Below are positions 1-64,000 of a stretch of 64,000 bases of DNA, in pieces; positions within the stretch are counted from its first letter, which is position 1, and the number at the start of each line of letters is the position of its first letter. This stretch comes from Treponema sp. Its GTDB lineage: Bacteria > Spirochaetota > Spirochaetia > Treponematales > Treponemataceae. The stretch is from NCBI GenBank assembly GCA_016288205.1, contig JAEEYO010000034.1, positions 1 to 64,000 on the forward strand. The letters are read 5' to 3'. Made by a program: the position numbers and the translations under genes. The notes under the pieces are model-generated. The model was not told the origin of the DNA, did no database searches, and saw only the letters and a list, made by a program, of their open reading frames with translations.

Positions 1-228
1 TGTTTGATTTCACCAGACAAAAAACTCTTTGTGTTTTATGAGTCGATTACGGATAACAACGAATTGCGGTGTTATATTTTGAATTTGAAAAACAAGTCCA
101 TCCAAACAGAGACTATAGAATGCAACAGCCAATTTCTACTGCATCCTGACTGGAGCTTTGATTCGACTTCATTTATAATAACAGATTATGAAAACAATTG
201 TTTTTATATTGTGAAACCAGATTCTTGA
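1..228 (+). CDS. 3' end of an unidentified gene (partial)
   Basis: The reading frame is open from the first base of the window and ends at a TGA at 226-228, so about 75 C-terminal residues are visible and the true start lies outside. The tail has alternating hydrophobic/aromatic beta-strand patterns and a phrase of the type HPDWSFDSTSFI, which resembles a blade of a TolB/WD40-like beta-propeller. That resemblance is weak. No domain can be named, and AT content is higher than in the core genes further right. Confidence 0.5.
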   Translation, partial: CLISPDKKLFVFYESITDNNELRCYILNLKNKSIQTETIECNSQFLLHPDWSFDSTSFIITDYENNCFYIVKPDS

Positions 229-298
229 TAACAACGATATATTTACCAATATGCATAGTTAGTTTTACGTCTTAGATTATAGAAAAAAATTCAAACCC

Positions 299-316
299 AA
301 CGCTATATATAGCGTT
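299..316. terminator. Hairpin between convergent genes
   Basis: A perfect 18-base palindrome (AACGCTATATATAGCGTT) sits between the end of the first gene and the end of the tetR operon. Read on the minus strand, a T-rich run follows about 12 bases after the stem. It can end transcription from either side; the minus direction fits better. Confidence 0.5.
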
Positions 317-332
317 TTCCCCAGCGCCAGTG

Positions 333-914
333 TTACCTGAGCAGGTTGCTGATTTCCTTTTTCCAGCTCCGGCTCCATTTTACGTTGTTCATGAAGATGA
401 TTGACGTGAGCCCCTGCACCGATGCCCATATCCTGATTATCTCGAGCTCCTTCTCGTAGTCTGAGAGCTCCGGCTTTTTTTCCGCGAAATATTGCGCGCA
501 CAAATCCTTGAGAATCAGGAAGGGTTTGAAATTGTTTTCGTCGGACTTGCTGAAATCCAGGTTCACGTGGATGTAGCCCCGCGAGAACAGGAAGGTGAAG
601 TATTCCGGGTGCTCCATGAAAAAGAGGACGTATGCGTTTCCAAGCGCGATGATTTTTTTCTCAATGCCGCCGTCCCGGATTTTGCTTACGGATTTTTCCA
701 GATGTTCCGTGAAATTGTCCGTGACATGATTTTTCATGGCGTTGATCAAATCATCTTTGCTCTTGAAATGTGCGTATGGGGCCGCCATGCTCACGCCGCA
801 TTTCTCTGCGAGTTTCCTCATGGAAAGAGATCCTTCCCCGCCGGAGTTAATCATTTTTATTCCCTCTTCAATGAGCGCGTTCCGTAAATCCCCGTGGTGA
901 TATTTATCTGACAT
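333..914 (-). CDS. TetR/AcrR family transcriptional regulator
   Basis: A 193-residue protein with an N-terminal TetR helix-turn-helix: LRNALIEEG starts helix 1, and SMRKLAEKCGVSMAAPYAHF (residues about 31-50) is the recognition segment. The C-terminal ligand or dimerisation part contains YVLFFMEHPEYFTFLF, a pattern seen in the WHG-type TetR C-domain. It is the last gene of a three-gene minus-strand operon and overlaps the end of the hydrolase gene by 11 bases, so the two are probably translationally coupled. Two copies of a 13-bp dyad at the operon promoter (3023-3035 and 3063-3075) are its likely operators, which would make the operon self-repressed. The ligand is unknown. Confidence 0.9.
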   Translation of the reverse strand: MSDKYHHGDLRNALIEEGIKMINSGGEGSLSMRKLAEKCGVSMAAPYAHFKSKDDLINAMKNHVTDNFTEHLEKSVSKIRDGGIEKKIIALGNAYVLFFMEHPEYFTFLFSRGYIHVNLDFSKSDENNFKPFLILKDLCAQYFAEKKPELSDYEKELEIIRIWASVQGLTSIIFMNNVKWSRSWKKEISNLLR

Positions 915-1980
915 GTTCCAGCATCGCCTCTATTACCAAGTCATTTTCCTCCCACAATGGTGAGTGGGCGGAATTGTAGAAAGTATAGAATTTTTTCTCG
1001 GGTGCTTCAAGTCTTTCGTACAGTTCATTGGACAGCGTGACCGGAGTGGTGTAGTCATAATGTCCGCTGAAAAAATAGACCGGAATCAGGGCTGGTTTGT
1101 CCGGCTCGACTGAATATTTCCGGTACTCGCTTTTTCCGAGCAGAGACTTTCCCTTCCAGTAGTTGATTCTTTCCGATGACGTGTAGCACTTGCATGACAT
1201 CTGCTTGAAAAAAATATCCTTCACGTCCGAGCGCATTTCCCTTGTCGTTCCGCAGCCCGCCATGAGCAAAATCTTCTCCCAGTCCTTTCCGATGCTCTCC
1301 GGCTTCTTGATTTTAAACTCACCGTCTTCGGAGAATGATACGAGTTTGTTCATCTCTTTCAGCGCCTTTTTGTCTCCGCGTTTTTCGAACTCAGCTTTCA
1401 TGAATTTGTATCCTTCCTCGTATCTGCGTTCCGATTTTACGAAGTCCTGTCCCATGCCGAAGTAGCAGTGGAAGTCCTCTGAATTCGTCTGCGCGAGATA
1501 AAGCCCCAGGTTCGTTCCGCTGGAGTGTGCCATCAGATAGATTTTGTCTTTTTTGTATGTGTTCCTCAAATATTCCGCAACAACATGTGCATCGGACGCA
1601 AGCCTTTCAATCGTGATTTCCTCACTTTTAATTTTCGGATTGTACGAAATCCCCTCCCCAAGATAATCCCACCAGCAGACAGTAAAATGCTCCGCGAGTT
1701 TGTTTGGATATCTTTTTGCGTAAGCCTCATTCAGCCAGACCTCAGGAACACCGGGGCCGCCAGAGATGAACAGAAGCACGGGATTGTTTTCGTCAGTCAT
1801 CGTTATGAACATTCCGTTTATGTTTCCGTTTACGTCAATGAAAATTTTCTCAGTGTTCTCAAGTCCCTTCGCCGGCTCGCTTCCGACTGCGGCAACGCTT
1901 GTGCAACCCGTCATAAATCCCGCTCCCAAAGCAATCATTAGTCCAAGAATAATTTTAGCATTTTTCACGCTCATCGTCAT
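904..1980 (-). CDS. Alpha/beta hydrolase lipoprotein, proline-iminopeptidase-like
   Basis: About 358 residues. The N-terminus is a lipoprotein signal (charged start, hydrophobic stretch, then MTGC as a relaxed spirochaetal lipobox with Cys about residue 26), so it should be anchored on the outer face of a membrane. The fold signs are SGGPG (oxyanion region, as HGGPG in S33 peptidases), WWDYLGEG (as DQRGxG), the nucleophile elbow AHSSGT, GHYDYTTP carrying the acid, and NSAHSPLWE carrying the histidine. The triad therefore looks complete. Substrate is unknown; an S33 aminopeptidase or esterase role is possible. ATG codons at 1980 and 1974 both have upstream GGAGG/GGGAG; I take 1980. It lies 19 bases after the barrel gene and overlaps tetR. 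Confidence 0.8.
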   Translation of the reverse strand: MTMSVKNAKIILGLMIALGAGFMTGCTSVAAVGSEPAKGLENTEKIFIDVNGNINGMFITMTDENNPVLLFISGGPGVPEVWLNEAYAKRYPNKLAEHFTVCWWDYLGEGISYNPKIKSEEITIERLASDAHVVAEYLRNTYKKDKIYLMAHSSGTNLGLYLAQTNSEDFHCYFGMGQDFVKSERRYEEGYKFMKAEFEKRGDKKALKEMNKLVSFSEDGEFKIKKPESIGKDWEKILLMAGCGTTREMRSDVKDIFFKQMSCKCYTSSERINYWKGKSLLGKSEYRKYSVEPDKPALIPVYFFSGHYDYTTPVTLSNELYERLEAPEKKFYTFYNSAHSPLWEENDLVIEAMLEHVR

Positions 1981-1999
1981 CTCCCTTTCCTCCGTCTGA

Positions 2000-2989
2000 T
2001 TAGAATTTATACATGCCCTGGATTGTGGCATAGAAACCGCCGTCATAGTCCCTTTTTGTCTTGACTCCGTCTGCGCTCAGAAGCTGTTTTCCGCCGAATG
2101 CGTAACCTGCCCGGACAGAGATTGCCGTCGCGTTGATTTCTCCATAAGCACAATAATACTGATACTTGAGGGAATTGTCCATGTCAATTCTGAACTTGCT
2201 CACGTTGTTGGAGATTCCCGCAGAAAAACTCAGGTAGTCTTTCATGGAGCCTTCCTTGAGCGGATAGCAGCTCAGGGCACAGTCAAAGCGCAGGTCGGTC
2301 GGCAGGTCGAATCCGGCAAGGGAGCAGTTACAGTTTATTCTGAACATCTTGTTCGGCAGAAGTGTGAACCTCAGTGACGGAAGCCCGATGAACTCAAATT
2401 CTGTCGCGATGATTTCGCCCGAATAATTGAAGTAAACCATTGGCATTGGAACCACAAAAATATTTACTCCCTTGATTTTGATTCCCGTGTCCGTCGCGGC
2501 AAGTCCTCCTCCGAGCGTAAGGGTGAGCGTGTCCGTTTTTACAAGCTGGCGGCCGTACATCAGAAGTCCCTCAAAGTTTTTGTACGACTCAAAAGGATTC
2601 GCGCCACGTCCGTCAAGTTTCAGAAGGAAGGAATTCTTTCCGCATACGACCTTGCCGAAAAGCCCCAGTCCGTGAAATTGTTTTTCGTCATATCCTTCGA
2701 TTCCTTTGGAAAAAATGTCCTGCGAGTAAGACACTTTGCCGGTAATCTTTTCGGGAGCGGTGGAGTCGCTTTCCTCATTTTTAGTCCACATGAGCTGCAG
2801 GCTGCCTGACGGGCTGAAAAGATAGTTTCCCTCCCCAAGCTGAAGCATCTCGAATTTTAGTGTCGGTATCACATCGAAATCAAAATCCTTAGTGTCTTGC
2901 GCCGTGAGGGTGGAAAGAGGGCCTCCTGCAAAAACGGTTCCCAGAAGAATAAGTCCTGCACATAATTTTTTCAAACTCTGTCTTTTCAT
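2000..2989 (-). CDS. Secreted, probably outer-membrane beta-barrel protein
   Basis: About 329 residues, with a clear signal peptide (MKRQSLKKLC followed by a hydrophobic core and a cleavage region near TAQD). The mature part is rich in alternating beta-strand patterns with Gly and aromatic residues (GYAFGG, YNYSGE-like segments) and ends in MYKF with a terminal Phe, which fits an outer-membrane barrel. No family is recognised. An upstream in-frame ATG at 2995 has poor spacing to GGAG, so the ATG at 2989 (GGAG, 8-base spacing) is preferred. It is the first gene of the TetR-controlled operon. A role in import or export of the hydrolase substrate is inference from position only. Confidence 0.7.
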   Translation of the reverse strand: MKRQSLKKLCAGLILLGTVFAGGPLSTLTAQDTKDFDFDVIPTLKFEMLQLGEGNYLFSPSGSLQLMWTKNEESDSTAPEKITGKVSYSQDIFSKGIEGYDEKQFHGLGLFGKVVCGKNSFLLKLDGRGANPFESYKNFEGLLMYGRQLVKTDTLTLTLGGGLAATDTGIKIKGVNIFVVPMPMVYFNYSGEIIATEFEFIGLPSLRFTLLPNKMFRINCNCSLAGFDLPTDLRFDCALSCYPLKEGSMKDYLSFSAGISNNVSKFRIDMDNSLKYQYYCAYGEINATAISVRAGYAFGGKQLLSADGVKTKRDYDGGFYATIQGMYKF

Positions 2990-3022
2990 TTGCATTTCTC
3001 CTTGAAAATGTAATACTATATC

Positions 3023-3075
3023 TTAACAGTGTTAACTTCTACTTGTAATATACTCCATAATCTTAACAGTGTCAA
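3023..3075 (-). promoter_or_regulatory. TetR operon promoter with two 13-bp operators
   Basis: On the minus strand the -35 TTGACA (3070-3075) and -10 TATATT (3047-3052) are separated by exactly 17 bases. A near-palindrome TTAACAGTGTTAA lies at 3023-3035, downstream of the -10, and a one-mismatch copy TTAACAGTGTCAA at 3063-3075 covers the -35. The copies are 40 bases apart. This layout is expected for repression by the TetR protein of the same operon. Binding is inferred, not shown. Confidence 0.75.
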
Positions 3076-3156
3076 GATTAAATTTAAAAAATTTTTCATT
3101 TGAAAAATATATCCGACCCCTTAAAAATTTGTCCATTTTGTGATACAATACGAGCC

Positions 3157-3570
3157 GTGGATCAGATGACAGACATTCGGTGGAAACAGAGGCTATCAAG
3201 CTATAAAAAAGCTCTTGCCTTTTTGCATGGCGCGGTGGAGCTTTCTAAGGAACGTGCTTTGTCCGAGCTTGAGCAGCAGGGGCTTATACAGAGCTTTGAA
3301 TTTACCCATGAGCTTTCATGGAAACTTTTGAAGGACTTTCTTGAGTATCAGGGAGTGTCGGGGATAATCGGAAGCAGGGATGCAGTCCGCAATGCTTATA
3401 ACCAAGCTCTGATTTCAAATTCGGATTTGTGGATGGAAATGATTGAAAGCAGAAACCTCACGAGCCATACTTACAACGATGAAACTGCGAAAGACATCGT
3501 GAAAAAAATATGCGAAAATTATGATCCGCTTTTTGAGGCGCTGAAAACGGAGATGGAAAAACATGAATGA
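3157..3570 (+). CDS. HEPN-like partner of nucleotidyltransferase (HI0074 family)
   Basis: About 137 residues if started at the GTG at 3157, or 134 from ATG 3166. The all-helical protein matches the HI0074-type nucleotidyltransferase substrate-binding family: SFEFTHELSWKLLKDFLEYQG and RDAVRNAYN in the middle, then ESRNLTSHTYN, whose R-x4-H core is the HEPN-like signature. The next gene, overlapping by 8 bases, encodes the matching MNT-fold protein. Such pairs act as HepT/MntA-type toxin-antitoxin systems or as uncharacterised two-subunit nucleotidyltransferases. A TACAAT box ends 7 bases before the GTG and there is no Shine-Dalgarno, so the mRNA may be leaderless. Confidence 0.8.
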   Translation: MDQMTDIRWKQRLSSYKKALAFLHGAVELSKERALSELEQQGLIQSFEFTHELSWKLLKDFLEYQGVSGIIGSRDAVRNAYNQALISNSDLWMEMIESRNLTSHTYNDETAKDIVKKICENYDPLFEALKTEMEKHE

Positions 3571-3886
3571 GTTCGGGCTTTCCGAAAAACACATGGAAAT
3601 CATACGTGGAATATACTCTCAGTTTCCGCAGATTGAGTCGGTGATTTTATATGGCAGCCGAGCTAAGGGAAATTTCAAGCCTGGCTCCGATATCGACATG
3701 ACCATAGTTGCCTCACCTTCCTTTGATTTTTCCGCTTTGGCAAAAGTCAACTCCATGTTTTATGAATCTTCCCTTCCGTATCTCTACGACATCTCTGATT
3801 TCTCCAAGCTCACCAACCCGGATTTGATTGAGCACATCAAACGCTGCGGAAAAGTAATATATAGGGCCGAAAAATCTTCCATGTAA
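3563..3886 (+). CDS. MNT-type minimal nucleotidyltransferase (HI0073 family)
   Basis: A 107-residue protein with the nucleotidyltransferase motif GSRAKGNFKPGSDIDM at about residues 28-43: the GSRAKG loop plus the SDID metal-binding acids. It overlaps the HEPN-like gene by 8 bases, so the two are co-translated. In MntA/HepT systems the MNT protein AMPylates the HEPN toxin, and the intact motif is compatible with that. A housekeeping role for HI0073/HI0074 pairs has also been proposed, so the toxin-antitoxin reading is not certain. Confidence 0.85.
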   Translation: MNEFGLSEKHMEIIRGIYSQFPQIESVILYGSRAKGNFKPGSDIDMTIVASPSFDFSALAKVNSMFYESSLPYLYDISDFSKLTNPDLIEHIKRCGKVIYRAEKSSM

Positions 3887-3893
3887 AGCGTAT

Positions 3894-3942
3894 AAAAAAA
3901 GGACATCCCGGAAAATCCTCGGAAGGAAATTTCGGAATGTCC
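3894..3942 (-). terminator. Rho-independent terminator of the small lipoprotein gene
   Basis: A long imperfect stem (GGACATTCCGAAA pairing with TTTTCCGGGATGTCC as read on the minus strand) lies at 3901-3942 and is followed on that strand by seven T residues at 3894-3900. It lies between the convergent nucleotidyltransferase and lipoprotein genes. Confidence 0.75.
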
Positions 3943-3988
3943 GTTTGACAGTGTTGGTCAAAAACAGTTTAGGTTTTGGAGTGATGCA

Positions 3989-4336
3989 TTATTGGCGTGT
4001 GAAAGTAGTTGTATAGCCATCATCTCCTATTACGACAAATGTGTTCCAGTTGTCGCTGGTAGTTACTGTAATTGCATCCCCTTCAGTAGTCGTTAATGTT
4101 GCAGTGTTTCCATTTACAGTATAAGTACCTCTATATGATTCTTCTTCCGGCTCTCCTACGTTATTAGTCTCTGTGAATGTTCCATTTGAGCCAAACTCAA
4201 CCACCACATAACCATCGTAAGCGGTATAAGTTTTGCCGGAAAGTTCGTCGCTGTCAGGGTCCTTTTCGCATCCTGCGAATGTCAGCGCAAGAATCAATGC
4301 GGCAAGCACAGCCGCCACCTTAGAAAAATGTTTCAT
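3989..4336 (-). CDS. Small lipoprotein of unknown function
   Basis: 115 residues. The start at 4336 is set by AGGAGG six bases upstream; an earlier in-frame ATG at 4366 has none. The signal peptide ends LTFAGC, with Cys about residue 23 for lipid attachment. The mature part is Thr/Gly-rich beta structure (SYRGTYTVNGNTATLTTTEG), resembling the small lipocalin-like lipoproteins in which repeated strands describe response to a test compound. It has its own promoter (TTGACA, 16-base spacer, TATAGT at 4399-4426) and terminator, so it is monocistronic. Function unknown. Confidence 0.8.
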   Translation of the reverse strand: MKHFSKVAAVLAALILALTFAGCEKDPDSDELSGKTYTAYDGYVVVEFGSNGTFTETNNVGEPEEESYRGTYTVNGNTATLTTTEGDAITVTTSDNWNTFVVIGDDGYTTTFTRQ

Positions 4337-4592
4337 AAAAATCCTCCTTGAGATTTCGAAATCCACCGCTTGATGCGAGAAACATCAGCCGTAGTTTTAC
4401 TATACAAAAAAAAAGTGCTGTGTCAATCCTCAAATTTTACTTCTCCCCTCAACAAGGGGTTCTCCCACTTACGTCGGATTGCAGGTAAATCGCAGCCATG
4501 CCATGACGGAAAGCCGGTTCCAAAAGCGAGGAACTTTTGCAGAAAAGGGATTGCCTTTCAAAAAGCGATGCCGTCCGTCTCACCTTTTTAGA

Positions 4593-4617
4593 GATGCTGA
4601 AACAAGTTCAACATGAC
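4593..4617. repeat. Dispersed 25-bp imperfect palindrome, copy 1
   Basis: The sequence GATGCTGAAACAAGTTCAACATGAC can fold as TGCTGAA/TTCAACA around a short loop. Related copies are at 8280-8304 and, as an inverted pair, at 12080-12148. All copies are intergenic. Confidence 0.65.
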
Positions 4618-4665
4618 AACTCTCAACCTTCAACTCTCAGTTTTCAATTTTCACCTTTCACCTCC
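4617..4665 (-). repeat. Heptamer tandem repeats (7 units)
   Basis: Seven consecutive 7-base units on the plus strand (CAACTCT, CAACCTT, CAACTCT, CAGTTTT, CAATTTT, CACCTTT, CACCTCC), which on the minus strand read as GTTGARA-like units. The tract ends 40 bases before the start of the U32 gene. The same kind of repeat occurs at 28217-28279 and 53497-53531. Confidence 0.7.
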
Positions 4666-4705
4666 CCCTATAGAATCTTTTCCGAATCTGTGCTAAACTT
4701 AGGGT

Positions 4706-6970
4706 ATGACTGAGTTACTTGCCCCGGCCGGGAATGTTGAGGCCTTGGACGCTGCAATCGGTGAAGGTGCCGATGCTGTTTATTTAGGATTAAAGAGTTT
4801 TAACGCTAGACTTCGCTCTTCAAATTTTGCGTGGAGGGAGTTCGAGGGGGCAGTACAAAGCGTACACCGCCTTGGGAAAAAAATTTATGTTACGGTAAAT
4901 ACTGTTTGTGAGGAAGGAGAAACCGAGCGTCTTTATCGCTTCCTTTCTTATCTGAACAAGATTGGACCGGATGGACTGATTGTGCAGGATTTTGGTGTAA
5001 TCCGCATGTGTCAGGAATTTTTCCCGAATCTTGAGCTTCATGCTTCCACACAGATGAACGTGGAATCTGCCGCCGCCGCAAATGAACTTAGTGCGCATGG
5101 ATTGAAGCGTGTGGTTTTGGCTCGTGAGCTTGGACTTGAAGAAATCCGTGCCGTAAAAAGTGCGACCAACGCCCAGCTTGAGATTTTTGTCCACGGTGCC
5201 CTTTGTGTAAGTGAAAGCGGCCTCTGTCTTTTTTCAAGCTACCTCGGAGGAAAATCTGCAAACCGCGGAATGTGTACTCAAGCATGCCGACGCATCTACA
5301 ACGCAGAGCAGTCCGGTACCGATGTCCCCGGATATTATTTTTCACCCTGCGACCTCCAGTTGATTGAGCACGTGCCTGAGCTGATGAAAATTGGCGTGGA
5401 CAGCTTTAAAATAGAAGGAAGAATGAAATCCGCCGAGTATGTGGGAGCTGTTACGGCCGCATACCGGTATGTGATGGATCACTGGGAAAGTGACAGAAAG
5501 GGGGCGATCGCCGAGGGAAAGAGAATTCTGAGCACTGATTTTGCTCGCAGCAAGACCGACTACTGGTACGGATTTGAAAATCAGAAGGATGGAATTTTAC
5601 AGGCCGGTGAGAAAATCCTGAATCCGAATCAGGCGGGGGGAACCGGAATCTTCCTTGGAAAAATCTCCGAGCTGAGGGCCGCGACTGAGGATGAGAGAAA
5701 CGAGGCGCTCCAGTATCAGAAGAAGGGAAGCGACGACGAGAAGCAGGGCGGGATCCAGATGGCGATTGTCTCCGGCGGTGATTATGATCCAGACCCGGGT
5801 GACAGCATCCGCTTGCACAGAAAGGATGACACAGGCCGTGAGAGCCACAAGGTCCGAATCGTAAAGACTGACTCGAAGGGACGCAGGTGGATTGACGTGC
5901 CGCTTGGATTTACAAGGAATGACGAGGTTTATCTTCTCCAGACAAAATCCATGTCCAAGAGATACAAGAGGGTTCTGCCGCAGGATTTGTCCAAATTCCG
6001 TATGCAGCCTGGTGCCGAGCGTCTTCCTGTCCTTGATTTGACTCCGCTTTCAAAGGATGAGATGAAATCTTTCCCGGAAGGACTCTACGTGCAGGTCTCG
6101 ACCATTTCGGACGCGCACATCGTGGGCATGCTTCATCCTGTCCGCGTGATTCTTGAGCTGAACAATGAGATGGAATTTGACCTTCTGCACAAGGGAAGTC
6201 CAGAAAAGCCGCTTCTTCCTTACAGCAAAAAGATGATTTACATTGCGCTCGATCCCTATATGCCCGAGGGTAATGCCCCGCATTTGAAGGAAGTTTTGGA
6301 CAAGCTGATTGAGATGGGCTACACGAATTACGTCGTGAACAATCTTGCCCACATCAATTTGCTCAAGGGACGTGGAACCCAGATGATTGCGGGTCCTTTC
6401 CTTTATACATTCAACCGCTGGGCTTTGAGTTTTCTTGAGAACGAGGGAATATCCTTTTTCCAGATGCCTTATGAGAATTCGGAGAAAAACCTTTTGGACA
6501 CATTCACCTCTTCCTCCGAAAAATGCAGGCTCCTTCTTCCGGTGTTCGCATATCCCACGCTTTTCCGCATGAGGTTCAAGCTTCCCGCCGACTATGACTT
6601 CACATATTTCAGCGACAAGGAGGAGATGGGATTCAAGGTCAACTCGACTCCCGACGGCTCCTTCGTCATGCCTGAATATCCGTTCAGTCTGCTCGACAAG
6701 ATGGACACCCTCAAAAACAAGGGATGGAAGTGTCTACTCATTGATTTCTCAAAGACAAAGGTTAAGAAGGGAGACCTGAAGGACATCCTCAGCATAATCC
6801 AGAACCGCACGCCCATAAAGGGAGCCTCACGCTTCAACTGGAAGGACGGTTTCTACAATCCTGAGAAGATGGAGGCATACCGTGCAATCAGCGAAAAGAA
6901 CGCCATGTCCTCAAACCGTCAGCCGCGGGGTGGAGCAGGAAAAGGCAGGTCGAAGAAATCCGGCAGGTGA
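4706..6970 (+). CDS. U32 family peptidase-like protein (RlhA/TrhP-type)
   Basis: 754 residues. The N-terminal half is a U32 domain: MTELLAPAGNVEALDAAI at the start, the family signature EIFVHGALCVSESGLCLFS at about residues 159-177, and the cysteine pair in NRGMCTQACRR. Known members (RlhA, TrhO/TrhP) introduce 5-hydroxycytidine or 5-hydroxyuridine into rRNA or tRNA rather than acting as collagenases. The rest is the longer C-terminal extension seen in the RlhA group, and it ends in a basic Gly/Lys/Arg tail that could bind RNA. A TAAACT box ends six bases before the ATG and there is only a weak AGGG, so the gene may be transcribed without a leader. It stands alone between accessory genes. Confidence 0.85.
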   Translation: MTELLAPAGNVEALDAAIGEGADAVYLGLKSFNARLRSSNFAWREFEGAVQSVHRLGKKIYVTVNTVCEEGETERLYRFLSYLNKIGPDGLIVQDFGVIRMCQEFFPNLELHASTQMNVESAAAANELSAHGLKRVVLARELGLEEIRAVKSATNAQLEIFVHGALCVSESGLCLFSSYLGGKSANRGMCTQACRRIYNAEQSGTDVPGYYFSPCDLQLIEHVPELMKIGVDSFKIEGRMKSAEYVGAVTAAYRYVMDHWESDRKGAIAEGKRILSTDFARSKTDYWYGFENQKDGILQAGEKILNPNQAGGTGIFLGKISELRAATEDERNEALQYQKKGSDDEKQGGIQMAIVSGGDYDPDPGDSIRLHRKDDTGRESHKVRIVKTDSKGRRWIDVPLGFTRNDEVYLLQTKSMSKRYKRVLPQDLSKFRMQPGAERLPVLDLTPLSKDEMKSFPEGLYVQVSTISDAHIVGMLHPVRVILELNNEMEFDLLHKGSPEKPLLPYSKKMIYIALDPYMPEGNAPHLKEVLDKLIEMGYTNYVVNNLAHINLLKGRGTQMIAGPFLYTFNRWALSFLENEGISFFQMPYENSEKNLLDTFTSSSEKCRLLLPVFAYPTLFRMRFKLPADYDFTYFSDKEEMGFKVNSTPDGSFVMPEYPFSLLDKMDTLKNKGWKCLLIDFSKTKVKKGDLKDILSIIQNRTPIKGASRFNWKDGFYNPEKMEAYRAISEKNAMSSNRQPRGGAGKGRSKKSGR

Positions 6971-6979
6971 TTTTTTCCC

Positions 6980-7008
6980 TTGACTATAGACGGGGAATGT
7001 TGTATATT
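6980..7008 (+). promoter_or_regulatory. Strong sigma70-type promoter of the structured RNA
   Basis: TTGACT at 6980-6985, exactly 17 bases, then TATATT at 7003-7008. The predicted start is near 7015. No start codon with a ribosome site follows within the next 200 bases, so the transcript begins with RNA structure rather than a reading frame. Confidence 0.8.
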
Positions 7009-7014
7009 ATAGAT

Positions 7015-7216
7015 GATAAGTCCTTGCCAATCAAGGCGGCAGACAACTTGAGTGTCTGTTAGGCGTTTTAAAGCAAAGTGTCGAATCTGGAAGTGCGGTG
7101 CTTTGCATAGTCTTACGACGGTTCTCCGTTTACCAAAAGCCAGATGTAGGCTGATTTACTCAGCTGAAGGAAAATGGAATGTGGAAAGCTCTGCGATTGG
7201 CGCGGGGCTTTTTTTT
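7015..7216 (+). ncRNA. Unidentified structured small RNA (about 200 nt)
   Basis: A region bounded by a near-consensus promoter and a strong terminator, with no convincing reading frame. Successive stems are visible: CCTTG/CAAGG (7022-7036), CAGACA/TGTCTG (7040-7058), GCAAAG/CTTTGC (7073-7106), ACGG/CCGT (7118-7129) and GCTGA/TCAGC (7150-7164). I could not match it to tmRNA, RNase P, SRP RNA or a riboswitch I know, and 6S RNA is not excluded. It ends just before the PBECR4 nuclease gene, so an RNA antitoxin or leader role is possible. It shows no tandem repeats of the type III antitoxin kind. Confidence 0.6.
7185..7216 (+). terminator. Strong intrinsic terminator between RNA and nuclease gene
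   Basis: An 11-bp stem, AAAGCTCTGCG (7185-7195) with CGCGGGGCTTT (7201-7211), with a five-base loop and a run of eight T ending at 7216. It lies only 12 bases before the start of the downstream coding sequence, so nuclease expression should depend on read-through. Confidence 0.85.
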
Positions 7217-7227
7217 GTGGAGTGGCG

Positions 7228-7806
7228 ATGGCGGATATTTTACAGGCTGCAAAATCTTATGCTAAACTCCTTGACATTGAGTATCAAATTGTCTTGGGAA
7301 AGAAAAACAAAAATATCACGCTATCGATTGTATTTGATGAAGTTCATTTCTTTCATTTGGCCGGATTGCAATACCTGAAAGATTTAAGTGCAGTTTTGTC
7401 TGAAAGTCGCGAGCAAATATTCAGAAGAATACTGAGAGGAAGTTTGCAAAAACAGATGCTCGAATCCTCAAAATTTTATAGTGAAATTACTGATAGAATT
7501 GAATATCTTTCCTATCTTGAACAAATCATGGACAGCAACGATACGGTCTTCAAATACAACTCACGTTTGAATGTCTTTTCCGCTGTTCAAGCTGATTTTC
7601 TGATGAAGAATGAGGTTCTGACTCGTAATGTGTTTGTTTTTCTCTCGTTGGACCAATCAACTGGAAAATATTTCTGTCGCTCTTTTTTTCCGCAGTCTGA
7701 CAAAGATTATTCCGAGGGACAGACCAGATGGACATTACTTTATAAAAAGAAGATTTGGAAATCTTCCGGCCAGGAGAACGTGCTTTACGACAGGATGAAA
7801 ATGTAA
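7228..7806 (+). CDS. PBECR4-domain protein, probable nuclease/toxin
   Basis: 192 residues from ATG 7228, which has GGAG about seven bases upstream; a longer frame from 7174 would start inside the terminator. I recognise the PBECR4 pattern (phage/barnase-EndoU-colicin E5/D-RelE-like superfamily): early IEYQIVLGKKNKNITLSIVF, then HFFHLAGLQYLKDL at about residues 42-55, KYNSRLNVFSAVQADFL in the middle, and YFCRSFFPQSDKDYSEGQT near the end. The family is predicted to be an RNA-cleaving fold, mostly on mobile elements; activity is not proven. It lies directly behind a structured RNA and terminator and ahead of a 40-base hairpin. Confidence 0.75.
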   Translation: MADILQAAKSYAKLLDIEYQIVLGKKNKNITLSIVFDEVHFFHLAGLQYLKDLSAVLSESREQIFRRILRGSLQKQMLESSKFYSEITDRIEYLSYLEQIMDSNDTVFKYNSRLNVFSAVQADFLMKNEVLTRNVFVFLSLDQSTGKYFCRSFFPQSDKDYSEGQTRWTLLYKKKIWKSSGQENVLYDRMKM

Positions 7807-7859
7807 AAGTTCCAAGGAAAACGTGTAAAGTTTCTTGATTTTCCGTGGAGGCTGCTGTA

Positions 7860-7899
7860 AAGGGAATCTCAAAAGACAGATGCTTTTATAGATTCCCTT
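7860..7899. terminator. Hairpin after the PBECR4 gene
   Basis: A 10-bp perfect stem, AAGGGAATCT with AGATTCCCTT, extended inward by AAAAG/CTTTT. It lies between the PBECR4 gene and the convergent 64-residue gene and can serve both. Confidence 0.65.
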
Positions 7900-7938
7900 A
7901 ATTATTGTTTCCTATTTATAACTTGCGGATTTTAATCC

Positions 7939-8133
7939 TTATACAGGGATTTTACTTTTAAATCCTTTCCCATCTTTTTTATAAACCAAAACATACTCTG
8001 GATTTGGTTTATTTTTTTCCATATCAACAGCACTTTGTATGGCGGCAGCCTCACTACCGAAGAGATGCTGTTCACCTTCTTGATTGTCCGCCATCCACAT
8101 GTTTTCAGGTACTTTCCAAACTACAACTGACAT
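7939..8133 (-). CDS. Small protein, DUF2188-like
   Basis: 64 residues. The start is well supported by AAGGAG six bases before the ATG. The order of elements (VWKVPENMWMADNQEGEQ, then SEAAAIQSAVDMEK, then YVLVYKKDGKGF) resembles the DUF2188 layout of a short strand pair, an Ala-rich helix, and a closing strand with a KDG turn. Function unknown. It is convergent with the PBECR4 nuclease gene, and nothing visible ties them together beyond adjacency. Confidence 0.6.
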   Translation of the reverse strand: MSVVVWKVPENMWMADNQEGEQHLFGSEAAAIQSAVDMEKNKPNPEYVLVYKKDGKGFKSKIPV

Positions 8134-8168
8134 AGTTTACTCCTTGAAATTGATTTTGACAAATTCTT

Positions 8169-8247
8169 AAAAACGAAAACGAGCGTAAGTGATGTTTTCG
8201 TTTTTAATCCCTTTGTCAAGGGATTAACCCATGGTACCATGGGTTAA
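8169..8247. repeat. Three consecutive inverted repeats
   Basis: Three hairpins lie end to end: AAAAACGAAAAC/GTTTTCGTTTTT (8169-8205), AATCCCTT/AAGGGATT with a four-base loop (8206-8225), and a 24-base perfect palindrome from TTAACCC to GGGTTAA centred on GGTACC (8224-8247). The second and third share two bases. The region is non-coding, upstream of the small-protein gene on one side and the AAA-ATPase gene on the other. Confidence 0.8.
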
Positions 8248-8279
8248 AATTTCGCGTCTGAGAAAAATAAATTGAAAAG

Positions 8280-8304
8280 GATGCTGAATCAAGTTCAGTA
8301 TGAC
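8280..8304. repeat. Dispersed 25-bp imperfect palindrome, copy 2
   Basis: GATGCTGAATCAAGTTCAGTATGAC differs from copy 1 at only a few bases. The stem is TGCTGAA/TTCAGTA. It lies about 60 bases upstream of the AAA-ATPase start, as copy 1 lies upstream of the U32 gene. Confidence 0.65.
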
Positions 8305-8366
8305 AATTTTCTGCTTTTCCTGCACTTTTTTAGGACTTTTCGTCATTTTTGTGGTATAATGTTTCC

Positions 8367-9938
8367 ATGTCGAAGCAGAATTTACCGATTGGAATACAGA
8401 ATTTTGAGGAAATCCGCAATGGAAATTATCTCTATGTGGACAAGACGGATCTCATTTATAAACTTGCCACGGAGGGAAAGCCGTATTTTTTGGCGCGTCC
8501 ACGTCGTTTCGGAAAGAGCCTTTTGATTTCTACGATGAAGTCATATTTTGAAGGACGCAAGGAGCTTTTCGAAGGATTGAAAATCGCCGGGCTTGAGACA
8601 AAATGGGAAGAGCATCCTGTGGTTCACATTGATTTTGGTAGGAACGGTTATGAAACGAATGTGCAGTTGAAAAATTATCTTGACAGTGTGCTTTCCATTT
8701 ATGAGAAGAAATATGGCATAACGCCGAAAATCGATGACTATCCCATCCGCCTTGAATCTATCCTCAGAACGGCAAATGAAAGAACAGGCAAAAAAATCGT
8801 TGTCCTTGTTGATGAATACGACAAGCCGATGCTCGATGCATTGAATACAGGAAATTATGAGCCGAACAGAATCTTGCTTCGAAATTTTTACGGAGTTTTA
8901 AAAGGTTGTGATGAATATTTGAAATTTGTTTTTTTGACCGGAATCACAAAATTTGCGAAGGTGAGCATTTTCAGCGAATTGAACCAGCTCAATGACATCA
9001 GCATGGACAATGAGTACAACACAATCTGCGGAATTTCCCAGGCTGAGTTGGATGAAAATCTCGGAGAGTACATAAAGGACTTTGCGGACTCTGAAAAAAT
9101 CAGCGCGGAGGAATTGAGGGCAAGACTCAAGCAAAAATACGACGGATATCATTTTTCAAGAAAATGGAAAGACGTTTACAATCCCTTCAGCCTTTTGAAC
9201 TCATTCAACAAAAAGGAATTTGATTCCTATTGGTTTCAGACAGCCACGCCAAAAATGCTTTTCGGCCTGATTGAGGAGTCGAACTATGATCTGACGGATG
9301 TTCTTGACGGCGTTGTGTTGAAATCAAGTTCTTTTTCGGATTATCGTGTCGGAGGCGGATCTCTCACACCGATTATTTATCATTCGGGCTATCTTACGAT
9401 AAAGGACTATGACAGGGAGACCGATCTTTTTACGCTCGGCTTTCCGAATGAGGAGGTCCAGGACGGGTTCGTTGAATTTCTTCTTCCGCTCTATACAAAT
9501 ATCCCTGAGGATAGGCTTGGACTTGCGGTGGAAAATTTCAGAAAATCAATCCGCACAAGGGACATTGAATCGCTGATGACACTTTTCTCGGCCGCCATAT
9601 CTGATTTGCCAACCAGACGGAAAGGCAACATGGAGTACGCTTATCAGGTGGCGTTCCATGCGATGCTCAGGATGACCGGATTCGATGTGGAAAGCGAGCA
9701 GCAGATTATCGGGGGCAGGATTGACGTAACGCTGGAGACTGGCGACACTGTTTACATTTTTGAGCTCAAGATGGACTGCGGAAAAGACTGGGGCGAAGTG
9801 GCGGATGCGGCTTTGGAGCAGATTGTGAGAAAGGGATATCCAGAAAAATTCAGTGCGGGCGGGAAAAAGATTTTCAAGATTGCGATTGTGTTTTCCACCG
9901 AGAAGGGCGGAGTTGCCGGGTATAGGGTGGTGGAGTGA
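8367..9938 (+). CDS. AAA-ATPase-like protein with PD-(D/E)XK nuclease domain
   Basis: 523 residues from ATG 8367. The N-terminus (LPIGIQNFEEIRNGNYLYVD) is typical of the AAA-ATPase_like family (PF09820), followed by the P-loop variant ARPRRFGKS (about residues 43-51) and a Walker B-like IVVLVDEYDKPMLD. The C-terminal part is a PD-(D/E)XK_9-type domain, with GGRIDVTLETGDTVYIFELK giving the D..E-x-K nuclease core. Such genes are abundant, mobile-looking accessory genes in gut bacteria, with unknown function. A TATAAT at 8355-8360 ends six bases before the ATG and there is no Shine-Dalgarno, so the mRNA is probably leaderless. Confidence 0.85.
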   Translation: MSKQNLPIGIQNFEEIRNGNYLYVDKTDLIYKLATEGKPYFLARPRRFGKSLLISTMKSYFEGRKELFEGLKIAGLETKWEEHPVVHIDFGRNGYETNVQLKNYLDSVLSIYEKKYGITPKIDDYPIRLESILRTANERTGKKIVVLVDEYDKPMLDALNTGNYEPNRILLRNFYGVLKGCDEYLKFVFLTGITKFAKVSIFSELNQLNDISMDNEYNTICGISQAELDENLGEYIKDFADSEKISAEELRARLKQKYDGYHFSRKWKDVYNPFSLLNSFNKKEFDSYWFQTATPKMLFGLIEESNYDLTDVLDGVVLKSSSFSDYRVGGGSLTPIIYHSGYLTIKDYDRETDLFTLGFPNEEVQDGFVEFLLPLYTNIPEDRLGLAVENFRKSIRTRDIESLMTLFSAAISDLPTRRKGNMEYAYQVAFHAMLRMTGFDVESEQQIIGGRIDVTLETGDTVYIFELKMDCGKDWGEVADAALEQIVRKGYPEKFSAGGKKIFKIAIVFSTEKGGVAGYRVVE

Positions 9939-10038
9939 AAAATCAGAAAGCGCTCGTGCTCTCGTTGCTCATTACCAGCCTAAGGAACGACTTCTGTCTT
10001 TCATCCAGTATTTTATCATAATTCTTCAGAAGAAAAAA

Positions 10039-10083
10039 GACGGTCTCAGAGGATTGCGTGGTTGCTTTCCGTCTGAAACCGTC
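10039..10083. repeat. Inverted repeat downstream of the AAA-ATPase gene
   Basis: GACGGTCTCAGA (10039-10050) pairs with TCTGAAACCGTC (10072-10083) with one mismatch around a 21-base loop. It lies between the converging AAA-ATPase and ssb genes and may end either transcript. The rest of 9939-10186 shows nothing I can name. Confidence 0.5.
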
Positions 10084-10186
10084 CTGGGGGCATGCTGATT
10101 TAGTCCTGCGACCACATGATTATTTTGGCTGGTGCTGGCGTATCAGTTTGTTTCCCCGTCAGTTTTCTTCTATATATATGGGACTT

Positions 10187-10636
10187 TTAGAACACCACGT
10201 CCTCACCCTGCTCACATGCCACCGCGTCAGCTGCTTCCTGGAGGAGTGCCATCTTCTGCTGCTTGCTCATCGTTTCCTCCGCGGCGTTCTGGGGCTGCTG
10301 GTTTTTCTTCGGAACCGGCTTGTAGTCAATGTGCTCGGCGATGATTTTTACCTTGCTGTGACTTTTTCCCTCGTCGTCCTTCCATCGGTTCTGCTTGAGC
10401 CGGCCAACGATTCTTACTCCGCGACCCTTCGTGGCATACTTGCTTGAGAAGTCTGCGATGTTTCCGAATGTGTCAACGTCAAAAAATGAGACTTCCTCGT
10501 TCAGCTTTCCGTCCTGCGACTTCGTGGTGCGGTTAACTGCGATCGGGAAGGTACAGATGCTTAATGAGCCTCCGTTCCTCTGTTCCGGCTGACGGACTAC
10601 GTTTCCTTCAATGATAATCTGATTCAAACTGTTCAT
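10187..10636 (-). CDS. ssb: Single-stranded DNA-binding protein
   Basis: 149 residues from ATG 10636, chosen because GGAGG stands eight bases upstream; the frame could extend to 10699 without a ribosome site. The N-terminal OB-fold has the SSB pattern: NQIIIEGNVVRQPEQR, then SICTFPIAVNR, EEVSFFDVDTFGNIADF and KGRGVRIVGRLKQNRWKD. The C-terminal linker is Gln/Ala-rich and ends in GEDVVF, a degenerate form of the usual acidic DDDIPF tail that recruits replication and repair proteins. It is monocistronic, so this may be an accessory or second SSB rather than the one encoded with rpsF/rpsR. Confidence 0.9.
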   Translation of the reverse strand: MNSLNQIIIEGNVVRQPEQRNGGSLSICTFPIAVNRTTKSQDGKLNEEVSFFDVDTFGNIADFSSKYATKGRGVRIVGRLKQNRWKDDEGKSHSKVKIIAEHIDYKPVPKKNQQPQNAAEETMSKQQKMALLQEAADAVACEQGEDVVF

Positions 10637-10977
10637 GTCAATTTCCTCCGCGGCGTGTGCTGCGTTCATTTTTTTTGTCTCAGGCTGCGGTGCGCGCATA
10701 CCGTTTTTTTCGCCTGCATATAATAATGGTATTTAAATCTCTGCTACGGTAATCAAAATTAGAAAAAATCTTTAAAAAAAGTGAAAAAAAATCAGGAAGT
10801 CTCAAAAATCTCTAATTTCGGGGCGAGGGGATAAAAAATCCGGGGAAAAAATCCGAAAATCAAAATGCCTTGGGGTAATCCTGACTCACATTGAGGATGA
10901 AAAATCAGTAACATAATCCGGCTTTGTGAGTTTAAATGGTAGAAACGGATAGATTTTCCGGCTTTTTGGAGGAATAA
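10637..10977. other. Intergenic region between divergent ssb and secreted-protein genes
   Basis: About 340 AT-rich bases with no gene. A TATTAT box on the minus strand near 10716-10721 may serve ssb. Arms ACTCACA (about 10883) and TGTGAGT (about 10925) form a spaced inverted repeat before the downstream gene, and GGAGG precedes its ATG. Nothing else is evident. Confidence 0.5.
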
Positions 10978-12054
10978 ATGAAATCTCTTTTTAAAAAACT
11001 AATTTCCGCGCTTGTTTTTTCGGTTGCGCTGATTTTTTCCGCTGCGGCTGTTCCCGGCGTGGTTCAGTATATCCCCGACTTTTCCGGTGAGTATGTCTAT
11101 TATTCGGACAAATCTTTTACTCGCACGTCAATAATCGGTTTCATCTATTATAATGACAGTACTTACGCGGTGCGTTACTATGCTCCGGCTGACTCAAAGA
11201 AGGGGCTTATGGAAAAGGACATCACGCTTTATTTCAACGTGAATCCCGAATCCGCTTCCCTCGAGATGACGGGAGAAAAGGTTGTCGGCGCAAGTACCCA
11301 GGAAGATTACGACATCTGCAACTATCTGCATGACCTGCTTTATGAATTCACCGGCTGCTCTCAGAAAGTGTCCCTTGAAGGAATTGATAAGGTTGAGATC
11401 AAGCAGGATTTCGCTCAGTTCGGCGGCAGCGTCACGATTGTGTTCTCTAGCCAGGTTCCGGTCTTCAACATTGATTCCATACGTGCGGCGGACGGCTCGG
11501 CGGTTTTCAGCTTGCAGACCGTGGGCGCATTGGTTTCATCCACCGACACGAGCTTTTCTTCCTACAAGGGAGTGGAAGGGCTTCCGAAAGACAAGGCGCG
11601 CAATTTCAAGAACAAGGCAAAATCAAAGAAAGTCACCGCGAGTTTTGAAAATCAGAGCATCGTCATAGATTCACAGTGGTCGCAGTCGGTGGAAAATCTC
11701 TGGCTCCTTGGTGACTACGCGCTCCTTACATTGAACACGGTTCCCAAGCAGGATTCCTATGTGGGAAAGGAGACTCTTTTCAGGGACACTCTGATCCGTA
11801 AGCTCAGCCAGAGTACCAGCGGCTCCTATGTCCTTTGCCAGCACAAGGCCCAGACAATCAGCAAAAATGTGGTGAAGCTCACGAACGTGTTCTATCAGCC
11901 TGAAACCGGAGACGTGACAAGGGACTTCAAGATTCTGACAAAGAAATCCGACGGCTCCTATGCCTATCTTACGCTCACGGTTTTCGATTCCGTCTACCAG
12001 AAAAACAAAAAATATTTCGACGGCATCCTTTCAAGCTATAGCGTTGGAAAATAA
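10978..12054 (+). CDS. Secreted protein of unknown function
   Basis: 358 residues with a GGAGG ribosome site six bases upstream. A classical signal peptide (MKSLFKKLISALVFSVAL, then AAAVPG as cleavage region) sends it across the inner membrane, and no lipobox cysteine is present. The mature protein is beta-rich with many Tyr/Ser/Thr residues and no transmembrane segment, so it is probably periplasmic or surface-located. Two cysteines near the middle (CNYLHDLLYEFTGC) could form a disulfide. I do not recognise a family. It appears monocistronic. Confidence 0.75.
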   Translation: MKSLFKKLISALVFSVALIFSAAAVPGVVQYIPDFSGEYVYYSDKSFTRTSIIGFIYYNDSTYAVRYYAPADSKKGLMEKDITLYFNVNPESASLEMTGEKVVGASTQEDYDICNYLHDLLYEFTGCSQKVSLEGIDKVEIKQDFAQFGGSVTIVFSSQVPVFNIDSIRAADGSAVFSLQTVGALVSSTDTSFSSYKGVEGLPKDKARNFKNKAKSKKVTASFENQSIVIDSQWSQSVENLWLLGDYALLTLNTVPKQDSYVGKETLFRDTLIRKLSQSTSGSYVLCQHKAQTISKNVVKLTNVFYQPETGDVTRDFKILTKKSDGSYAYLTLTVFDSVYQKNKKYFDGILSSYSVGK

Positions 12055-12079
12055 CGGAGCTTCTGAAAAAAAAGACACG

Positions 12080-12148
12080 CCATCCCGAGCTTGATTCAAA
12101 ATCCCTTGCGACCCTTGCGATGGATACTGAAATAAGTTCGGGCATGAC
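12080..12148. repeat. Dispersed palindrome, inverted pair (copies 3 and 4)
   Basis: GATACTGAAATAAGTTCGGGCATGAC at 12123-12148 and, inverted, CATCCCGAGCTTGATTCA at about 12082-12099 are relatives of the 25-bp element at 4593 and 8280. The pair faces each other across about 24 bases and can form a larger stem. The location is between convergent genes. Confidence 0.6.
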
Positions 12149-12176
12149 GGTATTTTTGATACCACAAAAAATCAGT

Positions 12177-13283
12177 TTATTTAAGCCATCCCTGCTTGTC
12201 GCTCTTTGCATTATTGCACGCCCGGCACAGCATTTGTAAATTTTCAAGAACAGTCCTGCCTCCACGACTCCAGGGAACAATGTGGTCGCCCTGCATTTCA
12301 GCGAATTCAAAATGTTTCTTACAAAGCGGACAGATTCCCTGCTGTTTCTCATACATCTTGCGTTTCATTTTGTCATCGAATTCGCGTAAACTCAAATGGC
12401 TCTCTTTTCCGTCAAACAGATAATAGTAAATGCCCTTGTGATTTGTCACTTCCTCATTGTCAATCAGAGAAAGAATCTCATCCTCAAGTTTCGACGGATC
12501 ATAATCATTGCCGTGGTACTGATTATATAAAATGCCCCAGTCAATATCTTTCATTTCCTTCCTGTAATTCGGAAACAAAGTCTTCACCCATGCAATAACA
12601 AATTGAAAATAAACCCACAGTTCATTCGCATTGGAATCATGCTGATGTTTTCCCATGTAAGCGCAAATCAGCTTGTCATCCTTGCCAGCGTACCATCCCA
12701 ATGCCGTTTCCAGAAGCTCCTGCCTGATGGGATTTCCCTTCACATATTTGTCTCCCAAAAGTTTCGCCGCACAATTTGATTTTGAAAAAATCTTTTTCGC
12801 ATCCGCCGTCCATGAGCCTGCATAAACGGCATTCCTTATTTCCTGCTCAGTGAGTTTTTCCCCGGCAATATTGATTGTTTTGAACCAACTGAGTTTTTCG
12901 CTCTCAGTCCCCTCGCAAAAATAAACCTGCAAATCATAATTCAAAATCCGCTCCTTCTCATCCTCAAGAAGATTTGAAAAATAACGCATATTGTGTGAGA
13001 AACTTCCGGTCACGTAGCGGCAAATTGAAATGGTTCTCTGCTGACCGTCCAAAACCTCATACCGACCGTCTTCACGCACACCCCAGTACATCGTGTTCAA
13101 TGGAAAATTATTCGTCACCGTATCCATCACCGCCTGCTGCTGACTGTCCTTATAGCAAAACTCCCTTTGGTACGGAGGCCGAATGTCCAGTTTACCGCCA
13201 AATCCGACAACACCATTCTCATCATTGTCCTGATATCCGTCCACCAAATTCCTGACCTTGATTGTGTGCAAAGTAATTTTCAT
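12177..13283 (-). CDS. DUF262 and HNH endonuclease protein
   Basis: 368 residues with AGGAGG upstream of the ATG. The N-terminal two-thirds is a DUF262 (GmrS/ParB-like) domain: PPYQREFCYKD, then YEVLDGQQRTISICRY with the DGQQR motif at residues 79-83, which in GmrSD-type enzymes belongs to the NTP-dependent regulatory part. The C-terminus (about residues 318-364) is an HNH nuclease with a zinc-binding frame: CPLCKKHF, GDHIVPWSRGGRT with the catalytic His, and LCRACNNAK. It lies about 100 bases downstream of an EcoRI-family methylase gene on the same strand. The pair looks like a restriction-modification or anti-phage unit. That reading is inferred from domains and adjacency. Confidence 0.85.
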   Translation of the reverse strand: MKITLHTIKVRNLVDGYQDNDENGVVGFGGKLDIRPPYQREFCYKDSQQQAVMDTVTNNFPLNTMYWGVREDGRYEVLDGQQRTISICRYVTGSFSHNMRYFSNLLEDEKERILNYDLQVYFCEGTESEKLSWFKTINIAGEKLTEQEIRNAVYAGSWTADAKKIFSKSNCAAKLLGDKYVKGNPIRQELLETALGWYAGKDDKLICAYMGKHQHDSNANELWVYFQFVIAWVKTLFPNYRKEMKDIDWGILYNQYHGNDYDPSKLEDEILSLIDNEEVTNHKGIYYYLFDGKESHLSLREFDDKMKRKMYEKQQGICPLCKKHFEFAEMQGDHIVPWSRGGRTVLENLQMLCRACNNAKSDKQGWLK

Positions 13284-13297
13284 AATATCCTCCTGAA

Positions 13298-13364
13298 AGG
13301 GGGAAGTCTCCCCCTCGCGTCCACTGCGTTGGCCGCTACCCTCTCTAACGGGGGATTCCCCCGT
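13298..13364. repeat. GC-rich hairpins between nuclease and methylase genes
   Basis: Two stems occur in a roughly 100-base gap: AGGGGGA/TCCCCCT with loop AGTC (13298-13315) and a 17-base perfect palindrome ACGGGGGATTCCCCCGT (13348-13364). They are much more GC-rich than the flanking methylase gene. They may reduce read-through from the methylase into the nuclease gene, or be a dispersed repeat. Confidence 0.6.
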
Positions 13365-13383
13365 AACGCCCCCAACGATATAA

Positions 13384-14328
13384 TTATTTCTTCCGCTTGA
13401 TTAAAATGCGAAAATACGGGCATTTTCCATTTACAGATAAATCCTTTTCATCATTTCCTTTTCTGAATTTAATTATTTCAAATTGATTTGGATTATATTT
13501 GTCCAAAAAAGTAATAGGTACTCCCATCGGTTCATAATAATCTTTTGGTATGTCCAAAACTTGTCCAACATCTATCGCATCATAATTGTCATATTTTGGA
13601 TATTCTTCCGGTGTGTATTCTTTATATGGTATGATTTCCTCTAGTTGTTTTTGTGTCGGTAAGTTTGTATACCAACAGGCCATTATATGCTTTAATTTTT
13701 TGCCGCTTACGAGTTTTTCATACACATTTCCTTCTGGAACTTCAAACCAAAAATCAGAATTCATATTTCTATATCCTATCCATACTTTATTTTCCTTAAT
13801 CAGATTAAAGACTTCTTTATAAGTGACAGCATTTTTATTTCCTATGATTATGAATTTTTTATCAAATTGAACAAGCTGCATAATGTATTCTCTGAAAAGA
13901 CTGAAAGGGGGATTGGTCACAACAATATCAGCCTGCTTCAATATTTCTATACATTCCTGACTCCTGAAGTCACCGTCTCCATTAAGTTGCTTTATTTCGA
14001 TTGTTGAAAAATCTGTTGAAGTTGAATCGTTCGGATTTCCTCGGTAGTCTATCCAAACAGCCTTTTCACAATTATGCTGGCTGAATAAATCTGCATCTTG
14101 ATTTTTGTAACATGTGGTAATCAGTCGCTTGAGCTTGAAATTATTGAAGTTCAATGCAAAAAATCTGAAAAAGTTCGAGACACGCGGATCATCACAGTTG
14201 CAAAGAATTGTTTTGTTTTCAAAAAAATCTTTATAATGAAATAATTCCTTTTCAATATCAGATATTTGCGTATAATACTCATCATTTCTCTCAGAGTCCG
14301 CTTTTCTTAATCCTGACTTGCTTGTCAT
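13384..14328 (-). CDS. EcoRI-family adenine-specific DNA methyltransferase
   Basis: 314 residues, about the usual length for the family (PF13651). The N-terminus (NDEYYTQISDIEKEL) and TILCNCDDPRVSNFF are typical of M.EcoRI-like enzymes, and VVTNPPFSLF with the NPPF catalytic motif at residues 139-142 marks N6-adenine methylation. It should protect host DNA from a cognate nuclease; the neighbouring DUF262-HNH gene is the only candidate here. The start has AGGAG five bases upstream. The gene is AT-rich compared with the core genes, which suggests transfer. The intergenic region with the divergent Xre gene holds four evenly spaced TACCAAW repeats. Confidence 0.9.
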   Translation of the reverse strand: MTSKSGLRKADSERNDEYYTQISDIEKELFHYKDFFENKTILCNCDDPRVSNFFRFFALNFNNFKLKRLITTCYKNQDADLFSQHNCEKAVWIDYRGNPNDSTSTDFSTIEIKQLNGDGDFRSQECIEILKQADIVVTNPPFSLFREYIMQLVQFDKKFIIIGNKNAVTYKEVFNLIKENKVWIGYRNMNSDFWFEVPEGNVYEKLVSGKKLKHIMACWYTNLPTQKQLEEIIPYKEYTPEEYPKYDNYDAIDVGQVLDIPKDYYEPMGVPITFLDKYNPNQFEIIKFRKGNDEKDLSVNGKCPYFRILIKRKK

Positions 14329-14342
14329 ATAGGCTCCTGTTG

Positions 14343-14440
14343 TACCAAAAGGGTGTAAAGATTATAAAAATACCAATAGGTAATTTTATAATATAATAAT
14401 ACCAAATGACCATAAAATAAAGTGGAAAATACCAAAAAGT
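14343..14440. promoter_or_regulatory. Four phased TACCAAW repeats between methylase and Xre genes
   Basis: TACCAA starts at 14343, 14371, 14400 and 14430, spacings of 28, 29 and 30 bases. The second copy is a dyad, TACCAATAGGTA. The copies cover the whole divergent intergenic region, and the second lies upstream of the minus-strand TATAAT box (near 14363-14368). They are likely operators for the Xre protein. Confidence 0.75.
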
Positions 14441-14454
14441 TATAGATTTTTTAC

Positions 14455-14802
14455 ATGAACTTTTGGGAAAATGTTGATCAGGAATTAAAATTCAAAGGAA
14501 TGGAACGAAAAGAATTAGGCAGTCTAGCAGGATTTCCAGAATCATATATTTCAAAAGGCATAACGCGTAAAAGTTCTCCATCTGCTGATCTTGCCGTAAA
14601 AATCGCGTCGGTGCTCGGGGTTAGCGTGGAGTATCTTGTCACGGGGGCAAACAGCTCGTCAAAGACCAATGAGCAGGAAACGGCAGAGCAGCTCAGATTA
14701 TACAGAAAACATTCCGAAATCATCAAAAAATGTGAAAAGCTCAGTCCAGAAAAAGAAAAAATCCTGCTTGAGTTTCTGGAAAATTTTTGTCCTCCGAATT
14801 AA
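14455..14802 (+). CDS. Xre-family transcriptional regulator (controller-like)
   Basis: 115 residues. An N-terminal helix-turn-helix of the Xre/Cro type covers about residues 1-65 (MERKELGSLAGFPESYISKG, then DLAVKIASVLGVSVEYLVTG). The C-terminal half is a short charged helix (KCEKLSPEKEKILLEFLEN) suited to dimerisation. It is divergent from the EcoRI-family methylase and shares an intergenic region with four TACCAAW repeats, the position expected of a restriction-modification controller protein. A TATAGA box ends eight bases before the ATG and no ribosome site is visible, so it is probably leaderless, which is common for controller genes. Confidence 0.8.
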   Translation: MNFWENVDQELKFKGMERKELGSLAGFPESYISKGITRKSSPSADLAVKIASVLGVSVEYLVTGANSSSKTNEQETAEQLRLYRKHSEIIKKCEKLSPEKEKILLEFLENFCPPN

Positions 14803-14816
14803 GTGACATTCCTTTC

Positions 14817-14845
14817 TTGACAATAGCCATATTGGGGCTTAATAT
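14817..14845 (+). promoter_or_regulatory. Promoter of the acyltransferase gene
   Basis: TTGACA at 14817-14822 and TAATAT at 14840-14845 with a 17-base spacer, just after the stop of the Xre gene. It gives an untranslated leader of about 80 bases before ATG 14931, which contains a small GTTT/AAAC stem. Confidence 0.75.
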
Positions 14846-14930
14846 AGAAGATATAAAGTCGAGTTTAAAAAAACTTGTCATTGTCGGGCTGGATCCGATA
14901 CTCTCTTTTTAATATTGCCGGAGGCTTTGC

Positions 14931-16034
14931 ATGAACGGAATTACAGATGGTGGCGTAGTTGGTAGAAAACACTATATCGACAATTTAAGATGGTTTACAG
15001 TTGTCCTTGTCGTCTTTTACCATGTTTTTTATATGTACAATGGACAGGGAATCAGGGGGACGCTCGGAAAGATAACGAATCTTGATGTCCAGTATTACGA
15101 TGTGTTCCAGTACATTGTTTATCCGTGGTTTATGACGCTCCTTTTTATTGTTTCGGGAATCAGCTCCAGGTATTCGCTTAACAATCACACTGGAAAGGAA
15201 TTCATCAAGAGCAGGACGAACAAGCTGCTTGTGCCGGTGACGCTTGGATTAATCACATTTCAATTCATACAGGGCTACATCAATATCTCTCTTTCTGGAG
15301 TTACCGACAATCCTGAGATGCCCTTGGTCGGAAAAATCATCGCCTGCATTTTGAGCGGAATAGGTGTTTTGTGGTATCTCCAAATGCTCTGGCTTTTTTC
15401 ACTTGCGATTGTCCTTGTCAAAAAAATAGACAAGGATCGCCTCTGGAATCTTTGCAAAAAGACTCCTATTTGGGTGTTGATTATAATCAGCGTTCTTGTG
15501 TACGGGGCAGGTCAGATTTTGAACACCCCATTGATTGTCAGCTACAGATTCGGCTTGTACTTCCTTGCGTTCCTGCTCGGATATTTTGTTTTTTCACATG
15601 ATGAAGTGATTGAGCGGATGAAGAAAGTCTTTTGGCTTTTTGCCATTGTTGCCGTGGGTCTGTGCGTTGCATTCTGCATTGTCTATTTCGGACAGAACTA
15701 CGCTGATACTCCCGTGTACCGCTCGCCGCTCTATCTTTTCTTTACATGGTTTGGAAGCCTTGCCATGATTTCAGTATTTGCAAAATTCTTCGACTTTGAG
15801 ACCCCCTTTACAAAATGGATGAGTTCTCACAGCTGGGGACTTTATGTTTTCCATTATCTTGGAATTTCCGCCGTCGCACTTTTCCTTGCAAAACCAGCTT
15901 ACATTCCGGCATGGGCTTCTTATCTTTTGAGCACCGTTTTGGGATTTGCCCTGGCTTATGGATTGTATTTTATCATCTCGCGGATTCCCTTTTTCAGATG
16001 GACTGTGCTTGGAATTACAAAAAAGAAAAAATGA
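14931..16034 (+). CDS. Acyltransferase-3 family membrane protein
   Basis: 367 residues with GGAGG six bases upstream. It begins with the acyltransferase-3 (PF01757) pattern: KHYIDNLRWFTVVLVVFYHVFYMY, where the DNLRW and FYHV elements are family hallmarks and the His is essential in OafA-type enzymes. About ten hydrophobic segments follow, with a second conserved-looking stretch near the C-terminus (SHSWGLYVFHYLGI). The family moves acetyl or other acyl groups onto exported sugars, for example in polysaccharides or lipids, at the inner membrane. It stands alone, so the acceptor is unknown. Confidence 0.85.
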   Translation: MNGITDGGVVGRKHYIDNLRWFTVVLVVFYHVFYMYNGQGIRGTLGKITNLDVQYYDVFQYIVYPWFMTLLFIVSGISSRYSLNNHTGKEFIKSRTNKLLVPVTLGLITFQFIQGYINISLSGVTDNPEMPLVGKIIACILSGIGVLWYLQMLWLFSLAIVLVKKIDKDRLWNLCKKTPIWVLIIISVLVYGAGQILNTPLIVSYRFGLYFLAFLLGYFVFSHDEVIERMKKVFWLFAIVAVGLCVAFCIVYFGQNYADTPVYRSPLYLFFTWFGSLAMISVFAKFFDFETPFTKWMSSHSWGLYVFHYLGISAVALFLAKPAYIPAWASYLLSTVLGFALAYGLYFIISRIPFFRWTVLGITKKKK

Positions 16035-16066
16035 CCGTGCTGATTTTTTTTCTTTTTACTTCATAG

Positions 16067-16135
16067 TGGACATTCTGGAAAAATTTTATTATACTATAAA
16101 CATAGGGAACCTCTAAACCTGTCCGGATTTAGGGG
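16067..16135 (+). promoter_or_regulatory. clpP-like gene promoter and leader hairpin
   Basis: TGGACA (16067-16072), 17 bases, TATACT (16090-16095). The roughly 95-base leader has a stem, CCTCTAAA/TTTAGGGG, at 16110-16135. Its role is unknown. Confidence 0.7.
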
Positions 16136-16198
16136 TCTACGGGGGAATTCCAATCAGAGTGGGATGCATCCAATCAATTTTGCCGGACTGGAGAAGTA

Positions 16199-16813
16199 AT
16201 GAACAGTTCTATTAAAAACATCAGTTGTGAAGATGAAGAAGAAGAGGACAAGAAGAAGGAATCAGGTCCTGATCCTCTTGCTGAAAAATTTCTTAAAACA
16301 CGCCAGATTCTTTTGAGCGGTGAAATCAATGAGGAAAATGCCGATAAGGTGGTCCGCCAGCTTTTGATTCTTGAAGCTGATAGCGACGAGCCTATTTACA
16401 TTTATATTGACAGCCCAGGAGGAGACGTTGACGCAGGATTCGCCATTTTCGACACGATCCGCTTCATAAACGCGCCGGTCTACACCATCGGATGGGGTCT
16501 CATCGCCTCTGCCGCAGCCCTGATTTTGCTCGCAGCACCGAAGGAGCGCCGTCTTGGACTTCCCCACAGCCATTATCTGATTCACCAGCCCTCAAGCGGA
16601 ATGAAGGGTGTGGCCACGGACATTGAGATCCACGCCGCCGAAATCGAAAAGACCAAGGCCCTGCTGAATGAGATTATCGCGAACGAGACGGGAACTCCCG
16701 TTGAAAAGGTCGCAAAGGACACTGACCGCGATTATTGGCTGAATGCCGAGGAAGCAAAGACCTACGGTTTGATCAGCTCGGTCATCTCAAAGCGTTCTGA
16801 TTTGAAGAAATAG
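16199..16813 (+). CDS. clpP: ClpP-family serine protease
   Basis: 204 residues with GGAGAAG before the ATG. The core is ClpP: IYIYIDSPGGDVDAGFAIFD, then GLIASAAALILLAAP with the nucleophile at Ser104, LPHSHYLIHQP with the catalytic His129, and the DTDRDYW segment that carries the Asp. The triad therefore looks intact. The sequence around the serine lacks the usual GQAASMGA, and an acidic extension (about residues 11-21, EDEEEEDKKK) precedes the fold. It could be the second, divergent ClpP paralogue of a spirochaete with two. A Clp ATPase is not nearby. The downstream GNAT gene begins 18 bases later and is probably co-transcribed. Confidence 0.85.
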   Translation: MNSSIKNISCEDEEEEDKKKESGPDPLAEKFLKTRQILLSGEINEENADKVVRQLLILEADSDEPIYIYIDSPGGDVDAGFAIFDTIRFINAPVYTIGWGLIASAAALILLAAPKERRLGLPHSHYLIHQPSSGMKGVATDIEIHAAEIEKTKALLNEIIANETGTPVEKVAKDTDRDYWLNAEEAKTYGLISSVISKRSDLKK

Positions 16814-16831
16814 GGACGCGCGGGGACTGTA

Positions 16832-17788
16832 ATGCAATTTGAACTTACGGATGAACTGAGTGACAACATCATCTTTTCAATGGAGGATCAGAGCTCAATC
16901 TGGTACATAGATTCCAGGGACAGCTCCATCCTTTCCGACGAGATGATGCGCGAGCTGGAACTTGAGACAGACGACTCTGAATCCGGGGACATCTTTTACA
17001 ATCTCCCGCATTGGACAAGCGAAGACGGCTATGAGCTTATGGCCGATTTCACAAATAATCTTCATTCACCGCTTGCCCGTACTGATTTGAGGCGGGTTTT
17101 GAACAGCGGAAGGGGGGTGTTCAGAAATTTTAAGAATGTTTTAAAAGAGTATCCTGAGGTTGAGAAAAAATGGTTCTCCTTCAAAAATCAAAAGATGAAG
17201 GAACGCGTCGCCTCTTGGTACAACAGTCTGCGTGAATCCTGGGGAATGGAGCGTCTGGAATCTGAGTCAGGAGATGATGTTCAGGAAACTGACGAGCTGC
17301 TTGAGAATGACTTTGTATTTAGTGATTGGAATTATTCCAAAGACCAGGAGGAACTTGAGCGCGGAATAAAGGAGGTTTCGGACGATTTTTGCCGGCAATC
17401 CTCAACGACCATTGACCGCAATGTGGAGGCAGCCATAGCATTTTTGCAGGACAGGCACTCCAAGCTTTCGGAAAGCAGCGGAAAATCAGGTTTGGTTTGC
17501 AGGACTCCCGACGGAGAATTTTCCGGTTGCATACTGTCAGCACAGTGTCCGCTTCCAGCAGAAAATACCGTTTTCATTACGGATTTTTTCGTCGTTCAAA
17601 GATTTCGCGGATTAGGAATTGCCAGAATCCTGCTTTCAAAATGGATTGAGCATTTGAAGGCTGATGGAGTCCGGTGGATTTTTATATCAGACGCAATGGC
17701 CCCCGATGTCGTTAAACCTCTGCTTGAGCACTTTGGTTTTTTCAGGGCAGTCACGGGCTATGCTGCGGATTTGTCAACGATTTTTTGA
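16832..17788 (+). CDS. GNAT-domain protein with long unknown N-terminal region
   Basis: 318 residues. The C-terminal third is a GNAT acetyltransferase fold: VFITDFFVVQRFRGLGIARILLSKWIEHL contains the acetyl-CoA pyrophosphate-binding R-G-L-G-I-A motif (around residue 260), followed by LLEHFGFFRAVTGY, the usual GFxxxxxY ending. The first 190 residues are acidic and mostly helical and match no family I know. It follows clpP by 18 bases, so the two are likely one operon. Substrate unknown. Confidence 0.75.
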   Translation: MQFELTDELSDNIIFSMEDQSSIWYIDSRDSSILSDEMMRELELETDDSESGDIFYNLPHWTSEDGYELMADFTNNLHSPLARTDLRRVLNSGRGVFRNFKNVLKEYPEVEKKWFSFKNQKMKERVASWYNSLRESWGMERLESESGDDVQETDELLENDFVFSDWNYSKDQEELERGIKEVSDDFCRQSSTTIDRNVEAAIAFLQDRHSKLSESSGKSGLVCRTPDGEFSGCILSAQCPLPAENTVFITDFFVVQRFRGLGIARILLSKWIEHLKADGVRWIFISDAMAPDVVKPLLEHFGFFRAVTGYAADLSTIF

Positions 17789-17845
17789 GATTCCGCGGCT
17801 ATTTTAATGGGAAATTTATACCCAATATTTTATTAGGAGAAAAAA

Positions 17846-18802
17846 ATGGCTTACAACAATGATTACGCCGTTAACGAAGAACAGATTGCTGCTTTTTTGA
17901 GTGATGCAGTGAAGAGCGTGGAGCAGGGTGCTTCCAATTCAGATATTGAGGCTCTTAAAGAAATTAAAAAACTTTTTAAGAAAAACGTACCTCTTTCAAG
18001 AAGAAATTACGTCACAGCATGGCTGATCAAGGCCGCAACATCCAGAGGACGCTTTTCAACCCGCGACAGAAGTGACCGCTTCCAGGGACGCGACCGCAAT
18101 GACAGAAATGACCGCTTCGCCACACGCGAAAAGACGGAGAGAAACGACAGGTTCAGCAGGGACCGCAACGAGAGACGTGTCGATTCCCGCGCTGCACATG
18201 AGGACGGAGAGCGTGAGGAAAGACCCCACACACCACGCGTACAGATCGCGCCGGAGCTGGCAAAATCAATCTTCATCAGCATCGGACGCAACCGCCGTGT
18301 TTACCCCAGGGATTTGCTCGGACTTCTCGGAAGCGTGGCCGGACTCGACAGGGAAAGAATCGGTGACATCAAGGTGCTCACAAGCTATTCGTTCGTGCAG
18401 CTTTATGCCGAGGACTGCGAGAAAGCAATCAACGCCCTGAACGGATATGACTACAGGGGACGCAAGCTGAACGTGGGTTACTCAAGAAAGGCCGGTGAGG
18501 GCGACGAGGGACTCTCTGATTCAGAGACTTCCGTAAGCTCAGAGACATCCGCCCCAAGCACTGAGTCATCATACAGCGATTCCAGCATCAACACGGATCC
18601 GATTCCTGAGAATGTGACAAACACCGCACACGCAGACACTTCCGTAAACACAGAGGCGGAGCGCATTGCGGCGGCACAGAGTGAATTTGCGGCGCGTGAG
18701 ACATCTGTTTCCTCAGGCACAGCGAATGACGAGAACATAAAGCCGTTTTTCGAGACAACCGATGACGGCCAGGTGAAGTCACGCTTCGGTGTGAACGGCT
18801 GA
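17846..18802 (+). CDS. Stand-alone DbpA-type RNA-binding protein
   Basis: 318 residues with AGGAG before the ATG. An N-terminal helical segment (about residues 1-75) is followed by an Arg/Asp-rich tract (RDRSDRFQGRDRNDRNDRF) of low complexity. A DbpA RNA-binding domain follows at about residues 145-215 (IFISIGRNRRVYPRDLLGLL, then SFVQLYAEDCEKAINAL and YRGRKLNVGYSRK). In known proteins this domain sits at the C-terminus of DEAD-box helicases and binds structured RNA; here no helicase domain is present. The remaining 100 residues are Ser/Thr/Glu-rich and probably disordered. A role as RNA chaperone or ribosome assembly factor is inference. Confidence 0.75.
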   Translation: MAYNNDYAVNEEQIAAFLSDAVKSVEQGASNSDIEALKEIKKLFKKNVPLSRRNYVTAWLIKAATSRGRFSTRDRSDRFQGRDRNDRNDRFATREKTERNDRFSRDRNERRVDSRAAHEDGEREERPHTPRVQIAPELAKSIFISIGRNRRVYPRDLLGLLGSVAGLDRERIGDIKVLTSYSFVQLYAEDCEKAINALNGYDYRGRKLNVGYSRKAGEGDEGLSDSETSVSSETSAPSTESSYSDSSINTDPIPENVTNTAHADTSVNTEAERIAAAQSEFAARETSVSSGTANDENIKPFFETTDDGQVKSRFGVNG

Positions 18803-18820
18803 TTTTCAAGGTGAAATTAT

Positions 18821-19540
18821 TTGATTAGAGTAATACCGACAGGACCGTTTCAGGTAAACACGTTGATTGTGAGCCTGAGCGGTTCCGATGTTTTTATAGT
18901 GGATCCGGCCGCATGTTCCTTTTCCGAGGACGAGGAAGCAATATCCTCAATCCTTGCGGAGGAGCGATTGAATCCCGTGGCGTTTGTTCTGACCCACGGA
19001 CACTTCGACCATGTGTGCGGTCTGTCCCACTTGAAAAAGCTCTATCCCGAGGTTCCTGTTTTAATCCATGAGGCGGACAAAGCCTGGATTGGAAAGGACG
19101 GACTGGAGCTTCAAAAAAGATCCCTCTCAGTATGCGGCGTGCCTGTTCTTTTGAAGTCCGTTGAGGATATGCCTGAGGCAGACGGATTCATCTCGGACGG
19201 AAAGAGCCTTTTTGACTCCGAGCCGGTGAAATCAGCGTGTGAGAGCGGAAAAATCCCCGGGCAAAGTGCCGATGAGCTAAAAAAATGGGAGATAGTTTCC
19301 ACGCCGGGACACAGCAAGGGAAGCGTCTGTCTTTACAATGCCGGAAGCAATGAGCTTATAGTGGGGGACACAATCTTCTACGACGGAACCGGACGAACCG
19401 ACCTGCCTTTTGGGGACGGAAAGGAAATCAGGCGTTCCATAAAGATGATTTATGAGCGTTTCCCGAAAGATGCCAAGACCTATCCGGGACATGAGGGCTC
19501 CGGGTTCAAGCTTGAGTACAGCAGGCCCTTGTTTTATTAA
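18821..19540 (+). CDS. MBL-fold metallo-hydrolase (glyoxalase II-like)
   Basis: 239 residues. The only fitting start is TTG at 18821, with AAGGTGA eight bases upstream. The metallo-beta-lactamase metal site is complete: LTHGHFDH (H59, H61, D63, H64), STPGHSKGSV with the next His, GDTIFYDGTGRTDLPFGD with the bridging Asp, and TYPGHEG near the end. This arrangement fits the small glyoxalase II/YcbL-type hydrolases that cleave thioesters such as S-lactoylglutathione, but spirochaetes often lack glutathione and the substrate is uncertain. It follows the RNA-binding gene by 18 bases. Confidence 0.9.
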   Translation: MIRVIPTGPFQVNTLIVSLSGSDVFIVDPAACSFSEDEEAISSILAEERLNPVAFVLTHGHFDHVCGLSHLKKLYPEVPVLIHEADKAWIGKDGLELQKRSLSVCGVPVLLKSVEDMPEADGFISDGKSLFDSEPVKSACESGKIPGQSADELKKWEIVSTPGHSKGSVCLYNAGSNELIVGDTIFYDGTGRTDLPFGDGKEIRRSIKMIYERFPKDAKTYPGHEGSGFKLEYSRPLFY

Positions 19541-19565
19541 GGAACGGTCGGAACAACACAATCAG

Positions 19566-20561
19566 TTAGAATGAATTTCTCGTGAGTGGCACACTGATTT
19601 TTACTCCCTCGCCAAGGAAGTCACGGTGGACTCCCTCAATCAAAAACTGCACGCTCTCAACCGTGGAGAATGCCGTGGCGGTGAAGACAATCTGCTGCAG
19701 CTCTCCGATCAATCCCTCAATTCCGTACTGATTGAACTCAAACTGCTCGCTGAAATTCAACGTGGCCACACCGTTTTTTATGGACGAGCCGAGGAGCCTT
19801 GTGCCTGATGAAACCAGCGTCTGGCATCCGTAAGCCTGGGTTTCCGCCTGGGTGGGACCGTCAATCAATGCGTTGATGGCGTCGGTAAGCGGCGTGTCCG
19901 ATTTTTTCATCGTGCGGACAACCTCATTCCTGAGCAGGGTGCCGTCTGGGGTAAGGGATATGAAATACAGCTTCAGGTTCATCACTGCCTGTGGATCCGC
20001 GACGGGGGACTGTACCGGTGCCGTGGTGACTGCATCTGCAGGTGTTGCCGGATTCTGTTTGGGAACTGGCTGGGCTGTAATCACCGAGAGATCCTGAGTG
20101 TCGTAGATGTCGGGAACTGCGCTTCCGTCTCCCTCAATGGCATACATGTACGCCTGCTCTGCCTCCGCATCGTCTGCCGCGGGGAAGGATGGGTTTTCGT
20201 TTTTCGGACGTGATGACACTGTCGGATCCTTGTAATAGGAAACTCCGCTCTCACCTCCAAGCTCCGATGAGGCTGCCGTAACAGCAATCTGGAAGTCGGA
20301 TGAGAATGCCTCCACGTCGTTTTTTTCCGTGGATTCAGTGACCTCGGCATTTTCTATGAACGCGGGTGTTTTTCCGAAGAGCCGGTCGAAGAATCCCGTG
20401 GTTTTCAGGTTCGACGTGATTTTTTTCTGATTCGCGACAAAAATGATTATCAAAATGATGGCTGCGAGGAGCCAGAGTCCCCAACCCAAGAGAGAGGAAG
20501 TTCCGTCCTTTTTGCCTGATTTATTTTTTTCGCCATTGTTCTTAGCCATAGATTTTTCCAT
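19566..20561 (-). CDS. GerMN-domain membrane-anchored protein
   Basis: About 331 residues from ATG 20561; a second ATG at 20549 is also possible and neither has a strong ribosome site. A cytoplasmic Lys/Gly-rich start precedes one transmembrane helix (GWGLWLLAAIILIIIFVANQ), then an acidic low-complexity linker. The C-terminal domain (about residues 195-330) is a GerMN domain: LKLYFISLTPDGTLL, then PLTDAINALIDGPTQAE, GVATLNFSEQF and VQFLIEG. GerMN domains occur in GerM and LpqB and are thought to bind peptidoglycan or partner proteins outside the membrane. It is divergent from the 1298-residue secreted protein. A minus-strand promoter TTTGCA, 17 bases, TTTAAT lies near 20590-20618. Confidence 0.75.
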   Translation of the reverse strand: MEKSMAKNNGEKNKSGKKDGTSSLLGWGLWLLAAIILIIIFVANQKKITSNLKTTGFFDRLFGKTPAFIENAEVTESTEKNDVEAFSSDFQIAVTAASSELGGESGVSYYKDPTVSSRPKNENPSFPAADDAEAEQAYMYAIEGDGSAVPDIYDTQDLSVITAQPVPKQNPATPADAVTTAPVQSPVADPQAVMNLKLYFISLTPDGTLLRNEVVRTMKKSDTPLTDAINALIDGPTQAETQAYGCQTLVSSGTRLLGSSIKNGVATLNFSEQFEFNQYGIEGLIGELQQIVFTATAFSTVESVQFLIEGVHRDFLGEGVKISVPLTRNSF

Positions 20562-20769
20562 CCGAACTTTTAAAATTTCTTCTATTAAATAGAGTATCGT
20601 ACAAAATGCAAATAAAATATACATCGTATTGAATATAAAATCAACCGTAACTTTTACCGTTTGTAATTTTTTTAATTTACATAGGTTAAATCTCGTGTTA
20701 TACTTGAATGGAAATTGTCTTTTTTTAAGTAAAACTTAAACATAGCCGAAACCGCAAGGAGGACTCATT

Positions 20770-23700
20770 ATGTGTTTTGAGGAAGATGGATTGAAAATGC
20801 AGGGAAGGGTGTGTGCTCGTGGACTGAGACGCATTTTACTCTCGCTCGTGGTTTTGTTTGCCATGTGCATTCCCGCTTTCGCACAAAAAAACTCTGGCGG
20901 ACAGATGTATGACCGCGGGGCCGTGGTGAAATCCATAAAGAACGGTGCGAAGATGAGCGGCTATTTTGTGAAGGTGGACGCGAAAAAGAAAATCGCATAT
21001 TTTTATACCGACAAGCAGCTGACGGACGAGGCGGGCGAGTACAATCTGGGCGAGCAGTTCTGGATTGACTGGGACGAGGACAAGATGGACCCGCTCAAGG
21101 TTGATTTGAAAGCCTTCTATAAAAAGATAAACCTTACGAAAACGATTCTGATGCGAACCCAGGACGGAACCCATCTTGCGAACGTGACTGTGGTAAAAGC
21201 ATCCAGGCCGGATAAAACCGAGGCGCAAATCCAGAAGGAAAAGGATGCCGCAAGAAAATCGGGATATGACGCGGGATATGTGAGCGCGGGCAGGACTCTT
21301 CCTAAAGCACATGCCGATTACTCAAGCGAATGGTACGCGGGATATGACGAGGGAGCCGCAGAGTCTAAGAGACAGGCAGAGGAAAAAGCAAGACAAGCCG
21401 CCAAGCAGGACGGATACAACGCAGGTCTGGGCGGAAAGTCAGCGTCCGTACCCAAGGCACATTCAGCCTACGCGAGCGACTGGAAAGCAGGTTACAGCGA
21501 GGGAGCAGCGGAGTACAAGAGACAGACCGAAGAAGCCGCAAGACTGGCAGCGGAAAAAGCAAAGCAAGCCGCCGAGGCCGCCAAGCAGGACGGATACAAC
21601 GCAGGTCTGGGCGGAAAGTCAGCGTCCGTACCCAAGGCACATTCAGCCTACGCGAGCGACTGGAAAGCAGGTTACAGCGAAGGAGCCGCAGAGAGAAAGA
21701 AACTGACCGACGCAGCTTACAAGGCAGGATATGACGCTGGACTAAAGGGAAGTGCAAAATCACCAACAGTGCCGAGCAGTTACACGGCATACAGTGACAG
21801 CTACAAGTCAGGTTACACCAAGGGCTACAATGAGCAGTTGAAAAAGAAAGAGGAAGAAAGGATAGCTAAGGAAAAGGAGCGGGAGAGAAACTTGCATCAA
21901 GAGACACCCACAGCTTCCACTGGCTCATCGAATTCAACGCCGAGTGTCCAGCAGCCGAGCACAACATCCGCATACGTTCCCGACGCACAGGTCTCCGAGA
22001 ATTTTGTCTTTACCGCAAGAAAGCATCCGACGGTGGTCTCATACGACAAACTTGATGCGCAGGTTCAGAAAATCAAGTGCCCCACATCAATGAGCATTGA
22101 GGAAGCCGCAAAAAAAATCATTGCCCCTGCGAAGACCGAAATGGAAAAGGCACGCGCTCTCTTCACATGGATCGCATGCAACGTGGTGTATGACTACAGT
22201 TTCAAGAAAGACTCTTACACTGCTGCCGGCACATGGAAAAACCGCACGGGAACATGTCAGGGATATACCCTGCTTTACATACAGATGGCAAAATCCGTCG
22301 GACTCAACGCAGAGTACATTTCTGGATATGCCAAGAACGCGAGTGACTATAAGCCTGGAATGGAATTGGAAAAACACGGCTGGGGTGTGGTTCACATAAA
22401 CGGAAAGGACGTTCTCTTTGACGTGACATGGGGAGCCGTAAAAAATCTTGATGACATTTCCACATTCAAAGGCGATTATTTTGACTGCGATCCGTGGCTC
22501 TTTGCATTCTCTCATTGGACGGATGAAAGTGGAAAATCATTCATTTCAGACAGACTCACAAAGGATCGCTTTATTGCGCTCCCGTATGTTGACATAAGGT
22601 TCACACGAGCCGGCATTGACGGAAAGGAGCTGTATGACTTCTTCAAGGTAAATCCGAATGCCTGGGTACCAGCGGTGTACAACACGCTGTTTGAAATAAG
22701 CGCGCTGAAAATCAACAAGATGCCGTTTACAAACATATTGCTTTCTTCTCAGACTTATACTTTTAACTTCTCACGTTCAAGCGAAAAGAACTTAATCGTC
22801 ACAGGCTATGACGGCACGAACGGTAATGGTTCAAGAGTTGGCATGGCCGCTATACTTCCAAACACTGATTTTGTATTCAAGACGTCCTCAACAGGCTTGG
22901 CAACCATTAATTACGGTGGATTTATTGCAATGCAGTATAATACCGAGCACACGCTCCTTCAGAATTGGTCGGGAGACTATTTTAACAAGCCGAATCAGTC
23001 TGAGGTCAAATTTACTTTGATAGATGGTGGAAAGGACAACAACATCGCTAAGGGAAAGCCAAAGGTTCTTTGCTTTTTTGATTCAAAAAATGGATCGCCA
23101 TTTGACATGATCATTTGGCAGGACAGATTTACAGATGCGGGTATAGATGTCGTCATGGTGGAGGCAACAGGGGCTTCTCGTGATAATGTCAAGAGATTCT
23201 TGCAAAGGGCAGGTGTACTTGCAGACTATGTGAAATATGCCTATGCCACGGATTCAAGCAACAGCTCGCTGCTGAACCGCTATTTGACTTCTGCTGGAAT
23301 CGATGCATCCAAGGCAAAATTGCCCATGACCGTCTACTTAGACTCAAACAACAAATATCAGTTTATTGAATATACTCCGACGGAAGATATTATTTTCCAT
23401 AGGGTTGACTCAATAGCAACTGCGACAAATACTGTCCGACCGAAGATTAATTACTTCAGCAGGGCAAATTTCCGCAAGATTATGTTTACATCCATCGATT
23501 CCAAAAAGAGGATAAGCAATGAGGCTGAGGGAAAACCGAAAGTCATAATCTTCTCCCATGTTTGGTGTGAGGCTAATTTTGCACAAAGCCCCGCCCGCGA
23601 TACTATGGAAAGCCTGCTTGACGAGGCTTACGCTCATCCTGACCGGTTCAAGGATGTTGACATTGTGATAGTGAACATATTGGGAGCAAAGACTAAGGAA

Positions 23701-24666
23701 CACCGGGACATGGTTATAAACTATGGCAATGCACATCCGTTCCCAGATTCTCTGAACATCAATTATGCAATAGAGACAGAGTGCAATCCTGACGGCACAC
23801 CCAAGAGTTATGGCACTTGGGGAGGTTATTTGAATTGGTATACGGCGGCCAGTGGTATTCATGGCAGCACTTCCATGAGCAATGATATTGTCTACATCGA
23901 CTCAACGAACAAGATGCGCTGGCTTGACTCTGGCTATGGAATCTCGGCGGATACCATTCTTTCCAGGGTAGCGGGTATTGAGGCCTCTGTTTCAAAAATA
24001 AAGACAAGTGGTGCAAATTACAACAGTTATGGACTTCCATATGACAAGAACGCCGTAATCAACAAGGCGAATGTCGGCAAACAAACTAACATGGGAGATT
24101 ATGTTGTCGTCCAAAATTCTAATGATTATATTGAATTCATAGGTGTTTATCAGGCTGGTATGTATGACTTAAAGGAACAGTGCTGGGCATATGTTGTTGA
24201 CGAGAAGCTTAAAAACTATCCAATTGATTTCTCAAAGTACTATACCAAGATTGACCTTTCAAAAACAGAATTGAACCGTGATGTCAACGGAAACAAGATT
24301 GGTTCGGCTCCGGTTGCAAACGCGAGCGTAAACTCCTATGGACTTCCGTATGATCCCAATGCAAAAATCAATACCGCAATGTACAATGTACCGGTGGAGT
24401 TCGGGGAATACTACATGAAGGCGTTGAAGGACGGGGACTATGTTTTTGTTGTAAGGCTGCGCCCGACCATGGAAAACGGAGGATTCCAAGGTGTCTTTGA
24501 TTTAAAGGAGCAGTGCTGGCTTGAAAACTACCCCGATTTGAATAGATTGAGTTGGGAACAGCTTGTGGATGTTGACATTAACATAAAGCAGTTCTACTCA
24601 AGCATAGATCTGACAAAGACAAAACTCAACCGCGACACTAAGGGAAATCCTGTGTGTCCACGATAA
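20770..24666 (+). CDS. Large secreted repeat protein with transglutaminase-like domain
   Basis: 1298 residues; AAGGAGG seven bases upstream sets the start. A signal peptide ends near AFAQK (about residue 39). Next is a domain ending KKINLTKTILMR; related copies close the protein twice (LPYDKNAVI...KIDLSKTELNRD and LPYDPNAKI...SIDLTKTKLNRD), so one module occurs three times. Residues about 160-360 are four repeats of an A/K/Y-rich unit (GYNAGLGGKSASVPKAHSAY), two of which are identical for 104 bp in the DNA. A transglutaminase-like core follows (about 440-590) with an apparent triad: RTGTCQGYTLLY Cys, HGWGVVHING His, FDVTWG Asp. Two thioredoxin-like segments follow, the first without a CXXC. 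It is probably surface or periplasmic. Function unknown. Confidence 0.75.
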   Translation: MCFEEDGLKMQGRVCARGLRRILLSLVVLFAMCIPAFAQKNSGGQMYDRGAVVKSIKNGAKMSGYFVKVDAKKKIAYFYTDKQLTDEAGEYNLGEQFWIDWDEDKMDPLKVDLKAFYKKINLTKTILMRTQDGTHLANVTVVKASRPDKTEAQIQKEKDAARKSGYDAGYVSAGRTLPKAHADYSSEWYAGYDEGAAESKRQAEEKARQAAKQDGYNAGLGGKSASVPKAHSAYASDWKAGYSEGAAEYKRQTEEAARLAAEKAKQAAEAAKQDGYNAGLGGKSASVPKAHSAYASDWKAGYSEGAAERKKLTDAAYKAGYDAGLKGSAKSPTVPSSYTAYSDSYKSGYTKGYNEQLKKKEEERIAKEKERERNLHQETPTASTGSSNSTPSVQQPSTTSAYVPDAQVSENFVFTARKHPTVVSYDKLDAQVQKIKCPTSMSIEEAAKKIIAPAKTEMEKARALFTWIACNVVYDYSFKKDSYTAAGTWKNRTGTCQGYTLLYIQMAKSVGLNAEYISGYAKNASDYKPGMELEKHGWGVVHINGKDVLFDVTWGAVKNLDDISTFKGDYFDCDPWLFAFSHWTDESGKSFISDRLTKDRFIALPYVDIRFTRAGIDGKELYDFFKVNPNAWVPAVYNTLFEISALKINKMPFTNILLSSQTYTFNFSRSSEKNLIVTGYDGTNGNGSRVGMAAILPNTDFVFKTSSTGLATINYGGFIAMQYNTEHTLLQNWSGDYFNKPNQSEVKFTLIDGGKDNNIAKGKPKVLCFFDSKNGSPFDMIIWQDRFTDAGIDVVMVEATGASRDNVKRFLQRAGVLADYVKYAYATDSSNSSLLNRYLTSAGIDASKAKLPMTVYLDSNNKYQFIEYTPTEDIIFHRVDSIATATNTVRPKINYFSRANFRKIMFTSIDSKKRISNEAEGKPKVIIFSHVWCEANFAQSPARDTMESLLDEAYAHPDRFKDVDIVIVNILGAKTKEHRDMVINYGNAHPFPDSLNINYAIETECNPDGTPKSYGTWGGYLNWYTAASGIHGSTSMSNDIVYIDSTNKMRWLDSGYGISADTILSRVAGIEASVSKIKTSGANYNSYGLPYDKNAVINKANVGKQTNMGDYVVVQNSNDYIEFIGVYQAGMYDLKEQCWAYVVDEKLKNYPIDFSKYYTKIDLSKTELNRDVNGNKIGSAPVANASVNSYGLPYDPNAKINTAMYNVPVEFGEYYMKALKDGDYVFVVRLRPTMENGGFQGVFDLKEQCWLENYPDLNRLSWEQLVDVDINIKQFYSSIDLTKTKLNRDTKGNPVCPR
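21397..21680. repeat. Two exact 104-bp direct repeats inside the large gene
   Basis: Bases 21397-21500 and 21577-21680 are identical and lie exactly 180 bases apart, in frame. Loss or gain of one unit by recombination would change the protein by 60 residues without a frameshift. Confidence 0.85.
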
Positions 24667-24671
24667 GACAT

Positions 24672-24713
24672 GAGGCATCCATCCAAGCATGGGTGCCGTT
24701 TTTTTTTTTTTTG
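24672..24713 (+). terminator. Terminator of the large secreted-protein gene
   Basis: GGCATCCAT pairs with ATGGGTGCC, followed by a run of about 14 T. It ends directly at the first copy of the 17-bp operator. Confidence 0.85.
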
Positions 24714-24799
24714 AGATATTTCCCCAAAAGGATGGTTTCTAACTAAGTTTTGGGGAATTATCTCGAAGTATTGACAGATATTTCCCCAAAAGTTATAAT
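24714..24799 (+). promoter_or_regulatory. Consensus promoter with three copies of a 17-bp operator
   Basis: The promoter is perfect: TTGACA (24771-24776), 17 bases, TATAAT (24794-24799). The spacer is filled by AGATATTTCCCCAAAAG (24776-24792). The same 17 bases occur at 24714-24730, and an inverted copy with two mismatches is at 24747-24763. A repressor binding all three would close the promoter. No regulator gene is adjacent. Confidence 0.75.
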
Positions 24800-24821
24800 A
24801 AAGTGTGTAGGGGGCTTGGGC

Positions 24822-26252
24822 ATGATTGGAAGAAAGGAAGAGATTCAAATACTGTCCGACTGTCTGAACAGTGGAAAAGCGGAATTTGTGGCGTTGTTCG
24901 GACGGAGACGAGTCGGTAAGACCTATCTTGTAAAAGAATTTTTCAATGACACTTTTTCCTTTTATTCGACAGGGGTTCAAAACGTTAATTTGCGTCAGCA
25001 GCTGAGAGTGTTCAATGAGTCGCTGATAAGATATGGTGACAAGACAAAGACAATTCCTAAGGATTGGTTCGAGGCATTCTCACGGCTGAAAAATCTGCTT
25101 GAGTCTGACGGTGTGCAAAAAAATTGTGGCTCTGGAAAAAGAGTTGTGTTTTTGGATGAGCTTCCGTGGATGGCAGGCGCGAAATCAGATTTTAAAAGTG
25201 CCCTGGATTATTTCTGGAACAGCTGGGCTTCCTCGCAAAAGGACTTGCTCCTGATTATCTGCGGATCGGCGACCTCGTGGATAATCAACAACATTGTGAA
25301 GGACACCGGAGGATTCTATAACCGTCTGACGAGACAGATACATCTCATGCCGTTCAACTTGGAGGAGTGCGAGCAGCTGCTTGTTTCAAATGGAATGCAG
25401 ATGACCCGGAAACAGGTTGTCGAAGCTTATATGATTTTCGGCGGCATTCCGTATTACCTGAATTACCTGAAACCGAGATACAGTCTGGCACAGAATGTTG
25501 ACATGCTTTTTTTCGGGGAAAACGGACCTTTGCGGTATGAGTTCACGCAGTTGTTCAAGTCTCTTTTCAAAAATGCCGAGTCCTACATCAATATAATCCG
25601 TCTGCTTGGCAAAAAAAGGTGCGGGCTCACACGGTCCCAGATGCTTGAAAGCAAGAAGACAGTCACAGGCAAGGAACTCACAAAATGTCTTGATGATTTG
25701 GAGCAGTGCGGCTTCATACGGCGGTACAGCGATTTTTCAAAGAAAACAAACGGAGGGTATTTTCAGCTGGTTGATTCGCTCTGCCTTTTTCATCTGACTT
25801 TTTTGGAACGCAAGGAAATCGGTTCGTGGCTTGACTTTATGGGAACCCCGGCTTATTATGCATGGGCGGGGCTCGCGTTTGAAAGGGTCTGTTTTCAGCA
25901 TATCAGGCAGATAAAACAGGCGCTGGGAATTTCCGGTGTGTCAAGCAGGGAGACGACATGGACGAGCAGAAAATCTGATCCCGGAGCGCAGGTTGATTTG
26001 CTAATTGACAGGAAGGATGACGTAATCAATCTGTGCGAGATAAAATATTCGCAGGATGAATTTTCAATCGATGCCAATTATGAGAAAAATCTTTCCAATA
26101 AAATAGAAACCTTTAGAAACGAAACGAAGACTAAAAAATCAGTGTGGCTTACCATGCTGACATTCTCAGGCCTTAAGAAGAACAGCTACAGTGGCATCGT
26201 AATGGCAGAGCTGACCGGGGACGATTTGTTCTATGGGGATCACAGACCATGA
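24822..26252 (+). CDS. Archaeal-type AAA ATPase with DUF234 nuclease-like domain
   Basis: 476 residues from ATG 24822, preceded by AGGGGG. The P-loop is GRRRVGKT (residues 27-34), Walker B is RVVFLDELPWM, and the sensor region is IICGSATSWI. A winged-helix part follows (TRSQMLESKKTVTGKELTK, then LEQCGFIRRY). The C-terminal DUF234 domain has SDPGAQVDLLIDRKDDVINL and CEIKYS, giving the D..E-x-K core of PD-(D/E)XK nucleases. This family is widespread in archaea and gut bacteria and thought to be selfish or stress-related; the function is not known. It is under a consensus promoter with three operator copies, so it is probably tightly repressed. Confidence 0.85.
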   Translation: MIGRKEEIQILSDCLNSGKAEFVALFGRRRVGKTYLVKEFFNDTFSFYSTGVQNVNLRQQLRVFNESLIRYGDKTKTIPKDWFEAFSRLKNLLESDGVQKNCGSGKRVVFLDELPWMAGAKSDFKSALDYFWNSWASSQKDLLLIICGSATSWIINNIVKDTGGFYNRLTRQIHLMPFNLEECEQLLVSNGMQMTRKQVVEAYMIFGGIPYYLNYLKPRYSLAQNVDMLFFGENGPLRYEFTQLFKSLFKNAESYINIIRLLGKKRCGLTRSQMLESKKTVTGKELTKCLDDLEQCGFIRRYSDFSKKTNGGYFQLVDSLCLFHLTFLERKEIGSWLDFMGTPAYYAWAGLAFERVCFQHIRQIKQALGISGVSSRETTWTSRKSDPGAQVDLLIDRKDDVINLCEIKYSQDEFSIDANYEKNLSNKIETFRNETKTKKSVWLTMLTFSGLKKNSYSGIVMAELTGDDLFYGDHRP

Positions 26253-26256
26253 TTTT

Positions 26257-27270
26257 TTATTTCACTTCCAAAAATCCGTCGCGCCAGTGCCAGCAGGGTT
26301 TCGCGAGTGCGTTGCTGAAGGGCTGGGTGCGGTTGAAGTCCGGGAGCCAGGAAGTGTCGTCGCTGAGTTCCTGATAGAAAAGATAGTCGAAGTCGTAGGC
26401 CTCAATCAGGTCGCGGATGTCGTTGTCCTCGGTTTCGCTCACAAGTCGGTTCTCGAATGCGGCGAGGGATTTTTGTCTTTTGGCGGAAGATTGGGAATCC
26501 TCTTTGAAGGGGACGGGCGTGTACTGGCTCATCAGTGAAATGTAGGATTTTCCGTCGGCATTTTCCTTAAGCCATGAAAGCACATCGGCGGTGTCCTCAA
26601 GTCTTCCGGGCATGAAGAGATGACGCACAATTACGCCGGAGAGCATTTTTTCCTTTGTCTCTCCGTTTTTTCTAATCTCCACAATTTTCATGGGTGAGTT
26701 CTGAATCATCCACCGGACGGCACTGGAGGCCACATCGGGATAGTCCCTTGCGCCGAAGAGTCTTTCGCTCATGTCCGGGTTCAGGCTTTTCAAATCTGGG
26801 AGCCACAAATCAACGAGCCCCCGTAGTCTCTCAAGCATCTCCACGGATTCGTATGCCGAGCTGTTCCATGCGACCGGGATGGAAAGACCCTTGTTTTTTG
26901 CCTCGCCAAGGAATTCTGCGATCATGGGGATGTGGTGGCTTCCCGTCACAAGATTGATGTTCTCCGCGCCGAGTTCCTGCAGCCTGAGACAGATTTTTAC
27001 GAAGCTCTCACGGTCCACACTGGCTCCCATTCCCTGCTGGCTTATCTGGTAGTTCTGGCAGAAGGAGCATCTGAGCGTGCATCCGGTGAAAAAGATTGTG
27101 CCGCTTCCGTTGAAGACTGTGACAGGAGGTTCCTCCCCGAAGTGCAATCCCGCGGCAGCAATTTTAAGTGCCACTGTCTCTCCGCAGAATCCGTGTTTGG
27201 AGCCGCATCGGTTTACGCCGCATTTTCTCGGACACTGCAAGCAGCTTTCGTAAAGGTCGGTCGCCCTCAT
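26257..27270 (-). CDS. Radical SAM protein (PflA-like, AmmeMemoRadiSam relatives)
   Basis: About 337 residues. The radical SAM cluster motif is GCTLRCSFCQN, with the three cysteines at about residues 64, 68 and 71. An N-terminal Cys-rich segment (CLQCPRKCGVNRCG) may hold a second metal site, as in pyruvate-formate-lyase-activating-enzyme-like proteins of this type. The substrate is unknown. The previous gene ends with TGA overlapping this ATG by one base (a GTG three bases earlier is also possible), so translation is coupled. It is the last gene of a three-gene minus-strand operon and stops four bases from the convergent ATPase gene. Confidence 0.85.
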   Translation of the reverse strand: MRATDLYESCLQCPRKCGVNRCGSKHGFCGETVALKIAAAGLHFGEEPPVTVFNGSGTIFFTGCTLRCSFCQNYQISQQGMGASVDRESFVKICLRLQELGAENINLVTGSHHIPMIAEFLGEAKNKGLSIPVAWNSSAYESVEMLERLRGLVDLWLPDLKSLNPDMSERLFGARDYPDVASSAVRWMIQNSPMKIVEIRKNGETKEKMLSGVIVRHLFMPGRLEDTADVLSWLKENADGKSYISLMSQYTPVPFKEDSQSSAKRQKSLAAFENRLVSETEDNDIRDLIEAYDFDYLFYQELSDDTSWLPDFNRTQPFSNALAKPCWHWRDGFLEVK

Positions 27271-27674
27271 CACAGTGCGCCTTTGTCAACGAAAATTGCC
27301 ATCATTGAGTTGAGTGTGTCTATGGGAAGATCCTCGGCCTCGTAGTTCGTGAGCGCGCAGAGTTCCTTCCAGTCTGATTTTGAGAGACATTCGGTAAATT
27401 CCACCGAGCCTTCCAGAAGGGACTGCATGGCGGCAAGTCTGTCCACGTTTTCCCTCGTGGGTTCGTCGGCAGGATTCGCGGACGGCCTTATGTATGTGTT
27501 TGTCCAGTATTCGGCGAAAGATTCCGCGAGCGACGGAAGTGCCGGATTTGTTCTTTCCAAAAGTGATTTAATCTGCTCTGCAACCTCAAGTCCGTCGTAG
27601 GAGCTCCCTTTTTCCGCCCTGCAATGCTTTCTGATTTTTTCCACGTCGGAGTAGAGTTTCTGTATGGAATCCAT
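27270..27674 (-). CDS. Hypothetical helical protein
   Basis: 134 residues, acidic, predicted to be mostly helical, with no signal peptide or membrane segment. GGAGGA precedes the ATG. I do not recognise a family. It is coupled to the radical SAM gene downstream and lies 16 bases after the upstream gene of the same operon, so the three products may act together. Confidence 0.7.
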   Translation of the reverse strand: MDSIQKLYSDVEKIRKHCRAEKGSSYDGLEVAEQIKSLLERTNPALPSLAESFAEYWTNTYIRPSANPADEPTRENVDRLAAMQSLLEGSVEFTECLSKSDWKELCALTNYEAEDLPIDTLNSMMAIFVDKGAL

Positions 27675-27690
27675 TTTGTCCTCCGCCCGA

Positions 27691-28188
27691 TTAAAATTTT
27701 ACGATGCTCTTGTCCTGGAGCAGATTCGTGTCGCGGCTGAAAAATGCGTAGTGCTGGTGCTTTTGTCTCAGCTCGGAGATGAATTCCTCCGGGTCGCTTT
27801 CCCCAGGGACTGCGAATCCCACGATGGAGGCACAGTCTTTCAGGCGACGCGCGCAATGTTTCATGCTTGCCGTAAGAGCGGATTTTTCCTCAGCCGACGA
27901 GGGATTTTTGTCCGCCACCGGTACAATCATCACATAGCGGTCCTGCTCCTCAAGCTGTTTAAGGAAGTCGCGGAATGATGCGAGGAATTCCTCGTTGTAG
28001 CTCTGGTCGTCAAGTCCCACGGTGGTCCAGTTGACGCTCAGTGCAAAAGGCCCCTTTCCCTCGGGCAGGGAGCTTTGTCCGCCAAGGATTTTTTCCGCAG
28101 CAATCATCTCGGAGGAAAGAGCACATTCTTCTCCGCCAAGGGTATAAAGTTTGTTTTCAGATGTCGTGAATCTCGCTTCAAGTTTCAT
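27691..28188 (-). CDS. Hypothetical protein
   Basis: 165 residues from ATG 28188. An open frame extends to 28464, but that part translates heptamer repeats and lacks a ribosome site. TATAAT at 28196-28201 ends seven bases before the ATG (with TTTCCA 17 bases further), so the mRNA should be leaderless. The protein is soluble; a segment such as FALSVNWTTVGLDDQSYNEE followed by RYVMIVPVADKNP and a C-terminal IVGFAVPGESDPEEF suggests an alpha/beta fold, perhaps a cellulase-like TIM-barrel fragment, but no family is certain. It is first in the operon with the radical SAM gene. Confidence 0.7.
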   Translation of the reverse strand: MKLEARFTTSENKLYTLGGEECALSSEMIAAEKILGGQSSLPEGKGPFALSVNWTTVGLDDQSYNEEFLASFRDFLKQLEEQDRYVMIVPVADKNPSSAEEKSALTASMKHCARRLKDCASIVGFAVPGESDPEEFISELRQKHQHYAFFSRDTNLLQDKSIVKF

Positions 28189-28216
28189 GACGCAAATTAT
28201 ATCAGATTTTTTAGAG

Positions 28217-28279
28217 AGTGGAAAGAGGAAAGTGGAGAGTGGAGAGATGAAAGTGGAAAGTGGAGAGTGGAAAGATGAG
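28217..28279 (+). repeat. Heptamer tandem repeats (9 units)
   Basis: Nine 7-base units with consensus AGTGGAR (AGTGGAA, AGAGGAA, AGTGGAG, AGTGGAG, AGATGAA and so on), purine-rich on the plus strand. They lie just upstream of the -10 region of the minus-strand operon. Confidence 0.75.
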
Positions 28280-28344
28280 TGTGAAGCGTTGCAAGGGAAA
28301 TACCTGGATGTTATTGAGGAAAGGTCGTAACGGAGGCGGGGTTC

Positions 28345-28539
28345 GTGACAAAGCGTATTGCCGCCGGTGACTATACTAAAAAACTTTCCATTATAACGAA
28401 CGACGAGATGAGAAATCTTGCGGACACCTTCAATGACATGACCGAGTCCCTTGCCGAAAACCACGGAATCATCAACAAATATATAGGGGATGCAATCATG
28501 GCGGTGTGCGGGGCATTTTCGCCGTCATCTATAAATTAA
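28345..28539 (+). pseudogene. Remnant of a HAMP-adenylate cyclase gene
   Basis: A 64-codon frame encodes a HAMP-like stretch (RIAAGDYTKKLSIITNDEMR, LADTFNDMTESLAE) joined directly to NKYIGDAIMAVCGAF, the class III cyclase core that reads KYIGDAIMAVWGAP in the intact gene at 39735. The roughly 60-70 residues that should separate the HAMP domain from this motif are missing, as are the N-terminus and the rest of the catalytic domain, so this is a deleted gene. A plain in-frame deletion explains the fusion. It is unlikely to be functional. Confidence 0.75.
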
Positions 28540-28603
28540 ATAAACCTCGACCCCCAATCTGCCGATAAAAGAGTGGATAAATTTAGACTTTGGGAGCAGA
28601 CAA

Positions 28604-30388
28604 GTGTCCTCTTCACATAGAACGGCGTTAAGTCTTTTGTTGACAATTTTACTTTTCTCAGGCATCTGCGCGGCGGCCTTTTTCGGCGGGTTCCGTTACA
28701 TTGAGATGCATTATTATGAGCCTAGGGTAGTGGAAAACATTACCCGCACCCTTGATTCCATTGGAAGCGAGTACGACGAATATACCGACGACCTCATTTT
28801 CAGCCTTGCCACGTACACTCTTTCCGACGAGGCTAAGTCCTTCATTGAAAGGGACATAACCGAAAGCGACATTGACGAAAGGGAGGAGCTGACCGGAAAG
28901 CTCATGGAGAAAAATCCCTCGCTGGACGGAATACGCCTGATTGAAAGCGACGGAAAGCACATCCACTACAGCACTTTCCCCTCGGACATCCTCTCAAAAT
29001 CAGACGAGCTCATTTCCTACCGCAACTATGACGAGATTGACGAGCTTCCGTTTGAATTCCTCGCTTCCACCGACAACGGACTTTACCCCGCGAACGAGCA
29101 GGAGATTGCCACACGCTCTTCCATATACTGTGACTCAATCCGCGAGAGAATAATCTTCTCCATGCCGTATTTCGACCGCTCCACGGCTTACCGGGGCACG
29201 ATGATTTTCTATACCTCCACCGACGATTTCCTCCGCCGCATCATCTCAAAGAACGTGGTGCAGCTCAACACACGCTCCAAGCTGATTTCAAACATGGACG
29301 AGGAAAAGAACACTCAGTCCGCAGCCAACACAGGTTTCGCATTCGGGCTCCCGAACGTGGGCAGGGACAAGCTTTCGGGCGAGATTCAGAAAAGATGGAA
29401 CGATAAACTTTACGGAACCGAGCAGCTGGTTCAGACAGATTCCGGAGAGATACTGATTTTGGTAAGCGGCACAATATCGCGATATGCGAAGATGGGCTGG
29501 ATTTGCAACGAGTCCGAGTTCACTTTCTCCGAGATGGAAAAAATCCTCCTGCTCCTGTGTCTTTTCCTGACAATCTTCCTTATTATATTCATGCTTTTCA
29601 ATCTGAAGCACGATGACTCCGTGATTATCCGCGAGAGAATCCACAAATTTGAGACCGTGCTTTTCCGCGAGTATCTTGAGAGACGCGACACGGAGGATTG
29701 GAAGTCTCTTGAGAAAAAGGTGCAGAAGAGAAAGCAGGACGTGAACGCCGAGATTATAAGGAGCCTTGGACGCACCGGACGAAAGCACAGCCGCGAGATT
29801 TCCGATGCCCTTGACACAAGCTGGAACGAATTCCTTCATATTATAAGCGGAAATTACAAGCAGTCTCTTGAGCAGCTGAACAATCCCCAGGTTCATGTGC
29901 AGCAGTCCGCGTCATTGCAGCCGGTCGTGGTTCAGAATCAGATTCAAAATGTTCCGGATGATGTTGAGGAACTTGAGGAGATTTCGGATGCGGAGCCGGT
30001 GGAGGAGCTTGAGGAAGTTTCAGATGCGGAACCGGTTGAAGAACTTGAGGAAATTGGGGATGCAGAGCCGGTGGAGGAGCTTGAGGAAGTTTCAGACGCA
30101 GAGCCGGTTGAAGAATTGGCGGAAGATCTGGATGAGAATCTGGATGAAGCAGGGACACAATCTGCCGGAGAGAATGTCAGGGAAAATGAACCAGTCCTTA
30201 AATTTTCTGACATAGAGGAAAAGCCCCCTGTGACTTTGGAAAAGAGAGGCCCTTCCAGCAGCTTTATGAAAATGCTTGAGGAGGAGGAATTCGGTACCCC
30301 CTCGTTCTCAGATCTGGACGACGACGACTCATCCTTTTGGGACGAGAATAGTTCTAAGGTCGGACAGGGAAACACCGATAATCAGTGA
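28604..30388 (+). CDS. Membrane protein with extracytoplasmic sensor-like domain and acidic repeats
   Basis: 594 residues, GTG start with GGGAG upstream. One transmembrane helix lies at about residues 8-30, a large extracytoplasmic domain at about 35-305 with Cache-like beta patterns (IRLIESDGKHIHYSTF, GTMIFYTSTDDFL), and a second helix at about 311-333. The cytoplasmic part begins with charged coiled-coil-like helices and then has four copies of an 11-12-residue unit, AEPVEELEEVSD (about residues 453-506), and an acidic Ser-rich tail. No kinase, cyclase or methyl-accepting domain follows. A scaffold or signal-relay role is possible. I recognise no named family. Confidence 0.75.
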   Translation: MSSSHRTALSLLLTILLFSGICAAAFFGGFRYIEMHYYEPRVVENITRTLDSIGSEYDEYTDDLIFSLATYTLSDEAKSFIERDITESDIDEREELTGKLMEKNPSLDGIRLIESDGKHIHYSTFPSDILSKSDELISYRNYDEIDELPFEFLASTDNGLYPANEQEIATRSSIYCDSIRERIIFSMPYFDRSTAYRGTMIFYTSTDDFLRRIISKNVVQLNTRSKLISNMDEEKNTQSAANTGFAFGLPNVGRDKLSGEIQKRWNDKLYGTEQLVQTDSGEILILVSGTISRYAKMGWICNESEFTFSEMEKILLLLCLFLTIFLIIFMLFNLKHDDSVIIRERIHKFETVLFREYLERRDTEDWKSLEKKVQKRKQDVNAEIIRSLGRTGRKHSREISDALDTSWNEFLHIISGNYKQSLEQLNNPQVHVQQSASLQPVVVQNQIQNVPDDVEELEEISDAEPVEELEEVSDAEPVEELEEIGDAEPVEELEEVSDAEPVEELAEDLDENLDEAGTQSAGENVRENEPVLKFSDIEEKPPVTLEKRGPSSSFMKMLEEEEFGTPSFSDLDDDDSSFWDENSSKVGQGNTDNQ

Positions 30389-30410
30389 GAGGAGCCAGTT
30401 TAATCATAAG

Positions 30411-30662
30411 ATGCAAGATTTGTCCAATCCGCCGGAAGTGAATTTTCCTCATAATCAGGCCGCCGCTCATGGCCTAATGGGAAAGTCGCTTTGCATTTTG
30501 GAGAGACTTGCCGAGCAGGAAGACATGAAAAAGAAGAATTCAAAAAACAAATCGACAATCGTACTCAGAGACGGAGTGTACACAATCAGGCAGAATCTGG
30601 AGACTTCGGACGTAAAGCAGGATCCTACCCTGAAAGAGCTCGTGGAAGCCGTGATCAGATAG
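30411..30662 (+). CDS. Small conserved-looking hypothetical protein
   Basis: 83 residues if started at ATG 30411; the start is uncertain because the nearest GAGGAG lies 16 bases upstream, and a later Met (MGKSLCILERLAEQED) could be used. It lies 22 bases after the membrane-protein gene on the same strand and 41 before proS. The C-terminal half (STIVLRDGVYTIRQNLET) looks folded. No family recognised. Confidence 0.5.
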   Translation: MQDLSNPPEVNFPHNQAAAHGLMGKSLCILERLAEQEDMKKKNSKNKSTIVLRDGVYTIRQNLETSDVKQDPTLKELVEAVIR

Positions 30663-30666
30663 CCAC

Positions 30667-30695
30667 TTGCCTATAATCATTCTTTTCTATATAAT
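30667..30695 (+). promoter_or_regulatory. proS promoter, nearly leaderless
   Basis: TTGCCT (30667-30672), 17 bases, TATAAT (30690-30695). The ATG of proS follows eight bases after the -10 box with no ribosome site between. Confidence 0.7.
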
Positions 30696-30703
30696 AGTGA
30701 ACC

Positions 30704-32515
30704 ATGAAAACATCCAACATTCATTTCAGGACACTGCGGGAAGCACCCGCCGAAGCTGTGATTGCTAGTCATCAGCTTATGATGAGAGCCGATTTAATCC
30801 GCAAGCTTGGAAACGGACTTTACACATATATGCCTTTGGGGCTCATGGCCTACCGCAAGGTTGAGAACATAATCAAGCAGGAGCTTAACGCATCCGGAGC
30901 CTTGGAATTCAAGCCCACCGTGGTTGTTCCGGGAGATATCTGGAAGGAAAGCGGACGCTGGGACACTATGGGACCTCAGATGCTCAAGGCAAAGAACCGC
31001 GGAGAGCAGGACATGGTCGTAAGCCCCACCGCCGAGGAAGCATATACGGCGATTATGAGACAGGGACTCACGAGCTACAAGCAGCTTCCGATCAACTGCT
31101 ATCAGATAAACACAAAATACCGCGATGAGATTCGTCCCCGCTATGGTGTGATGAGGGGCCGCGAGTTCAACATGATGGATGCATATTCCCTCCACACTGG
31201 AGACGAGTCGCTTGATGAGACATATCAGGCTTATGCCAAGGCCTATCTCCGCATTTTTAAGCGCATGGGACTTGAGGTTATTCCCGTAAAGGCTGACACA
31301 GGCGCTATGGGAGGAAGCGGAAGCGAGGAGTTCATGGTGGAAAGCGAGGTTGGTGACGACACTCTGATGATTTGTCCTGACTGCAAGTATGCCGCGAACG
31401 TTGAGAAAGCCTCTTGCAAGCCCGATGCCGCCGTGGACAATGACGGAAATCCACAGAAAAAGACGGACGCTGCCATTGAGGAAGTCGCCACTCCGAATGT
31501 TTTCAGCATTGAGGACATGGAGAAATTCTTCGGATGCACGTCGAAGATGTTCATAAAGGCTTTGGTCTACCGCGTAATCAACTCTTCCCTTGATCTTTCA
31601 AAGGCTCCTTTCTGCGAGAAGCTTGAGCTTAAAAAGGAAGGAAACAACGCGTTCTATCCCTTGAGCTATGTCTGCGTCCTGATTCGCGGAGATTTGGAAG
31701 TGAACGAGGCGAAACTTGCCGGTGCTCTTAAGGCGAGCGAGGTTTGTCTTGCCGATGACGAGGAAATCCGTGCCGTTGCCGGAGCTGGTCATGGTTTTGT
31801 CGGACCCGTGAGCGTAAAATGCCCCATCCTGCAGGACCTGAGCGTTAACGACATGCATGACGGATTCGCCGGTGCCGGAAAGGACGGTTTCCATATCAAG
31901 CACGTGGAGCCGGGACGCGATTATACACCATGGATGAACTGCGACGTGCGTACGGTCGTGGTGGGTGACAAGTGCCCTGTGTGCGGAGGAACCTTCTACA
32001 GCAAAAAGGGAAACGAGCTCGGACACATCTTCAAGCTCGGAAAGAAATATACCCAGAGCATGGGAGTGACATATCTGGATGAGAACGGAAAGTCTGCCGT
32101 GCCGACCATGGGATGTTACGGAATTGGCGTGGACCGTGTTCTTGCGAGCATCGTGGAGAGATTCCATGACGACAAGGGAATCCAGTGGCCCATGACCGTG
32201 GCTCCGTTCCAGGTTGCTATTGTCCCGATCAAGTACAAGGATTCCATGAAGGATGCCGCCGACAAGCTTTACGACGAGCTTACCAAGGCCGGAATTGAGG
32301 TTCTTCTTGATGACCGCGACGAGAGACCCGGAGTTAAGTTCAACGACATGGACTTGATGGGCTTCCCGATCAGAATCACCGTGGGAGAGAAAAATCTTCC
32401 GAACGTGGAGATCAAGATGCGTACCGCCGCTGAGCCGGAAATGATTCCGCTTGATGGAGCCGCAGAGAAGGTCGCCGCAATGGTGAGGGACGCTCTGAAT
32501 ACTCTGAATTCCTAA
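30704..32515 (+). CDS. proS: Prolyl-tRNA synthetase (bacterial type with insertion domain)
   Basis: 603 residues. It charges tRNA-Pro with proline in the cytoplasm. Class II synthetase motifs are seen in order: LIRKLGNGLYTYMPLG (motif 1 region), DMVVSPTAEEAYT with the TAEE substrate loop, and RDEIRPRYGVMRGREFNMMD (motif 2). An INS editing domain lies between motifs 2 and 3 (about residues 225-395), bounded by ICPDCKYAANVEKA and GHIFKLGKKYTQSMG. Motif 3 is PTMGCYGIGVDRVLASIVE. The C-terminal anticodon-binding domain begins near VAPFQVAIVPIKYKD. Length is normal for the family. Translation probably starts without a leader. Confidence 0.97.
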   Translation: MKTSNIHFRTLREAPAEAVIASHQLMMRADLIRKLGNGLYTYMPLGLMAYRKVENIIKQELNASGALEFKPTVVVPGDIWKESGRWDTMGPQMLKAKNRGEQDMVVSPTAEEAYTAIMRQGLTSYKQLPINCYQINTKYRDEIRPRYGVMRGREFNMMDAYSLHTGDESLDETYQAYAKAYLRIFKRMGLEVIPVKADTGAMGGSGSEEFMVESEVGDDTLMICPDCKYAANVEKASCKPDAAVDNDGNPQKKTDAAIEEVATPNVFSIEDMEKFFGCTSKMFIKALVYRVINSSLDLSKAPFCEKLELKKEGNNAFYPLSYVCVLIRGDLEVNEAKLAGALKASEVCLADDEEIRAVAGAGHGFVGPVSVKCPILQDLSVNDMHDGFAGAGKDGFHIKHVEPGRDYTPWMNCDVRTVVVGDKCPVCGGTFYSKKGNELGHIFKLGKKYTQSMGVTYLDENGKSAVPTMGCYGIGVDRVLASIVERFHDDKGIQWPMTVAPFQVAIVPIKYKDSMKDAADKLYDELTKAGIEVLLDDRDERPGVKFNDMDLMGFPIRITVGEKNLPNVEIKMRTAAEPEMIPLDGAAEKVAAMVRDALNTLNS

Positions 32516-32642
32516 AGATATTTAAAATCCGGGCGAGGACTTCCTTTTTTGGGGAGAATTCGTCCGGTAGCCTTCCAGTCACCACCCCCGCCGCACGAAA
32601 AAAAATCTTCTATAAACATATAAAATTCCTGCTTAAAATCTC

Positions 32643-32671
32643 TTGTTAAGCTTCTCAAAATTTTGTATAAT
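32643..32671 (+). promoter_or_regulatory. Leaderless promoter of the 642-residue protein
   Basis: TTGTTA (32643-32648), 17 bases, TATAAT (32666-32671), with ATG 32679 seven bases later and no ribosome site. Confidence 0.7.
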
Positions 32672-32678
32672 GTAAATT

Positions 32679-34607
32679 ATGGCAAATTCTATTATTTTGA
32701 CTTTATTGAAGTTTTACTCCTCAAAGCAGCGGGTTCCTGTAATTGATTTCGGGGAATTCGTTGATTACCTCAGGCGTTATGCCCAGCATCATGAGGATGA
32801 AAACCCAGAGCTGGTTGTTTTTACCAGCGGTTCCACGGATTCCCTCCAGGAAGAGCTTTCAAAACTGGAGTCCGAGCGTTACATAAAACTTATCACCCAG
32901 GGATCAAAGCAGTATATTGTCGTAATCAATTATTTCATCGAGCGTTTTACCGAGACGTTTACCGACATGGAGCGCAATTATTCCCTTCCTTTTCCGACCG
33001 TCAATGATTTGCCGAAGCATGTGCCCACGGACATTGCCGAAAAGGATCAGGCCTCCGAGCTGGTTTTCAAGCTGCTTGACGAGGAAAGCACGAGGGACGA
33101 CCGCACTCTCTACTGCATACTCTTCAACAAGGGTGTGCCGGGTATGCTCCTGCCGTCCACAATCTCAGTAACCTCGCTGATTAACATCTGTCTGAAAAAG
33201 CTCCAGGACATGTTGCGAAAGGGCGACGCACACGATTATTTTGAAAAGAAAATGCGTGCCGCAAACCCCGGAAAGGAAATCTCAATCAAGAACTTCTTCA
33301 GCTCTTTCCTTGCGAAACCTGAGGACTGCTGGCTTGCACTGAAGAACAACGGCGACTCCTTCTATTACTGGAACCAGCTCTGCTACTTTATCAAGCAGGA
33401 CTGCACCAAGATGAAGGACTTCAACGCCGAGGACATCAACATCCTGCAGACCATCGGAATCATTGAGGTGTCCGCCTCATATTACAAGAACAAAGCCTCC
33501 GAGAAACTCCTCCGTGACGCCGCGTTCAAGGTTCTGGACGAGCAGCTGCTTCATCCGCCGTATTATTTCTCCATGGATGACATTCTCAAGTTCAAGGATC
33601 AGAACGGAACCCTGCTTTCATCAAAGTATAAGGAAAAGGAACTCAAGGATCACATTGAGCTTCTGACCTCACATTCCGTCGGTGCCAATCTGCCGGCGCT
33701 GCTCATCTTCAAGGCGAACGAGACTCAGTCCTACTTTATAATGAAGGAAAAGGTCATGCCTTTGATCGTGCGCATGAGCAACGATGCCCGCGAGCTGATT
33801 CACGAGAGTCTGAGCAAGGTGTGGTTCAAGTATCTGCAAAATTACGAGACCCTGCCCGAGATGAAGGAACAGCCTGCGTTCGAGCGTTGTCTTGAGAGGG
33901 AGCTGAAAGTCTGCTCGCCGGTTCTTTACGGAATCCTCGGTGCGTCCTTCCTCCCTGTTTTGGCTTATGACGATGATACGCCTGGAAAAATCAACCTTTA
34001 CCGCGACGGTGTCCTGATTCCTTTCAGCGAGCTTCTTTTGCTCAAGCGAAATGAAATCTATGCCGACGCAAGGATAAAGCTGCCGTTCTGGTACACGCTC
34101 CCGATTCTCTCATGGATTCTTACCGCAATCCACAGGAAGTCAAAGGCTCAGAAGAAAAAGGATTCTGAAAAATCAGCCACAGCCGTAATCCTTCAGGAAG
34201 AGAAGGACAAGGCAGAGGCAAAGCAGACTGAGCTTGACGCAAAGGATGCCGGAAACACGAAGAGCAAGAAAAAGGCACTTCGCCAGGCAGCCGCAAACGT
34301 TGAGAGCCAGATTGTTCCGGCATCCAGCACGATTGACCGCGAGCTTGACTCATATATGCAGGAATGGAACGACAGAATCAGCAAGCAGGCCCACGATGAT
34401 TTGGTCGAGGACATCAACACTCTGATCCGCGATTACACACGAAAGACTCTCCGCACTCTGAAAACCGAGCATCTTAACCGTGAGAGAATCGCAAGTCTCG
34501 CCGAGGCTTTGGTGAACACTCCGTCGCTGATGAAGATAAAGAATCATCCCGCGTTGAAGAGGTACATCGAGCTTTACATGGTCAAGCTGATAAGAAATAT
34601 TCCTTGA
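32679..34607 (+). CDS. Conserved-looking protein of unknown function
   Basis: 642 residues, soluble except for one short hydrophobic stretch near residue 475 (LPFWYTLPILSWILTAIHRK), followed by a Lys/Ala/Glu-rich coiled-coil linker (about 485-550). The N-terminal part is helical with winged-helix-like patterns (LQEELSKLESERYIKLITQG). I know no family match. The domain order suggests a cytoplasmic body attached to the membrane near its C-terminal third. It has its own leaderless promoter after proS and ends 28 bases before hisC, which has a separate strong ribosome site. Confidence 0.75.
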   Translation: MANSIILTLLKFYSSKQRVPVIDFGEFVDYLRRYAQHHEDENPELVVFTSGSTDSLQEELSKLESERYIKLITQGSKQYIVVINYFIERFTETFTDMERNYSLPFPTVNDLPKHVPTDIAEKDQASELVFKLLDEESTRDDRTLYCILFNKGVPGMLLPSTISVTSLINICLKKLQDMLRKGDAHDYFEKKMRAANPGKEISIKNFFSSFLAKPEDCWLALKNNGDSFYYWNQLCYFIKQDCTKMKDFNAEDINILQTIGIIEVSASYYKNKASEKLLRDAAFKVLDEQLLHPPYYFSMDDILKFKDQNGTLLSSKYKEKELKDHIELLTSHSVGANLPALLIFKANETQSYFIMKEKVMPLIVRMSNDARELIHESLSKVWFKYLQNYETLPEMKEQPAFERCLERELKVCSPVLYGILGASFLPVLAYDDDTPGKINLYRDGVLIPFSELLLLKRNEIYADARIKLPFWYTLPILSWILTAIHRKSKAQKKKDSEKSATAVILQEEKDKAEAKQTELDAKDAGNTKSKKKALRQAAANVESQIVPASSTIDRELDSYMQEWNDRISKQAHDDLVEDINTLIRDYTRKTLRTLKTEHLNRERIASLAEALVNTPSLMKIKNHPALKRYIELYMVKLIRNIP

Positions 34608-34635
34608 TTCCGCGTCTTGCACCAAGGGAGGAATT

Positions 34636-35784
34636 ATGCTGTCTAAAAGATTTGAAAAACTTCACCCCTATGTTCCCGGTGAACAGCCCAAGGACAGGGT
34701 GTATATAAAACTTAACGCGAACGAGAATCCCTATCCGCCCCATGAGTCTGTGGCCCTTGCGGTTAGGGATGCCGTTTCCACTTCGTCAATCCGGATGGGG
34801 CTTTATCCCGACCCGGATGCGAATGAGCTTAGGACTTCCATTGCGGACATGCTCAACAGGACGGGTGGAGTTCTCTGCAATGCGTCTGTGAGCGGCAACG
34901 AGTGCACCCCGAACGAAAAGGACAAGATTCCCTTCAAAGTGACCCCCGACATGATTTTCTGCGGCAACGGAAGCGACGAGGTCCTGAGTTTTGTCTTCTA
35001 TACATTCTTTGATTCCGACCGCCCGATTGTCATGCCGGAGCACACATACAGTTTCTATCCCGTCTACTGCGGCTACTACGGAATCCCGATGAACCAGGTT
35101 CCCTTGAAAAAGAGCTGGGAGCTTGACGTGGAGAAAATGCTTTCCGACGCGAACAAAACGGACAGCAGCATAATCTTCGCGAATCCGAACGCCCCCACTG
35201 GAATCTCATTGAGCCGTGCCGAAGTCGCCGATATGATCCGACGCGCACCGAAGGACCGTGTTTTTGTGGTGGATGAGGCCTACTGTGATTTCGGAGGGGA
35301 AAGTTGCATACCCTTGCTCGCCGAGTTCAAGAATCTTGTGGTCGTGCGTACTTTCAGCAAGAGCTTTTCATTCGCGGGCATGAGACTCGGATTTGTGATC
35401 TCTTCTCCTGAGTTGATCAAGGCAATCTTCACGGTAAAGAATTCGTTCAACCATTTCCCGGTGGATTTTCTGACCCAGACCGCAGCCATCGCATCCTGCC
35501 GTGCCGACTGGTATTATGCACAGAATGCGTCCAAGGTGATTGCGGAAAGGGAATCCATTACGGCCTTCCTTCGCGAGAGGGGATGGTTCGTCATAGACAG
35601 CCGCACCAATTTTGTCTTTGCCAAAAAGGACGGAATTTCAGGTGAGGAAATCTATCAGAGAGTAAAAAAAGCAGGCATTTTGATAAGGCACTTTTCTACC
35701 CCCGGAGTTGAGGATTTTGTCCGCATTTCCATCGGTACTCCCGAGCAGATGAACGCGCTCAAGGGTGTGCTTGCCGAGATTTAG
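34636..35784 (+). CDS. hisC: Histidinol-phosphate aminotransferase
   Basis: 382 residues with GGGAGGA before the ATG. This is a PLP-dependent class I/II aminotransferase that converts imidazole acetol-phosphate and glutamate to histidinol-phosphate. Key segments: KLNANENPYPP near the start, FCGNGSDEVLSF binding PLP phosphate, FANPNAPTGI, VVDEAYCDFGG, the Schiff-base lysine in RTFSKSFSFAGMRLG, and the terminal arginine in DFVRISIGT. No other histidine gene is in the window, so a broader aromatic aminotransferase activity is possible. It has a slight insertion around residues 76-95 (GNECTPNEKDKIPFK). Confidence 0.88.
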   Translation: MLSKRFEKLHPYVPGEQPKDRVYIKLNANENPYPPHESVALAVRDAVSTSSIRMGLYPDPDANELRTSIADMLNRTGGVLCNASVSGNECTPNEKDKIPFKVTPDMIFCGNGSDEVLSFVFYTFFDSDRPIVMPEHTYSFYPVYCGYYGIPMNQVPLKKSWELDVEKMLSDANKTDSSIIFANPNAPTGISLSRAEVADMIRRAPKDRVFVVDEAYCDFGGESCIPLLAEFKNLVVVRTFSKSFSFAGMRLGFVISSPELIKAIFTVKNSFNHFPVDFLTQTAAIASCRADWYYAQNASKVIAERESITAFLRERGWFVIDSRTNFVFAKKDGISGEEIYQRVKKAGILIRHFSTPGVEDFVRISIGTPEQMNALKGVLAEI

Positions 35785-35801
35785 AGATTTAAGGGGTCGC
35801 T

Positions 35802-35825
35802 GATTAATCCGCTTTCGGATTAATC
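35802..35825. terminator. Hairpin between hisC and SUMF1-like gene
   Basis: A perfect 10-bp stem, GATTAATCCG/CGGATTAATC, with loop CTTT. It lies between convergent genes. No long T run follows on either strand, so strength is uncertain. Confidence 0.6.
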
Positions 35826-35842
35826 GGTGTTTCCTTAAGCCC

Positions 35843-36793
35843 TTACTTCTTGCTTTGTACAATCCTGAAGCCGAGGTAGTCGTATGCTTCGTTGGGGTCG
35901 AATGAGTATCGGTCGCCGACGTAGTAAAAGCAGGTTTCCTCTGACCATGCGCCTCCCTTGGCCACGCGTCCTTCTCCGATCTTTGGTCCCACGTAGGGTT
36001 TTCCCTTCGCACTGTCCCTGTGTTCGCCGAGCCAGTCCCAGCAGAACTCAAGCACGTTGCCGGTCATATCGTAAAGTCCTGAGCGGTTTGCATATCCAGA
36101 GGCGGGGAGTATGGGAACGTCCTCAAGGGGTGAGTCAATTCCTGCGCTTCCCACGATATGTGTTCCGGTGGAGTTGTCGAAAATCCATGCGACTCTCTCT
36201 GCCGGGATGTTCTCGTTTTCGCCGCTCGCATAATCGCCCCTCTGAATTCCGACGGCGGTTTTCCTTGCCGCATATTCCCATTCCGCTTCGGTCGGCAGCC
36301 TGTATCCGTCGGCATCCCACTTGCACTCGCACAAATCAAGATGAGCCGTATTTCCTGAGTCACGGAGAATCTGTCCCCTGTAGGTATAGCACGGGGTGAG
36401 CCCCTCCATTTCAGAGAGAGCGTTGCACCAGACCACCGCGTCATACCAGCTGATTCTCGTCACCGGCTGATTTTTTCCCTGCGATGTCGGAGCGCGTCCT
36501 ATGGTGCCGTCGGATCCTTCCTGTCCCTCGTTCTCAAAATTGTATCCGTTTCTTTCGCCCCATCTCCGAACCTTGTACCAGAGTCCGTAGGTGGTCTCGA
36601 ATTTGTTCATGGAAAAATCATTCAGGTAGCGTGTGGCTGTAATGGTCTGAACGTCCTCACCGATGGTGTACTCAATCATTTTCTTGGACGTGAAAGTCTT
36701 CATGGCGATTCCGGAAAAATCCTCCGAAAATCCTGCCGCCGCAAATGCCGCTGTAAGTGCAAGCCCCGCAAGAGCCTTGTTTAATGCTTTCAT
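35843..36793 (-). CDS. Secreted SUMF1/FGE-like protein
   Basis: 316 residues. A signal peptide ends near AGFSED. The mature part is the formylglycine-generating-enzyme/SUMF1 sulfatase-modifying fold: MNKFETTYGLWYKV, PVTRISWYDAVVWCNALSE, GYRLPTEAEWEYAAR, GLYDMTGNVLEFCWDW, RVAKGGAWSEE and YLGFRIV. In characterised members this fold oxidises cysteine or binds ligands, but most bacterial secreted forms have unknown tasks. The copper-binding cysteines of true FGE are not obvious. The ATG overlaps the corA stop (ATGA), so it is the last gene of the operon with the binding protein and CorA. Confidence 0.85.
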   Translation of the reverse strand: MKALNKALAGLALTAAFAAAGFSEDFSGIAMKTFTSKKMIEYTIGEDVQTITATRYLNDFSMNKFETTYGLWYKVRRWGERNGYNFENEGQEGSDGTIGRAPTSQGKNQPVTRISWYDAVVWCNALSEMEGLTPCYTYRGQILRDSGNTAHLDLCECKWDADGYRLPTEAEWEYAARKTAVGIQRGDYASGENENIPAERVAWIFDNSTGTHIVGSAGIDSPLEDVPILPASGYANRSGLYDMTGNVLEFCWDWLGEHRDSAKGKPYVGPKIGEGRVAKGGAWSEETCFYYVGDRYSFDPNEAYDYLGFRIVQSKK

Positions 36794-37863
36794 TTTTTTG
36801 CCTCCGCTTGTTTTTCCTGTCTCATCAGATCCCTTTTTTGCTGTCTTATCGCCTTTCTCTTTTTAAACGACGAAGGGCCCGTTTTGGTTACGCTTTTACG
36901 CTTCATTGATATGGAAGTTATGTTGCGCTTCATGAACGCGAGATATGCCACTCCGGAAAAGAATATGCTCGCAAGGAATATGATTATTGCGCCCGCCCAT
37001 CCTGAGTTCTGCCATGGTAGGGGCACGTTGATTCCGTAGTAGCTTGAGATGATTGTCGGCACCATGAGCACGAGGTTCCATCCGGTCATGGTCTTCATCA
37101 CTATGTTCAGGTTGTTGGAAAGAACCGAGGCAAAAGCGTCGTTCATTGTGGCCATGATGTTCGAGTAGGTGTCCGCCATCTCCATAGCCTGACGGTTGTC
37201 AATCTCCACGTCGTCCAGCCAGTCCTGGTCGTCCTCGTCCAGTTTAATCAGCTTGGTCTTTCGGAATTTCTCCAGCAGCATCTGGTTGCTCTTGAGTGAC
37301 GTGGAAAAGTAAACCAGCGACTTCTGTATGTTGAGCAGCTGTACCAGCTCATGATTCTGTACCGAGCGCAGCATCTCGTTCTGGATTGTGGTGGCCCTGC
37401 GGTTGAGTTCCTTCAGGTAGCGCAGGAATGCCGTGTCCGAGCGGGAGAGAAAGCGGATTGCGAATGCCGGAAAGTCGTTGAGCTTCAGTTCCTTGATCCG
37501 GTTCGCGGCAAAATCCTTTAGCACCTCGCAGTCCGTCCAGCAGATTGTGATGAAGAGCTTTTCCTTCATTATGATTCCGAGCGGCGTGCAGAAATAGCTG
37601 ATGTCATCCACGGGTGAAAAGACAGGCAGCCTCAGGATTGTGAGCGTGTAGTTGAACTCGTCATTTTTCTCCAGGCGGGAAAGTTCGTCCGGGTCAAGGA
37701 TGTCCAGCATGTTCTCCGGATCAATGCCGTATTTTTCCTCAAGCTCAGCTATGTCGTCGCGTGTCACTGAGCGTGCGTCAACCCATGTGCTTTTGCGTCC
37801 GTCCAGCTCTTCCTCGTCTTTTTCAATAAGTTTTCCGTCTTCCTGCTGCCAGTATCTTATCAT
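36790..37863 (-). CDS. corA: CorA-family divalent cation transporter with YGIN signature
   Basis: 357 residues. A large N-terminal cytoplasmic domain (about 1-290) begins MIRYWQQEDGKLIE and includes helical segments rich in Leu/Arg. Two transmembrane helices follow at about residues 265-285 and 297-318. The pore-mouth signature, normally YGMN, reads YGIN here in SSYYGINVPLPW. It should carry Mg2+ or a related metal as a pentamer in the inner membrane; the Met to Ile change is unusual but hydrophobic. A basic tail (KRKSVTKTGPSSFKKRK) ends it. It lies 36 bases after the solute-binding protein gene and overlaps the SUMF1-like gene. Confidence 0.88.
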   Translation of the reverse strand: MIRYWQQEDGKLIEKDEEELDGRKSTWVDARSVTRDDIAELEEKYGIDPENMLDILDPDELSRLEKNDEFNYTLTILRLPVFSPVDDISYFCTPLGIIMKEKLFITICWTDCEVLKDFAANRIKELKLNDFPAFAIRFLSRSDTAFLRYLKELNRRATTIQNEMLRSVQNHELVQLLNIQKSLVYFSTSLKSNQMLLEKFRKTKLIKLDEDDQDWLDDVEIDNRQAMEMADTYSNIMATMNDAFASVLSNNLNIVMKTMTGWNLVLMVPTIISSYYGINVPLPWQNSGWAGAIIIFLASIFFSGVAYLAFMKRNITSISMKRKSVTKTGPSSFKKRKAIRQQKRDLMRQEKQAEAKK

Positions 37864-37899
37864 AGTCTCACCTTCCCTCAGTCACTTGGTCTCGGAAAA

Positions 37900-39582
37900 T
37901 CAGTAGCCCAATGTAATGGAAACTTGGTCCATGAAATCTCTGATGGCCTGACGCTTGTATTTTTCTCCGTTGGCATAGGCTTCCACGGCTTCGTTGAAAA
38001 GGGATTCAATCTGCATGTCGCTTGACTGGATGAGGGTACCGTCCACGCCCTTCGCGTACTCACAGAATTCCTTGTAGTGGTTTTGTCCGCCGAGGTATGG
38101 CTCAGAGAACAGATTCTTTACGCTGTCCTGTGCTCTTGTGTTGCCGACCACGTCTCCGGTTTCCTTCGCGTATTCGGTCGCGAATTTGTCGTCGCTCACG
38201 AGATACTTTATCAGCTCCTTTGCTTTTTCGGGGTTTTTCGTCCATTTTGTCGCCGCAAGCCATGTGCTTCCCCAGTACCAGCTGGAGGGACCCCTGCACA
38301 TTGCCCAGTCACCCGATGTGCTCACCGCGTTTGTCTTGAGGACGTAGTGCAGTCCCCATCCCGGGAAGAAGTAGCTGAAAATCTCGCATTTTTTTCCGTC
38401 TGCGTCATTCACTTCGCCATTCATGCCCGCAAACCAAGCCTCTGACCACTGTCCGGCTCCTCCTGAAAGCTTTTCTTCATTCATGATTTTGCAGGCCGAC
38501 ATGTAATCTTCCATCACTGGGTCAATCACAAGGGAGTCGTCCACTATCCACGGCTTTTTTCTTGCTCCAAGGTATACGCGGAAGAGGTCGGAATTTGATG
38601 AGACCACGCGGCATTTTCCTGAGGATTTGCTTTTGAGAAGTCGTGCTGTCTCAATGAGTTTTTCCGGGCTGTTGAAATATTTCTGCACCATCTTGGGATC
38701 ATCGGTTCCCAGGTATTTTTTCGCGAGGCTCCGGCGGTAGAACATTGCTCCGGGGCATATCTGCCATGACATTGCGTAGACATGACCGTTGTAGCTTCCT
38801 ATCTGCATGGGGTAGTTCACCATCTTGTTCTTTATTTCCGCGTATACGTCATCGAGGGGAAGAAGCAGATCCGACTCAATGTATCTTCGGGCAAATGCGT
38901 CCTCAAGGGAAACCACATCCGGGCAGTTGTATCCGGACGCAAGCGGCGGGTCGAGTTTGCTTGGGAACTGGTCCGTGGGTGTCATTGAGTATTCAATCAG
39001 CATGTCCGGGTGAGCGGGCTGGTAGTAGTTCTTAATCATGCCCTCAATCTCGTCGGTGAATGACCAGACCACAAGCTTACTGGAGGAATCCGTGTCTTTT
39101 GATCCGCCCAGTCCGTTCAGTTGGTTGAAGGTGTCAATCATGGAAAGATTGTCGAATTTATCCTTGTGTTTGGCGTAGGTTTTCTGCGTGATGAAATATC
39201 TTATGCGTGCGAATCCCAGGTCGTCAAACTCACCGTATTCCTCTTTTGTGACGGAACCGAAATCCTGGAATTTTTTCACTATGGTCTGAGGGATTTTCTG
39301 CGACTCATACTGCTCCAGCGTTGTCACTGACTTTACGAGGAGCTTGCTTTCGTAAGCGATTTTCTTTATCTGCTTGATTTCCGCCGGATCGCATATCAGT
39401 ATGTTGACGTCCGAGTCTTTCGTGTCCAAAAAAGCGGCGACCCCGACCTCATCGAATTCAATCAGGTAAAAAGCGGTTCCGTCGCTTCCGAAATCAATGG
39501 TGAAGATTTCCGTTGTGGATTGAGCCGTCGCACAAAGCGAGAGTCCGAACAGCATACATAAAATTAGACAGAGTTTTCGCAT
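37900..39582 (-). CDS. Extracellular solute-binding protein family 1, orphan, with N-terminal extension
   Basis: 560 residues, with AAAGGAG before the ATG. A signal peptide (MRKLCLILCMLFGLSLCATAQ) has no clear lipobox. Residues about 170-560 look like a family 1 binding protein: KLVVWSFTDEIEGMIKNYYQ, PDVVSLEDAFARRYIES, IGSYNGHVYAMSWQICPGAM and WAMCRGPSSWYWGSTWLAAT. The first 150 residues form an extra domain (FTIDFGSDGTAFYLIEFDEV) not usual for the family. No permease genes are nearby; instead corA and a SUMF1-like gene follow in the same operon. It might be a sugar sensor or use permeases encoded elsewhere. Confidence 0.8.
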   Translation of the reverse strand: MRKLCLILCMLFGLSLCATAQSTTEIFTIDFGSDGTAFYLIEFDEVGVAAFLDTKDSDVNILICDPAEIKQIKKIAYESKLLVKSVTTLEQYESQKIPQTIVKKFQDFGSVTKEEYGEFDDLGFARIRYFITQKTYAKHKDKFDNLSMIDTFNQLNGLGGSKDTDSSSKLVVWSFTDEIEGMIKNYYQPAHPDMLIEYSMTPTDQFPSKLDPPLASGYNCPDVVSLEDAFARRYIESDLLLPLDDVYAEIKNKMVNYPMQIGSYNGHVYAMSWQICPGAMFYRRSLAKKYLGTDDPKMVQKYFNSPEKLIETARLLKSKSSGKCRVVSSNSDLFRVYLGARKKPWIVDDSLVIDPVMEDYMSACKIMNEEKLSGGAGQWSEAWFAGMNGEVNDADGKKCEIFSYFFPGWGLHYVLKTNAVSTSGDWAMCRGPSSWYWGSTWLAATKWTKNPEKAKELIKYLVSDDKFATEYAKETGDVVGNTRAQDSVKNLFSEPYLGGQNHYKEFCEYAKGVDGTLIQSSDMQIESLFNEAVEAYANGEKYKRQAIRDFMDQVSITLGY

Positions 39583-39674
39583 ATTTTCCGCTCCTTTTCT
39601 TCTATTATATTAGCATTGTTGAGGGAATTTGTCTATAAGGTGGAAAATGACAATTTAATAGATGAAATATTTGC

Positions 39675-39703
39675 TTGAAGAATTTGCTGAGTGGCTGTAT
39701 AAT
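39675..39703 (+). promoter_or_regulatory. Promoter of the cyclase-FecR-cyclase operon
   Basis: TTGAAG (39675-39680), 17 bases, TATAAT (39698-39703), followed by a short leader with GGAGG ten bases before ATG 39735. Confidence 0.8.
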
Positions 39704-39734
39704 TTAAGAATATCAATTCGGAGGAAAAAGTTTG

Positions 39735-41537
39735 ATGAAAATAAAGTATCCCATCAGTCTCAAGCAGATAGCCTTGTTTTCGTTTCTGATTATTCTGGTG
39801 CTCGGAGTTTCTACGGCGCTTGTTTCTACCCTTGTGCGCGCGGATGACAAAATCAAGGCGGAGGAGAACAATCTTGCTTTGAACGGACGTACTGCGCAGA
39901 CCGTGAGGACATCCTTGGATAATATTCAGGGGAACTCCTATGTTTTGTTCGAGGCGTTCTCGGTAGTGGTGGATTCCGGTGAGAGGGAGCGCCTGGGAGA
40001 GTCTTTCTTCCGCTCAAACCCGGACGTGCTTTTTGTTTCTAGCGATGAGACCGGGCTTCTTGTTAACCCTTCGTACAAGGATTTCGAGGCGGGAATCAGG
40101 GCGTTTTTGGGCTCTGGGGAAGCGTCATCAGCAATCTCTGACAAGTCGGATTTGAAGACGAAGTATTTCAGCGCGTCGGTGCTCTTTGAATTTCCGTCGC
40201 TCGTTTTCATCTATAAATATGGCCCTTCGAATGACGTTAAAAGCGGTGCGGTCGGTCTGAATGCGGAGTCCTTTGCCGAGCTTATGTCCACAGGTTCCAA
40301 CAACACTACGATTCTTGTGGATGAGAAGGCGAGGGTCCTTGTGAATCCTGATTTCAGCTCCACGAGGACGGTGCGCGACGACCTGCTTTTCCTGATTGAC
40401 GAGCTTTTGAAGAATCCTGAGATTGACAACACGCAGCAGAGTGTGGACGGTGTGTTTACGGCCGTGCATCAGATACGGGACGACCTTTTCGTAATCACCG
40501 CTATCTCTGAAAAATCAGTTTATGCGGTAATCAACAGGACCACTTTCAGAATCATTCTTTTTTCCCTCGCGGTGTTCTTCGCGGCAATCATCCTGATCCG
40601 AATTTTCAGCAACGGAATTACAAATCCTGTTAAGGAGCTGGTTGTGGCTTCCAACAAGATTGAGAAGGGAGAATTTGAGCTTGACATAGAGCCGAGAACC
40701 CATGACGAGATTGGCCTTCTTACATCATCCTTCGTGCAGATGGGAAAGGGGCTTTCGGAGCGTGAGAAACTGATGGTGTCCTTCAGTAAATTTACGAACA
40801 AGACGATTGCCCAGAAGGCGGCGAGCGGTGAGCTTTCCCTTGGTGGTGAGAACAGAAACGCGACCATTTTCTTTTCCGACATACGTTCGTTTACTGCAAT
40901 GTCCGAGAAGATGCAGCCGCATGAGGTGGTTGAATTCCTGAACGCGTACATGACGAGGATGGTCGAGTGCGTGAATCAGACCGGCGGTGTCGTGGACAAA
41001 TACATCGGTGATGCCATAATGGCAGTGTGGGGTGCTCCTGAGTCAAGCGGAAGTCCTGAGGGAGATGCTCTGAATGCTGTTACGGCTGCCCTGATGATGA
41101 GGGATTCGCTTGCTGAATTCAACGCCGAGCGTGCGGGAAAGGGGCTTCCTCCTGTGAAAATTGGATGCGGAATCAACTCGGGCCCTGTGGTTGCGGGGCA
41201 GATCGGTTCCGAGGAGAGGATGGAATATACCGTAATTGGTGACGCGGTGAATCTTGCGAGCAGGACTGAGGCGCTAAACAAGCCTTTTGCTACCGACGTT
41301 CTGATTACCGAGAATACTTACAGTCTCATAAAGGACAAGGTTCTTGTCGCGGAGATGCCCGGTGTTCACGTAAAGGGAAAGACCGATGCCATAAAAATGT
41401 TCGCCGTAGTCAATCTTGCGGGTAGGGAGGGCGCAAAGTCTCTTGATGAGGTTCGTGCCATTATTGGAACAGTTGCTCCGGATTTATCCAAGGTAAATAC
41501 AGATGATGAAGAAAAGAAGTACAACATACAGGCTTAA
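39735..41537 (+). CDS. Membrane-bound class III adenylate cyclase with HAMP domain
   Basis: 600 residues. TM1 is at about residues 8-33, then an extracytoplasmic sensor domain (about 34-270) and TM2 (about 270-292). A HAMP domain follows (NGITNPVKELVVASNKIEKG) and a class III cyclase domain at about 375-560. Catalytic features: TIFFSDIRSFTAMSEK and VDKYIGDAIMAVWGAP with the two metal-binding aspartates, and YTVIGDAVNLASRTE with the Asn/Arg pair. It should make cAMP from ATP at the inner membrane in response to an outside signal. The FecR gene start overlaps its 3' end by 35 bases. A decayed relative lies at 28345. Confidence 0.9.
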   Translation: MKIKYPISLKQIALFSFLIILVLGVSTALVSTLVRADDKIKAEENNLALNGRTAQTVRTSLDNIQGNSYVLFEAFSVVVDSGERERLGESFFRSNPDVLFVSSDETGLLVNPSYKDFEAGIRAFLGSGEASSAISDKSDLKTKYFSASVLFEFPSLVFIYKYGPSNDVKSGAVGLNAESFAELMSTGSNNTTILVDEKARVLVNPDFSSTRTVRDDLLFLIDELLKNPEIDNTQQSVDGVFTAVHQIRDDLFVITAISEKSVYAVINRTTFRIILFSLAVFFAAIILIRIFSNGITNPVKELVVASNKIEKGEFELDIEPRTHDEIGLLTSSFVQMGKGLSEREKLMVSFSKFTNKTIAQKAASGELSLGGENRNATIFFSDIRSFTAMSEKMQPHEVVEFLNAYMTRMVECVNQTGGVVDKYIGDAIMAVWGAPESSGSPEGDALNAVTAALMMRDSLAEFNAERAGKGLPPVKIGCGINSGPVVAGQIGSEERMEYTVIGDAVNLASRTEALNKPFATDVLITENTYSLIKDKVLVAEMPGVHVKGKTDAIKMFAVVNLAGREGAKSLDEVRAIIGTVAPDLSKVNTDDEEKKYNIQA

Positions 41538-43176
41538 CAAAGTTGATTACGCCATTTTCGTAATCTGCTCCATTGCCGCCGCGGTGATGTTCTTCCTGTT
41601 TTACCGCGACTTGAATTCGTTTACCATAAAACAGTCCGAGGAGCCGATCGCCAAAATCTATTTCAAGAGGAACACGGCGCAGAGAAAATTCGTGGACAGC
41701 GACATTTGGGAAGTGCTTACGAATTCCAGCGATGTTTACGACGGTGACAGAATCAGGACCTCAAAAAATTCCGAGGCGTACACTGAGTTTGCGGACAGCC
41801 AGATTCAGATCCAGCTCAACGAAAAGTCCATGATCCAGATTTTCAAGAGCAAGGATCAGAAGAGCGTGAATTTCATTGGCGGTGAAATCCGTGTGTCGAA
41901 CAAATCCGGGGAAGAGGACAGTCTCATAATCAATTCCGGCGGTCAGACCATTTCCGTTTTCGGCTCGTCGGAGGCAAAGATTTCACTTCCCGATGTTTCC
42001 GAGGCTGCTGCTGCCGGTGAGGTGGAGGCTCCTGAAAGCGTCGTGGTCGTGGAGGTCGTGAGCGGTCAGGTCGAGGTAAAGAGCCTTGATGCGGAGGATG
42101 ATTCGGACGGAGAAACTGTAATGGTCGCTGCCGGTGAGACTCTTAAATTCGGAAAGGAAAAGACCGAGGAGGAGAAGATTGCGGAGGCTGAGGCGGCTGA
42201 GTCCCTGAGCAATGCTGTTGCCGCTGAGAATCCGGATGTTCCGCAGATTCCATTGAAGGTCGTGAAAACCGGCGTACAGAAAACCTACGCAAGGAGCTCC
42301 GAGAAGTTTGCGTACAACACCTGGGTGGAGAACGGTGTTGAGAGGCATAACTATCAGTTCGATGTCTGCATGGCGGATCTGACCGAGAAATTCAGGATTA
42401 TTCCGAGGGACGCTCTTCTTGAGGTTGAGGTAAGCGGTGTTCCGAGTGCGAACCTGAAATTTTTTGCGATTCAGATTGGCACGGGCGAGGACGGCGAGTG
42501 GAGGAGAGCCCATTCATTTTCATGGACGAACGATCACGGGTATCTTGCGCAGGGTGTTCCTTTCAATATAAAGAAGCCGATCGTGCTTGACTACGACATT
42601 GTGAACACGGACAAAGCTTTCATGAACATAAGCTATGAGCAGGGTGTGCAGGGAATCACGATTTCAAATCTCAACGTGAAGGTGAATGTGGTTTCCCTGA
42701 GCGGCGGACATAATACGCGGGCGCTTTCGAGCGGATTCACAAAGACTCTGGAGTACGGATCGCTTTATCCCTTCAAGGATGTGTGGGGCGGCGGCGCGAT
42801 GGATTATGACTACCTTATCAGCGTGAATACGGATCAGATTTTCGGAGAGTCCGTCACCATTCCGGCGGGCACACGGATCAGAATTTCCGTCAGCGGAACA
42901 AGCAGCACTGAGATTGGGTGGTTCTATCCCAGCCTTATAGATGACCAGGGGGAGATATGGGACAATGTTCTGACCGTGAACTGGGACACTTACGCCACGC
43001 GTTTTTCCGAGAATCCGACGGCGGCCAATGTTCCGTTCTCCTATAGCAGGACCTACGACGTACTGAGACCTTTGAGCAATACGAACTGGGGAATGTTCCG
43101 CTTCGTGGTTCCGGGTGGAGAGGTTGATTCCGCACCGGCTTTCACAGGTCTGAGAATTACTTTCGAGGTTCTGTAG
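41503..43176 (+). CDS. FecR-domain membrane protein
   Basis: 557 residues, starting inside the upstream cyclase gene (ATG at 41503 or 41506). One transmembrane helix (about residues 16-35) anchors a periplasmic part. FecR-like segments are seen: WEVLTNSSDVYDGDRIRTSK, AYTEFADSQIQIQLNEKSMI and GGEIRVSNKSGE, then an acidic Ala/Glu linker and a long C-terminal beta-rich domain with VEVSGVPSANLKFFAIQIG and TRIRISVSGTS. FecR domains bind the cell wall or signal partners and help to sense envelope state. Sandwiched between two cyclases, it is a likely periplasmic input to cAMP signalling. That role is inference. Confidence 0.8.
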   Translation: MMKKRSTTYRLNKVDYAIFVICSIAAAVMFFLFYRDLNSFTIKQSEEPIAKIYFKRNTAQRKFVDSDIWEVLTNSSDVYDGDRIRTSKNSEAYTEFADSQIQIQLNEKSMIQIFKSKDQKSVNFIGGEIRVSNKSGEEDSLIINSGGQTISVFGSSEAKISLPDVSEAAAAGEVEAPESVVVVEVVSGQVEVKSLDAEDDSDGETVMVAAGETLKFGKEKTEEEKIAEAEAAESLSNAVAAENPDVPQIPLKVVKTGVQKTYARSSEKFAYNTWVENGVERHNYQFDVCMADLTEKFRIIPRDALLEVEVSGVPSANLKFFAIQIGTGEDGEWRRAHSFSWTNDHGYLAQGVPFNIKKPIVLDYDIVNTDKAFMNISYEQGVQGITISNLNVKVNVVSLSGGHNTRALSSGFTKTLEYGSLYPFKDVWGGGAMDYDYLISVNTDQIFGESVTIPAGTRIRISVSGTSSTEIGWFYPSLIDDQGEIWDNVLTVNWDTYATRFSENPTAANVPFSYSRTYDVLRPLSNTNWGMFRFVVPGGEVDSAPAFTGLRITFEVL

Positions 43177-43209
43177 GCCTACTCATTTTTGTGGCATAAC
43201 GAGGTAAAT

Positions 43210-44631
43210 ATGCAGTTTTTGTTGGATTTGTTTAGGAACAATCTTTTGGATGTGCTTACCTTTCTGACCGGAGTCTGTTTGACTCTGGCCGTTCTGGTGC
43301 TCGTCACGTCGAATATCTCCCGCTCACGGAAGACAGCGATTTTTCTGGTGGAAATCTCTTCGGCCATGATTATGACTTCCATCCGCTTTACCCACATTTA
43401 CGAAGGAGTGCCGGGAACTTTCGCTTACTGGATGGCATGGATTTTCAAATTCTTCGATATGTTTTTTACTTCCTGCGCAATCTTCTCAATCAATTTCTAT
43501 GTGAAGGATTTGTTCAAGTATTCCGTGGACGGCGTGAAAAACGTTCCCGTCCTCTCCCGTGTGGTTGATGAGCTGCTCCTTGCCGATGTTGCTGTCCTTC
43601 TTGTTCTCATGCTGAGCGGAAATCTCTATCCGCTTGATGAGACCCACCATTACATAAGGACTTCGTGGAGATATGTCACCTACGTAATACCCCTCATTTC
43701 CATAGTTTTGATTTCGGTCTCAATCTTCGTCTACAGGAGAAGGCTACGGAAGATGAATTTCGTGCTTCTTCTTTACGTGCTTTTCGGAATCCTTGGCGCT
43801 TCGGTCTTTCAGTTTTTTACTCCCGGACTTCCGATTGGCTCTGTCACTACGGTTGACATGGCGATTCTCCTTTATGTGTTCGAGATTTTCAATCTGGGAA
43901 GGGCAGTGGAGAGGGCGCACAGGCTTGAGATTGAGATGATGGCGAAGTACCAGAGGGAGCTTGAGATAACCGTTGACGAAAGGACCCGCGACCTTAAGGT
44001 TGCGAATGAAAAGGCTGAGAGACTTCTTCTGAACATACTCCCGGAGCCTGTGGCAAAGGAGCTTACCGAGCATCCGGACAAGACTATCTCGCAGAAGTAC
44101 CCGAATGCGACAGTGCTTTTCACGGACATAGTGGGATTCACGAAGATGAGCAGCGGAATGAGCGCGGAGGAGACCGTAAAAATGCTCAACGGCATGACAT
44201 CGCTTTTTGACGAGCGGGCCGAAAGGGAGGGCATAGAGAAAATCAAGACCATCGGCGACGCTTACATGGCTGTGTCGGGTCTCAGCGTGAAATCCGGCAA
44301 TGACGGTGCGGTCAGGATGATAAAATTCGCCCAGGGACTTCTGGAGGACGTGAAGAAATTCAACTCGCTTTCTCCGTATAAGGTGCAGATCCGTGTGGGA
44401 ATCAACTCGGGAAATCTTGTGGCAGGAGTAATCGGAAAGACGAAGTTCATCTACGACGTGTGGGGAGATACCGTGAACGTCGCAAGCCGCATGGAGGGAT
44501 CGGGTGAGCCGATGTGCATTCATGTTTCGGAGTCGGTCTATGTGCAGGCCCGGGATTCGTTCTCTTTCAGGGGCCCGGTTCCGGTTGAGCTGAAGGGCAA
44601 GGGACTCATGGACGGCTATTTTGTGGAGTGA
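43210..44631 (+). CDS. Class III adenylate cyclase with multi-pass membrane domain
   Basis: 473 residues from ATG 43210, which has GAGG upstream. The first 245 residues contain about seven hydrophobic helices, a membrane sensor layout like 7TM or MASE-type domains. A coiled segment (RAHRLEIEMMAKYQRELEIT) leads into the cyclase domain at about 295-470: ATVLFTDIVGFTKMSSGM, EKIKTIGDAYMAVSGL with the substrate lysine, and YDVWGDTVNVASRMEGSG with the Asp that favours ATP over GTP. All metal and transition-state residues seem present. It is the third gene of the cyclase operon. Confidence 0.88.
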   Translation: MQFLLDLFRNNLLDVLTFLTGVCLTLAVLVLVTSNISRSRKTAIFLVEISSAMIMTSIRFTHIYEGVPGTFAYWMAWIFKFFDMFFTSCAIFSINFYVKDLFKYSVDGVKNVPVLSRVVDELLLADVAVLLVLMLSGNLYPLDETHHYIRTSWRYVTYVIPLISIVLISVSIFVYRRRLRKMNFVLLLYVLFGILGASVFQFFTPGLPIGSVTTVDMAILLYVFEIFNLGRAVERAHRLEIEMMAKYQRELEITVDERTRDLKVANEKAERLLLNILPEPVAKELTEHPDKTISQKYPNATVLFTDIVGFTKMSSGMSAEETVKMLNGMTSLFDERAEREGIEKIKTIGDAYMAVSGLSVKSGNDGAVRMIKFAQGLLEDVKKFNSLSPYKVQIRVGINSGNLVAGVIGKTKFIYDVWGDTVNVASRMEGSGEPMCIHVSESVYVQARDSFSFRGPVPVELKGKGLMDGYFVE

Positions 44632-44682
44632 CGGATTAAATTGATAATTATATAGATAAAAAATGAAGGAGATTCTATCAAA

Positions 44683-46170
44683 ATGAAAAAACAGGTTTTC
44701 AATCCCTATCTGCCGACGTGGGAGTATGTGCCGGACGGTGAGCCGCATGTGTTCGGTGACAGGGTTTATGTTTACGGCTCGCATGATTTGGCTGACGGAA
44801 GTGTTTTCTGCCTTGGTGACTATGTGTGCTGGTCCGCTCCCGTTACCGACCTCTCCGACTGGAAATATGAGGGCATAATCTATCACAGGCTTGAGGATCC
44901 CGCGAATGAGAAGGGACGCATGGTGCTGTATGCCCCGGATGTGACCCAGGGACCCGACGGAAGATTCTATCTGTATTACGTTCTTGACAAGGTGGGATTT
45001 GTGTCCGTCGCAGTTTCTGACTCACCGGCTGGACCGTTTAAATTCTACGGTTACGTTCATTACAAGGACGGCACGAGACTCGGTGACAGAAAGGGAGACC
45101 AGGTTCAGTTTGATCCCGCCGTTTTGACCGAGGGAGACAGGACCTATATGTACACGGCTTTCTGTGGCCACATGATGAAGGACAGGCTTGGTGCCATGGC
45201 AACGGTGCTCGGAAAGGACATGCTTACCGTGGAGGAGGAGCCGAGGATTATTGTGCCGGGAGACTGCTATTCCGATGATGCGGCGAAGGCGAGGGAAGAG
45301 GCTGGAAATCTGGGATGTCCGTATGAGCTTTGTTCTGTTGGTAACTGGGGCGGATTCAAGGGACATGAGTTTTTCGAGGCGTCTTCAATCAGGAAAATAG
45401 GGGACACATATTATTTCGTCTACTCATCCGCGGTGATGCACGAGCTTTGTTATGCGACAAGCAAATCTCCAACGGACGGATTCGTTTACGGTGGAGTCAT
45501 AGTGAGCAACTGCGACCTGCACATCGGCACATACAAGAAAGCTGACATGCCATCTGCTTGCGGGGCGAACAATCACGGAGGAATTGAGCGCGTGAACGGT
45601 GAGTGGTACATTTTCTACCACAGGCACACGAACGGAACTTGGTACTCAAGGCAGGGATGCGCGGAAAAAATCAAGGTGCTGGATGACGGCAGGATTCCCC
45701 AGGTCGAGATTACGTCTTGCGGTCTTAACGGAGGGCCACTTAAATCAAGCGGCGAATATCCTGCTGCGATCGCGTGCAATCTGTTTACGGAAAAGCCATC
45801 GCTCTATGTGACGGCGGATTATCCCCATATCACTCAGGACGGACGGGATAAGGATGACGGTACTCCGCTTGAGGAAAAGGACACGAGCTACATTGTCGGA
45901 ATAGTGCCGGGAACGACGATCGGATTCAAATACTTCGACTTCAAGGATGTGAGGCGGATTGGAATACGCACGAGGACTTACATCCACGGAGATTTCGAGG
46001 TGAGGACATCAATCGACGGAGAGGTTCTGGGCAGAATCACCGTGGACTCGTCGAATTTCTGGGAGGACTACTTTGCCGACATAAAAATTCCCGACGGAGT
46101 TGGCGCGCTGTACCTGAAATTCGTAGGAAGCGGCTGCGGACAGCTCAAGACGATAATCTTCGGAAACTGA
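44683..46170 (+). CDS. Glycoside hydrolase family 43 protein
   Basis: 495 residues with AAGGAG before the ATG. The five-bladed propeller of GH43 is seen from the start: YVPDGEPHVFGDRVYVYGSH (catalytic base Asp region), MVLYAPDVTQGPDGRFYLYY (pKa-modulating Asp) and HEFFEASSIRKIGDTYYFVY (general acid Glu), then NHGGIERVNGEWYIFYHRH. The last 110 residues form a beta-sandwich resembling a carbohydrate-binding module. No signal peptide, so it probably acts on imported oligosaccharides, such as arabino- or xylo-oligosaccharides, in the cytoplasm. It is convergent with the AraC gene that faces the sugar transporter. Confidence 0.88.
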   Translation: MKKQVFNPYLPTWEYVPDGEPHVFGDRVYVYGSHDLADGSVFCLGDYVCWSAPVTDLSDWKYEGIIYHRLEDPANEKGRMVLYAPDVTQGPDGRFYLYYVLDKVGFVSVAVSDSPAGPFKFYGYVHYKDGTRLGDRKGDQVQFDPAVLTEGDRTYMYTAFCGHMMKDRLGAMATVLGKDMLTVEEEPRIIVPGDCYSDDAAKAREEAGNLGCPYELCSVGNWGGFKGHEFFEASSIRKIGDTYYFVYSSAVMHELCYATSKSPTDGFVYGGVIVSNCDLHIGTYKKADMPSACGANNHGGIERVNGEWYIFYHRHTNGTWYSRQGCAEKIKVLDDGRIPQVEITSCGLNGGPLKSSGEYPAAIACNLFTEKPSLYVTADYPHITQDGRDKDDGTPLEEKDTSYIVGIVPGTTIGFKYFDFKDVRRIGIRTRTYIHGDFEVRTSIDGEVLGRITVDSSNFWEDYFADIKIPDGVGALYLKFVGSGCGQLKTIIFGN

Positions 46171-46191
46171 GGTTTCGGGAAAATCAGTTTC
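46163..46191. terminator. Hairpin at the convergent ends of GH43 and AraC genes
   Basis: GAAACTGA and TCAGTTTC form an 8-bp stem at 46163-46191 with a 13-base loop, overlapping both gene ends. No long T run, so moderate strength. Confidence 0.5.
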
Positions 46192-47051
46192 TAATTCGCG
46201 AATGAGGACGGAACCACAACGCTGCGGGAATTTTTTTTGTAATGTCTGGGAGTGCAGTTCATTATCTGCTTGAAGACACGGGAAAAGTACTGCACGTTGT
46301 TGAATCCGTTTTCCATCGCGACCTCGGTGATGTTCTTGTCGGTGTAAATCATGTCGAGGCAGGCTTTTTCCACACGGTAGCTGTTTATGTATTCGGTCAG
46401 GCTCTTTCCGGCAGTTTCCTTGAACAGGCGGCTGAAGTGGCTCTTTGAGTAGTTCGTTCCGTTGAAAATATCCCTTATGTCAATGTTTTCGCGGTAATGC
46501 TCCTTGATGTAGGAAATGGCGCTGTCCACGGCGGAGACGGAATGCTTGGAGTTCTTGAGCAGGGTGGAGACCTTCTGGTACTGGTTCGTCTGCAGGATGT
46601 AGGAGAGGAATTCCAGAAGCACGGTCTTCAATGTGAGCTTGCTGCCGAAGGACTTGTCTTTTTCGAGTATGGCGGCATTCTTCAGGTTTGACGTGATATT
46701 TTCAGGTATGTTCAGGAAGGTCTTTATCCTTATGCTGTCAAATGTGCTGCTTATGGGATCCTGGCCGTCTCCGAGGATGGAATTGTCGAAGACCATAGCG
46801 TAGTAGTGGAAGTTTTCGTCATTCTCCTTGCGGCGGATATAGTGGTCGGTGCATGCCTCTATGAATACGACCGATCCTGCTGAAAGCTCGTACTCGTTGT
46901 TCCTGAGTCCCAGAGTCGCGCTGCCGCTGTCCAGATAGAAGAATTCGTGCTCAATGTGATGGTGCAGGGATGGCAGGTATGCGCCGCGGGAAAAAATCCC
47001 TAGTGGAAAGCCGTCGGTAATGAGTCCTTGATTTTTTTCTGATTCTGACAT
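46191..47051 (-). CDS. AraC-family transcriptional regulator
   Basis: 286 residues. An N-terminal cupin-like sensor has HHHIEHEFFYLDSGSATLGL and SAGSVVFIEACTDHYIRR, as in sugar-sensing AraC proteins. The C-terminal pair of helix-turn-helix motifs covers about residues 185-280: AISYIKEHYRENIDIRDIF, NYSKSHFSRLFKETAGKSLT and ITEVAMENGFNNVQYFSRVF. It is divergent from the binding-protein gene and so probably activates the transporter operon and perhaps GH43 in response to an oligosaccharide. Confidence 0.92.
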   Translation of the reverse strand: MSESEKNQGLITDGFPLGIFSRGAYLPSLHHHIEHEFFYLDSGSATLGLRNNEYELSAGSVVFIEACTDHYIRRKENDENFHYYAMVFDNSILGDGQDPISSTFDSIRIKTFLNIPENITSNLKNAAILEKDKSFGSKLTLKTVLLEFLSYILQTNQYQKVSTLLKNSKHSVSAVDSAISYIKEHYRENIDIRDIFNGTNYSKSHFSRLFKETAGKSLTEYINSYRVEKACLDMIYTDKNITEVAMENGFNNVQYFSRVFKQIMNCTPRHYKKNSRSVVVPSSFAN

Positions 47052-47207
47052 GATTTCATTCTAACCATAATAAGTATAAAAATCAATGTTTTTCTGATGA
47101 AATTTCAAAGTGCCTTGAGAAAAATAAGATTATTGTGCAAATTTTATAAGTAAATAGGTGTTTTTTTTCCACGGAAACGGAATTATCATAAAAAACAATA
47201 AGCGATA

Positions 47208-47247
47208 GTCAAGGCAACCGATTGCCGAATGACATTGTAAAAAATGT
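47208..47247 (+). promoter_or_regulatory. Two dyads upstream of the sugar-transport operon
   Basis: A nested dyad, GTCA-a-GGCAA-ccga-TTGCC-gaa-TGAC, at 47208-47233 and a second dyad ACATT/AATGT at 47232-47247 precede AGGAGG and the ATG at 47268. They may be operators for the divergent AraC protein or for a LacI-type regulator encoded elsewhere. No consensus -35/-10 pair is clear. Confidence 0.5.
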
Positions 47248-47267
47248 AAAGTCTTAGGAGGACATGC

Positions 47268-48989
47268 ATGAAAAAACTAATGTTAGTTGCCGCTACGGCA
47301 GTAATGGCATTAAGTATGATTGGATGCGGTGGTGGAAGCAGCAGTGGAAAGAAAGATGATGGCAAAATGAACATCTCAATTTTCACAATCCAGCAGAGAC
47401 AGCAGCCGCCGGCTGACAACCCAGCCTACAAATGGATTGAAGAGAAGTTCGGAGTAACATTCTCTTGGGACATTCTTGTTGGTGATAAGGACCAGAAGAT
47501 TGGTGTTCTTATTGCTTCTGACGACCTTCCCGACATGGTTGAAGTTGACTCAGAGAAGTTCCAGGGTGCTGGAAAGCTCCGCGACCTCAAGCCGCTTGTA
47601 GAACAGTACGGACCCAACCTGAAGAAGCATTATGCTTCAGCTTGGAAGAAGATGATCGACCAGGATTCAGAGAAGGATGCAAACGGAAACGTTGTTAAAG
47701 AGCACATCTATTCTCTCCCCAACTATGGTGTAATCGACGGTATTCCTTCTGACACATACTACAACCAGAACGGTTGGTGGATTCAGAAGAAAGTTCTCAA
47801 GGAATTCGGATATCCGAAGATCAAGACAGTCGACGAGTACTTCGACTTTCTTGAGAAGTATTACAAGGCACATCCCGAGGTTGACGGTGCACCGACAATT
47901 CCTTTCAGCATCATCACAGCTGACTGGGAAGCATTCGACCTGTGGAACCCGCCGCAGTTCTTGGGTGGAAACCCGAACGATGGAAACGGACACGTTGTTA
48001 AAGAGGGTGGAAAGTATGTTTACTATGATATCTTCACAGATGACAACGCAAAGAGATGGTTCAAGCTTGCCAACGGATATTTCCAGCGTGGCCTGATTGA
48101 TCCGGCTTCTTTCACAGACAACCGCGACCAGTACTATGCAAAGATCGCTCAGGGACGCGTTCTTGGTATGTTCATCCAGGGATGGCAGTTCATGGGTGAG
48201 CCTGAGCAGACACTTTGGACAGCAGGAAAGGATGACAGCACTTATGCTCCTCTCCCACTCGTATTTGATGAGACATTCAAGCCCCACTATCGCGACCGCT
48301 CACTTCCAAACCTCCAGAGAGGTTATGGTATCACTGTGAAGTGTCCTGAGGAAAAGGCTATCAAGATCATTCAGTTCATGGACAAGATGCTCGAGGAAGA
48401 GAACCAGAAAGTTCTTTACTGGGGATTCGAGGGCAAGGACTACCAGATTGATACTGACGGATCTGTAACCGGAACCAAGGGTGCAGCATACAGAACTGAG
48501 GAGCAGCGCCAGCAGCAGAAGGATCCCAACTGGATCAACCAGAACCGTGCTACACTCTGGACAGAGGAAGCTCCAAAACTGGAAGGAAAGATGCCCAGCG
48601 GATACTCACGCTCAATGGATGATCTTCCTTGGGAATATGCATTGGCTCAGAAGCAGGTTGACCTTGACCTGTGGGCAGCTTATGGAGTTAGCTCTTACGC
48701 AGAGTTCGTAGATCCGAACCCGCCACAGAACACCGGTTGGTATCCGATGTGGCAGTGCAACCCGTCTGCAGAGAACGGCGGACTTGAGGGTGAGGCTGCT
48801 AAGGCTATGACAGGATTCGAGGACATCCAGAGAAAGATGCTCCCCGCAATGATCATGGGCAAGCCGGCTGATTTCGACAAGACATGGGATGACTATGTTA
48901 AGCAGATGCAGCCTCTTACAGCTGTATATAACAAGTTCATGCAGCAGCAGCTCGATCATCGCGTAGAAGTATTTGGCGGTGAGCAGTAG
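47268..48989 (+). CDS. Sugar ABC transporter substrate-binding lipoprotein (LplA-like)
   Basis: 573 residues with AGGAGG six bases before the ATG. A lipoprotein signal ends MIGCGGG (Cys20). The mature part is the long family 1 binding protein type associated with LplBC/YtcP permeases: NPAYKWIEEKFGVTFSWDIL, DDLPDMVEVDSEKFQGAG, ADWEAFDLWNPPQFLGGN and GYGITVKCPEEKAIKIIQFM. It should capture an oligosaccharide outside the inner membrane for the two following permeases. Codon use here favours highly expressed choices, and a terminator-like hairpin follows, so it is probably made in excess over the permeases. Confidence 0.92.
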   Translation: MKKLMLVAATAVMALSMIGCGGGSSSGKKDDGKMNISIFTIQQRQQPPADNPAYKWIEEKFGVTFSWDILVGDKDQKIGVLIASDDLPDMVEVDSEKFQGAGKLRDLKPLVEQYGPNLKKHYASAWKKMIDQDSEKDANGNVVKEHIYSLPNYGVIDGIPSDTYYNQNGWWIQKKVLKEFGYPKIKTVDEYFDFLEKYYKAHPEVDGAPTIPFSIITADWEAFDLWNPPQFLGGNPNDGNGHVVKEGGKYVYYDIFTDDNAKRWFKLANGYFQRGLIDPASFTDNRDQYYAKIAQGRVLGMFIQGWQFMGEPEQTLWTAGKDDSTYAPLPLVFDETFKPHYRDRSLPNLQRGYGITVKCPEEKAIKIIQFMDKMLEEENQKVLYWGFEGKDYQIDTDGSVTGTKGAAYRTEEQRQQQKDPNWINQNRATLWTEEAPKLEGKMPSGYSRSMDDLPWEYALAQKQVDLDLWAAYGVSSYAEFVDPNPPQNTGWYPMWQCNPSAENGGLEGEAAKAMTGFEDIQRKMLPAMIMGKPADFDKTWDDYVKQMQPLTAVYNKFMQQQLDHRVEVFGGEQ

Positions 48990-49023
48990 TTAAGTACTGG
49001 CACTTAGTGTCAGCTCTTTTGGA

Positions 49024-49066
49024 GGGGGTTGCCTAAGAAGAAATTCTTTTTAGACATCCCCCTTTT
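49024..49066 (+). terminator. Attenuating hairpin between binding protein and permeases
   Basis: GGGGG and CCCCC flank an inner CTAAGAAG/CTTTTTAG stem, followed by TTTT. The position between the binding-protein gene and the first permease, with the permease start 26 bases later, suggests partial termination that lowers permease levels. Confidence 0.75.
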
Positions 49067-49091
49067 CATTTCATTCTAAACAAGGTGCTTT

Positions 49092-50087
49092 ATGAGAAGT
49101 AAAAAAACCGAAGATTTTGCCGCAACGACAGAATTAGCAAATAAAAAAAGCAAATGGAAACTTTTAGGAAAGCAGAAAGGCCTTTTATTAATGTCCGTTC
49201 CATTTGTTCTCTATATAATTGTATTCCGATACATTCCTCTCTTAGGCTGGACGATGGCCTTTCAGGACTATAAACCTTCCAGTGGCTTTTTTGATCAGAC
49301 ATGGGTAGGTTTAAAATGGTTCAAGGAACTTTTTAAATCAACTGACTATGTGAACGGTGGTACAACATGGAATGTAGAATTCCTTCGCTCATTACGCAAT
49401 ACCGTCGGAATGAGTTTCATCAGTACCATTCTTGGTTACATTACTGCAATTTTGATTGCGGTTTTCTTGAACGAGGTTCGTCACATTGGTATTAAGAGAT
49501 TCGTGCAGACAGTTTCTTACCTGCCGCACTTCCTTTCGTGGGTTATCGTTACAAGTTTGGTGGCGAATGTGCTCAGCGTTGAAGACGGTACTCTGAATAA
49601 TCTTCTGATGTCTCTTGGTCTTATAAAAGAGCCGGTACAGTGGCTCGCGACCCCGAAATACTTCTGGCATATAGTCGGTTGGTCCTACGTATGGAAGGAA
49701 GTCGGTTGGAACACCATCGTTTACCTTGGTGCTATGACGGCTATCGATCCATGTCTGTATGAGGCCGCTGAAATTGACGGATGCGGTCGTCTTGGAAAAA
49801 TCTGGCACATTACTCTGCCGGGAATCAAACCGACAATCATCATCATGATGATCATGAGTGCCGGTCACATCCTTGACTCCAACTTCGAGTTGCCGTTCTT
49901 CTTGAGAAACGGTATGAACATTGACGTTTCAAATACAATTGATTTGTATGTTCTTAAATATGGATTTAAGCTGTTCAACTTCTCCATAGCAACGGCTGCA
50001 GGTATCTTTAAGAACGCAGTTAATATTACTCTGCTTCTTATTGCAAATTCAATCGCCAAGAGAAGTGGTGAGGAGAGGTTGATATAA
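49092..50087 (+). CDS. CUT1-type ABC transporter permease (LplB-like)
   Basis: 331 residues. A charged N-terminus of about 30 residues precedes six hydrophobic helices, the first in LLLMSVPFVLYIIVFRYIPL. The EAA loop that contacts the ATPase reads YEAAEIDGCGRLGKIWHITL, close to the standard EAAxxDGA pattern. It forms half of the inner-membrane channel with the next gene product. The ATPase (MsmX-like) is not encoded here and is probably shared from elsewhere, as usual for this family. The stop overlaps the next start by one base. Confidence 0.93.
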   Translation: MRSKKTEDFAATTELANKKSKWKLLGKQKGLLLMSVPFVLYIIVFRYIPLLGWTMAFQDYKPSSGFFDQTWVGLKWFKELFKSTDYVNGGTTWNVEFLRSLRNTVGMSFISTILGYITAILIAVFLNEVRHIGIKRFVQTVSYLPHFLSWVIVTSLVANVLSVEDGTLNNLLMSLGLIKEPVQWLATPKYFWHIVGWSYVWKEVGWNTIVYLGAMTAIDPCLYEAAEIDGCGRLGKIWHITLPGIKPTIIIMMIMSAGHILDSNFELPFFLRNGMNIDVSNTIDLYVLKYGFKLFNFSIATAAGIFKNAVNITLLLIANSIAKRSGEERLI

Positions 50088-51019
50088 TGGCTACTATAAA
50101 AATTGGAAAAATGAGAAGAAGAGGCGTAGGTGATATCATTTTTGATTTGATAATCATGATTACGCTTGCATTGCTTGTTATTGTTACGGTTTATCCTTTC
50201 TGGAACACAATTGCGGTCTCCTTGAATGACGGTCTTGACTCCGTAAAGGGAGGAATAAAACTTTTGCCGAGAAAATTCACATGGCAGAACTATAAGGTTC
50301 TGTTTGTGGATGACAGGCTCGTGAAGGCTTTTACGATTTCAGTGTCGCGAACGGTTTTGCAGACTATATTGAGCGTTTTCTGTACTAGTATGCTTGCCTA
50401 TGCTCTGAGCCGCAAGGAATTCGTCATTCGAAAGCCTCTTACGGCAATTCTCGTAATCTCCATGTATGTTAACGCCGGTCTTATTCCGGGTTACATGCTT
50501 ATCAAGAAGCTCGGAATGCTCAACAGCTATGCTGTTTACATCGTTCCCTGCCTTGTGGATGTATTCAACTTCATCCTGATCCGAACCTACATCAATGGTC
50601 TTCCGGACAGCTTCGTTGAGTCTGCAAGAATCGACGGTGCCGGTGAGTTCACGATTTTCTTGAGAATCATCATGCCGCTGATTGTTCCTTCCATCGCTAT
50701 GGTTTCACTGTTCGTCGCGGTTGGAGCATGGAACAGCTGGTTCGACACCTACCTGTATTGTTCAGGAAAAGTCAACCTGCACTCATTGCAGTACAAACTC
50801 ATGGAATTCTTGCAGTCAAGCCAGAACCAAAGTTCGTCTGCCGCAGATGCCGGTGCCATGGCTCTTTCCGCCGCATCAGGAGCTTCCACCTCAATGGTAA
50901 CGCCTGTAAGTATCCGTGCGTCAATCACAATGATTGCGACCATTCCGATCCTTGTGGTCTATCCGTTCGTACAGAAGTACTTCGTCGTTGGTATGACCAT
51001 CGGTGGTGTAAAAGAGTAA
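50087..51019 (+). CDS. CUT1-type ABC transporter permease (YtcP/LplC-like)
   Basis: 310 residues with GGAGAGG before the ATG. It has six predicted transmembrane helices, beginning IIFDLIIMITLALLVIVTVY, with an EAA loop VESARIDGAGEFTIFLRIIM. It ends VVGMTIGGVKE, the typical C-terminus of this family. It is the second half of the channel. A Ser/Ala-rich loop (SSSAADAGAMALSAASGAS) around residues 245-265 is longer than usual. Confidence 0.93.
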   Translation: MATIKIGKMRRRGVGDIIFDLIIMITLALLVIVTVYPFWNTIAVSLNDGLDSVKGGIKLLPRKFTWQNYKVLFVDDRLVKAFTISVSRTVLQTILSVFCTSMLAYALSRKEFVIRKPLTAILVISMYVNAGLIPGYMLIKKLGMLNSYAVYIVPCLVDVFNFILIRTYINGLPDSFVESARIDGAGEFTIFLRIIMPLIVPSIAMVSLFVAVGAWNSWFDTYLYCSGKVNLHSLQYKLMEFLQSSQNQSSSAADAGAMALSAASGASTSMVTPVSIRASITMIATIPILVVYPFVQKYFVVGMTIGGVKE

Positions 51020-51047
51020 TCAAGGCATTATTCGTTTAATACATAAC

Positions 51048-51084
51048 GGGCTAGGGCAGGTTCTGCTGTCTTAGCCCTTTTTTT
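51048..51084 (+). terminator. Terminator after the permease genes
   Basis: GGGCTAGGGCAG pairs along its full length with CTGTCTTAGCCC (two G-T pairs), followed by seven T. The esterase gene begins 12 bases later, so it may be read only at reduced level. Confidence 0.85.
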
Positions 51085-51095
51085 AGGGAGGAAAA

Positions 51096-52568
51096 ATGTT
51101 AAGAGAAGTAAAAGTTGAGGAGGGCATGGTTCGTGGACTTCCCGCCGCCGATCCACGCATCACGGCATTCAAGGGAGTTCCTTTCGCAAAGCCTCCTGTC
51201 GGTAAGCTGAGGTTCGCTCCTCCGCAGAAAGCCGACAAATGGGAAGGTGTGAGGGACTGTTTCGCTTTCGGACCTGTGTGCCCGCAGCCTGGTGCATTGG
51301 TGAGCCCGCCGGATGATGACCTTTATGGAAAGGAATGGTGCGTTGACACCGAGCTTCCGATGGATGATGACTGCCTTTACCTGAATGTGTGGACTCCCGC
51401 GCGAAAAAGCGATGAAAAGCTTCCGGTTTATTTTTGGATTTTCGGAGGCGGATGGCAGGTTGGAAATTCCTCCGAGATGGAGTTTGACGGTGAGAGGATT
51501 GCACGTCGCGGAATCGTTGTCGTCACAATCAACTACCGCGTCAATCTTTTTGGATTCACATGCCACAAGGACATTACGAAAGACTACCCTGAGAACCCCG
51601 CGAACTTTGGATTACAGGATCAGCAGGCGGCATTGAAATGGGTGAGCCGTAACATCGCTGCTTTCGGAGGAGACCCGGACAACATTACGATCGGTGGTCA
51701 GTCAGCCGGAGCCGGAAGCGTAATCTTCCACATTGAAAATCCTGAGAGCAGAAAATACTTCAAGCGTGCCGTGGTGGAGAGCGGACTTTTCATCAATCCG
51801 TTCAGACAGGTTTTCCCGAAGCACAGCATTGAGGACGCAGAGAAAATCGGCGAGGAATTCTTCAAGTTCTGCGGCGTGAAATCTCTTGATGAAGCCCGTG
51901 CTCTTCCGGTTGCGACCCTGCAGCAGAAATGGAGCGACTGGGGCGGATTCTTTAAGTCTGCGGAAACCTGGGGACCCATTTACGACGGAAATTTCATGCG
52001 CGGTGACATAATCGACTGCATTGAAAAAGACGGACTTGAGCCTCCGCCACTTTTGATCGGATTCACCAAGGATGAATTCTTTGACGCTCCAGTTCAGGGA
52101 AGCAAGGAAGGTGCGATCAGTACCGTGGAGCTTGGACTCCGCAAACTCATTAAAGCCGAGGAAGCAAAGGGACTCAAGGCGAAGAACTATGTGTACAAAT
52201 TCGATGTTCCCATTCCCGGCTGGGACAATCCGGGGGACTTCCATTCCGTGGACCTGTGGTTCTTCTTCGAGACTCTCGCAAAATGCTGGAGACCCTTCAA
52301 CGGAATGCACTATGACATGGCGCGTCACATCTGCGACTATCTGTGCAATTTCGTAAAGACGGGAAATCCGAATTGCAGCGGAGAGACCAAGGGAGGAGTG
52401 CGCTACGATCCGGTCAAGGAAGAGTATAAAAAACGGGAAGAGGTGGAAAAGGAAAAGCTGCCTGAGTGGAAACCGTTCTCATCCGAGGATCCTGAGTGCA
52501 TGTTCTTTACAAGCGAGTGTGCCCTGAAAAAATTCCCTCCTGCGGAAGACATAGCAAAGTATATTTAG
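51096..52568 (+). CDS. Type-B carboxylesterase
   Basis: 490 residues with GGGAGGA before the ATG. The carboxylesterase type B fold is clear: GVPFAKPPVGKLRF at the start, DDDCLYLNVWTPA, the oxyanion segment FGGGW, GLQDQQAALKWVSRNIAAFG, the nucleophile elbow IGGQSAGAGS (Ser203), and the catalytic histidine in GDFHSVDLWFFF. No signal peptide, so it is cytoplasmic. With GH43 and the sugar transporter it probably removes acetyl or feruloyl groups from imported hemicellulose fragments. The substrate is inferred from context. Confidence 0.9.
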   Translation: MLREVKVEEGMVRGLPAADPRITAFKGVPFAKPPVGKLRFAPPQKADKWEGVRDCFAFGPVCPQPGALVSPPDDDLYGKEWCVDTELPMDDDCLYLNVWTPARKSDEKLPVYFWIFGGGWQVGNSSEMEFDGERIARRGIVVVTINYRVNLFGFTCHKDITKDYPENPANFGLQDQQAALKWVSRNIAAFGGDPDNITIGGQSAGAGSVIFHIENPESRKYFKRAVVESGLFINPFRQVFPKHSIEDAEKIGEEFFKFCGVKSLDEARALPVATLQQKWSDWGGFFKSAETWGPIYDGNFMRGDIIDCIEKDGLEPPPLLIGFTKDEFFDAPVQGSKEGAISTVELGLRKLIKAEEAKGLKAKNYVYKFDVPIPGWDNPGDFHSVDLWFFFETLAKCWRPFNGMHYDMARHICDYLCNFVKTGNPNCSGETKGGVRYDPVKEEYKKREEVEKEKLPEWKPFSSEDPECMFFTSECALKKFPPAEDIAKYI

Positions 52569-52637
52569 CTTTGAAACTTCAAGGAGATATTTTAACTGAG
52601 CCTGTCCGGGAACTTCGGTTTCAGGGCAGGTCTGTTC

Positions 52638-53456
52638 CTAATGCTTCCATGGGAAAAGGAAAGTCCTCAGCGTTCTGTTGCCGACAAGCACCTTGTCCTT
52701 CGCAATGAGGTCCTCCCATGGAACTTCCTTCCTTTGAGCTTTCGTGAGTCCCGGATTCACCTCAAGCCAGTCATATTTGTAGAGCCTGAGCCTGAGAGCG
52801 TTTGTCAGAGTGATGGACATCGTTGCGGGACCGTTTAGTATTCCGAGACTTAAAAAAGCGATAAAAATATTTCCAAGATTTACGAGAGCGACACCGAGCG
52901 AAAAAATCGGATTGTCAAAAAAGATGATGAAAGATTTTTTCAGGCACTTCCTGAAATTGTTGTGCATGAGGCTCCTGATTGGAAGAATCCACTGAATAGC
53001 CAGAGTCGCGACCACCACGACCCAAAACACGCAGGACATCATCAGAAGACCCATGAGACTTCCCTCACTTCCGTCCACCGGATGCCATATCTTGAAATAA
53101 TACGGAATGCTTATGAGCACGGCAAGAATCAGAACCGCGACACAAAATCCCAGCAGGATTCCGTCCTTGATGCAGTGAACAATCTGTGAAAGAAATAGCT
53201 TGTACTTCGGGCTTTCGTAACGTGCAATCTTCGCGGCGTTCTCACCCTCGGCAAGATAGAGGATGCCCCAGATCATACAGCAGATTGTTATGGAAATCAT
53301 TATGCCCATGTTGCCCATAGACTCAAGTCCGGACATGCGGGCGCAGAAAAAATATCCAAGGATGAAAAGAAGCATCATCGGGATGTTGATTAAAATCGTG
53401 TGCAGCATGTTGTCCCACACGTCATATAAATTCTTCTTTAGAAAAAACGCAAACAT
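52638..53456 (-). CDS. Multi-pass membrane protein of unknown function
   Basis: 272 residues from ATG 53456. The frame can be extended to 53732, but that part crosses the heptamer repeats and the divergent gene. Five to six hydrophobic helices are visible (LHTILINIPMMLLFILGYFF, MISITICCMIWGILYL and others) and the C-terminus is charged. The layout recalls the DUF624/YesL proteins found beside CUT1 transporters, but I cannot confirm it. The minus-strand promoter is TTGACC (53486-53491), 17 bases, TATATT (53463-53468), with the -10 ending six bases before the ATG, so the mRNA is predicted to be leaderless. Confidence 0.7.
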   Translation of the reverse strand: MFAFFLKKNLYDVWDNMLHTILINIPMMLLFILGYFFCARMSGLESMGNMGIMISITICCMIWGILYLAEGENAAKIARYESPKYKLFLSQIVHCIKDGILLGFCVAVLILAVLISIPYYFKIWHPVDGSEGSLMGLLMMSCVFWVVVVATLAIQWILPIRSLMHNNFRKCLKKSFIIFFDNPIFSLGVALVNLGNIFIAFLSLGILNGPATMSITLTNALRLRLYKYDWLEVNPGLTKAQRKEVPWEDLIAKDKVLVGNRTLRTFLFPWKH

Positions 53457-53462
53457 GGATAA

Positions 53463-53591
53463 AATATATCTTTTTTTTTGCTTTCGGTCAAGGATTGTTA
53501 AAAGTTGAAAGATGAAAGTTGAAAACGGAAAGCTGTGTGTGGGGAGGACTTGCGTTATGTGCTTGTTTTCAATTAGCTGATTTTGTATAAT
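53463..53591. promoter_or_regulatory. Divergent leaderless promoters around heptamer repeats
   Basis: Minus strand: TTGACC (53486-53491), 17 bases, TATATT (53463-53468), six bases before ATG 53456. Plus strand: TTGTTT (53563-53568), 17 bases, TATAAT (53586-53591), six bases before ATG 53598. Neither gene has a ribosome site. Five heptamers lie between the two promoters. Confidence 0.75.
53497..53531 (+). repeat. Heptamer tandem repeats (5 units)
   Basis: Five units: GTTAAAA, GTTGAAA, GATGAAA, GTTGAAA, ACGGAAA. They match the units at 4617-4665 and 28217-28279 in length and composition. Confidence 0.7.
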
Positions 53592-53597
53592 AAAAGT

Positions 53598-55916
53598 ATG
53601 AGTGTAGAAAATTACCGGTGGCTTTTGACGTTGCTTCCTGATTTTAAAGAAAAGAAATTGATTGATTCTCAGGCTGAGGAAAATCTCCGTTCTTATTGCG
53701 GCAAGATGATTGAAGAACTCACGGCGGCGCAAAATGTTCCCCAGAAAAAAGAAAGCGTGCGGGCGAAACCGAAGCGAAACATAAACTGGGTTCCTGTAAT
53801 CCTGATGACGGTCTCCTGTGTCCTTGTCGCAGGCGGTCTCATTTCACTGATCGCGTACAACTGGGCTTTCATCAGCAGAACCGTGAAAATAATCGCGGCT
53901 CTTTTGATTATGCTCGGCACACAGGCTGCTGTTTTGGTCTGTACGCTCAACGGCAAAATGAAAAAATCTCCGGTGCGCGAAGGTCTCGGTCTCGGCTGGG
54001 CCATAATGTTCGGTGCTGTGATTGCCTTTGTGTCCCAGATTCTGCGTCTCCCTTCCAATGTAAGCGCGTTCGTTTTTGTGTGGGCGCTCTCTTCCGTTTT
54101 AGTTTTATATACAACTAAATCCGACGTGGTGTTTTTCTTCACCATGATTCTCGGAGCCGCATTCATTTGTGCGACAAAATATTATGAGGACAGCTCATCC
54201 CTCATTTATCTTCTGTTCGCAGCCCTTGTTCCCTACGCATTCATCCGGAAAAACAATGTGCTCAGATGGTCCTTGGTTGTATATGCCGTCGCAATGCTCG
54301 GATTCTGCATGGACAAATCCGTTCCCGGGCTTTGGATTGTCGCATACACATCTCTGTTCGCCATTTTCGCCATGTCCAGAAACAAAGAGATGAGCATCAT
54401 CTTTTCCTCCGCTCTTGGATTAATGCTGATTCTTCTATGCATGGATTATTTTTGGACGGGCATCGGATGGCACTTCCTGCGCACAAGTCCCTCGCATCAT
54501 CTGGACGGATCCATACTTGACGTGGTTCTTTCCGCCGGATTGTTTATTTCCTGCATCGCACTTGCTCTGTTCAAAACCTTCGTCAAAAAAGAAAGAAGCA
54601 TCCGAAATCTTGTCGCGGCAGTTCCGTTTGTGATTACCGCACTTTATTTTGTCTACTCAATCTTGCCGGAAAAAATCAACGGATATTCGGTGGCTCCCTG
54701 CGTTTTGATTCTGATGGGTTTCATCGTTACGGCGGTTCTTGCCCTCGCTTTCAGGACGCAAGTTTATCTGGTCGCCCTTTTTTCAATTCCGTTTCAGTTC
54801 ATCCTTGCTCCGCTTTTTAATCCGCTCGCATTTTGTTTTTGCTATCTGGTTTTCATACTTGCGGTCATTTCCCTTCGCACAAGGCATTTTAAAATCAAAG
54901 TGGCACCCGTGGTGTTCCGTCTTTTGCGGATTGCGCTTCTCATCCTTTTTCTCGTCCTCACAATATGCAGCATCCCTTCCGGTCTGGATGAGATTCCCAA
55001 TCTGAAGCAGAATGAATATCCGTGTATGGTGCTTTATTCGCTTGTTTCAGTTTCCTCCTTGCTCGCGCTGATTCTTTCCCTCGGCGAGGACGGTCTTGTG
55101 GAATTCATTGATCTGATTTTTTTCCCGCTCTGTGGATTTGTGCTTTCGATTCTTTTGAGCCACGTGGCAAAAGACAGTTTAATTGCTCCGGTACAGTGTG
55201 CCTTGATTGCCTTGTCGATTCTTGGCTTGTATTCCCTCCAGGTTCGGAAAGACGGAACTATGTCGACCTATGTTTTTTGCCTTGTGATTTTGCTCTTCCC
55301 GATTGAAAGTCAGGTTACGGACGCTATCTTCCTTGTAATCTCCATGGCCGCATGGTGCTTGTGTCTTCGTTCTCTCTATGGCGGAAAAGCGATGGGAGTG
55401 CTCGCTGCAATCGTTGGTGCAATATCACTTTTGCTTACGGCATACATGCTGGACATTCGCTGGTTGTTCCGTCATCTTTCGTTGATGAATGTCGTTTCCT
55501 TTTTCTCCGTCCTTGTTCTTTTTATCCTTTCCGGGATTCTTTCGCTCGTGGAGATTGTGCGGACAAAAAAATGGATTAACCCGGTTCTTTTCGTCCATCC
55601 GCTTTTAATTGCCGTGACTTTCTGCATCAAGCCTCTTACCTTGTACGGCCCACAGAATGTGCTTTCCTCCGTATGCTTTGTGCTTTTGGTTCTTTTCTGC
55701 ATTTACTATCTGATAAGGGCGTCCGTCATCTCATCCCTTGCCATGGCGAACTGCGCGACAGTTTTTCTTGGAATCGTCGTCATGGTGAAATTTTTTGTGG
55801 AGGACTACAGCCTGATTGCGAAGGGGCTTGTGTTCATCGCTCTGGGCGTGGGAGTTTTCCTGATCAACATTTTCCTTTCAAGGAGGGGCAAAAATGCAAA
55901 AAAAGATTCTGAATAA
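53598..55916 (+). CDS. DUF2157-type multi-pass membrane protein
   Basis: 772 residues from ATG 53598. The N-terminal cytoplasmic part carries LLTLLPDFKEKKLIDSQ, then the DUF2157 signature VAGGLISLIAYNWAFIS. About twenty hydrophobic helices fill the rest, as in the fused DUF2157/DUF4401 proteins. The next gene overlaps by 23 bases and encodes the GDYXXLXY partner usually found with this family. The function of the pair is unknown; a membrane complex is likely. The promoter is leaderless. Confidence 0.85.
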   Translation: MSVENYRWLLTLLPDFKEKKLIDSQAEENLRSYCGKMIEELTAAQNVPQKKESVRAKPKRNINWVPVILMTVSCVLVAGGLISLIAYNWAFISRTVKIIAALLIMLGTQAAVLVCTLNGKMKKSPVREGLGLGWAIMFGAVIAFVSQILRLPSNVSAFVFVWALSSVLVLYTTKSDVVFFFTMILGAAFICATKYYEDSSSLIYLLFAALVPYAFIRKNNVLRWSLVVYAVAMLGFCMDKSVPGLWIVAYTSLFAIFAMSRNKEMSIIFSSALGLMLILLCMDYFWTGIGWHFLRTSPSHHLDGSILDVVLSAGLFISCIALALFKTFVKKERSIRNLVAAVPFVITALYFVYSILPEKINGYSVAPCVLILMGFIVTAVLALAFRTQVYLVALFSIPFQFILAPLFNPLAFCFCYLVFILAVISLRTRHFKIKVAPVVFRLLRIALLILFLVLTICSIPSGLDEIPNLKQNEYPCMVLYSLVSVSSLLALILSLGEDGLVEFIDLIFFPLCGFVLSILLSHVAKDSLIAPVQCALIALSILGLYSLQVRKDGTMSTYVFCLVILLFPIESQVTDAIFLVISMAAWCLCLRSLYGGKAMGVLAAIVGAISLLLTAYMLDIRWLFRHLSLMNVVSFFSVLVLFILSGILSLVEIVRTKKWINPVLFVHPLLIAVTFCIKPLTLYGPQNVLSSVCFVLLVLFCIYYLIRASVISSLAMANCATVFLGIVVMVKFFVEDYSLIAKGLVFIALGVGVFLINIFLSRRGKNAKKDSE

Positions 55917-56493
55917 GATAGCGGTATTTTTCACCGTCACCGTGGTTTTCCAGATTGGAGTCATCGTTTTTGTTCTGCTGCGTACAGGCTCAATCAGAAA
56001 GGATGCGGAAAAGTCGGGCAGGGTGGCATCGTTCAAATGCGAGATGAGGGATCCGTACAATCCCTTTAAGGGGCGTTATGTCCAGCTGAGTCTGAGCGAG
56101 TCCACAAAGGATTTTTCCGAGCTCGACGTGGAGAGCCTTGTGGTGAAAGATTTAAGAAAAAAGACCCCGGTGGTTTTTTGCCTCTTGAAAAAGGACGCTT
56201 ACGGAGATTTCCGCGTTACCGGACTGAGACTTACAGAGCCGGATGACTCAAAACTTTTTGTGCGCGCAAGGATGTACGGCTATGGTAACACCGTGAACCT
56301 CGCTTTTCCCTTTGATGAGTATTACATGCAGGAAAACTACGCCCGCAAAGTCGATTCCCTGGGATCCGAATTTTACAAGCAGAACCCGCATATTGAGGTG
56401 TACATCGACAAGCACGGCAACTGCATCCAAAAGGCACTTACGGTAAACGGGGACGTCCGCCTGGAGGATTATATTGAGAAGCTGGGGACTTGA
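55894..56493 (+). CDS. GDYXXLXY-domain protein
   Basis: 199 residues. One N-terminal transmembrane helix (IAVFFTVTVVFQIGVIVFVL) precedes a soluble part outside the membrane. The family signature appears as FKGRYVQLSL (usually GDY-x-x-L-x-Y) at about residues 56-65, after RDPYNPFKG, and RARMYGYGNTVNLAF follows in the middle. It overlaps the DUF2157 gene by 23 bases, the standard genetic pairing. No catalytic residues are known for the family. Confidence 0.85.
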   Translation: MQKKILNKIAVFFTVTVVFQIGVIVFVLLRTGSIRKDAEKSGRVASFKCEMRDPYNPFKGRYVQLSLSESTKDFSELDVESLVVKDLRKKTPVVFCLLKKDAYGDFRVTGLRLTEPDDSKLFVRARMYGYGNTVNLAFPFDEYYMQENYARKVDSLGSEFYKQNPHIEVYIDKHGNCIQKALTVNGDVRLEDYIEKLGT

Positions 56494-56518
56494 AATCATC
56501 CCCTTGGTTTGATAGAAT
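56490..56518 (+). promoter_or_regulatory. Leaderless promoter of the TPR lipoprotein gene
   Basis: TTGAAA (56490-56495), 17 bases, TAGAAT (56513-56518). The promoter starts inside the stop codon of the previous gene, and ATG 56526 follows the -10 by seven bases with no ribosome site. Confidence 0.75.
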
Positions 56519-56525
56519 AGGCATC

Positions 56526-57596
56526 ATGCGGTCAATATCTTTCAGAAAAGTTTTTTTTCTTCTATTAATATGTGTTTCATTCGGTACAATCTCTTGCGGG
56601 GGATCTGAGGGTCCCGTGCTTCCAAAGGCTCACTCAAAGTCCTTTCAGGAATTCAAGGAACAGCACCTTAAGCTTCTGGAGCAGGAGGACATCAGCGACG
56701 GAACACGCTACGGAATTCTGAACTCATTCGCGAGCAATCTTCTTGCGGTTAAGGACTATGCCTCGGCGGTAGTCTTTTTGACCGAGTGGGTGGAAAAGCA
56801 TCCCGACGACACTTTCAACGCTTACTGGCTCCTGATGACCGCATATTCTTTTTTGGAGATGGACTCCGAGCCGCTCGCACAGTATTATTTCGAGAGAATC
56901 TTGCGCAACTACAACGACCTTGTGGTGAAGGGAAAGTCCGTGCATTTCATCTGCCTGAAGCATTTGATTCAAATCAGTACGGACCCGGCGAACAGAATCA
57001 GCTATTTCAATCAGCTCATCACACGCTTTCCGAATGAGGTCAGCACGACGGAGCTTTACTACCGCATGGCGCTTGAGTACGAGCAGCAGGGAGACTGGAC
57101 CCAGGCATTGAAGTCATTCCAGACCTTCCTTGAGCAGGATGACGCGCCTACTATACAGATTGCTGGTATTCCAAATGCCTATCAGAACGCGAAGCAGCTC
57201 ATCGATTTCAACAACTCATCCAAGGACTGGACATTCGAGACTTTGAACGGACTTGTACGCTCGGTTAAATCCGCGCTCAATTCGGGTGACGCTGAGAGGC
57301 TTGAGAACTTGAAGTCCAAGGTTAATTTCTTCGCCATGTCATGGAGGCAGGATGAGAATGCCGAGAACGCACAGAGTGAATTCTCCCTCGCTTCCTATAT
57401 GTTCGAGAAATCCATCCATTTTGCTCCCAAGCTTGACGAGTCTTCCACTCCGACCGAGGCTTACCTGCGCACATGGGGGTGGTCCAGCTATATGAATGTG
57501 TGGTATTTCTATTTCAGGAAGGTCAATTTCCCAGCGGATCCCGACATCCACGGAAGATGGGAATGGGCAGGAATCTACTACGGCGATAAAATGTAG
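56526..57596 (+). CDS. TPR-like lipoprotein
   Basis: 356 residues. The signal peptide ends GTISCGG (Cys24, relaxed spirochaetal lipobox). The mature part is helical with TPR-like repeats: YASAVVFLTEWVEKHPDD, AQYYFERILRNYNDLV and YYRMALEYEQQGDWTQALKS, the last a good TPR match. The C-terminal region (YLRTWGWSSYMNVWYFYFRK) is aromatic. It precedes a lytic transglycosylase and an OmpA protein, so it may help to assemble or monitor the cell envelope. Confidence 0.82.
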   Translation: MRSISFRKVFFLLLICVSFGTISCGGSEGPVLPKAHSKSFQEFKEQHLKLLEQEDISDGTRYGILNSFASNLLAVKDYASAVVFLTEWVEKHPDDTFNAYWLLMTAYSFLEMDSEPLAQYYFERILRNYNDLVVKGKSVHFICLKHLIQISTDPANRISYFNQLITRFPNEVSTTELYYRMALEYEQQGDWTQALKSFQTFLEQDDAPTIQIAGIPNAYQNAKQLIDFNNSSKDWTFETLNGLVRSVKSALNSGDAERLENLKSKVNFFAMSWRQDENAENAQSEFSLASYMFEKSIHFAPKLDESSTPTEAYLRTWGWSSYMNVWYFYFRKVNFPADPDIHGRWEWAGIYYGDKM

Positions 57597-57651
57597 GAAG
57601 CCCCCACTTTTTGCTTGAACGGCTTCAAAAAAGTTCCGATATTATGGAAGA

Positions 57652-59034
57652 GTGGGGATAGTCTTTTATATGGGTGCTTTATTACAGGGAAATTCTTTTA
57701 AAAAATCATTGTTTTGCAAAAGCGGGAAGAAATTTTTCGCTCTGATTGTCTCATGCCTTTTGTGTTTCGCCGCATTTTCCGAGGATGCTGCCGTTCCAGA
57801 ATCCGCACAAAATCCCCCTATCAGTGAGGAAGAGCTTAAGAAGGTTCTTTCGGAACTTGGACTGGATGACCCCATTTTGGACAGGCCGGAGGAAGAGGTT
57901 GTGGATGAGGAGCCAAACCACTTGGATTTGATTGTTGTGGCCGATGAGAATGAGCTTGATGACCTGCACGAGAATGAGAGGGAGATTCTGGAGCACATGG
58001 AGCCGAAAGTCGTTACGGAAATCCCTTATGTTCCAGAGAAAGAGGCTGAGCCGGACGAGGGCATAAAGAAGATTGACGTGGGACTGAACGGGCTGGACAA
58101 TGAGCTGACCCAAAAATACATCACTTATTTCCAGACTCTTGAGGGTAAAAAATATCTCATCAAGTGCCTGGAGAATTCCGTGCCTTACCGACCGTATATC
58201 ATTCAGAAAATCAAGGAAAATAATCTTCCGTTATATTTGCAGTATCTGCCGATCGTGGAGTCAAACTATGTGATTACCGCACGCTCAAGGTCAGGCGCTA
58301 CGGGAATGTGGCAGTTCATGGAGAATTCTATGGCTCCCCTGCTCAAAAAAAGCAAGTGGCATGATGACAGGAGGGACCCCTGGAAATCAACCGACGCGGC
58401 AATTCTTAAACTTAAGCTTAATTACAGTATGTTCAACGACTGGGAGCTTGCAATCGTGGCATACAACTGTGGTGCCGGAGCCTTGCAGAGAATCATGAAG
58501 GAGAATCCGGGACTGGGATACTGGGAGCTTTCGGCCAACGGTCTTTTCAAGGGAGAGGCCCTGCATTACATACCGAAGCTGCTTGCCGTCGCTGATGTGG
58601 TGGAGAACGCGGATTATTACGGTATGCCGGAGATTAAGGATGCCGCCGCTCTGATTGATGGAAAGGAAGTTGAGGATTTTGACTATCTGAACACAAAGGC
58701 CATGCTCACTTTCTCCCAGCTGTCACAGGCTTCCGGGGTGTCGGTCTCGAAAATCAAGGAGCTGAATCCGGCCTTGCTTTCTGACTGTACGCCTCTTGCC
58801 GCTTCCTATGACCTCAGGCTTCCCAAGGGTAAATCCGTTGGTGTGGCGGACAAGCTAAAGAAAAAGGGGCTCGCGCTGGACAGTACGGTCCACAAGGTTG
58901 AAAAGGGCGAAAATCTGTGGAAAATCTCCCGGAAATACGGTGTGACCGTGGATGATTTGTGCCGGGCGAACGGAATCAAAGAAAGTTCGATTTTGTCTAT
59001 AGGAACCAAGCTCGTCATACCGATATATAAGTGA
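57652..59034 (+). CDS. MltD-like lytic transglycosylase with SLT and LysM domains
   Basis: 460 residues from GTG 57652; a TATTAT box ends six bases before it and no ribosome site is seen, so it looks leaderless (ATG 57670 is an alternative). A signal peptide ends near AFSED. After an acidic linker comes the SLT domain at about 190-330: LPLYLQYLPIVESNYV with the catalytic Glu203, SGATGMWQFMENSM and VAYNCGAGALQRIM. A LysM domain closes the protein (VEKGENLWKISRKYGVTVDD). It cuts glycan strands of peptidoglycan in the periplasm and binds the wall. It is followed by an OmpA-like gene. Confidence 0.9.
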   Translation: MGIVFYMGALLQGNSFKKSLFCKSGKKFFALIVSCLLCFAAFSEDAAVPESAQNPPISEEELKKVLSELGLDDPILDRPEEEVVDEEPNHLDLIVVADENELDDLHENEREILEHMEPKVVTEIPYVPEKEAEPDEGIKKIDVGLNGLDNELTQKYITYFQTLEGKKYLIKCLENSVPYRPYIIQKIKENNLPLYLQYLPIVESNYVITARSRSGATGMWQFMENSMAPLLKKSKWHDDRRDPWKSTDAAILKLKLNYSMFNDWELAIVAYNCGAGALQRIMKENPGLGYWELSANGLFKGEALHYIPKLLAVADVVENADYYGMPEIKDAAALIDGKEVEDFDYLNTKAMLTFSQLSQASGVSVSKIKELNPALLSDCTPLAASYDLRLPKGKSVGVADKLKKKGLALDSTVHKVEKGENLWKISRKYGVTVDDLCRANGIKESSILSIGTKLVIPIYK

Positions 59035-59129
59035 TAATGGATTTAAATTTTGAGGTGGCTTTTCGATTTTTCTTCGATTCAGTTACCTCTGGAAGATAAA
59101 TTTGTTTTTTTACTGGGAGATAACGCAAT

Positions 59130-60602
59130 ATGATTGCTAAAATGTTTGCTAATAAGACTGTTAATAAAAGGAAGATTTTCTTCGCCGCAATGATTTCGGT
59201 CTTTGTATCTGGTTTCGCTTTCTCACAGGATGCCGAGTACAAAGTTTACCTGCGCGAGGGATATACCTACGATGAGATTGAGGATGCCGAGAGAGCCGCT
59301 GCTGAAAGTGCCGATGTTTCTCCCGACAAGGCTCTTATGTCTTCCACCAGCCGGGTTGACTGGACGAAGGGCATTTTTGTTTCCGATGTCTCTCTTGATG
59401 TCGTAAAGGCCGGAATCCCCATGCCGAGCGGAAAGGCAGTTTCCATGAACCGCATTCAGATGGAGCTCCCCATTCTTGTGAAGGATCCTCTTCTGACCCT
59501 TTATGCCGATGACACAAGGACTCTGAGCGATCTGGTGCTTGAGGAAAAGCTTACTCTGGACGCACTTACAAGAATCATTGACGGCAGCAAAAAGACCCCG
59601 CCTTATTTTATGAACGCGACGAATGTTCTCAAGACCACTCACACGATGGACTTGAATTCCATAGGAGCATTGCTCGTAAAGCACAGGACTCCCTATGTGC
59701 AGGAAAAGCCGATTGAAAGAATCTCCTCCAGGCCATACACTGGTATAGTGATTGACGCACGCGGAAGTCTCCCGGTTCAGGGCGAGCATGTGCGCTCCAA
59801 GGTTTCTCCCTGTCTCTTCCCGAAAATCTGGAACGAGGATATGACTCTGGTTTACGAGAGAAACATGGTCATGCCCGATGTGGCGAAATCTTCCGGTATT
59901 GTCTCTTATCTTCCGGGACAGGGCAGCAAAAAACAGACTGAAAGGGCAGGAAACGACCCTCTTTGGATTTCAGCACGCAAGGTTTATGGCGTGAACCGCT
60001 GTGATCCGGTTATTTCTAAGGAAGATTATCTCAGGATTACGACTGTTCCGGCGAATCTGGAGCTGTTGAAGCAGGGCAAGGTGGTTATCCTCCTTGATTC
60101 CGATATGCTCAGCCACGGTGTCTCAAGTCCCAAAAAGGACGTGCGCTACTTCCTTGAGACGACGAGAGTCACCAAGCACTTGGAGGACAAGAATGTTCCC
60201 GAGGTCAAGCCTGTGGACAAAGACGTGGGTTATGTGCTCATGATGGAAAATCTGCGCTTTATTGCCGACTCACCGGAGTTGCTTCCGTCTGAAAAGGGAC
60301 GCATCCGTGAGATTGCTGGCGAACTCAAGAAAATCATGTCGTCGGGTAACTATACTATCCGCGTGAACGGTCATACGGCAGACGTAAACAAACCGAACGG
60401 ACAGCAGACGCTTTCCTTGCAGAGAGCCGAGGCCATTGTGAACGCTCTTGTCGGCGAGGGACTTAACGAAAATCTCTTCACATGGTACGGATACGGCGGA
60501 ACCATGCCCATTGCGGACAACTCAACTGCCGAGGGACGTGCCGCGAACCGACGTGTTGAGATCATCGTGTCTCCTGAGGGTACTGAAATCCAGAGGCGTT
60601 AG
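59130..60602 (+). CDS. OmpA-family protein
   Basis: 490 residues, with GGGAG about ten bases before the ATG. A signal peptide ends near AFSQD. The first 360 residues are an unclassified beta-rich region containing LLVKHRTPYVQEKPIERISS and YTGIVIDARGSLPVQ. The C-terminal OmpA/MotB domain (about 375-485) has VLMMENLRFIADSPELLPSE, NYTIRVNGHTADVNKP, LSLQRAEAIVNALV and GRAANRRVEIIV, with the Asp and Arg that bind diaminopimelate-type peptidoglycan. It resembles the OmpA-type envelope protein of treponemes; it probably links envelope and wall rather than acting as a pore. Confidence 0.88.
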   Translation: MIAKMFANKTVNKRKIFFAAMISVFVSGFAFSQDAEYKVYLREGYTYDEIEDAERAAAESADVSPDKALMSSTSRVDWTKGIFVSDVSLDVVKAGIPMPSGKAVSMNRIQMELPILVKDPLLTLYADDTRTLSDLVLEEKLTLDALTRIIDGSKKTPPYFMNATNVLKTTHTMDLNSIGALLVKHRTPYVQEKPIERISSRPYTGIVIDARGSLPVQGEHVRSKVSPCLFPKIWNEDMTLVYERNMVMPDVAKSSGIVSYLPGQGSKKQTERAGNDPLWISARKVYGVNRCDPVISKEDYLRITTVPANLELLKQGKVVILLDSDMLSHGVSSPKKDVRYFLETTRVTKHLEDKNVPEVKPVDKDVGYVLMMENLRFIADSPELLPSEKGRIREIAGELKKIMSSGNYTIRVNGHTADVNKPNGQQTLSLQRAEAIVNALVGEGLNENLFTWYGYGGTMPIADNSTAEGRAANRRVEIIVSPEGTEIQRR

Positions 60603-60640
60603 CTTGTGGTAAAAATTTTGTCTCCTTTGAATAATTTGTT

Positions 60641-60669
60641 TTGCTTTTTTCAAGGTTCCATAGTATACT
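60641..60669 (+). promoter_or_regulatory. Promoter of the hibernation factor gene
   Basis: TTGCTT (60641-60646), 17 bases, TATACT (60664-60669), giving a leader of about 50 bases before AAGGAG and the ATG. Confidence 0.75.
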
Positions 60670-60726
60670 ATAGGAAAGGGGCGGAGTTTGCCGCCGCATT
60701 TAAGCACAAAGACCAAGGAGAAAAAA

Positions 60727-61017
60727 ATGAATAAATCAGTATCAGCACAGGGATTTACGCTTGACAAGGACCAGAACGAGCTTATCGAGCAGAAACTTAA
60801 GCGCATTGCGTATGCGGATGAGTTGATTATTGACCTGGCACTTCGCGTGAAAGAGGACAAAAAGTTCTATTTTGATGCGACCGTCAATTTCCGCTGGGGA
60901 GCTTCATCCCACGTGGCAGCCGATGACTACGACTTTGCCGCCGGACTCAACAAGCTCATGGATGTTCTTGACGTGAAAGTTAAGAAGGAAAAGGACAAGA
61001 TTCAGGAAAAGAAATAA
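60727..61017 (+). CDS. hpf: Ribosome hibernation-promoting factor / RaiA family, short form
   Basis: 96 residues from ATG 60727, which has AAGGAG six bases upstream. The beta-alpha-beta-beta-beta-alpha fold of HPF/YfiA is recognisable: FTLDKDQNELIEQKLKRIAY, then LIIDLALRVKEDKKFYFDAT, NFRWGASSHVAADD and FAAGLNKLMDVLDVKV. It binds the 30S subunit and silences ribosomes under starvation. It lacks the long C-terminal dimerisation domain of long HPF. It is monocistronic, with its own promoter and terminator, so it can be regulated alone. Confidence 0.85.
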   Translation: MNKSVSAQGFTLDKDQNELIEQKLKRIAYADELIIDLALRVKEDKKFYFDATVNFRWGASSHVAADDYDFAAGLNKLMDVLDVKVKKEKDKIQEKK

Positions 61018-61053
61018 TTCTCTGACAACATCTTAATGTGACCTGTTTAGTTT

Positions 61054-61093
61054 TCCCCTCTTGAGGCTTCGGTTTCGGGAGGGGGATTTTTTT
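61054..61093 (+). terminator. Terminator of the hibernation factor gene
   Basis: TCCCCTC (61054-61060) pairs with GAGGGGGA (61079-61086), followed by seven T. Confidence 0.75.
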
Positions 61094-61131
61094 GCCTTTA
61101 CTTTTTGTCATAAAAGTGCTATAATTAGCGT

Positions 61132-61980
61132 ATGCTAAAAAAGATTGTGGTGATAGCAGTTTTATTATTCACTCCCTTTTATCTCTCGTCGCAGACCCTG
61201 GGTGGCGATGTAAAATCCTCGCGGGAAAGTGCCTTTGACTCTGACTTTACGCCCGCAGCATCTCCCGTGAATGACAGTGTGATTGAATCTGCGCCGGATG
61301 AAAAAATCAGTGGGGAAACTTCGGACAAAAAAAGTCTCTTCCCCGAGTTCAGGGCAATGGAGTTCTGCGCGGGATACAACACAGGGGCGGCATTTGAGAC
61401 GTATAGATTTTTTGGAAGCCTGCACTTTCTTTTGGACAATGAGAAAATCCGCTTTTGGACAGGTCTGCAATATGGTCCCGGAAACGTGGATTTTACGAAT
61501 ACCATAGTATACTGGCCGCTCCGCTTTACCCACGTGAAGGTAGGAATCGGACTGGTTTACAACCTTGAGTTTTTCAGTGACATCAGCATGACGAACAATC
61601 TGCTCCCGGGAATCTACGTTGATTACAGGCCCTGCTCGTGGTTCAGTTTTGACGCGTCGACATCCTTTTTCATAAAGGCACGCACCATTTACGTCATTGC
61701 AGACACCGTGCCCCTGCTGATGAATTATTCCGCTGCCCTGGGACTCAATTTTAATTTTTATCTTCCATATAATTTCGGTTTGTCCATCGGCTTAAATTCC
61801 TCAGAGGATTTCCGCTACTATGTTTTGGGAGCCTCAAGTTTTTCCGCGACCATTTCGTATACGCTTAACCAGGCGTGGAGCTTCTATTTTACGGGAACCG
61901 CAAGATACGTCGATTTCTTTACCCTCTCTTCCGCGTATGAGGATGCAGAGTTCAAGCTGAGTGTGAGGTTTGCATTTTGA
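61132..61980 (+). CDS. Probable outer-membrane beta-barrel protein
   Basis: 282 residues. A signal peptide ends near LSSQT. A Ser/Asp-rich linker precedes many amphipathic strands with Tyr/Phe/Gly (MEFCAGYNTGAAFETYRFFG, VKVGIGLVYNLEFFSD, YNFGLSIGLNSS), and the protein ends KLSVRFAF, with a terminal Phe typical for barrels. No named family. TATAAT (61120-61125, TTTACT 17 bases before) ends six bases before the ATG, so it is leaderless. The next gene starts within its stop codon. Confidence 0.72.
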   Translation: MLKKIVVIAVLLFTPFYLSSQTLGGDVKSSRESAFDSDFTPAASPVNDSVIESAPDEKISGETSDKKSLFPEFRAMEFCAGYNTGAAFETYRFFGSLHFLLDNEKIRFWTGLQYGPGNVDFTNTIVYWPLRFTHVKVGIGLVYNLEFFSDISMTNNLLPGIYVDYRPCSWFSFDASTSFFIKARTIYVIADTVPLLMNYSAALGLNFNFYLPYNFGLSIGLNSSEDFRYYVLGASSFSATISYTLNQAWSFYFTGTARYVDFFTLSSAYEDAEFKLSVRFAF

Positions 61981-62855
61981 GAAGATCCGCTAATTTTTTC
62001 ACCGCCATATTGATTTTTTCACTTTCGCTGATTTCCATGACCTGCAAATATGGTTGGGAGCAGGCTATTTATCGCCCGGATTCATTCAGACGTCGTGCTG
62101 ACTCGATAACGGAGCTCACCGGTGACAGCACTACCCAGGGAATGTTGAGCGCGCTGGGAGGCAACACGACCTACGATGTCCTTCTGATTGCAGACCTGCA
62201 TTATGGTAAGAAGAATGTGGACCGACGCGAGGACGATCTTCTTGCATGGATTGATTCTCTTCCCGCGAGCAAAAAGCCGGCTTTCTGCATCAATCTCGGT
62301 GATTCCGCTGACCACGGAAAAAGCGATGAGTATGATGACTATCTTTCTTTTGAGTCAAGGCTTAAGACCAGGGTTCATGCCGTGTACAATGTTGTGGGAA
62401 ACCATGATCTTTATAATTCCGGCTGGGATGAGTGGAAGGACAAAATGTATCCGCACACGTCATTCTATCGCTTCGAGACTGCTGGACTTAGCTGGTATTT
62501 CCTTGACTCCGGCAGCGGCACTTTGGGCAGGCCTCAGATTGAGAATCTGAAGGATGTGATGGAAGATGACCCTAAGCCGAAAATTGTCTCAATGCATTAT
62601 CCTATCTATTCGGATGACATCAATATGCTGTCCTATTTTACTTTGCAGGACGAGCATGAGGTGGCCCTGCTGTTTAAGATTTTCAAAGAGAACAAAGTGA
62701 AGCTGGTTCTCGACGGACACACCCACAAATATTTTAAGAACGATTTCGGTTCCTTCACCGAATTCAATGTCTCTACTCTGACAAGGGACGGAGAGTGCGC
62801 CTTGCTTTCCGTGAACGAGTCCACCATGGAGCTCAAGACCACTGAACTGCCATAA
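61977..62855 (+). CDS. Metallophosphoesterase, exported
   Basis: 292 residues with a TTG start that overlaps the previous stop by four bases. The N-terminus is a signal or weak lipoprotein signal (LISMTC). Calcineurin-like motifs are all present in order: IADLHYG (D-x-H), LGDSADHG (GDxxD), NVVGNHDLY (GNHD), VSMHYPI and LDGHTHKY (GHxH). It should use two metal ions to cleave a phosphomono- or diester in the periplasm or at the cell surface. Co-translation with the barrel protein suggests handling of an imported phosphate ester. Confidence 0.88.
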   Translation: MRRSANFFTAILIFSLSLISMTCKYGWEQAIYRPDSFRRRADSITELTGDSTTQGMLSALGGNTTYDVLLIADLHYGKKNVDRREDDLLAWIDSLPASKKPAFCINLGDSADHGKSDEYDDYLSFESRLKTRVHAVYNVVGNHDLYNSGWDEWKDKMYPHTSFYRFETAGLSWYFLDSGSGTLGRPQIENLKDVMEDDPKPKIVSMHYPIYSDDINMLSYFTLQDEHEVALLFKIFKENKVKLVLDGHTHKYFKNDFGSFTEFNVSTLTRDGECALLSVNESTMELKTTELP

Positions 62856-62910
62856 AGCATAAAAATCCCAGTTTCCTGACCCTCACTCCCTTAAAATTTG
62901 AAAAGGGTAC

Positions 62911-62939
62911 TTGAATTATATTTCAAATAATGTTATTCT
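62911..62939 (+). promoter_or_regulatory. yajC-secD promoter
   Basis: TTGAAT (62911-62916), 17 bases, TATTCT (62934-62939), then AAGGAAGGA before the ATG at 62975. Confidence 0.75.
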
Positions 62940-62974
62940 ATGGCACTACCATTTTAAAATGAAGGAAGGAAATT

Positions 62975-63436
62975 ATGCATATTATTCCCATGTTTCTTCA
63001 GGATGCTGCTTCTGTCCCGATGGGGGGGATGGGTGGCTCCGGTTTGATTACATTTGTCCCCTTGCTTCTTCTTCTGGTGATCATGTACTTTTTCATGATT
63101 CGCCCGCAGAATAAAAAGCAGAAGGAAACCGAGAAGATGATTGCCGCGCTGAAAAAAGGCGACAAAGTTATTACCGTCGGTGGAATACACGGAACAATCG
63201 CTTCAACAAAGGAAAAGACGGTTATCGTGAAGGTCGAGGACGGTTCCAGAATTGAGTTCAACCGCACCGCGATTGCCACTGTGGTTGTTGAAAAGTCCTC
63301 TGAGTCAGAAAAGATTGAGGAAAAGAAGGGACTGTTCGGCAAAAAGACAGATAAAATCGTTGCGGAAATAAAGGATAAGGATGCTGAGCCTGCTGAAAAT
63401 GCTGAGTCAGAATCCGGGACAACAAAAGATGAATAA
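62975..63436 (+). CDS. yajC: Preprotein translocase subunit YajC
   Basis: 153 residues with AAGGAAGGA before the ATG. One transmembrane helix (TFVPLLLLLVIMYFFMIRPQ) is followed by the YajC signature RPQNKKQKETEKMIAALKKG, then DKVITVGGIHGTIASTKEKT and VEDGSRIEFNRTAIATVV. An acidic, probably disordered tail of about 50 residues is longer than in E. coli. It is an accessory of SecDF in the inner membrane. It overlaps secD by eight bases. Confidence 0.95.
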   Translation: MHIIPMFLQDAASVPMGGMGGSGLITFVPLLLLLVIMYFFMIRPQNKKQKETEKMIAALKKGDKVITVGGIHGTIASTKEKTVIVKVEDGSRIEFNRTAIATVVVEKSSESEKIEEKKGLFGKKTDKIVAEIKDKDAEPAENAESESGTTKDE

Positions 63437-64000
63437 GAGAAGTCGTTTTATTTTGATTCTCGTGGTTCTTGCTGTCTGCTTCGGCTTTCTCTGGCCGTCA
63501 CTCAAGTGGTATGCATTGACCCCGAAAGAAGACAAGGCGCTCGCTTTGAGTTCCCTTGAAAACATCAAGGATTATTCCAGCGTAAAGGCTGCCGATGATG
63601 TGGCCGCTCTGAAAGCTGCCGTTAAGGCGAATCCGGATGCGGAGCTTACCGCGGATCAGGATTGGTTGCTCAAGGCCGCCAAGAAGAATTACAAGGACAT
63701 GGAAAAGCCTGTTCCTTCTCCATTGACCCTCCGTGACGCTCTGGTCTCTTTTTCCAATGAAAGGGAAATCTCCGAGCTGATTGAGGGACGCTACAGGAAC
63801 AAAATCCTTGCCGACAAAAAGAATTACAAGAACTCCGTGAAGCTTGGTCTTGACCTCAGCGGTGGTATGAACGTAATCGTAAAGGCGGATTTGGACGCTG
63901 TTGTAAACGCACAGGATGCGACGAATTCCGTTGACCCTGAGACTCTCCGTACTACGGCGATGAATCAGGCCATTGAGACTTTGACAAGCCGCATTGACCG
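63429..64000 (+). CDS. secD: Protein translocase subunit SecD (5' part)
   Basis: 190 residues are visible before the window ends, and the frame stays open. The start ATG lies in the last codons of yajC (ATGAATAA overlap). One transmembrane helix (FILILVVLAVCFGFLWPSL) is followed by a periplasmic part containing KLGLDLSGGMNVIVKADL, the LGLDLxGG motif conserved in SecD. With SecF it uses the proton gradient to complete protein export. The segment between the helix and the motif (about residues 30-140) is longer than in E. coli. Confidence 0.93.
   Translation, partial: MNKRSRFILILVVLAVCFGFLWPSLKWYALTPKEDKALALSSLENIKDYSSVKAADDVAALKAAVKANPDAELTADQDWLLKAAKKNYKDMEKPVPSPLTLRDALVSFSNEREISELIEGRYRNKILADKKNYKNSVKLGLDLSGGMNVIVKADLDAVVNAQDATNSVDPETLRTTAMNQAIETLTSRID

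Follow-up and report, generated by a model that had tools for sequence, protein, structure and literature searches.

Four putative operators at fixed positions upstream of an Xre regulator gene suggest a probable reusable divergent switch in Treponema

Between a DNA methyltransferase gene and a divergent xre regulator gene of a Treponema genome, the hexamer TACCAA occurs four times at nearly regular intervals, which raises the question of whether these repeats are operators through which one small regulator controls both directions, as a preliminary description had proposed. The window that we analysed is a stretch of 64,000 nucleotides. In it the xre gene lies divergent from the methyltransferase gene, and a restriction-enzyme homologue follows the methyltransferase gene on the minus strand. 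The features of the locus are given below, with family positions counted from the xre ATG.

12177-13283, minus strand: probable restriction enzyme of 368 aa, GmrSD_N and HNH (PADLOC REase_II, 470 bits; Pfam)
13384-14328, minus strand: EcoRI-type adenine-specific DNA methyltransferase of 314 aa (PF13651, 393 bits; PADLOC MTase_II)
14334-14338, minus strand: methyltransferase ribosome-binding site AGGAG, from the sequence
14343-14354, plus strand: putative operator site 1, TACCAAAAGGGT, in the methyltransferase leader; family peak near -106
14371-14382, no strand assigned: putative operator site 2, TACCAATAGGTA, a full dyad over the predicted methyltransferase start point; family peak near -78
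14385-14390, minus strand: predicted methyltransferase -10, TATAAA, from the family register; predicted start at about 14378, inside site 2
14400-14411, plus strand: putative operator site 3, TACCAAATGACC, overlapping the predicted methyltransferase -35; family peak near -49
14407-14412, minus strand: predicted methyltransferase -35, TGGTCA, 16 bp from the -10; family register -71/-48
14430-14441, plus strand: putative operator site 4, TACCAAAAAGTT, in the spacer of the predicted xre promoter, its last base being the first of the -10; family peak near -19
14441-14446, plus strand: predicted xre -10, TATAGA, from the family -10 peak at -13/-12; predicted start at or near the ATG
14455-14802, plus strand: Xre regulator of 115 aa with HTH_3 and Phage_CI_repr matches, an HTH with a predicted recognition helix at residues 30-38 and two C-terminal helices

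The four plus-strand copies of TACCAA start, as first described, at 14343, 14371, 14400 and 14430, giving spacings of 28, 29 and 30; counted as a 12-bp site, the fourth copy ends at 14441, one base beyond the interval 14343-14440 originally given. The claim that such spacing is not expected by chance was borne out, as four copies of TACCAA occurred together in none of 20,000 dinucleotide-shuffled versions of the 126-nt intergenic stretch, and this is the sole 6-mer in the window to form a run of four at 27-31 nt, with no such run in 20 shuffled windows. Over the whole window TACCAA is not enriched (23 found, 19.3 expected). The second copy is indeed a complete dyad, TACC-N4-GGTA, and the best of the four, with sites 1, 3 and 4 each having one good half-site; site 1 is the weakest and has the least conserved spacing. 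As had been noted, the intervals come close to three helical turns without matching them exactly: with 10.5 bp to the turn they amount to 2.67, 2.76 and 2.86, and neighbouring sites would therefore lie about 120, 86 and 51 degrees short of the same helix face. A search of Rfam found no RNA family between 12000 and 15000.

Comparison with relatives carrying the same gene pair was the check that the preliminary description proposed, and the sites and most of their spacing are conserved in loci that share the recognition helix. Among 200 genomes of the genus that were searched, 46 carry this methyltransferase, at 59 places in all, with the restriction homologue nearby in 51 and a divergent Xre in 32; several of the places lacking one or the other lie at contig ends. 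The start codons of the methyltransferase and xre genes in these 32 loci are 116-146 bp apart; in one of them an alternative start of the methyltransferase would make the distance 95. TACC-type sites are retained where the helix is FPESYISKGI, and relatives have TACCATATGGTA, TACCCATTGGTA or TACCAATTGGTA as their dyad near -78; at the same place the helix FSVTNIGQGI goes with the dyad TCAGTAATTACTGA and the helix FSLTNFNLGI with TTTACTATAGTAAA. The distance from site 1 to site 2 is only 20-22 bp in three loci (L058, L059 and L080), and one locus with the same helix type (L012) has a single TACCAATTGGTA and no clear array. Nine of the Xre relatives have named records, eight titled Treponema and one Spirochaetales, with the ruminant forestomach named in three titles. 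In one methyltransferase-linked locus (L142) the operator near -49 is ATGAATTCAATCAT and hence contains GAATTC, which we take to be the site expected for an EcoRI-type enzyme; if so, methylation could touch this operator.

To describe the arrangement across the family whatever the cargo, we used 135-nt regions upstream of family members in or near Treponema (116 of 125 kept after dereplication at no more than 75% identity) and collected all pairs of 12-mers with at least 9 of 12 positions in agreement, counting both strands and separations of 27-31 nt. Irrespective of sequence, the centres of these pairs cluster at about -106, -78, -49 and -19 relative to the xre ATG. The peaks stand roughly six- to twelve-fold above shuffles, with counts near background between them, and, because repetition in the real regions exceeds that in shuffles at all lags (median 1.8-fold) and is thus understated by the shuffled controls, it is the positions that constitute the evidence. 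The profile is little changed when the ten TACC-class loci are removed (106 loci). An independent set of loci from further genera and families of the order (27 of 33 regions kept, one of them mostly N), scored at these positions as fixed beforehand, gave counts of 29, 76, 82 and 55, where shuffles averaged 6.5, 11.3, 11.0 and 6.0. Searching each region with its own site 2 word, excluding four near-identical partners (L106, L115, L121 and L143), placed 41 of 84 further hits near -107, -49 or -20, compared with a mean of 17.6 and a maximum of 30 in 200 shuffles; words of another class gave 19%. A per-position average of dyad symmetry, for which 54 of 93 regions were used after dereplication, gave a weaker signal than the pair test, its windowed count exceeding the shuffle maximum only at -78 (0.45 of 22 against 0.32, and 0.31 of 32 against 0.28) and, for the 22, at -21 (0.36). 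Fitted spacings average 27.7, 29.4 and 29.4, with a scatter of a few bp, and site 1 is the loosest. Since the four positions are kept across the family, the 28-29-30 pattern of the window is one instance of a family-wide ruler; their persistence even where the operator sequence differs supports, at the level of sequence comparison, the interpretation of the repeats as a regulator's array.

The sequence of the repeats changes with the regulator. Regions upstream of the ten loci with the helix motif F[PD][EDP]SYISKG hold 4.6 TACC/GGTA each, compared with 0.60 in the 106 others, of which five have at least three. Over 141 loci (regions containing N were left out here and in the promoter analysis), operator similarity tracks helix identity once the remainder of the protein is accounted for, with a partial r of 0.275 against a maximum of 0.061 in 500 permutations, a test that removes shared ancestry only partly. 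The strongest ties to the operator are those of residues 30, 34, 31, 28 and 38, and the predicted third, or recognition, helix spans 30-38. We rejected a stand-alone repeat element unrelated to Xre because the repeat sequence changes with the recognition helix. In a separate comparison, the Xre proteins of L051 and L003 have different recognition helices and nearly the same C-terminal part (EQLRLYRKHSEIIKKCEQLSPEKEKLLATIADNF), which suggests that DNA-binding and C-terminal parts have been swapped among Xre proteins.

Promoter signals occupy equally defined positions in the 141 loci. On the cargo strand, -10 and -35 elements concentrate in two registers: -63/-40, with 44 and 46 loci in three-base bins where about 3 are expected, and -71/-48, the register of the window, with 26 and 25 loci where about 2.5 are expected. 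On the xre strand, -10 elements peak at -13/-12, with 21 and 19 loci where 4 are expected, and there is no clear -35. A ribosome-binding site precedes xre in one of the 141 loci, and is found before the divergent ATG in 57 of 115 (4.5 in shuffles). The -10 position together with this near-absence of ribosome-binding sites indicates that xre genes are probably leaderless. The -35 of xre is weak in these loci, and in the window the methyltransferase -35 matches the consensus at four of six positions by count.

We propose, and consider likely, that the adjacent Xre protein uses the four repeats as its operators, and that its dimers would repress the divergent cargo from sites 2 and 3 and the regulator's own gene from site 4. 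Because the predicted methyltransferase promoter is overlapped by sites 2 and 3 and the predicted xre promoter by site 4, two-way control is the natural reading, and the earlier suggestion that one small regulator governs both directions is thus supported in silico. From the sites, their positions, their covariation with the helix and the promoter signals we infer the following course of binding, repression and timing. An Xre dimer would read a 12-14 bp dyad, here TACC-N4-GGTA; at sites 2 and 3, over the start point and the -35, it would shut the methyltransferase-restriction promoter, and at site 4, on the leaderless xre promoter, it would limit its own expression, while site 1 in the methyltransferase leader may act as a roadblock or an extra docking site. 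On entry of the locus into a naive cell the operators would be empty, allowing an early burst of methyltransferase, and the subsequent accumulation of Xre would then damp the system. Several observations count against this proposal: the shift of site 1 in some members of the class, the weak arrays at three of the seven readable paralogues in the window's genome, the locus of the same helix type without a clear array, the five loci outside the TACC class with at least three TACC/GGTA, the higher repetitiveness of real regions than of shuffles, the partial removal of shared ancestry in the covariation test, the imperfect methyltransferase -35 and the weak xre -35.

The weak xre -35 would fit an activator-repressor switch of the controller-protein or lambda CI type, in which a low dose of Xre would activate the weak leaderless xre promoter from site 3 and a high dose would repress it from site 4, with sites 2 and 3 repressing the cargo. 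We regard this as a possibility to be taken seriously, though not the probable one. The centre of site 3 lies about 48 bp before the predicted xre start, farther away than the activating lambda site, at about 42 bp, and site 4 sits on the xre promoter itself. The missing good -35 is nevertheless what an activated promoter should have, and C.Csp231I is reported first to activate and later to repress its own leaderless gene (PMC4824078).

It is also conceivable, but in our view unlikely, that the sites mainly serve a single direction, either xre self-limitation or cargo control, and that the rest of the array reflects cooperative, filament-like binding with a spacing rule of its own. Comparing the two register classes (59 and 44 loci), the cargo promoter shifts by 8 bp and the operators move by just 0.5-2.1 bp; the spacing is therefore not dictated by the cargo promoter, which speaks for such binding and hints that the array has its own rule. 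Against it, neighbouring sites at 28-30 bp do not share one helix face, and the spacings scatter by a few bp across the family. Although repeats arise easily in AT-rich DNA and the intergenic gap is only 25% G+C, chance repetition is rejected as exceedingly improbable by the shuffles of the gap and of the window and by the position-specific signal in the family.

Returning to the proposed repressor array, its layout resembles that of the lambda immunity region, where several dyads lie between divergent promoters: the leaderless promoter of the repressor is covered by one of them and the opposing promoter by others. The likeness to CI and the right operator extends to the CI-like HTH (Phage_CI_repr), with the P22 c2 and 434 repressors among the fold matches. 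Lambda differs in having three operator sites at about 23-24 bp and a Cro partner; here there are four at about 29 bp, no Cro, a methyltransferase as the divergent gene, and no relative in phage records.

The C proteins of type II restriction-modification systems, especially C.Csp231I/C.EcoO109I and C.Kpn2I, share with this Xre the position of a small HTH protein beside type II M and R genes, dyad operators in its own promoter region (in silico here) and a leaderless gene (common, although not universal, among C proteins, and deduced here from promoter position). Closest in build is C.Csp231I, which has a bundle of five core helices with two C-terminal helices, a leaderless gene and two CTAAG-n5-CTTAG dyads with an 18-nt spacer (PMC3115060, PMC4824078). 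Closest in layout is Kpn2I, whose C and M genes are divergent, with repression at the -35 of the M promoter (PMC6237814). The systems differ in that there are two sites there and four here, at about 28-30 bp centre to centre as opposed to 33 by count for Csp231I; in that a typical C gene is upstream of and co-transcribed with R (Kpn2I being the known exception), while here R follows M on the opposite strand; and in that most members of the Treponema Xre family face cargo other than restriction-modification genes. Given the absence of the typical C-R operon and marginal sequence similarity (E 0.084 for C.Csp231I; fold matches to C.BclI, C.Csp231I and C.AhdI at E 0.006-0.012), we do not file the Xre protein as a C protein.

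A functional parallel is RptR, described as a small dimeric repressor of type I restriction-modification islands of Gammaproteobacteria, of 79 aa and bZIP-like, which binds several direct repeats with a short palindrome, three TAGCTA repeats (PMC12255303). It differs in protein and in site, the site here being TACC-N4-GGTA and the neighbouring genes matching type II models. Similarity to RstR of filamentous phage is limited to the HTH (29.4 bits, far below the NF041951 cut-off of 80), with no filamentous-phage cargo here, and similarity to CapH to a PADLOC capH score of 35.6 bits and a fold match to the CapH N-domain, beside cargo that is not CBASS. TrtA of T. denticola is the Xre protein of a relative; its binding to a target is reported as unconfirmed (PMC12724145), and it thus supplies no operator. 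Our literature search, which did not extend to a 2009 paper on systematic C-protein prediction, found no paper on such an array in Treponema.

The family is widespread in the order. Its profile matches in 237 of 390 genomes and 54 of 91 genera there, and in 18 of 198 genomes drawn from the phylum, 14 of which belong to the same order. In another order, one genome has five members, of which at least one (L305) has such an array; no convincing array accompanies two distant Xre hits from other parts of the phylum (L311 and L312). The window's own genome encodes ten members, its Xre and nine paralogues. Upstream regions were readable for seven of the nine, no start having been found for the other two, and four show clear repeats of different sequence in the same places and three weak ones. 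One Treponema plasmid record holds a relative. No relative was found in phage records and none was confirmed in viral contigs, and on these grounds we rejected a phage origin by sequence. Nor do we claim a genome-wide TACC regulon, as TACCNNNNGGTA occurs at 16 places in the genome and a reversed control pattern at 34; the one other genomic copy read in its context, TACCTTTTGGTA in L234, has no TACC array in its surroundings.

A divergent ORF was absent, by a mechanical rule, in 9 of 116 regions, and the cargo scan took 66 of 107 divergent ORFs, leaving out most EcoRI-type methyltransferases and short ORFs. These 66 proteins include nine with Listeria-Bacteroides repeats, four N6/N4 methylases, three C5 methylases, three acyltransferases, three with BspA-type leucine-rich repeats, and others. 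Elsewhere in the family the cargo is lipoproteins, other methylases or acyltransferases, and restriction-modification is thus one use of a general module. On balance we favour the view that treponemes hold a large family of mutually insulated, lambda-like four-operator switches in which a single ruler (-106, -78, -49 and -19 from the leaderless xre start) is combined with many operator sequences, each matched to its own helix, and with divergent cargo that can be interchanged (restriction-modification, surface lipoproteins, acyltransferases), a genome often having several paralogues. By analogy, a four-operator ruler with changing specificity could be seen as a variant on the controller-protein or lambda-OR design.

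If so, many Treponema genomes would carry several copies of one switch design in which the spacing is kept and the address label rewritten, and most members would come with a predicted operator suitable for gel-shift testing without prior genetics. More than 100 natural helix-operator pairs would be available from which to work out how this HTH recognises its sites, and the family would offer a natural collection of orthogonal repressor-operator pairs on which an HTH recognition code could be tested. The design would also explain the timing of a restriction-modification system whose regulator is on the opposite strand, and offer a handle on when spirochaete lipoproteins and acyltransferases switch on.

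Several minor features of the neighbourhood were recorded. A membrane acyltransferase (Acyl_transf_3) is encoded at 14931-16034, after xre, and similar acyltransferases, are among the divergent cargo of other family members, for example L005 and L066, judged by their N-termini. A protein with AAA-ATPase_like and PDDEXK_9 matches is encoded at 8349-9938, within several kb of the restriction-modification genes. Two G+C-rich inverted repeats, GGGGGAAGTCTCCCCC and ACGGGGGATTCCCCCGT, lie in the interval that separates the methyltransferase gene from the restriction gene (13284-13383); they have no Rfam match and may be an attenuator or a repeat element. Finally, comparison of the window with L106 (G005) around 13384-14781 shows 94-100% identity per 100-nt bin in the methyltransferase gene, the operator array and the HTH part of xre, and more divergence elsewhere (85-89% in the C-terminal part of xre, 89% in the restriction gene and 85% over 16187-17000); the methyltransferase, the array and the xre HTH may have been exchanged as a unit.
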